Source: a bacterium
Lineage (GTDB): Bacteria; Bacillota; Clostridia; UBA1381
Direction of reading: 5' to 3'
Length of the DNA: 32,648 nucleotides
Assembly: GCA_030536655.1 (NCBI GenBank)
Contig: JAUNPN010000020.1
Location: 1-32,648, forward strand
Shown here: positions 1-32,648 of the stretch, one piece after another
How the letters are laid out: each line of letters begins with the position of its first letter
Position numbering within the stretch: position 1 is the first letter of the stretch
Notes under the pieces: model-generated
Databases searched by the model: none
Seen by the model: the letters and a program-made list of their open reading frames with translations, nothing else
Told to the model about the DNA's origin: nothing
Made by a program: the position numbers and the translations under genes

Positions 1-1
1 A

Positions 2-328
2 AAGGACGACGTTGCTAAGTTAAAACATGATGTCACCGACTTACAAAATTCGCAAGCGAGATTGGAAAGCAGGGTGAACGAAATTGATCAAAGAACACTG
101 GAAACACAGTTATCGGTAGAAACCTCACTTAATAAATGTATTATTGCATTGTCTGACGGCTACAAAATGAATGTAGCTACATTCAAAACAAAGAATTTTG
201 ATAAAATAGAATACGATTCAAATGTAGCAATGCTCACTGCTAAAGAAAACTCAAAATCAATCATCGAATTAAGGGCTGAGATAACAGCTCTTAAGAAAAT
301 CATGTTGGAGCAACAAACTGCCGCATAA
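2..328 (+). CDS. Partial coiled-coil protein, C-terminal part
   Basis: The reading frame is open from the left edge of the window, so the gene begins upstream. An internal TTG at 62 could be mistaken for a start, but the frame continues unbroken to its left with the same heptad character. The visible 108 residues are rich in Lys, Glu, Asp, Leu and Val in an a/d heptad pattern, first at about residues 1-45 and again in the last 30, with a polar stretch between. There is no signal peptide, membrane segment or catalytic motif in the visible part. It resembles the small soluble coiled-coil proteins common in Clostridia chromosomes and phages, but I do not recognise a family. The next gene starts 24 bases after its stop, so the two may be co-transcribed. 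Confidence 0.6.
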   Translation, partial: KDDVAKLKHDVTDLQNSQARLESRVNEIDQRTLETQLSVETSLNKCIIALSDGYKMNVATFKTKNFDKIEYDSNVAMLTAKENSKSIIELRAEITALKKIMLEQQTAA

Positions 329-352
329 AATCTGATTAAGGAAGCAACAATA

Positions 353-580
353 ATGGACGAAAAAACAGAGCTTGAAAGAGCAATCGAAATTCTTAACAAG
401 CACGACTATGTTGCAGTTCCGGTCACAAAAGGGCAGATGTGCCTTTGTGACGGCTGCACTCTTGACGTTGCAAAATGCAGATACAACTCGATAGGTCACT
501 CCTGTCAGAATTTGCAGTGCTTGAATAAATACATAAAGGAACAGATTGATTATAAAGAAATTATCTCACATATAGAATAG
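353..580 (+). CDS. Small Cys-rich protein, possible metal binder
   Basis: This 75-residue protein is not assigned to a family. An AAGGAAG ribosome binding site about 8 bases before the ATG supports the start. Residues 1-27 are charged and helical. The middle holds six cysteines at about residues 30, 32, 35, 42, 50 and 55, with a CxCxxC cluster followed by spaced Cys, and one His at about 49. That pattern fits a zinc or Fe-S site in a small cytoplasmic protein; no signal peptide or membrane segment is present. The GH88 hydrolase begins 8 bases after its stop, so the two are probably translated from one message. Metal binding is inference. Confidence 0.6.
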   Translation: MDEKTELERAIEILNKHDYVAVPVTKGQMCLCDGCTLDVAKCRYNSIGHSCQNLQCLNKYIKEQIDYKEIISHIE

Positions 581-587
581 GTATATT

Positions 588-1703
588 ATGGATTACAATT
601 TAATTCTCGAAGAAATCACAGCCAAAGTAAAGGCAGAGGCAAAGCGGCTAGGAACAGCCATCCCTTATATTCCGGCGGAGGATGGCAGGTACAGGGACGC
701 GGAAAGCATATACTGGTGGACGAACGGCTTCTGGGCGGGACTTCTATGGCAGCTTTATCACGCGACAGGCGAGGAACTCTTCCGCGCAGCCGCAGAAAGC
801 TCTGAAGAGCGGCTCGATGCAGCGTTAGACGGTTTTGAAAACATAGACCATGACGCAGGCTTTCTCTGGCTTCATACCTCAGGTGCGAATTACCGCCTGA
901 CCGGAAACAAGCGTTCGGAGCGCAGGACGCTTCATGCCGCCGCAACGCTTGCGGGACGATATAATCCGGAGCTTGAGATTATACGCGCATGGGACGGTCA
1001 GTGGATTAAGGGCTTCGACACAGCCGGCGCGGCAATCGTCGATACTCTGATGAATCTTCCGCTCCTCTACCTTGCATCAGAAATAACAAATGACCCGCGC
1101 TTTAAGAAAATCGCAATGCGCCATGCGGACACAATGCTCAAATACATGGTTCGTCCGGACGGTTCTTCAAATCATCAGATTGTGTTTGACATAAACACCG
1201 GGGAACTGATTGCCGAGCCGGGCGGACAGGGTTACGAAAGCGGTTCTTCATGGTCCCGCGGGCTGTCGTGGGCAGTATACGGCTATGCGCTTTCTTATCG
1301 TCACACAGGCAGGGAGCATTATCTTAACGTGGCTAAACGCTCTGCCGCATATTTCATGGCAAATACCGCTCTTACCGGCTATGTTCCGCTTGCGGACTTC
1401 CGCGCGCCGAAGGAACCGGTGTATTACGACACAACGGCAGGCGCTGCTGCCGCCTGCGGACTGCTTGAAATAGCCGGACATGTGAAAGAAAATGAAAAAG
1501 CTTTTTACATTGAAAGCGCGGAAAAGCTGCTTGAAGCGATGGACGAAAAATGGTGTGATTACAATCCCGAAACAGACGGAATCCTTAGCGGCGGCAGTGT
1601 GAGTTATCACGCCCCAAATCATCATGAAAAGATAATCTACGGGGATTATTTCTATACTGAGGCTGTTTTAAGATTTCTGCGCAAGGATTTTCTCATCTGG
1701 TAA
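588..1703 (+). CDS. GH88-type unsaturated glucuronyl hydrolase
   Basis: The 371-residue protein matches glycoside hydrolase family 88, enzymes that remove the unsaturated uronic acid left by polysaccharide lyases at the non-reducing end of glycosaminoglycan, gellan or xanthan fragments. The family acts by hydrating the C4-C5 double bond. An (alpha/alpha)6 barrel is suggested by repeated helical segments. The HDAGF motif with Asp89 and the VDTLMNLPLLY motif with Asp152 correspond to the two catalytic acids of Bacillus UGL (Asp88 and Asp149). No signal peptide is seen, so it should act in the cytoplasm on imported disaccharides. The length is normal for the family. Its ribosome binding site is weak (AGG), consistent with coupling to the gene 8 bases upstream. 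No lyase or PTS/ABC sugar gene lies nearby, so the natural glycan cannot be deduced. GH105 is a less likely alternative. Confidence 0.88.
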   Translation: MDYNLILEEITAKVKAEAKRLGTAIPYIPAEDGRYRDAESIYWWTNGFWAGLLWQLYHATGEELFRAAAESSEERLDAALDGFENIDHDAGFLWLHTSGANYRLTGNKRSERRTLHAAATLAGRYNPELEIIRAWDGQWIKGFDTAGAAIVDTLMNLPLLYLASEITNDPRFKKIAMRHADTMLKYMVRPDGSSNHQIVFDINTGELIAEPGGQGYESGSSWSRGLSWAVYGYALSYRHTGREHYLNVAKRSAAYFMANTALTGYVPLADFRAPKEPVYYDTTAGAAAACGLLEIAGHVKENEKAFYIESAEKLLEAMDEKWCDYNPETDGILSGGSVSYHAPNHHEKIIYGDYFYTEAVLRFLRKDFLIW

Positions 1704-1715
1704 AATTATAAAAAG

Positions 1716-1760
1716 AGGGTGTTACCGCAAAAACAATTCTGCTGTAACACCCTTTATATT
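1716..1760. terminator. Bidirectional intrinsic terminator
   Basis: A perfect 10-bp stem (AGGGTGTTAC, 1716-1725, pairing with 1744-1753) is followed by a T-rich tract on the plus strand and, read the other way, by CTCTTTTTAT. It lies between the convergent GH88 hydrolase and anti-sigma genes and can serve both. Confidence 0.85.
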
Positions 1761-1769
1761 TAGAACCTA

Positions 1770-1854
1770 TCTGTAAATTAAGCGCATTTTGCCTGCTGAT
1801 TTTCCGCCGTGTTGCCGGAAAATCCGACTTTGCAATATGCTCCTTAATTACAGA
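1770..1854. repeat. Long imperfect palindrome, MITE-like
   Basis: The outer arms TCTGTAAATTAAGCGCAT (1770-1787) and 1837-1854 pair with few mismatches. The inner arms ATTTTCCG (1799-1806) and CGGAAAAT (1816-1823) pair perfectly around a 9-base loop. The whole 85 bases can fold into one hairpin. It has no ORF and sits between a terminator and the 3' end of the anti-sigma gene. A small non-autonomous mobile element or REP-like sequence is likely, but no second copy is visible in the window. Confidence 0.6.
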
Positions 1855-1861
1855 CATTCTC

Positions 1862-3139
1862 TTAATCTGAAGGTATTATCACAAGTCTAAATGAAATACT
1901 GCCGTCAGATTCCTTTATATTTGCACTGTACCATATTCCTTCTCTGTCGAACTGCCCCAAAAGATTACGCATATCCACAGTATTTATCATATAATAGTTT
2001 TCGTAAACTCCGCTGACAAAAACGTCAACCAATTCCTGAACACGCGCCGCATCCTTTGACTTAATGGATACCATCGAGCTTAAAGGCGCATATGCGGTCA
2101 CATTGCTATTTGTATTATCCATTTCGCTGTACGCAATGGAATAATCAAGCGCGTCAAAATTTTCCTCTGACGGTTCTTCCGTTGCCGCCAGAGCAACATA
2201 TTCGTCCGGCACAGACCTTGCGCGTTCATCTATCGAATATGGGGCAGGCTCTGCCGCCCTCCCGATAATTTTCTCATCGTTTTTCTTGTCAGCCGGTGTT
2301 TGTTCCGGAACTGTTTCCGGCACTTCTGAATTCACGGAAGCCTTCTCTCCATCCGAATTCTTTGCCGCAGGCTGTGCATCGGTATTCGGTACAGGAGTCG
2401 AATCTGTCCTGATGTTCTCCGTTGCTGACGGTTGCGGCGCAGGCGAAGTCACAGGCAAATCCTTATTTCCGGCAGGTTCTGCACGGTTAGAAGATGCAGA
2501 TTCAGCCGCCGTATTGGTTTGTTTCCCCGAAGAAGCCTCTGAGCTGCGTTTTGCGGCAGACCCGGACTTTGAAGGAACCGCTGCAGGCGATGATAATGGT
2601 TTCGGCGTTTGTAATACGGGCGCATCGGTCGTTTTAACCGCTGCGTCCTTTTCATGCGCAGGCTGCGCACTGCCATTTAAGGCCTCCGGCTCTGCGGCTG
2701 CATGGTCATCAGCAGTTTCATGAGCCTCATCATCACGAATATCGGTTATTCTTTCTTCGGTTATAACACCGCTGCTGTCATTATTCATTTTAGACAGAAG
2801 CATATCCGCGTTCATACCCACACCGATAGTCAACACTGCGCAGGCTGCAATCGCGCCGTATCGGTAAACATACGGCTTTGAACGTCGGGCAAAACGCCTT
2901 ATCATTGATTCCCCGGCAAGCTCGGCGTCCAGCCGTGCATTGACGTTTTCAAGGAAATCACTTGGGGGGTCGATAGGAGGAAGGCTGTTAACCGTACCCA
3001 GAATTGAGCGCATAAATACCAAATCCGCATTACAGCCTTCACACATTTCCGCGTGCGTTTCAAGCTCCCGCATATCCGCATCGGTTAAATCCGCATAGTT
3101 ATCCAGCATCTGCGCAAACATATCGCAATTCACAGGCAT
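1862..3139 (-). CDS. Zinc-finger anti-sigma factor, membrane-anchored
   Basis: This 425-residue protein has the layout of an RsiW-like anti-sigma factor. The N-terminal ZAS zinc finger has Cys5, His29, Cys33 and Cys36 (HxxxCxxC). A single membrane segment lies at about 93-109. A very long Ala/Ser/Pro/Glu-rich low-complexity stretch follows at about 125-300, then a compact C-terminal domain of roughly 120 residues that I do not recognise. By family knowledge the cytoplasmic finger would hold the ECF sigma factor encoded just upstream (ending 101 bases away on the same strand), and the outer part would sense an envelope signal before proteolysis. An AGGAGG site precedes the ATG closely. The outer domain is much longer than in classical RsiW (about 200 residues in total). 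The partner is inferred from adjacency. Confidence 0.83.
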   Translation of the reverse strand: MPVNCDMFAQMLDNYADLTDADMRELETHAEMCEGCNADLVFMRSILGTVNSLPPIDPPSDFLENVNARLDAELAGESMIRRFARRSKPYVYRYGAIAACAVLTIGVGMNADMLLSKMNNDSSGVITEERITDIRDDEAHETADDHAAAEPEALNGSAQPAHEKDAAVKTTDAPVLQTPKPLSSPAAVPSKSGSAAKRSSEASSGKQTNTAAESASSNRAEPAGNKDLPVTSPAPQPSATENIRTDSTPVPNTDAQPAAKNSDGEKASVNSEVPETVPEQTPADKKNDEKIIGRAAEPAPYSIDERARSVPDEYVALAATEEPSEENFDALDYSIAYSEMDNTNSNVTAYAPLSSMVSIKSKDAARVQELVDVFVSGVYENYYMINTVDMRNLLGQFDREGIWYSANIKESDGSISFRLVIIPSD

Positions 3140-3240
3140 CCTCCTTTCTGATTTCTATTCTGCCCATACCTCGGGCAAAGCTTATCTTCCCCGCTTATCC
3201 TATACAATATATCCTATACATTTATTTAGACGATTAACAT

Positions 3241-3807
3241 TCAAAAAAGTTCCATTTTCTCCGATAATTTTTTTTTAAGCGCATTCCGCGCGCGGTTAAG
3301 CCTTGACTTCACCGTTCCGTGCGGAATGGAGAGTGCGGCTGCCGCAGCCTCATATGAAAGCCCCTCAATGTCACAGAGAGTAATTACAGCGCGGAAATCC
3401 GGATTAAGCGAGGCTATTCCCTCACGAACAGCCCTTTGGCGCTCGGTAAGCTCCAGAGCCTCCTCCGGAGTGGGTCTGTCGTCCGCAAGCTCCGACAGCG
3501 GGCTTTTTTCCTCCTCATCGGACGGGTAAATACTGATGGTTCTCGCCGTGCGCTGCCGCTTTCTGAGCATATCGTTGCATATATTCGAGGTTATTCGGTA
3601 AATCCATGTTGCAAGAGAGGACTGCCCCTTGAAGGTTCCTATGCTTTTATAAACCCTGACAAAAACCTCCTGCGCAGCGTCAAGCGCGTCCTCACGGTCG
3701 CTTAACATTCCATAGGCTATGTTAATAACCTGTTTTTCATATTCTCTCACCAGCTCATTAAAAGCCTCCCTGTCGCCTTTTTTCAGGAGCGGAACAAGCT
3801 CGGACAT
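3241..3807 (-). CDS. ECF-type RNA polymerase sigma factor
   Basis: The 188-residue product has both conserved ECF domains. Region 2 at about 10-80 contains the DREDALDAAQEVF motif and a WIYRI...CNDMLRKR segment that binds the -10 element. Region 4 at about 125-180 has a helix-turn-helix around LSYEAAAALSIPHGTVKSR. The frame is open further upstream to 3930, but the start at 3807 is preferred because AAGGAGGT stands 7 bases before its ATG and because the extra 41 residues resemble no sigma sequence. It is followed by the zinc-finger anti-sigma gene, the usual SigW/RsiW-like arrangement, so it probably directs an envelope-stress regulon and may transcribe its own operon. I did not identify its promoter with confidence. 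Confidence 0.93.
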   Translation of the reverse strand: MSELVPLLKKGDREAFNELVREYEKQVINIAYGMLSDREDALDAAQEVFVRVYKSIGTFKGQSSLATWIYRITSNICNDMLRKRQRTARTISIYPSDEEEKSPLSELADDRPTPEEALELTERQRAVREGIASLNPDFRAVITLCDIEGLSYEAAAAALSIPHGTVKSRLNRARNALKKKLSEKMELF

Positions 3808-3887
3808 CCTCTCACCTCCTTCTGAAAAATCCCGATATATAAGCTGCATTAAGTAATCTATATTAATAATGTACTCAATGCAGCAGG

Positions 3888-3934
3888 ATAATTGAATAAG
3901 TTCAAATAAGAATACACAGAACTTATTCAATTAT
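3888..3934. promoter_or_regulatory. 16-bp perfect inverted repeat in sigma-gene leader
   Basis: ATAATTGAATAAGTTC at 3888-3903 is repeated perfectly inverted at 3919-3934 with a 15-base spacer. It lies about 80 bases upstream of the sigma-factor start. A second, weaker inverted repeat (CTGCATT/AATGCAG) lies at about 3844-3882. It could be an operator or an mRNA leader hairpin; it lacks the GC-rich stem of a typical terminator. Confidence 0.5.
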
Positions 3935-4232
3935 ATATAGCCGGAGCTGTTCACATTTCTATTCTGTAAATTTTAATTATTTTTACACATACATATATAT
4001 TTTATCACATTTTCCGCTTAATTTCAATGTATAAATTGTAAACACTTTTGTTTTGACATAAAAATTTCTTTTCAGCATTTCATACTAATCCTATATGTTA
4101 ACCCGTTATTATACCATTTTATTACCTTCAAAGTCAATAAAAGAATAAGTAAATTTTACATGAAATTTTAACGTTAATTTTATCTAAATATTACAGAAAA
4201 AATCCATTATTTAAAGTTTTTAAAAAAATATG
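3935..4232. other. AT-rich intergenic region, nothing assigned
   Basis: About 300 very AT-rich bases lie between divergent transcription units (sigma gene to the left, DUF1847 operon to the right). No ORF with a ribosome binding site, riboswitch core or RNA gene was recognised. A TTGACA occurs at about 4053 but has no good -10 partner. Confidence 0.5.
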
Positions 4233-4261
4233 TTGACAACCATTGGGCATAGTGTTATAAT
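4233..4261 (+). promoter_or_regulatory. Sigma-A promoter of the DUF1847-ABC operon
   Basis: TTGACA (4233-4238) and TATAAT (4256-4261) are both perfect consensus hexamers with a 17-base spacer. Transcription should start near 4268, about 80 bases before the first ATG of the operon. Such a strong promoter implies control by a repressor. Confidence 0.9.
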
Positions 4262-4269
4262 ATGCCTAT

Positions 4270-4309
4270 ATTAATTCCTACGAATTACATAGGTTTAATA
4301 GGAATTAAT
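4270..4309. promoter_or_regulatory. Operator-like dyad just after the start site
   Basis: ATTAATTCCTA (4270-4280) and TAGGAATTAAT (4299-4309) form a perfect 11-bp inverted repeat with an 18-base spacer, at about +3 to +42 of the predicted transcript. The position fits a repressor roadblock. The ATTCC/GGAAT half-sites recall Rrf2-family sulfur regulators such as CymR, but that assignment is only a suggestion. An mRNA hairpin is the alternative. Confidence 0.55.
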
Positions 4310-4348
4310 TATTATTGGTATTACAAAATTAAAGGAGGCTATAAAATA

Positions 4349-5017
4349 ATGCAAAATAACAACGTACATCAATTAAGCTGCGCCGACTGCGGAGTATTAA
4401 ACTGTGCATCACGCGCTTCAAAATATCCCGAATTCTGTCCCACCAAAGCACTTAACGAGGATGAACTTAACAAGGTTGTTGAGCTTTATACCAAAAACAG
4501 GGTGAACCGCAGGGTTGCGGCTGCGTCTGCTCAAGTAGAGGGTGCTTTTTACGGAAAGGCTTCGCGTGTCGAAGAAATAATCCACTTTGCGCGTAGGATC
4601 AGCGCGAAAAAGATTGGTATTGCCACCTGTGTCGGACTTATAGAAGAAAGCCGTATATTTGCAAAAATCCTTCGCCTTAACGGCTTTGAGGTTTACGGAG
4701 TCGGATGCAAGGTCGGTTCAGTGAACAAAACAAATATCGGCATTGACAAAAAATACACGTGTGTTACCGGACCGGTTATGTGCAACCCGATTATGCAGGC
4801 AAAGCTTCTTAATAAAGAGAAGGTGGATCTTAATGTTGTCGTAGGACTTTGTGTCGGTCATGACAGTCTGTTCTACAAATATGCCAACGGTCTTACCACA
4901 ACTCTTATTACCAAGGACAGAGTATTGGCGCACAACCCTGCCGGAGCGCTTTATCAAACAAGAGCGTACTACAAGCATTTGCTTGCGGCGCCTATATCGG
5001 AGGAGGAAAATTTATGA
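4349..5017 (+). CDS. DUF1847-type Cys-rich putative metal-binding protein
   Basis: The 222-residue cytoplasmic protein matches what I know of the DUF1847 family, described only as predicted metal-binding. Cys11, Cys14, Cys19 and Cys30 form an N-terminal CxxCx4C...C cluster. Further Cys lie at 94, 120, 138, 145 and 168, with His171 close to the last; nine Cys in all. Residues 88-175 alternate strands and helices, with IGIATCVGL, GVGCKVG and VVGLCVGHD each placing a Cys at a strand end, as in a Rossmann-like fold. The frame is open back to 4262, but AAAGGAGG about 9 bases before the ATG at 4349 fixes the start, and the earlier codons lie inside the leader dyad. It overlaps the permease gene by 4 bases (ATGA), so it is translationally coupled to an ABC importer. 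Its biochemical role is unknown. Confidence 0.8.
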   Translation: MQNNNVHQLSCADCGVLNCASRASKYPEFCPTKALNEDELNKVVELYTKNRVNRRVAAASAQVEGAFYGKASRVEEIIHFARRISAKKIGIATCVGLIEESRIFAKILRLNGFEVYGVGCKVGSVNKTNIGIDKKYTCVTGPVMCNPIMQAKLLNKEKVDLNVVVGLCVGHDSLFYKYANGLTTTLITKDRVLAHNPAGALYQTRAYYKHLLAAPISEEENL

Positions 5018-5982
5018 AAAAGAAAAATCTTATAAAGCAGTATTTCATTATACTGCTGCCGGTTTTATCTGTAACCGCAGCGATAATTATTGCTCTTTTG
5101 CTTCCGGATTCACGCAGGCATCAGACGGCGGCTCATCCTTATTTTGCATTTCTGCTGACCGGCATATTAATAGCTTACATAACTGCGGTAATTATCGGAA
5201 TATTCAAAAAGGCACAGCTGAAAAAGATCACCGATAAGGCTCCGCTGCTTGCGGCGGCAGTATTATTTTTTAACATACTGAATATTGTAACGGTTAAAAC
5301 AGCTTTGCTTCCTGTTTTATACTTTCCGTCTCTTGACAGAGTTATCGGAGCATTATTCGAGGATCGCTCGCTCATTATTAAGTGTGTACTATATTCATCG
5401 AGAATACTCATCACAGGAGTTATCGGCGGCGCAGCAGCAGGCTTTTTTATGGGCGTAGGAATCGGCTTCAGCAAAAAAATAAGCTACTGGATCAGTCCTA
5501 TCATCAGAATATTGGGACCTATCCCCTCTACGGCATGGATTCCTATTGTTCTGATCGTCTTTCCGACAGCTTTATCGGCAAGTGCGTTTATCATAGGAAT
5601 CGCAGTGTGGTTTCCGGTTACTGTACTGACCTCAAGCGGAGTTTCCAACGTAGAGAAGTCTTATTTCGAGGTTTCCTCCACTTTGGGTGCAAAATCAATC
5701 ACACAAATTTTCAAGGTAGGGGTTCCTGCCGCAATGCCGTCTATCTTTCAAGGACTGTTCAACGGTATCTGCGCATCATTTATCACTTTGATGACTGCTG
5801 AAATGATAGGCGCAAAATACGGTATCGGCTGGTACGTCAACTGGCAGAAAGACATGATGGTTTATTCAAACGTGTATGCAGGACTTGTTGTTATCGCCGT
5901 TCTGTTCTATCTGATTATTACGGTTATGTTCAAATTACGCGACAGGGTTCTTGTATGGCAGAAGGGGGTTATAAAATGGTAG
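5014..5982 (+). CDS. ABC importer permease, SsuC/TauC-like
   Basis: This 322-residue inner-membrane protein has about eight hydrophobic segments (near 11-30, 44-64, 78-98, 130-150, 165-185, 189-207, 245-265 and 285-307). The EAA-type coupling loop at about 213-245 (YFEVSSTLGAKS...VGVPAAMPSIF) and the PIPSTAWIPI motif at 169-178 are typical of the nitrate/sulfonate/taurine permease family. Ordinary SsuC proteins have about 250-270 residues; the extra length is an N-terminal pair of segments. It begins inside the stop of the DUF1847 gene and ends 7 bases into the ATPase gene, so the genes form one unit. The substrate cannot be read from the sequence. Confidence 0.87.
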   Translation: MKKKNLIKQYFIILLPVLSVTAAIIIALLLPDSRRHQTAAHPYFAFLLTGILIAYITAVIIGIFKKAQLKKITDKAPLLAAAVLFFNILNIVTVKTALLPVLYFPSLDRVIGALFEDRSLIIKCVLYSSRILITGVIGGAAAGFFMGVGIGFSKKISYWISPIIRILGPIPSTAWIPIVLIVFPTALSASAFIIGIAVWFPVTVLTSSGVSNVEKSYFEVSSTLGAKSITQIFKVGVPAAMPSIFQGLFNGICASFITLMTAEMIGAKYGIGWYVNWQKDMMVYSNVYAGLVVIAVLFYLIITVMFKLRDRVLVWQKGVIKW

Positions 5983-6755
5983 GACAGATTGAGTTTAAAA
6001 ATGTAAAAAAGAGCTTCAGAAAGCCTGACGGTGAAATTGTCAACGCTCTCAACGGAATAAAGCTCACCGTAAATTCAGGTGATTTTGTATGTCTTATCGG
6101 ACCGTCCGGCTGCGGAAAATCAACGCTTCTCAGATTGCTTGCCGGACTGGATACTCCCACGGACGGTGCTATCTATTTAGACGGCGAAAAGATAGAAAAG
6201 CCGAGCAGCGACCGCTGCCTTATGTTCCAGAACCACACTCTTTTTCCGTGGCTCAATATTTATGACAATATAGCTTTCGGTCTGCGCGTCAGAAAGATAT
6301 ATAAGGAAAAAAAATCACTGGCGGACGATATGATTAAGCTTGTGGGGCTTACAGGCTTTGAAAAATCCTTCCCTCATCAGTTGTCGGGAGGAATGTGCCA
6401 GAGAGCATCTCTGGCAAGAGCCTTGGCGGGACGTCCGAAAGTTCTGCTTTTAGACGAACCTTTGGGAGCATTAGACGCTTTTACAAGAATGAATATGCAG
6501 GACGAACTGCTTAACGTACGGGAAAAACAGAATACTACCATGATTATGGTTACGCACGATGTAGATGAGTCAATATACTTATCCGATAAAATTGTGGTAA
6601 TGTCAAGCAGACCCGCAAAAGTCGAAAAAATTATCGATGTAAAGCTGCCGCATCCCCGCGACCGCAACAACCCTGAATTTATCCGTTTAAGAAACGATAT
6701 TCTTAAGGTTTTACATTATGCAGGAAACGAAAAGGATCCTGAATATTACATATAA
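5976..6755 (+). CDS. ABC importer ATPase, SsuB/TauB-like
   Basis: The 259-residue ATPase carries every ABC motif: Walker A GPSGCGKST at 42-50, Q-loop Gln85 in MFQNHTLFPW, signature LSGGM at 136-140, Walker B VLLLDEP at about 156-162, D-loop GALD, and switch His194 in THDVDE. Closest by motif are the nitrate/sulfonate/taurine importers, in which a homodimer drives one or two permease subunits. An ATG at 5955 is in frame, but the start at 5976 is preferred because an AGAAGGGGG site stands 8 bases before it. It overlaps the permease stop by 7 bases. The signature has Met-Cys where Gln-Gln or Met-Arg is usual (LSGGMCQRAS), a mild variation. Confidence 0.92.
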   Translation: MVGQIEFKNVKKSFRKPDGEIVNALNGIKLTVNSGDFVCLIGPSGCGKSTLLRLLAGLDTPTDGAIYLDGEKIEKPSSDRCLMFQNHTLFPWLNIYDNIAFGLRVRKIYKEKKSLADDMIKLVGLTGFEKSFPHQLSGGMCQRASLARALAGRPKVLLLDEPLGALDAFTRMNMQDELLNVREKQNTTMIMVTHDVDESIYLSDKIVVMSSRPAKVEKIIDVKLPHPRDRNNPEFIRLRNDILKVLHYAGNEKDPEYYI

Positions 6756-6775
6756 AAGCATAAAGGAGATTTATC

Positions 6776-7855
6776 ATGAAATTAAAAAACATTATTTCAA
6801 TCATTCTTACCGTATTTATTTTTGCCGGACTGACCGGCTGCGGAAAAACCAAAACCGCTGATAACACAGCTTCCGCAGGCTGCGGTGACGACTATGTATT
6901 AAAAATAGGCGAAGCGCAGGGTGCGCTGTGTCATGCTCCGCTTCAGATGGCAATGGAATTAGGCTATCTTGATGAGGAAGGCGTCAACTGGGAGCGTGTA
7001 GATTTCGGAAAGGGCGATATTCAGTCCGCACTCGGAGCCGGAACAATTGACGCAGGCTTTGGTTTGGTTGGTAAGTTCATACAGCCGATAGAGAACGGAC
7101 TTAACATGGTTATAACTTCAGGCATGCATACAGGCTGCACAAAAATTTTGGTACGCGCCGATTCGGGCATAAACTCTATAGCCGATTTGAAGGGAAAAAC
7201 AATCGGAGTAAGCTCTCTTGCAGGCTCGGAGGCTGTTACCGCGAAACGCGCATTGTATGCAGAGGGCATAAACATTTCCGCTGACAGCAGCGAAGTAAAC
7301 TTTGTCGTTTACGGCACCAACGACCAGCCTATTGCTTTGCTCAACGGCGCTGTGGACGCGATAGCTTCTCCGGATCCCGTTGCCTCAACCTCCGAAGCGG
7401 AATACGGCTTTGTCACATTGCTGGATACAGCCGTTACCGAGCCGTACGCAAGCGAATACTGCTGCGTAAGCTTCGTTTCCGCCGAGGTTGCCGAGGAGCA
7501 TCCGCTCGTAGCAGCCGCATTTACAAGAGGCGTACTCAAAGCCTCCGCATGGGTAAGCGAACATCCAAAGGAAACAGCTCAAAAACAGATTGAAAGCAAA
7601 TATGTTTCAGGCGATGCCGATTTTAATGCTTCAGTTTTGTCAAGCTACAAATTCATTCCCAGTGTACAGGGAGGATATGACGCGTTGGTAAATGTTTCAA
7701 AGGATCTTCAGAAAATAGGAGTTCTTAAAGCCGCTACCAATATTGATGAAATGATAGAACGCTCATTCGCTTTCTTTGATGATGTACCTGATTCGTATAC
7801 ACCTTCAGGCGAAAAGGTTGCTTCCTCTAATACTGCTGCCGATTGCTGCTCATAA
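6776..7855 (+). CDS. ABC importer substrate-binding lipoprotein, NMT1/SsuA-like
   Basis: This 359-residue protein begins with a lipoprotein signal whose lipobox LTGC places the lipidated Cys at 22. The rest is a two-lobed NMT1/THI5/SsuA-type binding domain: KIGEAQGALCHAPLQMAMELG opens lobe 1, SIADLKGKTIGVSSLAGSEA begins the switch to lobe 2, and YGTNDQPIALLNGAVDAIASPDP contains the usual second-lobe pocket strand. It is anchored outside the membrane and would deliver substrate to the permease two genes upstream. Cys are more frequent than is usual in an exported binding protein (in ALCHAP, HTGCTK, EYCCVS and a terminal DCCS). AAAGGAGAT precedes the ATG. The substrate could be a sulfonate, a thiamine precursor or a metal-linked compound; none is proven. 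Confidence 0.87.
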   Translation: MKLKNIISIILTVFIFAGLTGCGKTKTADNTASAGCGDDYVLKIGEAQGALCHAPLQMAMELGYLDEEGVNWERVDFGKGDIQSALGAGTIDAGFGLVGKFIQPIENGLNMVITSGMHTGCTKILVRADSGINSIADLKGKTIGVSSLAGSEAVTAKRALYAEGINISADSSEVNFVVYGTNDQPIALLNGAVDAIASPDPVASTSEAEYGFVTLLDTAVTEPYASEYCCVSFVSAEVAEEHPLVAAAFTRGVLKASAWVSEHPKETAQKQIESKYVSGDADFNASVLSSYKFIPSVQGGYDALVNVSKDLQKIGVLKAATNIDEMIERSFAFFDDVPDSYTPSGEKVASSNTAADCCS

Positions 7856-7863
7856 ACAAATAA

Positions 7864-7895
7864 AAGTGCTGATTCCGATTTCGGTTTCAGCACTT
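7864..7895. terminator. Convergent terminator hairpin
   Basis: AAGTGCTGA (7864-7872) pairs with TCAGCACTT (7887-7895) around a 14-base loop. On the minus strand it is followed by a T-rich run (TTATTTGTTT), so it mainly ends the unit coming from 8541, and its left arm lies 8 bases after the stop of the lipoprotein gene. Its right arm overlaps the stop codon of the minus-strand gene. Confidence 0.75.
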
Positions 7896-8541
7896 ATCCA
7901 AACCGAAACGGAACAATCATATTGATACCAATCGCAATAACAATTCCGACAGCTGTCATTATTACCGTTCTCCTGACCGACTCACGCCTGAGAACAATCA
8001 CTCCGCAGACAAAAATCGCTAATTCCAATACTGAACGTATATCAAAATATATCCAACCGTACACAAACGTCATATTGAAAAGCATAGCAATAATTCCCGC
8101 CGAAATAACAAGCGATATTTTTCCGCTGCCCTTAGCATACCAGCAGATGAAAGCCAGCAAGGGTGAAATGACAGTAAATCCGCCCCATACCATAGCATAG
8201 CTCAGCGGAAAAAATCCTGCTATAAATGTTGAATATGTATAATAGCTTGCAAGCATTCCCACGAAGAATAAAAACACGTTCACAGCCGCTCGCCCCGGCG
8301 ATACGCTGTAAACTGAAATACACACAGCAAGAAAAACCCATACGGCAAACCGTCCGAAAAAGTTTGTAAAATCCAAAAGCTCTATGACAAACGGTAATCC
8401 ATTCGAAGGTGGGCAATCCAAATATTTTGAAATAATACCCAGTGCGATTCCAAAAAGCATAACACCTGCTGTATTAAGGATTTGTCTTTTTACAGAAATT
8501 TTATTTTCCACACACCTGATTCTATTCAAGAAATCAAACAT
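7894..8541 (-). CDS. Six-helix membrane protein, function unknown
   Basis: The 215-residue protein has about six hydrophobic segments spread evenly over its length, the first near 24-42 and the last near 191-210, with short polar loops and no large soluble domain. A perfect AAAGGAG site precedes the ATG. I recognise no catalytic motif; small uncharacterised membrane families of this size are common in Clostridia. The gene is third in a minus-strand run after a GNAT acetyltransferase and another membrane protein, with an 11-base gap, suggesting an operon. It ends in the convergent hairpin. Confidence 0.7.
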   Translation of the reverse strand: MFDFLNRIRCVENKISVKRQILNTAGVMLFGIALGIISKYLDCPPSNGLPFVIELLDFTNFFGRFAVWVFLAVCISVYSVSPGRAAVNVFLFFVGMLASYYTYSTFIAGFFPLSYAMVWGGFTVISPLLAFICWYAKGSGKISLVISAGIIAMLFNMTFVYGWIYFDIRSVLELAIFVCGVIVLRRESVRRTVIMTAVGIVIAIGINMIVPFRFG

Positions 8542-8552
8542 ACTCTTCTCCT

Positions 8553-9116
8553 TTAATGGTCACATCGTTCACCTATCAATTTGTTTTCTTTTCGCAAAAC
8601 AAGTACAGTACTGATTATATCAAGTATCGAAATAACCTGCATTACATAATGAATTTTCGATATTTTCTCATCGTTTTTTGTCTGTCTGTTCAGATACCTG
8701 ATATAGCACCAGCCAATACAGCCGCTTTGAAAAATCATAGTACAGGTTATTGTAATCGGGAGTGGAAGTACAGCAATCAAAAATCCCCTTGAAGCAACCA
8801 GCAGAACAAACCACACAAAAAGACTATAGAGAAAATTTATAATATAAAACGGAATTGTACCATACTTCAATAGTCTCCAACCGCTTTTTACTTTTTCATA
8901 TTCCCCTCGCTTACAGGCCTTTACAGCCATTGCAACACTGACCCAACCGACAGCCAATACCGACAAAATTATTATAATATAAAACAACACAAAAACCATA
9001 AGTGACTCTGTTACATCTTTCTCAATGATACCCAATGATGGCACTGCAATACTTAACAGTAGATGAAGATACATTCCACACAAAAAAATTTTAGCTGATT
9101 TCATAATATCCCTCAT
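8553..9116 (-). CDS. Small integral membrane protein, function unknown
   Basis: This 187-residue protein shows four main hydrophobic stretches (about 9-28, 38-66, 88-130 as a likely pair, and a weaker one near 158-174) and a charged C-terminus. The ATG at 9116 overlaps the stop of the upstream acetyltransferase (ATGA), a sign of coupled translation. An alternative ATG at 9104 has a GAGGG just before it and may be the true start, giving 183 residues. No enzyme or transporter motif is evident. It may belong to one of the small Clostridia DUF families, but I cannot name it with confidence. Confidence 0.65.
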   Translation of the reverse strand: MRDIMKSAKIFLCGMYLHLLLSIAVPSLGIIEKDVTESLMVFVLFYIIIILSVLAVGWVSVAMAVKACKRGEYEKVKSGWRLLKYGTIPFYIINFLYSLFVWFVLLVASRGFLIAVLPLPITITCTMIFQSGCIGWCYIRYLNRQTKNDEKISKIHYVMQVISILDIISTVLVLRKENKLIGERCDH

Positions 9117-9562
9117 TTCTTTATGATTTTTTTCAGATAAACCATATCAACAAGCTGTTTCCCGCATTCAAAAATCGGGTGGTCGTAGTTGTCGGTAAAA
9201 AAGTTCTTTATTACGTGTGACCTTTGAAATCCGCATTTCTCATAAAACGGAACCGTCAGCGGACTGTCGCCTGTGCCGACCGACAAGCATGAATATTTAT
9301 CCTTGAATCTGTCTGTAACAAACTCAATCAATTTCCTTCCGTAACCCATTTTTTGATACTGAGGTTCAACTGCAATATTTTTAATTTCTATATTCCCATC
9401 GCCCTCATCGGTTACAATACAAACCGCCTTTACGCCGTTATCCTCCAAGACAAACATGGTCCCCCGTCCGATATAGCGGTCAATCATATCCTCCTGTTCA
9501 TCCGCAAGCAGCAGCAGGCGGATATAATCCTTTTTGTTATTAACTGCTTCAAATATTTTCAT
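9113..9562 (-). CDS. GNAT-family N-acetyltransferase
   Basis: The 149-residue protein has the GNAT fold order. Motif A is clear: IEIKNIAVEPQYQKMGYGRKLIEF at about 59-82, with the acetyl-CoA pyrophosphate loop QxxGxG. Motif B follows as FYEKCGF at about 106-112. The C-terminus has DNYDHPIFECG, seen in a group of small acetyltransferases of unknown substrate. It should transfer acetyl from acetyl-CoA to an amine of a small molecule or protein in the cytoplasm. The ribosome binding site is weak. It overlaps the next membrane-protein gene by 4 bases, which suggests a common message but not a known pathway. Confidence 0.85.
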   Translation of the reverse strand: MKIFEAVNNKKDYIRLLLLADEQEDMIDRYIGRGTMFVLEDNGVKAVCIVTDEGDGNIEIKNIAVEPQYQKMGYGRKLIEFVTDRFKDKYSCLSVGTGDSPLTVPFYEKCGFQRSHVIKNFFTDNYDHPIFECGKQLVDMVYLKKIIKK

Positions 9563-9644
9563 AATTTACATTCAAACTGACAACAATAAGACTCTTTGAT
9601 TATATAATTCCACTTCAGTACAACCTTCTGTATTCAAGCATATA

Positions 9645-10172
9645 TTAATTCCCTTTAAAACCATTTTTTACGGCAACATAGCGAATATGAGGCATATCCA
9701 CACCTCTGTAGTGTTTTATAGCGCTGTCCGCTGCTGTCATACCATTTTTTACAGCCACCTTCTGAGATGCAATATTCGTATCTCTGATAATAGAACAAAC
9801 CTCTCCGCTGCCAAGCACTTCAAACGCGTATTTTTTGCATGCGGCGGCTGCTTCCGCGGCATATCCTTTATGCCAATATTCGCGTTGAAAAAGATAGCCT
9901 ATCTCCAAAACCTCCTTATCCTTCCAAGGCTGCATCGTAAGACCGCATTGCCCGATCATTTCGTCTGTTTCTTTCAGAATTACCGCCCATAAGCCAAAGC
10001 CCCACTTTTGATAGCGTAAAATCTGTCTGTCAAGCCACTCCTGCGCTTCAGCGTTACTAAAAGCGCCCTCGTAAGCATACATTGTTTCCTCATCCTGCAA
10101 TATTTTACATAACGCTTTAAAGTCACCTTGGTTCATTTCACGCAAATACAGTCTGTCTGTTTCCGGGAACAT
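9645..10172 (-). CDS. RimJ/RimL-type GNAT acetyltransferase
   Basis: The 175-residue protein belongs to the Acetyltransf_3 group. It opens with TDRLYLREMNQGDF, the usual first strand and helix, and motif A is EIGYLFQREYWHKGYAAEA at about 91-109, followed by IRDTNIASQKVAVKNGM, the standard end of the fold. Members acetylate ribosomal proteins, peptides or antibiotics; the substrate here is unknown. A GAGGAG site precedes the ATG. It is separated by about 80 bases from the other GNAT gene and is probably transcribed in the same direction, but I saw no clear promoter between them. Confidence 0.87.
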   Translation of the reverse strand: MFPETDRLYLREMNQGDFKALCKILQDEETMYAYEGAFSNAEAQEWLDRQILRYQKWGFGLWAVILKETDEMIGQCGLTMQPWKDKEVLEIGYLFQREYWHKGYAAEAAAACKKYAFEVLGSGEVCSIIRDTNIASQKVAVKNGMTAADSAIKHYRGVDMPHIRYVAVKNGFKGN

Positions 10173-10321
10173 ATCTGTCTCCTCTCCATTTTCTATCGTT
10201 AATATAATTCCGCCGCGCCTTGAACGTATACACCGTAACTGTAATTATTATAACATACAATCCTTCTTTCTGCAAGATATTTTTCCTTTTCTGCGGCAAA
10301 CAAAGGCAAAAAAACTTTCTA

Positions 10322-10350
10322 TTTACATTTAAATAAAAATATGTTATAAT
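10322..10350 (+). promoter_or_regulatory. Sigma-A promoter of yerC-methyltransferase unit
   Basis: TTTACA (10322-10327) and TATAAT (10345-10350) are separated by 17 bases, about 38 bases before the regulator start codon. Confidence 0.85.
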
Positions 10351-10388
10351 ATATAGTAGAAAAGTTAAATTTTACGAGGTAAAACCAA

Positions 10389-10697
10389 ATGAAAAACATG
10401 AATGACGAATATGCGGAGCTACTGTATGACGCAGTTTTGCAGCTGAAAACCCCCGATGAATGCCGCAGGTTTTTCGATGATTTATGCACCATCTCGGAGC
10501 TTCGCTCAATGAGCCAGCGCATGGAGGTCGCAATGATGCTTTACAACAAAAGGGTCTACACCGATATTGCCGAAAAAACCGGCGCTTCCACCGCGACAAT
10601 AAGCCGTGTCAATAAATGTCTGAACTACGGCACGGATGGGTATAATATAGTATTGAAAAGACTCAAAAGCAAGGAGAAAAGCGATGACAAGCTATAA
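10389..10697 (+). CDS. yerC: YerC/YecD-type TrpR-like DNA-binding protein
   Basis: The 102-residue protein matches the YerC/YecD family, relatives of the tryptophan repressor in Firmicutes. The TrpR-like core runs from about 20 to 88: LKTPDECRRFFDDLCT, then SELRSMSQRMEVAMML, and a helix-turn-helix at YTDIAEKTGASTATISRVNKCL. It is expected to bind DNA as a dimer; no ligand or regulon is established to my knowledge. ATG 10389 is preferred, with a GAGG site nine bases before it; Met4 at 10398 is an alternative. The gene overlaps the downstream methyltransferase by 14 bases, so the two are co-expressed. Confidence 0.9.
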   Translation: MKNMNDEYAELLYDAVLQLKTPDECRRFFDDLCTISELRSMSQRMEVAMMLYNKRVYTDIAEKTGASTATISRVNKCLNYGTDGYNIVLKRLKSKEKSDDKL

Positions 10698-11421
10698 TGA
10701 CTTTGCATATATATATGACAGGCTGATGCACCGGGATATAAATTACGAACGTATTGCGGACTATATCGAAAACATCTTCACGCGTTACGGAATTTCCCCG
10801 GAGCTTGTCTGCGACCTTGCCTGCGGCACCGGGAACATCACAATCCCGCTTTCAAGGCGGGGCTACGACATGACCGGCATTGACCTTTCGGAGGATATGC
10901 TTAACGTTGCCCGCGGCAAGTCGGAAGGGCTTGATATACTCTATCTGTGTCAGAATATGGCGGACATCGATCTGTACGGAACTATGGGCGCGTTTCTGTG
11001 CATGATTGACGGCATAAACTATATGATTACGCCTCCGTCGCTGCTGAAGCTGTTCACACGGCTCAAAACCTGCTTCATGGATCCGGACGCGCTGCTTATA
11101 TTCGATATAAGCTCACGCTATAAATTACGTTCTGTTATCGGAAACAACACCTTTATCCATTCCGAAAACGATGTATTCTATTCATGGCAGAATACCTATT
11201 CCGAAAAAAACAGTCTTTGTGATATGCTTCTGAATTTCTTTGTAAAAGGCAGAAACGGCTATGAGCGCTTCGAAGAACGGCATATTCAGCGCGCATACTC
11301 GGTCAGAGAGCTTACATTTCTGCTGAAAAAGGCAGGCTTCTCAATGATTGATACATACGAGGCAATGACATTTGACAAGCCGAATCCCGAATCCGAGCGA
11401 ATCGTATTTGTATGCAGATAA
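10684..11421 (+). CDS. Class I SAM-dependent methyltransferase
   Basis: This 245-residue cytoplasmic protein has the class I Rossmann methyltransferase signatures. Motif I is VCDLACGTGNITIPL at about 42-56. The acidic residue at the end of strand 2 is in MTGIDLSEDML (about 62-72), and motif III/IV follows in the ICMIDGINYM region near 100-112. It resembles the YqeM/TylF-like group of stand-alone methyltransferases found beside housekeeping genes in Firmicutes; the substrate is not known. An AAGGAG site lies inside the end of the regulator gene. A 113-base gap with its own promoter separates it from gyrA. Confidence 0.88.
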   Translation: MTSYNDFAYIYDRLMHRDINYERIADYIENIFTRYGISPELVCDLACGTGNITIPLSRRGYDMTGIDLSEDMLNVARGKSEGLDILYLCQNMADIDLYGTMGAFLCMIDGINYMITPPSLLKLFTRLKTCFMDPDALLIFDISSRYKLRSVIGNNTFIHSENDVFYSWQNTYSEKNSLCDMLLNFFVKGRNGYERFEERHIQRAYSVRELTFLLKKAGFSMIDTYEAMTFDKPNPESERIVFVCR

Positions 11422-11470
11422 AATAAAGGGTCGGTTTTGGAAAAAAATCCTTGAAAAATCCTATAATTCC

Positions 11471-11499
11471 TTGATTTCCGCTTGGATTTATGGTATAAT
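11471..11499 (+). promoter_or_regulatory. Sigma-A promoter of gyrA
   Basis: TTGATT (11471-11476) and TATAAT (11494-11499) have a 17-base spacer; the gyrA ATG follows 36 bases later with AGGAGG before it. Confidence 0.85.
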
Positions 11500-11534
11500 T
11501 ATATAGTGAGAAAAGATGATAACAGGAGGAAAAT

Positions 11535-14096
11535 ATGGCAAAAAAATCAAGAGAAAAAGAGCTTGATATGTCCGTAATCGAAAATCAGAAGATTGTTGAT
11601 GTAGACCTCAATAAAGAAATGCGCAAGGCTTATATTGACTATGCAATGAGCGTTATCGTAAGCCGCGCGCTGCCTGATGTGCGTGACGGTCTTAAGCCTG
11701 TTCACAGGCGAATCCTTTACGATATGTATGAGGGCGGTCTTTTATATGAAAATGATTTCCGTAAGTCTGCCACCACCGTCGGTGACGTACTCGGTAAATA
11801 TCATCCGCATGGTGATGCGTCGGTTTATGACGCAATGGTTCGTCTTGGTCAGTGGTTTTCTCTGCGCTATCCGCTTATTCAGGGCAAAGGCAACTTCGGC
11901 TCCATCGACGGCGACCCCCCGGCTGCTTACCGATATACCGAGGCAAAAATGTCCAGGATTTCCGCGGAAATGCTGACCGACATAGAAAAAGAAACAGTTG
12001 ATTTCGTGCCTAACTTTGACGATAAGCTTTTGGAGCCGGATGTGCTTCCTTCACGCTTCCCCAACCTTCTCGTAAACGGAAGCGCGGGTATCGCAGTAGG
12101 TATGGCGACCAATATTCCGCCGCACAACCTTTCCGAAACGATTGACGGTATTATAGCTTGTATTGACGATCCGGATATAACGCTTGACGAGCTTATGGAA
12201 TATATTCCCGGTCCGGACTTCCCTACCGGCGGCATCATCATGGGAAGAGGCGGCATACGTAAGGCATACGCTACAGGCAAAGGAAAAATCACGCTGAGGG
12301 CAAAGGCTGAAATCGAAGAAACCTCGAACGGCAAGACAAGAATTGTGGTTTCCGAAATTCCGTACAAGGTCAATAAGGCGGAAATGGAGAAGCACATCAA
12401 CTCACTTATGCGCGACGGCAAGCTCGAAGGCATTTCGTCTACAAGAGATGAATCCGACGAGAATATACACTTCATTATCGAGCTTAAGCGTGAAGCCAAC
12501 GCTAATGTCGTTTTAAACAACCTTTACAAATACACACAGATGCAGGATACCTTCGGAATAATACTTCTTGCCCTCGTTGACAAGCAGCCGAAAATTCTTA
12601 CACTGCGTGAAATGATCGACCACTACATTGCTCATCAGGAGGACGTTGTTTCGCGCCGCCTGCAATTCGATTTAAGAAAGGCAAAGGAGCGCGCCCACCT
12701 GCTTGAGGGCTATAAGATTGTTATCGACTTCATGGATGAGGTTATTAAGATAATCCGTAATTCGCGAAACATTCCGGAGTCCAAGCAGGCATTAATGGAG
12801 CGCTTTGAGCTTGACGATTTACAGACGACAGCAATCGTTCAGATGCAGCTCGGACGTTTATCCGGCATGGAGCGTATAAAGATTGAGGAAGAATATGACG
12901 GTCTTATCGCAAAAATTGCAGAGCTTGAAGAAATTCTCGCAGATGAATCAAAGATACTCGGTATCGTGCGCGACGACCTGCTCGCAATAAAGGAAAAGGC
13001 TCAGAGCGGAAGATTCACTGACGAAAAGGGCGATGCAAGACGCACAGAAATCGCCGTAAACTTCAATGATGTTGAAGATGAAGATTTAATTGAAGAGGTT
13101 GACTGCGTTGTCACAGTTTCACATAACGGCTATATAAAGCGTATGCCGACCGATACCTATAAATCACAGCGCAGAGGCGGCAGAGGAATTACGGGCATGA
13201 CCACCCGTGAAGAGGACTTCGTTGAGGGAATGTTTACCACCTCAACTCACCAGAACATACTGTTCTTCAGCACACGCGGCATTGTATACAAGCTCAAGGG
13301 CTATCAGATTCCGGAAGCAACCCGTCAGGCTAAGGGAACAGCCATTGTCAATCTGCTCCCGCTCGAATCGGGCGAAAAGATTACGACCGTATTTGCTGTT
13401 GACGATTTTAAAGATGATCATTACCTTACCTTCGTTACAATGAAGGGACTTATAAAGAAAACGCCTATGATGGAATTCTCTCGCATACGTCAGATAGGTC
13501 TGAGAGCGATTGAGCTTGTTGAGGGCGATGAGCTTATCAATGTACAGCTTACCGACGGCTCACATGAGCTGCTTATCGCTACGCATAACGGTCTTTCCAT
13601 CCGCTTCAGCGAAAACGACGTGCGCTCTATGGGACGTACCGCACGCGGAGTTAAGGCGATAACGCTCTCCAATGATGACTTTGTTATCGGCGCGGTTGTT
13701 ATCATGGAAAATGAAAAGCTGCTTGCAATAACCGAAAAGGGCTTCGGCAAAAAGACCGATTACGGCGAGTACCGCATACAGACAAGGGGCGGAAAGGGTA
13801 TATTTACCTATCGTCTTACAGACAGAACCGGTAAGCTTGCGGGTATCAGGGGCGTTAATGACGATAATGACATTATGCTCATAACCTCGGACGGAGTTCT
13901 CATTCGTATGCATACGGACGAGATAAGCACCTACAGCCGTCAGACGCAGGGTGTACGTCTTATAAAGCTGAATGACGGTGTGAACGTATACGGCTTTGCA
14001 AAGACAGACCGCGCAGAGGACGAGGACTCTTCCGCTGATCCGGAAACCGCGGAAGACAACGATGCGGCTGAGAATGGCACAGCCGAAAATGAATAA
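11535..14096 (+). CDS. gyrA: DNA gyrase subunit A
   Basis: The 853-residue protein is the breakage-reunion subunit of DNA gyrase, which with GyrB introduces negative supercoils. The active-site Tyr134 lies in RYTE. The quinolone-determining region reads [14 protein letters not shown], with Ala95 and Asp99 at the positions of E. coli Ser83 and Asp87. The GyrA box QRRGGRG at 545-551 separates gyrase from topoisomerase IV ParC and starts the beta-pinwheel DNA-wrapping domain. The last 28 or so residues are strongly acidic; by analogy with E. coli such a tail can tune wrapping. Ala at the Ser83 position is the state found in mycobacteria, where it goes with lower quinolone susceptibility. gyrB is not in the window. 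Two cyclophilin genes follow closely and may be read from the same promoter. Confidence 0.96.
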
Positions 14097-14121
14097 GGAC
14101 AATTAAGGAGAATATTTATAA

Positions 14122-14760
14122 ATGAAATTTCTGTTAAAAATAGCGGCAATTGCTGTAATGTCAGTGACACTTCTCACCGCCTGCGGCAAGGCGCCGTCAT
14201 CCGAAAACACAGCAGCGGCGAACAGACCTACCGCTATTCCGGCACAATCCGGGGATATTGACCCGGCTCTGCTAGAGAACAAGGACAATATAACAATCAC
14301 ACTTACAAACGGTGATGTAATCAAGGCGGAGCTTTATCCTGACGTTGCACCGATTACGGTTGAAAACTTCGAGAAGCTCATAAACGAGCATTTCTATGAC
14401 GGACTTATTTTCCACCGCGTTATTGAGGGCTTCATGATCCAGGGCGGCGGCTATGATGAAAATAACGTTCAGAAGGAAGCTGATTCAATCAAGGGCGAGT
14501 TTGCTTCAAACGGAGTTACAAACGACTTAAAGCATACAAGAGGCGTGCTGTCAATGGCAAGAACATCAGTTCCGGACAGCGCGTCAAGCCAGTTCTTTAT
14601 AATGCATGAGGACGCGCCGCATCTTGACGGCGAGTACGCCGCATTCGGCAAGGTGACAGAGGGAATGGATGCAGTAGACAAGATTGCTTCAGCTCCGACA
14701 GACTCTCAGGATAAGCCGATTACACCGGTTGTAATACAAACAATTACATTGGACGAATAA
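14122..14760 (+). CDS. Lipoprotein cyclophilin-type peptidyl-prolyl isomerase
   Basis: The 212-residue protein has a lipoprotein signal with lipobox LTAC (lipidated Cys at about 21), a linker rich in Ala, Ser and Pro to about residue 50, and a full cyclophilin domain at about 55-210. Cyclophilin landmarks are FHRVIEGFMIQGG, GVLSMART and SSQFFIM. It would isomerise Xaa-Pro bonds in proteins outside the membrane, like the extracytoplasmic foldases of Gram-positive cells. The usual cyclosporin-contact Trp is not obvious (LDGEYAAFG), which is common in bacterial members. It begins 25 bases after gyrA with AAGGAG before the ATG, and is followed 39 bases later by a close paralogue without a signal. 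Confidence 0.94.
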   Translation: MKFLLKIAAIAVMSVTLLTACGKAPSSENTAAANRPTAIPAQSGDIDPALLENKDNITITLTNGDVIKAELYPDVAPITVENFEKLINEHFYDGLIFHRVIEGFMIQGGGYDENNVQKEADSIKGEFASNGVTNDLKHTRGVLSMARTSVPDSASSQFFIMHEDAPHLDGEYAAFGKVTEGMDAVDKIASAPTDSQDKPITPVVIQTITLDE

Positions 14761-14799
14761 TAACCAATCTCTAAAAACACAACGAAAGGAATAACTACA

Positions 14800-15273
14800 A
14801 TGAACATTGAAATCGAAATGGAAAACGGCGGTATCATTTCCGCGGAGCTTTACCCGGAGGTCGCACCGATTACAGTGGAGAACTTTGCGGCGCTTATCGA
14901 GGAGAATTTCTTTGACGGACTTATCTTCCACCGCGTAATCCCCGGCTTTATGATTCAGGGCGGCGGATATGACGCTAAGGGCATACATCACGACGCCGCA
15001 TCGATAAAGGGAGAGTTTGAAAGGAACGGAGTTAAGAATGACCTTAAGCATACAAGAGGTGTGCTGTCAATGGCAAGAACTATGTTCCCCAACAGTGCGT
15101 CCAGCCAGTTTTTCATTATGCATGACGACGCTCCGCACCTTGACGGTCAGTATGCCGCATTCGGCATGGTAACAGACGGTATGGACGTTGTTGACGAAAT
15201 TGCTGAATCGCCGACAGATTACAACGATAAACCGATTGAGGATATGGTTATAAAAACCATACGCATTGTATAA
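14800..15273 (+). CDS. Cytosolic cyclophilin-type peptidyl-prolyl isomerase
   Basis: The 157-residue protein is a minimal cyclophilin beginning directly at the first strand, with FHRVIPGFMIQGGG, GVLSMARTMFPNSASSQFF and DDAPHLDGQYAAFGMV. It is clearly a paralogue of the preceding lipoprotein: the two domains share most residues, including long identical blocks, which points to tandem duplication with gain or loss of the signal. It has no signal peptide and should act in the cytoplasm. A GAAAGGA site precedes the ATG. A strong terminator follows 12 bases after the stop, closing the gyrA-cyclophilin unit. Confidence 0.95.
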   Translation: MNIEIEMENGGIISAELYPEVAPITVENFAALIEENFFDGLIFHRVIPGFMIQGGGYDAKGIHHDAASIKGEFERNGVKNDLKHTRGVLSMARTMFPNSASSQFFIMHDDAPHLDGQYAAFGMVTDGMDVVDEIAESPTDYNDKPIEDMVIKTIRIV

Positions 15274-15285
15274 ATTTTATAGTAA

Positions 15286-15316
15286 AGGTGCTGCAAAACA
15301 AGTTTTTGCAGCACCT
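15286..15316. terminator. Intrinsic terminator after the cyclophilin genes
   Basis: A perfect 13-bp stem (AGGTGCTGCAAAA, 15286-15298, with 15304-15316) has a 5-base loop. ATTTG follows on the plus strand, and on the minus strand a TTACTATAAAATTT tract follows, so it can end transcription from both sides. Its right arm overlaps the stop of the YoeB-like gene. Confidence 0.85.
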
Positions 15317-15581
15317 ATTTGTATTCATAATGAGTCCACATACTGATAATTTTAATGGTATCATCAATAACTTCATACACCAACCGATGTTGTTTATTTA
15401 TCCGTCTTGAATATAGTCCTGACATATCTCCTACGAGTTTTTCGTATGGCGGAGGATTTTGGAATGGATTTTCTCTGATTACATCAATCAACTTTTTAGC
15501 TTGACTATTAAGACTCGCCGACTTTAATTTCGGTATATCCTTATATGCCTTCTTTGTATATACTATCTTATACATTACCAT
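15315..15581 (-). CDS. yoeB: YoeB-family toxin (RelE superfamily mRNA interferase)
   Basis: The 88-residue protein matches the Txe/YoeB group, ribosome-dependent mRNA endonucleases. PPPYEKLVGDMSGLYSRRINKQHRLVYEV carries the usual Glu and Arg of the active site, and the C-terminal MWTHYEYK holds the conserved His-Tyr pair. It overlaps the antitoxin gene by 7 bases, the normal order of antitoxin first, and should be held inactive in a YefM-YoeB complex. The length is typical (84-90). Start at 15581 or at Met3 (15575) are both possible. Confidence 0.92.
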   Translation of the reverse strand: MVMYKIVYTKKAYKDIPKLKSASLNSQAKKLIDVIRENPFQNPPPYEKLVGDMSGLYSRRINKQHRLVYEVIDDTIKIISMWTHYEYK

Positions 15582-15823
15582 TCAACCTCATTCTCAGGAA
15601 TGCATTCATCTATAGGTGTATTTTTACCATCAAGTATTTCCTTACGAACCTTTGGATTATTTGATAAATATAGTGTTTCAAGCAATGCGTTATAATCCGC
15701 TTCACTGATTATTATCGCATTACCGTTTTCCGTACTGACATTTATAACATCACTGAATTCAACGGCTTGGTTTACATATAAAGAAAGATTTTCATGTAAT
15801 CCTGTCATATTTGTGCTTGTCAT
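15575..15823 (-). CDS. yefM: YefM/Phd-family antitoxin
   Basis: The product of about 82 residues is a Phd/YefM antitoxin. NLSLYVNQAVEFSDVINVSTENGNAIIISEADYNALLETLYL is the family core, which dimerises and binds operator DNA, and the C-terminal tail (about 55-82) is the toxin-neutralising segment. The frame extends to a TTG at 15847, but AAAGGAG about 8 bases before the ATG at 15823 fixes the start. By family knowledge the antitoxin alone and the complex repress their own promoter. It is not adjacent to any mobile-element gene. Confidence 0.9.
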   Translation of the reverse strand: MTSTNMTGLHENLSLYVNQAVEFSDVINVSTENGNAIIISEADYNALLETLYLSNNPKVRKEILDGKNTPIDECIPENEVEW

Positions 15824-15873
15824 AGTATTGCTCCTTTCTCTATTCAATCAATATAATAATTACCACTATTTTT

Positions 15874-15903
15874 ATTATACCATAAAAAGCCGCTAAAAAT
15901 CAA
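15874..15903 (-). promoter_or_regulatory. Promoter of yefM-yoeB
   Basis: On the minus strand TTGATT (15903-15898) and TATAAT (15879-15874) have an 18-base spacer, about 50 bases before the antitoxin start. Confidence 0.7.
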
Positions 15904-15946
15904 GCAGTTTAAAAGCTTTTATAATACTTTTCCGCATATACATTAT

Positions 15947-15981
15947 AAGGCTGCCGTAAAGATTATCTTTGCAGCAGCCTT
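15947..15981 (-). terminator. Terminator-like hairpin after purL
   Basis: AAGGCTGC pairs with GCAGCCTT (arms 15947-15954 and 15974-15981) 13 bases after the purL stop on the minus strand. The inner bases CAAAGATA/TATCTTTG can extend the stem. The following tract is T-rich only in part. Confidence 0.7.
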
Positions 15982-15994
15982 ACCACTCATTTTA

Positions 15995-18900
15995 TTATCT
16001 GAAATAATCAATACCGGCCTCAAAGAGCTTCTGATCCTTAATACCCGGCACATTTCCGGCAATGTTCTGACCGATTCTCTCGCTGTGTCCCATCTTGCCG
16101 AATACTCGTCCGTCCGGTGATGTGATACCCTCAATCGCAGCCGCTGAGCCGTTCGGATTCCAGTCAATGTTATATGAAGCCTTACCCTGCGGGTCAACGT
16201 ACTGAGTTGCAATCTGTCCGTTTGCAGCAAGCTTGGCAATCATTTCAGGACTTGCCACAAAACGTCCCTCACCGTGTGATACCGCTATTGTGTGCATATC
16301 GCCTGTTTCAACATTGGCAAGCCACGGGCTCTTGTTTGACGCAATTCTTGTATATACCATTCTCGAAATATGTCTGCCGAGAGTGTTGAACGTAAGTGTC
16401 GGTGAATTTTCGTCCAAATCTCTTATTTCGCCGTACGGCACAAGACCGAGCTTAATCAATGCCTGGAAACCGTTACAGATACCGAGCATAAGTCCGTCAC
16501 GGTTCTTAAGAAGATTCATAACCGCGTCACGAACCTGCGGATTTCTGAACGCTGTCGCAATGAACTTACCCGAACCCTCCGGCTCGTCACCGCCCGAGAA
16601 GCCGCCCGGAATCATTACAATCTGTGACCGGTCAATTCTCTTCTTCATTTCAGTCAGTGAGTATGCAACATCCTCGCCCGTAAGGTTGCGGACAACGAAT
16701 ACATCTGCCACACCGCCGGCTCTCTCGAATACTCTTGCCGTATCGTACTCGCAGTTTGTACCTGGAAATACCGGAATGAATACTCTCGGCTTCGCAAACT
16801 TGCTGTCCGCAATCGTAATTGTCTTTTTACTGTATGAATATGTTTCCGGCTCTGTTGTGAACTTGCCTGCCTTTGTCGGGAATACCTTTTCAAGCGGCGC
16901 TGTCCATGTCTTAACCGCCTCGTCAAGTGAAATAGTCACATCACCGATAACGATAGTCTTTTCAGCCTGAGTCTTACCAAGCTCAATAACCTCAGCCGGA
17001 TTTTCGCCTGTCGCAAGAACTGCACTGTAATCTCCCGAAAGCTCAAGCATTATCGAGCCAATCGGAGCATTGAAGATAAGGCTCTTATCTATATCATCGG
17101 CAAACTTAAATCCAATCATATTACCGAACGCCGACTTTGAAACAACCTCCGCAAGACCGAAGCCCTTTACGGCTGTCGCCGATACAACAACTCCCAGCTC
17201 CTCAAGCGCGTGAACGGTTTCATACATATTCTTTAACGCATCCCAATCCGGAAGCTGATTATCGTCCATCTTTAACGGAAGGAGTACAACCGTTGAATCA
17301 GTACCTCTGAACTCCTGCGAAATAACCTTATCCGCCTTTGCCGGAGCAACCGCAAATGAAGTGAGCGTAGGCGGAACGTCAAGCTCATTGAATGAACCGG
17401 ACATTGAATCCTTACCGCCGATTGCGGCAATTCCAAGCGCAAGCTGTGCCTTATACGCGCCGAGCAATGCCGCAAACGGCTTGCCCCAACGCTTCGGGTC
17501 GGTACCCAATCTCTCAAAATACTCCTGGAAGGTCAGGTAGATTGACTTGTAATCCGCGCCCATTGCAACCGCCTTTGAAACAGATTCAACAATCGCATAT
17601 GTTGCACCATGGTACGGACTCCACTTTGAAATCTTCGGATTATAGCCGAAGGTCATAATTGTCGCACTGTTTGTTTCGCCCTTTAATACCGGAACCTTTG
17701 CAGCCATACCGTCTGTCGGGGTAAGCTGATACTTTCCGCCGAACGGCATTAATACCGAGCCTGCTCCGATTGTCGAGTCAAACTTCTCCGATAAGCCCTT
17801 CTGCGAGCATACATTCAGATCAGCAAGTGTTTCAAGCCACTTTGCCTTTACATCTTCAACAGGCTCAGCGTTCATAACGCACTCGCCCGGAAGCTCTACT
17901 TCTATATCTGTATTCTTTGTTGCGCCGTTTGTATTCAGGAAATCTCTTGAAATATCACACACAGTCTTGCCTCTCCATGTCATGACAAGTCTGTTTTCAT
18001 TTGTAACAACCGCTACCTTTGTTGCTTCAAGATTTTCCTCATTCGCATAGGTAATAAATGTATCGGCGTCCTCTTCGCGAACTACAACAGCCATTCTTTC
18101 CTGCGACTCGCTGATTGCAAGCTCTGTGCCGTCAAGACCCTCGTACTTTTTCGGAACCTTGTCAAGATTAATCCTCAAGCCGTCCGCCAGCTCACCGATT
18201 GCAACCGAAACGCCGCCCGCGCCGAAATCGTTGCAGCGCTTAATCAAAGTAGTAACCTTATTTTCTCTGAATAATCTCTGGAGCTTTCTCTCAACAGGAG
18301 GATTACCCTTCTGAACCTCCGAGCCGCACTCAACCACAGATTCCTCGGTATGAGCCTTTGACGAGCCGGTTGCGCCGCCTATACCGTCACGGCCGGTGCG
18401 TCCTCCGAGAAGGATAATCACATCACCCTCGGAGGGAACCTCACGTATTACGTTCGCCTTCGGAGCCGCGCCGATTACCGCGCCGATTTCCATTCTCTTT
18501 GCAACATAGCCCTCGTCATAAACCTCCTGAACCTGACCCGTCGCAAGACCAATCTGGTTTCCGTATGAACTGTAGCCGGATGAAGCCTGTTTTGTAATCT
18601 TTCTCTGCATAAGCTTACCGGGAAGCGTTTCGTCAAGAGTCTTTCTCGGATCGCCCGCACCTGTTACGCGCATTGCCTGATACACGTATGAACGGCCTGA
18701 AAGCGGGTCGCGAATTGCTCCGCCGAGGCAGGTTGCCGCGCCGCCGAACGGTTCAATCTCTGTCGGGTGGTTGTGGGTTTCGTTCTTGAACATAATGAGC
18801 CAGTCTTCTTCCTTGCCCTCAACCTCAACCGGCATAACGATTGAGCAGGCGTTAATTTCCTCTGACTCGTCAATTTCCTTAAGCAGTCCCTTTTTCTTAA

Positions 18901-19747
18901 GCTGCTTCACAATAATTGTCGCCATGTTCATAAGGCAGATATTTCTGTCCGGCGAATAAAGCTCCGCCTTTGCAGCCTTGTATTCCTCATATGCTTCCGC
19001 GATTACATCGGAATACTTGCCCTCGTTGATTGTTACATTGTTAATCTTTGTTGAGAACGTGGTATGACGGCAGTGGTCGGACCAGTAGGTATCAATCATT
19101 CTAAGCTCCGTAACAGTCGGATTTCTTTTTTCGGTATCCTTAAAATATGCCTGACAGAACTTCAAATCATCAATATCCATAGCAAAGCCCATTTTGCCGA
19201 GGAACTCCTCCATCGCCGCTTCATCCATGCCGATAAAGCCTTCAACAACAGCAACATCAGCCGGATAATCCACCTTCATATCAAGCGATTCCGGCTTTAC
19301 AAGCGACGCCTCGCGCGCTTCAACCGGGTTAATCAAATACTTCTTTGCCTTTGCAAGCTCCTCATCGGAAACCTCTCCGATAAGAACATAAACCTTTGCA
19401 TAACGTACTCTGGGACGCTCCTTTGCGGTGAGGATTGAAATACATTCCTCGCATGACGCGGCCCTCTGGTCAAACTGACCCGGAAGAAATTCAACTGCAA
19501 ATACTCTGCCCTCCGGAATATCGATTTTTTCATCATAAGCATTATCAACCGGCGGCTCCGAGAAGATAAGCTCTCTTGCAGCCGCATACTCATCATCGCT
19601 CATACCCTCCGCATCATAGCGGTTGATGATACGAACGTCCTTAAGTCCTGTCATTGAAAGATTTTCACGTAAATCCTCAAGCACCGACTTAGCCTCAATA
19701 TCATTTCCGGCTTTTTTTTCAACATAAATCCGTCTTACGTTTTCCAT
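15995..19747 (-). CDS. purL: Phosphoribosylformylglycinamidine synthase, single chain
   Basis: This 1250-residue enzyme makes FGAM from FGAR, ATP and glutamine, step 4 of purine synthesis. It is the fused form: an N-terminal PurS-like part (ENVRRIYVEKK...), tandem synthetase halves including HNHPTEIEPFGGAATCLGG and GKDSMSGSF, and a class I glutamine amidotransferase at the C-terminus. In that domain PGTNCEYDTARVF, PGGFSGGDEPEGSG and the nucleophile Cys1091 in LGICNGFQAL are visible, with the catalytic His-Glu pair probably in GHSERIG. Size and motifs fit the clade found in Clostridia and streptococci, not the separate PurS/PurQ/PurL system. The start at 19747 is preferred to 19765 because AAAGGAAA lies just before it. 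No other pur gene adjoins it, and no purine riboswitch was recognised upstream. Confidence 0.97.
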   Translation of the reverse strand: MENVRRIYVEKKAGNDIEAKSVLEDLRENLSMTGLKDVRIINRYDAEGMSDDEYAAARELIFSEPPVDNAYDEKIDIPEGRVFAVEFLPGQFDQRAASCEECISILTAKERPRVRYAKVYVLIGEVSDEELAKAKKYLINPVEAREASLVKPESLDMKVDYPADVAVVEGFIGMDEAAMEEFLGKMGFAMDIDDLKFCQAYFKDTEKRNPTVTELRMIDTYWSDHCRHTTFSTKINNVTINEGKYSDVIAEAYEEYKAAKAELYSPDRNICLMNMATIIVKQLKKKGLLKEIDESEEINACSIVMPVEVEGKEEDWLIMFKNETHNHPTEIEPFGGAATCLGGAIRDPLSGRSYVYQAMRVTGAGDPRKTLDETLPGKLMQRKITKQASSGYSSYGNQIGLATGQVQEVYDEGYVAKRMEIGAVIGAAPKANVIREVPSEGDVIILLGGRTGRDGIGGATGSSKAHTEESVVECGSEVQKGNPPVERKLQRLFRENKVTTLIKRCNDFGAGGVSVAIGELADGLRINLDKVPKKYEGLDGTELAISESQERMAVVVREEDADTFITYANEENLEATKVAVVTNENRLVMTWRGKTVCDISRDFLNTNGATKNTDIEVELPGECVMNAEPVEDVKAKWLETLADLNVCSQKGLSEKFDSTIGAGSVLMPFGGKYQLTPTDGMAAKVPVLKGETNSATIMTFGYNPKISKWSPYHGATYAIVESVSKAVAMGADYKSIYLTFQEYFERLGTDPKRWGKPFAALLGAYKAQLALGIAAIGGKDSMSGSFNELDVPPTLTSFAVAPAKADKVISQEFRGTDSTVVLLPLKMDDNQLPDWDALKNMYETVHALEELGVVVSATAVKGFGLAEVVSKSAFGNMIGFKFADDIDKSLIFNAPIGSIMLELSGDYSAVLATGENPAEVIELGKTQAEKTIVIGDVTISLDEAVKTWTAPLEKVFPTKAGKFTTEPETYSYSKKTITIADSKFAKPRVFIPVFPGTNCEYDTARVFERAGGVADVFVVRNLTGEDVAYSLTEMKKRIDRSQIVMIPGGFSGGDEPEGSGKFIATAFRNPQVRDAVMNLLKNRDGLMLGICNGFQALIKLGLVPYGEIRDLDENSPTLTFNTLGRHISRMVYTRIASNKSPWLANVETGDMHTIAVSHGEGRFVASPEMIAKLAANGQIATQYVDPQGKASYNIDWNPNGSAAAIEGITSPDGRVFGKMGHSERIGQNIAGNVPGIKDQKLFEAGIDYFR

Positions 19748-19813
19748 CGTAATGTTTCCTTTCATATTAGCTTTCTGTAAAGTGAAAAAGAAGCAAGCTT
19801 ATAACCTGAACTC

Positions 19814-19867
19814 CTTTCACCAATGCGTTTGGGGAAAGAGAAGCGGTGCTTATCTTTTTCCAAACTT
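19814..19867. repeat. Short form of a modular palindromic repeat
   Basis: CTTTCACCAATGCGTTTGGG begins the element. GTTTGGGGAAAGAGAAGC (19827-19844) pairs with GCTTATCTTTTTCCAAAC (19848-19865) around a 3-base loop. The same start and end modules recur at 29350-29470 with an inserted segment. It lies between the histidine phosphatase and purL, both on the minus strand. Confidence 0.75.
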
Positions 19868-19881
19868 ATTTTTCACGTTTT

Positions 19882-20478
19882 CTATATATTTAATCCTTTC
19901 AGTACAGGTCTGTTATCATCGTCAATCCCAATCACCGCATACCCTGCATTGTCCAGCGTAAACAGCCGGCTCTGTTCAACGGACAGCCCAAGCAGATACG
20001 AAATAATATGGCGTGCTGTGCCGAGGTGCGTGACTACTGCGATATTCTGATTTCTGTGACTGTCAATCAGCTTCTGCATGAATAAATTAATGCGGTTCTG
20101 TACCTCCTCGGAGCTTTCTCCTCCGGGGATTTTATAGCCTGTCCAGTCCTCCTGCCATGCCTTGAACTCGGCGGGATACTGTGCCTTGATTTCATCAAAC
20201 GTCATATCATCCCAGATACCGAAATCACGCTCTATAAGCGCAAAACTCATTATTACCGGCACACCCGGTCCGCGCGCGGCGGGCGGATTTATGGTTTCGA
20301 TTGCCCGGTTCAGGGGACTTGAATATACAACATCAAGCTTAATATCCTTAAGTTTTTCCGCAAGCGTTTCCGCCTGTTTTATGCCGTTTTCATTAAGCGG
20401 CACATCCTTATGCCCCAAACATGCATGACGGATATTTGAATCTGTTTCCGCATGGCGGATTATATAGATATTGGTCAA
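19882..20478 (-). CDS. Histidine phosphatase family protein (phosphoglycerate-mutase fold)
   Basis: The 198-residue protein opens with the phosphohistidine motif YIIRHAETDSN; the nucleophile is the His of RHAE. The second half of the site is THLGTARHI near residues 150-158, and ERDFGIWDD supplies the acid. RHGE is the commoner form, so Ala for Gly is a minor variant. Such enzymes hydrolyse small phosphoesters; alpha-ribazole phosphatase (CobC) and general phosphoglycerate-mutase-like phosphatases look alike, and I cannot choose. A GTG at 20484 is in frame but is only one base from GGAGGT; the TTG at 20478 has a 7-base spacing and gives the standard N-terminus. purL lies downstream, after the palindromic repeat. 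Confidence 0.85.
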   Translation of the reverse strand: MTNIYIIRHAETDSNIRHACLGHKDVPLNENGIKQAETLAEKLKDIKLDVVYSSPLNRAIETINPPAARGPGVPVIMSFALIERDFGIWDDMTFDEIKAQYPAEFKAWQEDWTGYKIPGGESSEEVQNRINLFMQKLIDSHRNQNIAVVTHLGTARHIISYLLGLSVEQSRLFTLDNAGYAVIGIDDDNRPVLKGLNI

Positions 20479-20570
20479 GCTCACACCTCCAATTCAATGT
20501 GAATACACTTTTATTTTAACATATTTTCACGCGAAAATCAATACCTTTTGAAATTATTGTCACAGTTTTT

Positions 20571-20622
20571 GAAAAATCTGACTGCGTTCACTACGAACTA
20601 TAAATAATCAGTGATTCCTTAA
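20571..20622 (-). repeat. Dispersed 52-bp repeat, copy 1
   Basis: Read on the minus strand it begins TTAAGGAATCACTGATTA and ends GCAGTCAGATTTTTC. 46 of 52 bases match the sequence at 32596-32647 on the plus strand. It carries no ORF and lies in the 424-base gap between the phosphatase and ilvE. Confidence 0.75.
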
Positions 20623-20705
20623 GCGTCAAACTCGGATTATGCCGCATTATTTATAAAATTGCAGGCTATTCTTTCCTTAATGCATTTTTTATTATCTCAG
20701 CCGAA

Positions 20706-20730
20706 AAAATATACCTGATTAGTATATTTT
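20706..20730. promoter_or_regulatory. Inverted repeat upstream of the ilvE promoter
   Basis: AAAATATAC (20706-20714) and GTATATTTT (20722-20730) form a perfect 9-bp dyad with a 7-base spacer, ending 39 bases before the -35 element. It may be a regulator site. The rest of the gap from 20623 to 20768 is AT-rich, and I saw no T-box or riboswitch core in it. Confidence 0.4.
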
Positions 20731-20768
20731 GACCGTTCCAAAAACCGTGTTTTTTTGCTTAAAAACCA

Positions 20769-20797
20769 TTGACATTTTTATGCTTATGTGGTATGAT
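20769..20797 (+). promoter_or_regulatory. Sigma-A promoter of ilvE
   Basis: TTGACA (20769-20774) and TATGAT (20792-20797) have a 17-base spacer. The leader of about 98 bases contains CATATG...CATATG (20861-20880), a small hairpin, before a GGGAG ribosome site. Confidence 0.85.
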
Positions 20798-20902
20798 ATA
20801 TTATAAGTGAATATGCAAATTTATACACAAATGTGTTAAATAATATCAATAACAAAACAACATATGCCTATATACATATGACTATGAAAGGGAGTTTTTT
20901 TA

Positions 20903-21928
20903 ATGGAAAAGAAGAACATTGATTGGTCGGGTCTTGGCTTTGGCTATGTTAAGACTGACAAGAGATATGTTTCTAACTTCAGTAACGGCGCATGGGATGA
21001 CGGCGCTCTCACCGAGGACGACACAATTACCATGAGCGAATGTGCCTGTGTTCTTCAGTATGCTCAGACCTGCTTCGAGGGACTTAAGGCTTACACAACC
21101 GAGGACGGCAGAATTGTCTGTTTCCGTCCCGACTTAAACGCAGAGCGTCTTGCAAATTCCGCAGCAAGGCTCGAAATGCCGGTGTTCCCCAAGGAACGCT
21201 TTATTGAAGCAATTAAGGCAGTCGTAAAAGCCAACGCGGCTTATGTTCCGCCGTACGGCTCAGGCGCCACATTATATATTCGTCCTTATATGTTTGGAAT
21301 CAACCCGGTTATCGGCGTTAAGCCGGCTGACGAATACCAGTTCAGAGTATTCACCACTCCGGTAGGTCCGTACTTCAAGGGCGGCGCAAAGCCTATCACA
21401 ATTAAGGTTTGTGATTTCGACAGAGCCGCTCCGCACGGAACAGGTCACGTTAAGGCAGGTCTTAACTATGCAATGAGTCTGCATGCAATCGTAACAGCCC
21501 ACAAGGAAGGCTTTGACGAAAATATGTACCTTGACGCCGCAACGCGCACAAAGGTTGAGGAAACAGGCGGCGCAAACTTCATCTTCGTTACAAAGGACAA
21601 CAAGGTTGTAACTCCTAAGTCGGATTCAATACTTCCGTCAATCACAAGACGCTCACTCATGTATGTTGCCAAGGAATATCTCGGTCTTGAAACAGAGGAG
21701 CGCGAGGTTTACTTTGACGAGGTCAAGGACTTTGCCGAGTGCGGCTTATGCGGTACTGCCGCAGTTATTTCTCCGGTAGGCAAGATTTATGACCACGGAA
21801 ACGAAATATGCTTCCCGAGCGGCATGGATGAGATGGGTCCGGTTACAAAGAAGCTCTACGAAACATTGACAGGTATCCAGATGGGCAGAATCGAAGCCCC
21901 CGAAGGCTGGATATTCGAAATTAAATAA
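20903..21928 (+). CDS. ilvE: Branched-chain amino acid aminotransferase
   Basis: The 341-residue PLP enzyme of fold type IV transfers the amino group between glutamate and the keto acids of leucine, isoleucine and valine. The PLP Lys is in GHVKAGLNYA, and EETGGANFIF and GTAAVISPVG are the family signatures that bind the cofactor phosphate. FRPDLNAERLANSAARLEMP is also typical of the long BCAT group. The length is normal. The gene stands alone with its own promoter and a strong terminator 12 bases after the stop, so it is monocistronic. A T-box, frequent on such genes in Firmicutes, was not seen. Confidence 0.95.
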   Translation: MEKKNIDWSGLGFGYVKTDKRYVSNFSNGAWDDGALTEDDTITMSECACVLQYAQTCFEGLKAYTTEDGRIVCFRPDLNAERLANSAARLEMPVFPKERFIEAIKAVVKANAAYVPPYGSGATLYIRPYMFGINPVIGVKPADEYQFRVFTTPVGPYFKGGAKPITIKVCDFDRAAPHGTGHVKAGLNYAMSLHAIVTAHKEGFDENMYLDAATRTKVEETGGANFIFVTKDNKVVTPKSDSILPSITRRSLMYVAKEYLGLETEEREVYFDEVKDFAECGLCGTAAVISPVGKIYDHGNEICFPSGMDEMGPVTKKLYETLTGIQMGRIEAPEGWIFEIK

Positions 21929-21940
21929 GCATTGAATGTA

Positions 21941-21978
21941 AAAAAGTTCTGCGGCAGTTTTCAGCCGCAGAACTTTTT
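21941..21978. terminator. Strong bidirectional terminator
   Basis: A 15-bp stem, AAAAAGTTCTGCGGC (21941-21955) with 21964-21978, has an 8-base loop and T runs on both outward sides. It serves ilvE and the convergent galM. Confidence 0.92.
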
Positions 21979-22058
21979 TATTCTCATCATCTTCAGAAAT
22001 CGTTCCGTTTCGGGGAGCGGTTTATAAAGCTCTTGAGCGCGTCAAGCCGCAGCTCTTA

Positions 22059-23114
22059 TTATTTCACACTGAATTTATATTCCGTTACTGTGTCATACAC
22101 TTCATTCTTCTTAAGCATCGGACCCGGATAATGCGAAAACTCCATCGCATTCGGAACGCACTGTGTTTCCAGACAGAACGCGCTGTGAACCGGATAATCC
22201 GCAGCACCCTTCTTATGTACGCCTGCCGGGAGAGCGTTTGCCGTGTAGAGCTGCATTGCGGGTTGGTCTGTGTAAACCTCCATCACAATACCTGTTTCCT
22301 CGCATACTGCCGCGGCAGCCTTTCTGTAGCCTCTGCCCGCTATCATATAGTTATGGTCAAATCCGCCGACTGCCTGCACCTGCCGGAAGTCCGCGTCAAT
22401 ATCCTGTCCGATAGGCTTCGGCGCTCTGTAGTCGAACGGCGTTCCGGAAACTGAAAGAACCTCGCCTGTCGGCATACACTCGCCGTCATTCGGCGTATAG
22501 AAATCCGCGTTAATCTGAAGCACCTGTCCTGTAATAAGTCCGCTGTCATGACCGCCGAGATTGAAATAGCTGTGGTTCGTCATATTGCAGAGCGTATCCT
22601 TGTCGCTTACTGCTCTGTAAGCAATTTTCAGCGCGTTTTCCTTTGTAAGCGTATACGTTACGGCAACGCTGAGACCGCCGGGGAAGCCCTCGTCACCGTC
22701 CTTTGAATACAGCGTAAGCGTAAGCGCAGGCTCCTCCAAGGTTCCGGTTTCATACGCGTTCCAAACCATCGCGTCAAAGCCCTTTACTCCGCCGTGAAGG
22801 CTGTTTGCGCCCTCGTTTATTCCAACGCTGTACTCAGTGCCGTTTATTGTAAATTTACCCTGCTTTATACGGTTTGCGTGCCTGCCGATAAGCGCGCCGA
22901 GGTAACCGTCATTTCTGAGATATTCCTCAAGAGTTTCACGTCCCAATACAACGTCAACCTTTTTTCCGTCCTTTGTTTCAACATTAAGGCTCCTTACAAT
23001 TCCGCCGAGCGTGATAATCTCCGCCGAAAGTCCCTTTCCGTTATCGAGGGTATAGAGATAAACCTCTCTGCCGCAGCACGGCATTTTTCCGAATACTGAT
23101 TTTGTTACTGACAT
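22059..23114 (-). CDS. galM: Aldose 1-epimerase (mutarotase)
   Basis: The 351-residue enzyme interconverts the alpha and beta anomers of galactose and other aldoses. NGANSLHGG-like sequence (NEGANSLHGGVKGFD) supplies an early conserved His, NHSYFNLGG the catalytic acid His, and FCLETQCVPNAME the catalytic base Glu, all in the expected order. The length matches the family (340-360). The ATG at 23135 precedes an in-frame ATG at 23114; the latter is chosen because AGGAGG lies at 8 bases before it. No other Leloir-pathway gene is next to it, so it may serve general sugar entry. Confidence 0.95.
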   Translation of the reverse strand: MSVTKSVFGKMPCCGREVYLYTLDNGKGLSAEIITLGGIVRSLNVETKDGKKVDVVLGRETLEEYLRNDGYLGALIGRHANRIKQGKFTINGTEYSVGINEGANSLHGGVKGFDAMVWNAYETGTLEEPALTLTLYSKDGDEGFPGGLSVAVTYTLTKENALKIAYRAVSDKDTLCNMTNHSYFNLGGHDSGLITGQVLQINADFYTPNDGECMPTGEVLSVSGTPFDYRAPKPIGQDIDADFRQVQAVGGFDHNYMIAGRGYRKAAAAVCEETGIVMEVYTDQPAMQLYTANALPAGVHKKGAADYPVHSAFCLETQCVPNAMEFSHYPGPMLKKNEVYDTVTEYKFSVK

Positions 23115-23146
23115 TTCATTGCCTCCTGTATGCATTATATATCTTT

Positions 23147-23175
23147 ATCTTATCATTTAAAGAATAATTTGTCAA
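23147..23175 (-). promoter_or_regulatory. Sigma-A promoter of galM
   Basis: On the minus strand TTGACA (23175-23170) and TAAGAT (23152-23147) have a 17-base spacer, about 33 bases before the preferred ATG. Confidence 0.8.
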
Positions 23176-23238
23176 TATTATAGCAAAAAAAGATAAAAAT
23201 TTATTCTATCAGTCCGTAAATTCAACCAAATTTTCCGC

Positions 23239-24717
23239 TTACTTCTTAACCCAGCCGTATTTTTCCATATCTTGAATTAACTGCGTGTTATCATCGCCGT
23301 AATACTCATACAGTATATCCCCGGCAGCCGGATAGTACCAGCTGTAATACCTGTCCAACAGTGCCTGCGCCTCCTGCGCGCTTTCTGCAAGTACCCCGTT
23401 CAGCCTTCTTCCTCTTATATAATCAATAATCGTTATATCCGTATTGCAGGAATAGCTTCCGTGCATGCCAAACATGTGAGAATCAATACCATAGGTATAA
23501 AGATGCTCATCCAATATATTTCCGAGCATTATCACAAACTGTCCGCGGGTCACATTTTTCGAAGTATCCACTCCGCCGAGATTGTCAAATATTCTCCTGA
23601 AGCTTAACGTAATTGCCTCATAGTTTTCACTATCGTACCAATCTCCGCAGAAATGTGAGAAAATATTATACACGTCCAAGACATTAACCGCGCCGCTTCT
23701 GTCCCCCGCATACATAACATCGTTCTTAAACAGGCGGTTCAGTATCAGGTTTATCTGCTCCGCGGTTATTTCATTATCCGGGTAAAACCTACCGTCTCCG
23801 CAGCCGTTCACCCCGCCAAGCTCCGCAATCAGATTCACATATCTGTCAAGCTCCGGCGCCGTATCGCTGAACAGCTTCTCCTTCACAGTATAATCGGCAA
23901 GAACCGTTGTTTCTCTTATCTCATCTCCATGCACATAAAATTCCTCCGGAGATTTCAGCTCCGAAAGCTGTTTGCTCCATTTTTCGGTTGCATAATCCAA
24001 ATCCAGCCAGTATTCAAGCTCCGTTTTCCAGTAATCGCTCACCGCCATAATTGACCACTCTGTCTGAACGCTGTTTTCGCGCCGCTTATTCACCCTTGTA
24101 TAAAGCGGAATAACAAACTCGCCCTGCTCCGCCGTAACAAGCCAGCAGTACCCGTCACAGTGAATAAGCTTCAGCCCGCTTATCCCCGTAAGCTCTGAAG
24201 CATTCAAAACCTGCGCGGTCTTATCAAAGTCCATAACATTGACATATCCGCGGGTGTTTTTATGTCCTTCCTCACTCTCCGCCGCCGTGCTGTAATAAAA
24301 GCTGTTTTCTCCGGTAACCGTAACACTTCCGTAGCCGCCGCCGTCCTCGATAAAGAAGTCAAGGCTTCTTATCTTATCGTTGTAATAGTCATGCCGCTTC
24401 ATCAAATCGCCCGGCTGCCACGTCCTGTATTCGTCATAGCTGTTATACTCCGCCTGAGGCGACGCAATTTTATAGCACGTAAAGGATTTCGACGCGTCCC
24501 CTATCTCGTCAAGCTTTTTAATGCTTTCAAGCTCTCTGTTATTAAGATTAACATAGTCATAGCCTCTCAGTTCCTCGTAATCGTCACGCCGGGCTATGCT
24601 GGACTTGTACAGCAATTCCTTTATATCCTCACTGTCAAGCGTATTTTCGGCAAAAGCCGCCGGTATAACCGACGCCGCTAAAGCAATTGCCGCCGTATAT
24701 GCAATTATCCTTTTCAT
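23239..24717 (-). CDS. Exported protein with SLH-like domain
   Basis: The 492-residue protein has a clear Sec signal, MKRIIAYTAAIALAASVIPAAFA, cut near residue 23. Residues 24-280 form a Tyr- and Asp-rich region I do not recognise. Residues 282-331 resemble an S-layer-homology repeat (FSDTAPELDRYVNLIAELG, then GDGRFYPDNEITAEQ), and a weaker second one lies near 380-415 (VTRGQFVIMLGNIL). SLH repeats bind pyruvylated cell-wall polymer, so it may sit on the wall, though one to two repeats is fewer than the usual three. It lies downstream of the BlaI/M56 pair, separated by a hairpin, and may be its target or sensor partner; that is inference. Confidence 0.75.
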   Translation of the reverse strand: MKRIIAYTAAIALAASVIPAAFAENTLDSEDIKELLYKSSIARRDDYEELRGYDYVNLNNRELESIKKLDEIGDASKSFTCYKIASPQAEYNSYDEYRTWQPGDLMKRHDYYNDKIRSLDFFIEDGGGYGSVTVTGENSFYYSTAAESEEGHKNTRGYVNVMDFDKTAQVLNASELTGISGLKLIHCDGYCWLVTAEQGEFVIPLYTRVNKRRENSVQTEWSIMAVSDYWKTELEYWLDLDYATEKWSKQLSELKSPEEFYVHGDEIRETTVLADYTVKEKLFSDTAPELDRYVNLIAELGGVNGCGDGRFYPDNEITAEQINLILNRLFKNDVMYAGDRSGAVNVLDVYNIFSHFCGDWYDSENYEAITLSFRRIFDNLGGVDTSKNVTRGQFVIMLGNILDEHLYTYGIDSHMFGMHGSYSCNTDITIIDYIRGRRLNGVLAESAQEAQALLDRYYSWYYPAAGDILYEYYGDDNTQLIQDMEKYGWVKK

Positions 24718-24763
24718 AGTTATTTCCCTTTCTACGTTTTGTAGGTTGTTTAGTTTTTTTATA

Positions 24764-24786
24764 GGACCGCCGCAAAACGGCGGTCC
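24764..24786. other. GC-rich intercistronic hairpin
   Basis: GGACCGCCG (24764-24772) and CGGCGGTCC (24778-24786) form a perfect 9-bp stem with a 5-base loop. On the minus strand it is followed by TATAAAAAAAC, not a T run. It may be an mRNA-stabilising or partial termination structure between the M56 and exported-protein genes. Confidence 0.6.
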
Positions 24787-24796
24787 CTTATACCGC

Positions 24797-26347
24797 TCAA
24801 GACGCGCTTACATACAGCGTCTTTGCCTCCTCCGGGGCATCGCAGAACATCATTATATAATACGTCTGCCCCTGCCGCATCGGAATATAAAAGCTCTGAT
24901 TTGTAAGCTTCCTTTCACGCTCGTCATATACCGCCTCGTTCGTGTCCGCGTCATAAACCGCAAGCAGTATATCTCCTGTTCCCATGCTCACATACAGCTT
25001 TAAATCCCGTTCTGCCCTGAAATAATCGCTCATTACCGAATTACTCTCGTCAAATTTCACATTAAGTAAGTATGACGATGAAGGCATTGAAATTATTTTC
25101 GGCGCATTCGGCTGTACCGTTTCTTCCGCCTGAATTTCATCCTCAAGCTCATAGCTTTCCCGCTCAGTATTCTCTGTATCTGCCCTTTCATTCCCATACT
25201 CCTGAACCGCTGACGGAACATCTAACGATACTTCCGGCACAGCTGACGGTACTTCATTCAGCGACACAGCTGACGGTGCGGCTGACGTTACCGGCTCCGC
25301 AGGCGGCGCCGTACCTACCGACCACGAAATGGGCTCGCTGAGCTTTTCGCGAACGCTTTCCCTGACCTCCTCCGGCAGAACCTCCACAGCCGTTTCAAAA
25401 CCGAATACCGTCAGAGATGACGCCGTGCATGCCGATATAAGTACCGCTCCCGCAATCCTCACAGCCGCGGACGGTTTTCTGAACCGCACGATATTCATCA
25501 AACGCTGCTGAATACTATCCTTCGGCGCAGCCATGGAGGTTGTGCAGGTCAGCCTTGATTTCAGCCCGTCCTCTATAACCGAGATAATCAGTCTGCCGTA
25601 ATCCTTTCTGTCCTCCGGCTCCAGCAGCGCAAGAACGGACGCGTCGCAGCACTGTTCGCACGCCTGAGTCAGCTCGCGGCACAGCAGATGAACAAACGGA
25701 TTGAACCAGTTCACACAAGCCGCGATTGCCGCCGCGAGAGAAATCCATAAATCGCAATGACGGTAATGCGTAAGCTCGTGCGCCATTATCATTTCAAGCT
25801 CTGTATCCGTAAAATCCCGCTCCGGAATCACAATGCGCGTATGCGCAAAGCCGTAAAGCAGCGGAGAATTAAGGCTGCCGCTTGTCCTCAGCTCAACCGC
25901 GCGCTTAATTCCAAGCCGCTCCCGCATCGAAAAGCATGCCTCAAGCAGTCTTTCGTCATAGCTCACGCGCGTAATACGCCTAAGCAGCTGCCTTGTGCGG
26001 CTGTAACCCACAGCCACCCGCGCAAGAGAAACCGCCGCTCCGGCGAGCCAAACGCATACCGTCAGCGCGGCAATACCCATTCCGGCGGAACGGGCGCCGA
26101 CCGCCGCATAACCGGAGCCGGACGTATAGCCGGAAGCGCTTATAAATTCACGCGGAAGTCCGACCTTGTAAAACGCGTTTATTCCCAAAAGCTCCTGAAA
26201 AGGCACAAGCATTATTACTACAGCCGACGCCAGCATAATATAATGCATGACGATACAGTTCTTCTGCCGTTTGAACAGCCGTGACAGCAGATACATTATT
26301 GTTCCGGAAACATTCATAAGTATAAGATTATACAAAATATTTGTCAT
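24797..26347 (-). CDS. BlaR1/MecR1-like M56 membrane metalloprotease
   Basis: The 516-residue protein is an M56 peptidase. Hydrophobic segments lie at about 5-23, 34-52 and 88-112, and one more at about 307-325. The zinc site HELTH is at 190-194, with an acidic third ligand probably in the ACEQCCDASVL motif at 229-239. The region after the last membrane helix (about 330-516) is a Pro/Ser/Glu-rich linker and a small beta-rich domain, not the penicillin-binding sensor of BlaR1. By family knowledge it would cleave the paired BlaI-type repressor when its outer domain senses a signal. ATG 26347 is used, 1 base after the repressor stop, with AAAGG before it. Confidence 0.88.
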   Translation of the reverse strand: MTNILYNLILMNVSGTIMYLLSRLFKRQKNCIVMHYIMLASAVVIMLVPFQELLGINAFYKVGLPREFISASGYTSGSGYAAVGARSAGMGIAALTVCVWLAGAAVSLARVAVGYSRTRQLLRRITRVSYDERLLEACFSMRERLGIKRAVELRTSGSLNSPLLYGFAHTRIVIPERDFTDTELEMIMAHELTHYRHCDLWISLAAAIAACVNWFNPFVHLLCRELTQACEQCCDASVLALLEPEDRKDYGRLIISVIEDGLKSRLTCTTSMAAPKDSIQQRLMNIVRFRKPSAAVRIAGAVLISACTASSLTVFGFETAVEVLPEEVRESVREKLSEPISWSVGTAPPAEPVTSAAPSAVSLNEVPSAVPEVSLDVPSAVQEYGNERADTENTERESYELEDEIQAEETVQPNAPKIISMPSSSYLLNVKFDESNSVMSDYFRAERDLKLYVSMGTGDILLAVYDADTNEAVYDERERKLTNQSFYIPMRQGQTYYIMMFCDAPEEAKTLYVSAS

Positions 26348-26348
26348 T

Positions 26349-26702
26349 TTATAACCTTTCAAACCAATTCTTTATGTCCTCAAGCTCCTCACGATTCGGC
26401 TGCTTTGCTCCGAACAAAGCTGTCAGCAGGCTTTTGACAGAGCCTTTGTGCATAGTGTCAAGAAACTCGCCGGTTTGTTCCTGCTTGTATTCCTCCTCGG
26501 TAAGCGCGGGAGTATAAAAATTGATTTTGCCTTCCTTTCTTACATGGAGAATGCCCTTATCGCAAAGCCGTTTCAGAAAAGTCTGCACTGTGGTAACCTT
26601 CCACTCGGTTTGAAGCTTGTCCATAACCTCGCCGCAGGTTATTTCTCCGTCATGCCTCCAGATAATCTGCATAAGCTCCATTTCAGAATCGGAAATCCTC
26701 AT
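26349..26702 (-). CDS. BlaI/MecI/CopY-family repressor
   Basis: The 117-residue protein has the winged-helix N-terminal domain (RISDSEMELMQIIWRHDGEITCGEVMDKL, recognition helix around TTVQTFLKRLCDKGIL, wing RKEGKINFYTPAL) and a helical dimer domain. It should bind DNA as a dimer at the two dyads around its own promoter. The GTG at 26711 is in frame, but the ATG at 26702 is chosen because GAAGGTG lies 6 bases before it. The stop is 1 base from the M56 start, the classic arrangement of a repressor and its inactivating protease. No beta-lactamase or efflux gene adjoins it. Confidence 0.92.
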   Translation of the reverse strand: MRISDSEMELMQIIWRHDGEITCGEVMDKLQTEWKVTTVQTFLKRLCDKGILHVRKEGKINFYTPALTEEEYKQEQTGEFLDTMHKGSVKSLLTALFGAKQPNREELEDIKNWFERL

Positions 26703-26734
26703 TATCTTCACCTTCTTTTGACTGCAATCATAAT

Positions 26735-26771
26735 CTACACCACGTAGTTTATATATATTCTACACCATGTA
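26735..26771 (-). promoter_or_regulatory. Two BlaI-type operator dyads
   Basis: CTACACCACGTAG (26735-26747) and TACACCATGTA (26761-26771) are near-copies of the TACAnnnTGTA type dyad known for BlaI/MecI. One covers the -10 region and spacer of the promoter, the other lies just downstream of the start site. They sit 33 and 59 bases from the repressor start codon. Confidence 0.85.
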
Positions 26772-26785
26772 AATTGATTTGTCAA
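26757..26785 (-). promoter_or_regulatory. Sigma-A promoter of the BlaI/M56 operon
   Basis: On the minus strand TTGACA (26785-26780) and TAGAAT (26762-26757) have a 17-base spacer and are overlapped by an operator dyad. Confidence 0.88.
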
Positions 26786-26813
26786 GAGGTTTTTGATAAT
26801 TTTTTTATTTTTT

Positions 26814-27761
26814 TCAGTAGCGCTCATTCATCCGCCGTTCCAAGTCCGAATAATCCGTTCCGCCGAGCTTATACACCGAGCTGTCCTTATCGCTGAAAGC
26901 ACTGCTGCTCCGCCTGCGCCATGCTTCCTCATGCCGGTTTATCTTTTCCATCGTATCCAGCTTCTTTATTCTCAGATTTGCCAGTATTGACGCTATATAT
27001 CCGCGGTTGCTCCTTCCCCTTGCGTCTGCCTGCTCCACAGCATAGGCTATTACATCGGGATTAAATTCGGACACCCATTCCTTCACTGCCCTGCATGTGC
27101 CGGGTCCTACAGCTATTCCGTAATCCTTTAAGAGTGAAATGGTTTTTGTGTAAGAATCATAATCATCATCCGAACTGAATGAGCCGTCGTCCGTAAATGA
27201 CGAATGCGCGTCAGCGCATACTTTACTTTTCTTCTCTTTATCTTCCAATAACTTGGCTTCACTTACCTTTACTTTACTTTTCTTTACTTTACTTGTTGAA
27301 AAACCGCATACATTTTCATCGTCCGTGTATACATCTTCGTCAGAATCGTATACATTTTCAGTATTTGATGTATTCTTAAACTTTTCCGGCAATTCTTCAA
27401 GGAAATATTCCTCATGAACATTAATGCTCTTGCGGCGCTTAACCGCCTTGAGAAATTTCTGCTGAATATCCCGTGATGTAAGTATATGATACTTTTCATA
27501 CATCTCCTTGTCAAAAAATCCCTTCTCGATCGCAAGGTTGACAACCGCAGCCGTTTTTTCCGGCTTCTTGCCGCAGCTGCCCGCAAAAAGCATAACATCA
27601 TCCTCGTTCCATCTGCAATAATACCCCTCTTTGCGGCAGATAGACAGCATAAGCTCAAAGAGAATAACATAGCCCTCATCTCCAAATTCCGACCTTACCA
27701 TGAGAAAGCCGTTGTCATGGTTCACATCACAAAGATAATACGGTAATCCATTATTAGTCAT
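26814..27761 (-). CDS. DUF4373/DnaD-like protein
   Basis: The 315-residue protein has an N-terminal DUF4373 (Lin1244/Lin1753-like) domain at about 8-105, containing GLPYYLCDVNHDN and GDEGYVILFELMLSICRKEG. The middle, about 115-185, is a low-complexity stretch rich in Asp, Ser, Thr and Lys (KSKVKVSEAK). The C-terminus, about 195-265, resembles a DnaD_2 domain (ISLLKDYGIAVGPGTCRAVKEW and NRGYIASILANL). Such proteins are replication-initiation helpers of Gram-positive phages, but this one has no phage neighbours and has its own perfect promoter. The ATG at 27761 is preferred to 27794, with GGGAGG 6 bases before it. It is probably a domesticated or stranded gene. Confidence 0.82.
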   Translation of the reverse strand: MTNNGLPYYLCDVNHDNGFLMVRSEFGDEGYVILFELMLSICRKEGYYCRWNEDDVMLFAGSCGKKPEKTAAVVNLAIEKGFFDKEMYEKYHILTSRDIQQKFLKAVKRRKSINVHEEYFLEELPEKFKNTSNTENVYDSDEDVYTDDENVCGFSTSKVKKSKVKVSEAKLLEDKEKKSKVCADAHSSFTDDGSFSSDDDYDSYTKTISLLKDYGIAVGPGTCRAVKEWVSEFNPDVIAYAVEQADARGRSNRGYIASILANLRIKKLDTMEKINRHEEAWRRRSSSAFSDKDSSVYKLGGTDYSDLERRMNERY

Positions 27762-27821
27762 ACAGTTCCTCCCTATCCCAAACATTTTATACACTGTTTT
27801 ATATGATATTTATTGTAATAT

Positions 27822-27850
27822 ATTATACCATATTTTGTTCGTTTTGTCAA
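27822..27850 (-). promoter_or_regulatory. Sigma-A promoter of DUF4373/DnaD gene
   Basis: On the minus strand TTGACA (27850-27845) and TATAAT (27827-27822) are perfect with a 17-base spacer, about 60 bases from the ATG. Confidence 0.9.
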
Positions 27851-27902
27851 GAACATTTGTTTATTTTATTTGTAAATTTTTTATGACGAATTTTTGTGTG
27901 CA

Positions 27903-27938
27903 TAAAAAGAGGCATACCGCAAAATTGTGATATGCCCC
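27903..27938 (-). terminator. Intrinsic terminator after bioA
   Basis: On the minus strand GGGGCATATC (27938-27929) pairs with GGTATGCCTC (27918-27909), using G-U pairs, and is followed by TTTTTATG. It begins 6 bases after the bioA stop. Confidence 0.85.
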
Positions 27939-27943
27939 AAAAA

Positions 27944-29299
27944 TTATCCCAGTATATCCGCAACCGCGCGGCGGCAGATTGCAACCGCCTTATCAATCTC
28001 CGGCTTCTCTATAATAAGCGGAGGATTAAAATACAGCACATTGCCGAGCGGTCTTAAAATCAAGCCGTATCGGAGCGCCCTTTTGTAAATCTCATAGCCT
28101 ATACGCAGCCTGCTGTCAAAGCCCTGCTTTGTACGCTTGTCCTCCACAAGCTCTATCGCGTTAATCAAGCCTATATGGCGGATTTCACCGACATTTTTAT
28201 GAGAGAGCAAAGCCCTGTTAAGCTCCTCATGCAGATATACCGCATTCTTTCCCGCCGTTTCAAGAATATTATCCTCGCGGAGAATTTTCTGAACCGCAAG
28301 AGCCGCGCTGCATCCGAGCGGATTTCCGCTGTAGGTATGGCTGTGCATGAATGCTTTTCCCTCGTTGTAATCGGCATAAAACGCGTCATAAATCTTATCC
28401 GTTGTAACAGTAATTGCCATAGGCATATATCCGCCGGTCAAGCCCTTGGAAATGCACATAATATCGGGACTTACTCCGGCATGGTCAAAAGCGAACATTT
28501 TTCCGGTTCTTCCGAAGCCTGTCGCAATTTCGTCCGCAATAAGCAGCACCCCGTACTCATCGCACAATTTTCTCAGCTTTTTAAGATACAGCGGCGGATA
28601 AATTCTCATACCCGCACTGCCCTGAAGCAGCGGCTCAACTATTACAGCACAGACTTCGTCCGCGTGCCGCTCAAACTCCCTCTCCGCCTGCTCAAAGCAC
28701 TCGCACCGGCAGCAGTCACGGCATTGTCCGTAAGGACACCGGTAACAGTCCGGCGCCTCAATATGCACCGTATCCATCAGCATCGGCTTATATATCTTCG
28801 CGTACAAATCCATGCTTCCGACCGAAAGCGCGCCTATCGTTTCGCCGTGGTAGCCCTCAGTCAGGCACATGAACCTTTTGCGGCGCTCATTGCCCGTCTG
28901 ATACTGATACTGGAAAGCAAGCTTCAGCGCGCATTCAACCGCCGCCGAGCCGTTATCCGAAAAATTAAATTTTGTAAGCCCCTCCGGCACTGTTTCCGAA
29001 AGTTCCTCACAAAGACGTATCGCCGGTTCATGAGTAAAATTAGCGAAAATAACGTGTTCAAGTCTGTCAAGCTGAGCCTTTACAGCCGAACTTATTTTCG
29101 GATTGCAGTGACCGAGCAGATTGCACCACCACGAGCTTACAATATCGATATACTCTTTACCCTCCTTGTCGTAAAGGTAAACTCCGCTTCCATGGTCAAT
29201 GACAATCGGAGCAAGCTCCTCATAATCCTTCATCTGTGAACAGGGGTGCCAGATTTTTGCCAAATCCCGCTCCTGCCATTCCTTCATAGTAATTTCCAT
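27944..29299 (-). CDS. bioA: Adenosylmethionine-8-amino-7-oxononanoate aminotransferase
   Basis: The 451-residue PLP enzyme turns 7-keto-8-aminopelargonate into 7,8-diaminopelargonate, with S-adenosylmethionine as the usual amino donor. SSWWCNLLGHCNP near 55-68, NGSAAVECALKLA, IADEIATGFGRTGKMFA and the PLP Lys285 in SKGLTGGYMPMA are the class III signatures. Residues 185-201 form an insert with seven Cys (185, 188, 193, 196, 197, 199, 201). The open frame extends to 29425 through the palindromic repeat, but GAAAGGCGG before the ATG at 29299 and the family N-terminus fix the start. It is last in the operon, separated from bioD by the repeat. Confidence 0.95.
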   Translation of the reverse strand: MEITMKEWQERDLAKIWHPCSQMKDYEELAPIVIDHGSGVYLYDKEGKEYIDIVSSWWCNLLGHCNPKISSAVKAQLDRLEHVIFANFTHEPAIRLCEELSETVPEGLTKFNFSDNGSAAVECALKLAFQYQYQTGNERRKRFMCLTEGYHGETIGALSVGSMDLYAKIYKPMLMDTVHIEAPDCYRCPYGQCRDCCRCECFEQAEREFERHADEVCAVIVEPLLQGSAGMRIYPPLYLKKLRKLCDEYGVLLIADEIATGFGRTGKMFAFDHAGVSPDIMCISKGLTGGYMPMAITVTTDKIYDAFYADYNEGKAFMHSHTYSGNPLGCSAALAVQKILREDNILETAGKNAVYLHEELNRALLSHKNVGEIRHIGLINAIELVEDKRTKQGFDSRLRIGYEIYKRALRYGLILRPLGNVLYFNPPLIIEKPEIDKAVAICRRAVADILG

Positions 29300-29328
29300 A
29301 TTCAACCGCCTTTCCCGAATCCGCACTT

Positions 29329-29509
29329 TTTCAAACTTCCGAACCACTTTCACCAATGCGTTTGGGAAAAGAGAAGCAAGCAGGTTGCCGCTTTGAGGGG
29401 CGCAGTCGTACTCAATGTACTTCAAGCCCCGAAAGGCGGCAAGATGCGACGCTTATCTTTTTCCAAACTTCCGAAATGCTTTCACCAATGGCATTTGGGA
29501 ACAGAGAAG
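29329..29509. repeat. Long form of modular palindromic repeat with duplicated end
   Basis: A ~48-base unit (TTTTCAAACTTCCGAA...CTTTCACCAATG...TTTGGGAA..AGAGAAG) occurs at 29329-29376 and again at 29458-29509. Between them lies an 80-base segment whose arms TTGCCGCTTTGAGGGGC (29385-29401) and GCCCCGAAAGGCGGCAA (29426-29442) pair, with a small inner palindrome. The same left and right modules, without the segment, form the element at 19814-19867. It lies between bioA and bioD and overlaps the bioD 3' end. Confidence 0.8.
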
Positions 29510-30183
29510 TAAGCCTTCAAAACTTCCGCGTCAATATCCAGTTCCCTATCTCCGGCTTTCACCTCTGCAATTACCGGAATTTTTGTTATCTGCTCAATCA
29601 TAGCTTTATTGTCGCGGTGCATTTCACTCTCCGGGTCATAATTGTTCAATATAATCCCCCTCACCGCTATCCCGCGGCTTCGGATATACCCGCAGGTGGT
29701 TACAGCCGAATTAATCGTTCCCAAGCCTCCGTCCGCAACAACAAGCGTGTCAAGTCCGAGCAGCTTTATAATATCCTCCAGAAAGATTTTCTTTGTCCCA
29801 TCAAATCTTATCGGGCATACAATTCCGCCGCTGCCCTCGGCTGTCACAAAATCGTGCTTACCGCATACCGCTTTGAAATCCTCAAGCACCTTGTACTCCT
29901 CAACGGGATTGCCCTCGATACGCGCCGCGAGGTGCGGAGAAACCGCATTTTCATAGACGTAAGAAACCATGCTTTCAAGACTCTGATTAATCCCGGAAAC
30001 GCGTTTTACATAGTCCGCATCTCCCGGCACAAGCCTGCCGTCAATATACTCCGCACCGCTGAGCGCAGCCTTGTAATACCCGGCATTTATACCCGCGTCG
30101 TGCAGCTTTTTAACGATTAATGCCGTGACATAGGTTTTGCCTATATCCGTTCCCGTTGCCGTAATAAATATTCCTTTGCTCAT
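29482..30183 (-). CDS. bioD: Dethiobiotin synthetase
   Basis: The 233-residue P-loop enzyme closes the ureido ring of diaminopelargonate with CO2 and ATP to give dethiobiotin. ITATGTDIGKTYVTALI (7-23) carries the phosphate loop, YYKAALSG the conserved Lys region, and EGSGGIVCPI the substrate loop. The last residues, FSVPKCHW and the stop, are coded inside the palindromic repeat (29482-29509), so the natural C-terminus has been replaced by repeat sequence. The length still matches the family (about 225-235). It overlaps bioB by 4 bases (ATGA). Confidence 0.94.
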   Translation of the reverse strand: MSKGIFITATGTDIGKTYVTALIVKKLHDAGINAGYYKAALSGAEYIDGRLVPGDADYVKRVSGINQSLESMVSYVYENAVSPHLAARIEGNPVEEYKVLEDFKAVCGKHDFVTAEGSGGIVCPIRFDGTKKIFLEDIIKLLGLDTLVVADGGLGTINSAVTTCGYIRSRGIAVRGIILNNYDPESEMHRDNKAMIEQITKIPVIAEVKAGDRELDIDAEVLKAYFSVPKCHW

Positions 30184-31142
30184 TCTGCCATTTCCGCCTT
30201 ATATCCTAATTCTTTAATCATTTCAACGTCCGATTTAACCGACTCTCCTATAGTTGTCAGCATATTTCCGCTTATCGCCGCATTCGCGCCTGATTTAAAG
30301 CAGCCGCGCCCGTCATCGCCCAGAAGCCTGCGTCCTCCGGCAAGACGTATTGCCGCCTGCGGAAGTATGAAGCGGAAAACCGCGCAAATCCGCCTGACCT
30401 CATCATTTGCAAGCGGAGTTCTGTTTTCAAGCGGAGTGCCGGAAATAGGGTTCAGCACATTCACCGGAACAGAACGCACTCCCAAAGCGCGCAGCTCCAG
30501 AGCCATGTCGATTCTGTCCTCCGGCGCTTCGCCCAAGCCCATAATTCCGCCGCTGCAAACCGTTAATCCGGCGCTCCGAGCCGCGCGGACTGCCGCAAGC
30601 TTATCGTCAAAGGTATGAGTGGTACAGACCTCCGGGAAAAACCTGCGTGAAGTCTCAAGGTTATTATGTACTCTTTCCAGACCCGCGTCCTTAAGCTTTT
30701 TAAAAGCAGCCGCGTCAAGCAGACCAAACGAGCCGCAGACCGAAATTCCGCATTCCGTACGTATGCGGCGGATAATTCCGCATACGCTGTCAACCTCAGC
30801 TTCCGTCAGCCTTTTGCCGGAGGTTACAAGCGAGAACCTCAGCGCGCCGTTCCTTTTGCTTTCCTGCGCCGCTTCAAGCGCCTTTTCCGCGCTTATAAGG
30901 GAATATTCCTCACAGCTGCCCCCGTAATGCGCAGACTGTGCGCAGTAGCGGCAGTTTTCGGAGCATTTTCCCGACTTTGCGTTTATGATTGTGCATATAT
31001 CAAAGCCGTTCCCGCAGAAATGCGCGCGTATCTCGTCCGCCGCTGCGCATAGCTCATCAAGCGGCGCGCCGCATAGCTCAAGAGCCTCCTCCCGGCTTAT
31101 ACTTTCACCGGAAAGTACCTTGTTTTTTAATTGACTTACCAT
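30180..31142 (-). CDS. bioB: Biotin synthase, radical SAM enzyme
   Basis: The 320-residue enzyme inserts sulfur into dethiobiotin to make biotin. The radical-SAM cluster ligands Cys60, Cys64 and Cys67 are in KCSENCRYCAQS. The auxiliary-cluster positions compare with E. coli as follows: Cys97 is Ser104 (LRFSLVTSGK), Cys128 is Cys136 (ISVCGSFG), Cys188 is Cys196 (LTVCSGGI) and Arg260 is Arg266 (IRLAGG). Extra Cys stand at 121, 131, 173 and 281. The missing ligand suggests a different auxiliary cluster, as described for biotin synthases of some obligate anaerobes. The gene starts 1 base after the bioY stop and overlaps bioD by 4 bases. Confidence 0.95.
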   Translation of the reverse strand: MVSQLKNKVLSGESISREEALELCGAPLDELCAAADEIRAHFCGNGFDICTIINAKSGKCSENCRYCAQSAHYGGSCEEYSLISAEKALEAAQESKRNGALRFSLVTSGKRLTEAEVDSVCGIIRRIRTECGISVCGSFGLLDAAAFKKLKDAGLERVHNNLETSRRFFPEVCTTHTFDDKLAAVRAARSAGLTVCSGGIMGLGEAPEDRIDMALELRALGVRSVPVNVLNPISGTPLENRTPLANDEVRRICAVFRFILPQAAIRLAGGRRLLGDDGRGCFKSGANAAISGNMLTTIGESVKSDVEMIKELGYKAEMAE

Positions 31143-31143
31143 A

Positions 31144-31716
31144 TCACACCATTCCCTTCAATGCCGGAACAATTCTTTTCGCTATAACCGAAGCAATGAT
31201 ACAAAGAGCAATATCACCCGGCACCGCAAGCACAAAGCAATAAATAAACAGCGGCTTCAAGGCAATCGGCGAATCAATAACATAATTGCTGATTAAATAG
31301 CAGTAAACCATACCGCAGAAATAGACAACCGCCAATCCGGCAAATGCCGAACACAGCATACGCTTAAACGTGGGCTTACCGCCTCCCGCGATAAATCCGG
31401 TCAATGCCGCGCCCAGGCAGAAGCCGATAAGATAGCCGAAGGTCGGCTGCAAAACATAGCCTATACCGCCGCCGCCCGTAAAAACAGGGACGCCCGCAAG
31501 TCCGATAATAAGATAGACAAGCACGCTTACAGCGCCGCCTCCCGCGCCCAGAAGCATACCGGCAAGGGTTGTGAAAAGCAGCTGGAGGGTAAAAGGGACC
31601 ACAGGGACCGGAATTTTAATGAATGCACCTACGGCGATTAACGCCGTAAATACCGCGCAGAATGCCATCTTCCGTATACGTGATGAATGACTGTGCGCAA
31701 CAGTTTTGTCCGACAT
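31144..31716 (-). CDS. bioY: BioY biotin importer, S component
   Basis: The 190-residue membrane protein is the substrate-binding component of an ECF-type biotin transporter. About six membrane helices are visible (near 18-38, 42-62, 64-84, 90-112, 118-140 and 160-182). Family motifs are KIPVPVVPFTLQLLFTTLAGMLLGA, GLAGVPVFTGGGGIGYVLQPTFGYLIGF and the C-terminal PGDIALCIIAS. It works with the shared EcfAAT module, not seen here, or alone. It is first in the operon, with GAGG before the ATG, behind a promoter and BirA-type operator. Confidence 0.95.
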   Translation of the reverse strand: MSDKTVAHSHSSRIRKMAFCAVFTALIAVGAFIKIPVPVVPFTLQLLFTTLAGMLLGAGGGAVSVLVYLIIGLAGVPVFTGGGGIGYVLQPTFGYLIGFCLGAALTGFIAGGGKPTFKRMLCSAFAGLAVVYFCGMVYCYLISNYVIDSPIALKPLFIYCFVLAVPGDIALCIIASVIAKRIVPALKGMV

Positions 31717-31758
31717 AATTTGTACCTCACTTTATTATGAAATTTTTACCGTATTTCA

Positions 31759-31787
31759 TTATAGCACATCGCTCTTAGATTGTCAAC
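31759..31787 (-). promoter_or_regulatory. Sigma-A promoter of the biotin operon
   Basis: On the minus strand TTGACA (31787-31782) and TATAAT (31764-31759) have a 17-base spacer. The leader contains ATGAAATA...ATTTCAT (31738-31760), a weak inverted repeat. Confidence 0.92.
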
Positions 31788-31813
31788 CCCTATTTTCATT
31801 TGCAGGGTGACAA
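31781..31813. promoter_or_regulatory. BirA-type biotin operator
   Basis: TTGTCAACC (31781-31789) and GGGTGACAA (31805-31813) form a near-perfect dyad with a 15-base spacer, close to the known BirA box TTGTAAACC-N15-GGTTTACAA. It overlaps the -35 element of the bioY promoter. Confidence 0.85.
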
Positions 31814-31903
31814 TCGTGTTTCAAAGCTGCGCCGGAAAGACAAATGGGATTTGCTGCAAATTATTGACAGAAATTGATTTCCGCGGCTCTTTATTAAAAA
31901 TAC

Positions 31904-31931
31904 TTGATTTTTTTTGAAAAAAGTATATAAT
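31904..31931 (+). promoter_or_regulatory. Promoter of the P-loop kinase unit
   Basis: TTGATT (31904-31909) and TATAAT (31926-31931) have a 16-base spacer, followed by a 46-base leader to the first ATG. Confidence 0.7.
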
Positions 31932-31976
31932 ATAAGTGTAAGAAATTCGGAAAAACCGAAACAAGGAGCGATTTTT

Positions 31977-32024
31977 ATGTTAGCTGAAATAAGAGGACTT
32001 TGCAAGGATATTGGGGAATTATGA
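31977..32024 (+). CDS. 15-codon leader ORF
   Basis: ATG 31977 has a strong AAGGAG site about 9 bases before it. The product MLAEIRGLCKDIGEL ends in TGA, whose TGA overlaps the ATG of the next gene (ATGA, 32021-32024). It may be a coupling leader, or the 5' relic of a shortened or frameshifted larger gene. No attenuator hairpin is evident. Confidence 0.5.
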   Translation: MLAEIRGLCKDIGEL

Positions 32025-32515
32025 AAACAATATACATAATAGGCGGTACAATGGGAGCAGGCAAAACTGCTGTTTGTCAAAACCTCAAAATGAAACTGAA
32101 TAACAGTGTTTTTCTTGACGGCGACTGGTGCTGGGATATGCACCCTTTTCAGGTTACGGATGAAACAAAGGCTATGGTTGTCGGGAATATATGTCATATT
32201 CTCAACAGCTTTTTATCCTGTTCCGCATTTGAAAATATAATCTTCTGTTGGGTAATGCACGAGCAATCCATAATTAATAATATTGTTTCACAGCTGGATT
32301 TATCCGATTGCAGAATTATCAATATATCATTGATTTGCACCGAGGATGCATTAAGAAAACACTTGCAGAAAGACGTTGATAACGGAATTCGCACCGCTGA
32401 TGTTATAGACAGAAGCATTGCGCGTATTCCGCTATACGAAAAACTTAATACGGTTAAAATTGACGTTTCCGGCAAAAGCGTCGATGCTGTTGCGGATAAA
32501 ATTAAACAACTATGA
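32021..32515 (+). CDS. P-loop kinase-like ATPase, small
   Basis: The 164-residue protein has Walker A GTMGAGKTAV (about 9-18) at the end of a first strand IYIIG, and a following DGDWCWDM (about 33-40) of the type that binds the phosphate acceptor in nucleoside and small-molecule kinases. The rest, with ICTEDALRKHLQKDVDNG and DRSIARIPLYEKL, is consistent with a lid and core of an AAA_33-like kinase. The substrate is unknown. A TTG at 32000 in the same frame is a weaker start. It is coupled to the 15-codon ORF by the ATGA overlap, and is followed by a gap of about 66 bases. Confidence 0.75.
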   Translation: MKTIYIIGGTMGAGKTAVCQNLKMKLNNSVFLDGDWCWDMHPFQVTDETKAMVVGNICHILNSFLSCSAFENIIFCWVMHEQSIINNIVSQLDLSDCRIINISLICTEDALRKHLQKDVDNGIRTADVIDRSIARIPLYEKLNTVKIDVSGKSVDAVADKIKQL

Positions 32516-32581
32516 TGGAGTAAAATACTATGAGTATATAGTATAACATACAATGTTTAACAAATATGGGAGGGGAGGAAA

Positions 32582-32599
32582 ATGAAATTGACATTTTAA
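32582..32599 (+). other. Gene start that ends after five codons at a repeat
   Basis: A very strong GGAGGGGAGG site precedes ATG 32582, but the frame reads only MKLTF before the stop TAA, which is formed where the dispersed repeat begins. This looks like a gene interrupted at its start by the repeat. The remainder would lie beyond the window, so this is not certain. Confidence 0.4.
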
Positions 32600-32648
32600 G
32601 GAAGCACTGATTAAATATAGTACGCAGTGAACACAGTCAGATTTTTCG
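32596..32648 (+). repeat. Dispersed 52-bp repeat, copy 2, cut by window edge
   Basis: It begins TTAAGGAAGCACTGATTA and runs to the window end through GCAGTGAACACAGTCAG. 46 of 52 bases match the reverse complement of 20571-20622. The element may continue to the right. Confidence 0.75.

Follow-up and report, generated by a model that had tools for sequence, protein, structure and literature searches.

The window, by which we mean the whole stretch of 32,648 nucleotides analysed here, carries the biotin synthesis genes bioD and bioA on its minus strand, and between them lies a repeat whose core motif, expected 0.01 times in the window, occurs three times. The repeat is direct (29327-29369 and 29459-29501; 43-48 nt long, spacing 132, 79% identity), and the segment between its two copies folds into a long hairpin with an energy of -77.4 kcal/mol on the plus strand (z = -6.0), which none of 200 shuffles equalled. 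A duplicated unit around a hairpin between bioA and bioD had been described in an earlier note made from the sequence alone, and this duplication stands; the 48-base unit given there can be refined, the real unit being 69 or about 138 nt long when read on the minus strand. From bioD to bioA, the locus comprises the 3' half of a first unit, one complete long unit and a remnant of a third. The features, including the short copy found elsewhere in the window, are listed below, with the letters of the hairpin arms given for the plus strand and SD denoting a Shine-Dalgarno sequence.

29482-30183, minus strand: bioD, dethiobiotin synthetase (PF13500)
29482-29505, minus strand: last seven codons of bioD (SVPKCHW) and its stop, coded by the repeat
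29471-29509, minus strand: 3' half of unit 1, joined to bioD; AAAGCATTT stands at the place of the lost SD
29339-29470, minus strand: unit 2, complete long form of 132 bp, a hairpin and a tail in which the SD is normally borne; 92% identical to an array on contig C222
29451-29468, minus strand: outer hairpin arm GCTTATCTTTTTCCAAAC, from the fold
29378-29450, minus strand: optional inner hairpin insert, type A, missing from the 69-bp form; its inner stem pairs covary among types
29360-29377, minus strand: outer hairpin arm GTTTGGGAAAAGAGAAGC, paired in the fold with 29451-29468 with two mismatches
29326-29338, minus strand: AAGTTTGAAAAAG, 13 bp left over from a third unit's 5' end
27944-29299, minus strand: bioA, aminotransferase class III (PF00202), start near 29299
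19799-19867, minus strand: short form of 69 bp without inner insert, with the same outer arms; 96% identical to the 74-nt consensus

Unit 2 is 132 bp long because its junction is 6 nt shorter, and since its SD position reads AAAGTGGTT, the AGGAG has been lost. The two mismatches of its outer arms recur in most copies. A third unit extending to the SD and ATG of bioA was considered and rejected, as homology beyond the 13-bp remnant does not reach significance, 152 of 2000 shuffles attaining its score. Close to the bioA ATG there is an SD-like sequence, AAAGGCGG, distinct from the lost SDs of units 1 and 2.

At its other end, the repeat supplies the last residues and the stop of bioD, as had been proposed: the BioD C-terminus reads ...LKAYFSVPKCHW, while the orthologue of a relative (G001) stops at residue 226 without the repeat-derived residues. 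The broader suggestion that the repeat changes protein ends and mRNA structure is thereby borne out for the end of BioD, and for mRNA structure the change is predicted by folding. In another relative, G006, the start of a bioB-like gene bears an intact element; this would seem to be a separate event in the biotin pathway.

An insert-less form had been placed near 19814 as a 54-base element; the copy with the same outer arms is the 69-bp unit at 19799-19867, whose neighbours, named from their sequences by eye, are a purL-like gene and one for a phosphoglycerate-mutase-like protein. Adjoining it on the minus strand, GCTTGCTTCTTTTTC (19780-19799) resembles the 3' arm of the long unit, and this site may be the remnant of an array too.

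Copies and anatomy of the element

A search for further copies, which the earlier note had suggested as a check, was positive. The 179-bp segment from the bio locus gave 60 significant BLAST matches in its own genome (G000), and the 21-nt core gave 114 matches across the assembly at up to three mismatches, against 0 for the reversed control. About 100 of these loci were read with their flanks. The units have two discrete sizes, 69 nt and 137-139 nt, with outer modules common to both, and occur alone or in head-to-tail arrays. A unit on the minus strand consists of a hairpin with mismatches and, after it, GGTGAAAGGAG(TTCGGATTATAA); in full, the transcribed strand runs 5'-AAGTTTGGAAAAAGATAAGC-(insert)-GCTTCTCTTTTCCCAAACG-CATTGGTGAAAGGAGTTCGGATTATAA-3', and the arms on the AAGTTTGGAAAAAGATAAGC and GCTTCTCTTTTCCCAAACG sides pair into a long stem in which two mismatches are conserved. 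The inner insert forms a hairpin of its own, is about 69 nt long and exists in several sequence types. Its stem covaries: double-change cells number 90, where shuffles reach 51 at most, and pairing is 94.7% against 84.9%. Seven insert pairs carry double changes, a number reached by some shuffles, and because the changes follow a few subfamilies, the covariation reflects few independent events.

In a cousin family, found in G009 and, as related copies, in G010 and G023, the foot is changed on both sides (GTCTG/CAGAC) and the tail is GTGAAAGGAGTTAATGGTTATAA, again followed by NNATG. At the 5' end of the element (e.g. 29451-29470 in the window), a TTG (AAGTTTGG) stands at normal spacing after the native SD; the frame that it opens (MEKDKRR...) is short, ends at TGA in the long forms looked at, and possibly encodes a leader peptide.

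Six contigs of the source genome (C25, C37, C58, C146, C170 and C203) end inside an element copy, and the copy number is a lower bound because the repeat fragments the assembly. On a further contig (G000:C141, L054 about 1470-3021), a copy cut in its insert adjoins excisionase-like and tyrosine-integrase genes, which looks like the integration site of a conjugative element.

Placement at start codons

The main feature of the family goes beyond the earlier note: intact copies lie exactly between the native SD and the start codon, and carry an SD of their own. In the source genome, an ATG stands at exactly +2 in 37 non-tandem copies, compared with 0 or 1 at most nearby offsets. About a third of the units (36/106) lie 1-3 nt before an open reading frame of at least 60 codons; the other two thirds are away from a start codon, mostly at tandem junctions (with GTTTG... 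abutting) or apparently decayed. AGGAG is found in 31 of the 36 units at reading-frame starts versus 31 of the remaining 70, a difference whose Fisher p of 3e-5 is indicative only, because the element copies are related.

The same position recurs in relatives. Among 34 core matches in G006, 27 have the start codon at exactly +2, two at +3 and two at -2, one (L102) is a deletion variant, and of the remaining two, one lies at a contig end and the other is spurious; the two copies at -2 and L102 have been shifted by small deletions. Nine copies in G009 are at exactly +2 and one lacks a start codon. Across the family, the start-anchored SD pattern was detected in 12 of 70 genomes, the control giving 0 in all of them. 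The DNA motif AANN[AG]TG does not account for this placement: in the stretches examined, and with crude gene calls, 357 such sites are non-coding versus 21 at called starts, about 17:1.

The downstream genes have no common theme. They include nusB, folD, glyA, leuB, and genes for an adenosylmethionine decarboxylase, a response regulator and a uracil-DNA-glycosylase-like protein, among others; those behind the element in G009 are, by sequence, fabD, argF, sbcD, ldh and purC.

Native Shine-Dalgarno sequences and empty sites

Upstream of the unit, a native SD-like sequence is present in all 16 measurable copies of G006, where joining the flanks brings it to 5-8 nt from the ATG, and in 12 of 19 copies of the source genome, some of them inside arrays. 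Because shuffled flanks also yield SD-like strings, the SD count weighs less than the empty sites and the tightness of the spacing.

Such empty sites were found at several orthologous genes. The element precedes dprA in both G000 and G006, with different insert types, while other family members have a plain SD-spacer-ATG arrangement there without it. Likewise, fabD, argF, purC, sbcD and ldh in sister species of G009 have no unit and a normal SD-spacer-ATG. The lengths of the joined G009 flank and of the empty site, counted by eye and compared between species rather than within one, are 8/8 nt for fabD, 8/8 for argF, 11/11 for purC, 6/7 for sbcD and 9/10 for ldh. They are thus equal in three of the five genes when the AA found at either end is counted a single time, and this match indicates that the insertion is precise, with a 2-bp AA duplication or none. 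Presence and absence at orthologous genes supports mobility. The idea of a mobile palindrome with an optional insert, put forward in the earlier note, is therefore upheld by the dispersed copies, their two sizes and their variable presence at orthologues.

Search for a mobilising enzyme

No mobilising enzyme was found for the element. The source genome has no IS110/bridge-RNA element and no match to PF01797 or a RAYT profile (the assembly is 98.35% complete, and a missing gene is possible), and G023 has no Y1 protein either. Several relatives, G006 and G009 among them, do have RAYT genes; the relatives' RAYTs adjoin GTAG-type palindromes of their own and not the element, which does not immediately flank the RAYT of G006. 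We therefore rejected mobilisation by a RAYT. Examples of this other association are the RAYT-like genes at L156 (2600-3400), L166 and L164, which adjoin GTAG-type palindromes such as TGTAGGGAACGACCTACGTGTCGTTCCG, with several repeats in L156; the published list of GTAG repeats (PMC3733652) covers only phyla other than that of these Clostridia.

Three further sources were considered. An autonomous copy split by a transposase was rejected, the truncated copies examined containing no transposase, and four scans of viral contigs returned 0 element copies. Retron reverse transcriptases are present in G006 and G009, but the regions upstream of them have no evident likeness to the element by eye, and they were rejected as well. 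These are single-gene retron-type enzymes (L280 2400-3544 and L279 2460-3602), directly preceded by a conserved, structured non-coding region that is likely an msr-msd. The only reverse transcriptase of G000 (L278 2296-4183, on G000:C122) is preceded by a gene for a small Avd-like protein and an A-rich repeat (AACAACAATAGTAACAATGCC...), and by eye this locus looks like a diversity-generating retroelement.

Proposed explanation

Dispersion in two sizes, exact placement, retained native SDs, empty orthologous sites and the preference for AGGAG at starts were all directly observed. We think it probable that the element is a small, non-autonomous mobile hairpin of 69 or about 138 bp that inserts between the SD and the start codon, bringing an SD to stand in for the native one. 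The preferred target of the family would be the translation initiation region. A new copy would land between the native SD and the start codon, two nucleotides before the ATG or GTG, and its 3' end would bring GAAAGGAG as the substitute SD, so that the host gene would still be translatable. Head-to-tail arrays would arise by insertion between AA and GTTTG, that is, at the 5' end of a resident element lying behind its native SD. Once a copy has no start codon left to serve, its SD would be lost and the copy would decay. The bioD-bioA locus would be such a decayed array, in which both SDs have gone and a deletion has fused bioD to one unit, with bioA now using another SD. We infer that the element transposes, duplicating 0 or 2 bp (AA) as it does so, and that its own SD is the one actually used.

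The aligned spacing from this SD to the ATG is 13 nt, longer than usual. In folding of the mRNA, the SD is predicted to be about 40-50% unpaired in most groups, and some copies have an alternative fold in which the hairpin arm CUCUUUUC pairs with it. On these models, translation of the host gene is likely altered, perhaps reduced.

That the target is the translation initiation region itself, with SD and start codon being recognised, possibly on the mRNA or through a nucleic-acid-guided enzyme, while the built-in SD keeps the host gene alive, is a more tentative proposal, to which we give somewhat less than even credence. We know of no description of such safe-site targeting of the translation initiation region for bacterial elements, and no published element between SD and start codon was found in the literature searched, a scope outside which most subscription journals fell.

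Alternative explanations

The exact position before start codons would also be expected of a cis-regulatory RNA, in which the arm CUCUUUUC alternatively pairs with the SD GAAAGGAG and switches translation across a riboswitch-like regulon; the covarying inner stems and the alternative fold of CUCUUUUC(CCAA) with (UUGG)UGAAAGGAG in some copies agree with this. Such a regulon is, however, at odds with downstream genes that lack a common theme, with orthologues in relatives that do without the element, and with near-identical copies before unrelated genes, from which recent spread follows. Moreover, the alternative pairing appears weaker by eye in the G009 cousin family, and the window has no Rfam match at the gathering threshold, only chance-level hits (E 0.27 and 4.1). 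We consider a regulatory RNA unlikely.

Mobility could instead be that of a REP/BIME or another IS200/IS605-type palindrome moved by a Y1 (RAYT) transposase, a class to which a palindrome with conserved mismatches would be suited. The flank sequence TTTCAWNN (plus orientation), which is target-like in that it resembles the element's own end, and the RAYT genes of several relatives fit as well. Against this are the absence of Y1 proteins from G000 and G023, the association of the relatives' RAYTs with palindromes other than the element, the lack of an element copy immediately flanking the RAYT of G006, and a foot without GTAG or CGTC tag, the 5' end being AAGTTTGG/AAGTCTG in the copies read; this origin is very unlikely in our estimation. 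We are just as sceptical of a MITE that belongs to a DDE transposon, duplicates 2 bp (AA/TT) and is concentrated at start codons by selection alone. The AA at both ends and the exact joined lengths are compatible with its duplication, but its ends are asymmetric, with a hairpin foot at one and an SD tail at the other, and the arms do not lie at both ends. Selection against other sites is also improbable as the sole cause, because the near-identical G006 copies are nearly all at starts despite the excess of non-coding AANN[AG]TG sites. Insertion between SD and start codon with a substitute SD remains the reading we prefer.

Comparison with known systems

Bacterial interspersed palindromes are usually viewed as intergenic clutter. 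The present family spans several genera and enters the most sensitive nucleotides of genes, core ones such as nusB, glyA, folD, fabD and purC among them, where the element appears to replace the ribosome-binding site of its host genes. If confirmed, this would be a natural, repeated swap of translation initiation signals, and it raises the question of how the element finds start codons. Such insertions would also be a route for the evolution of protein ends, as in BioD, and of 5' leaders.

Translation attenuators of the erm leader type have two alternative hairpins around the SD. The element resembles them in its alternative hairpins around the SD and in an upstream SD that could load ribosomes; it differs in that its leader peptide is only putative, no ligand is established and its copies are dispersed over unrelated genes. 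REP/GTAG palindromes, which go with RAYTs and are hypothesised to be miniature transposons, resemble the element in being short, imperfect, numerous and clustered (PMC3733652); the element, though, has 69/138-bp units that lack a GTAG tag and are sited at start codons, and its genome has no RAYT. CGTC repeats and Rickettsia palindromic elements likewise have no dedicated transposase, and some lie inside genes (PMC3733652); the element, by contrast, has no CGTC tag, its regular site is the 5' untranslated region, and the protein change in bioD is a by-product. For BOX elements of Streptococcus pneumoniae, we found neither placement between SD and start codon nor a supplied SD in the account consulted (PMC3049150). 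Like the element, they are modular, hairpin-forming and multi-copy, have a variable inner module and can contribute the ends of reading frames (PMC3049150). Going by these descriptions, BOX is the closest known system in kind, the element too being modular, multi-copy and intergenic.
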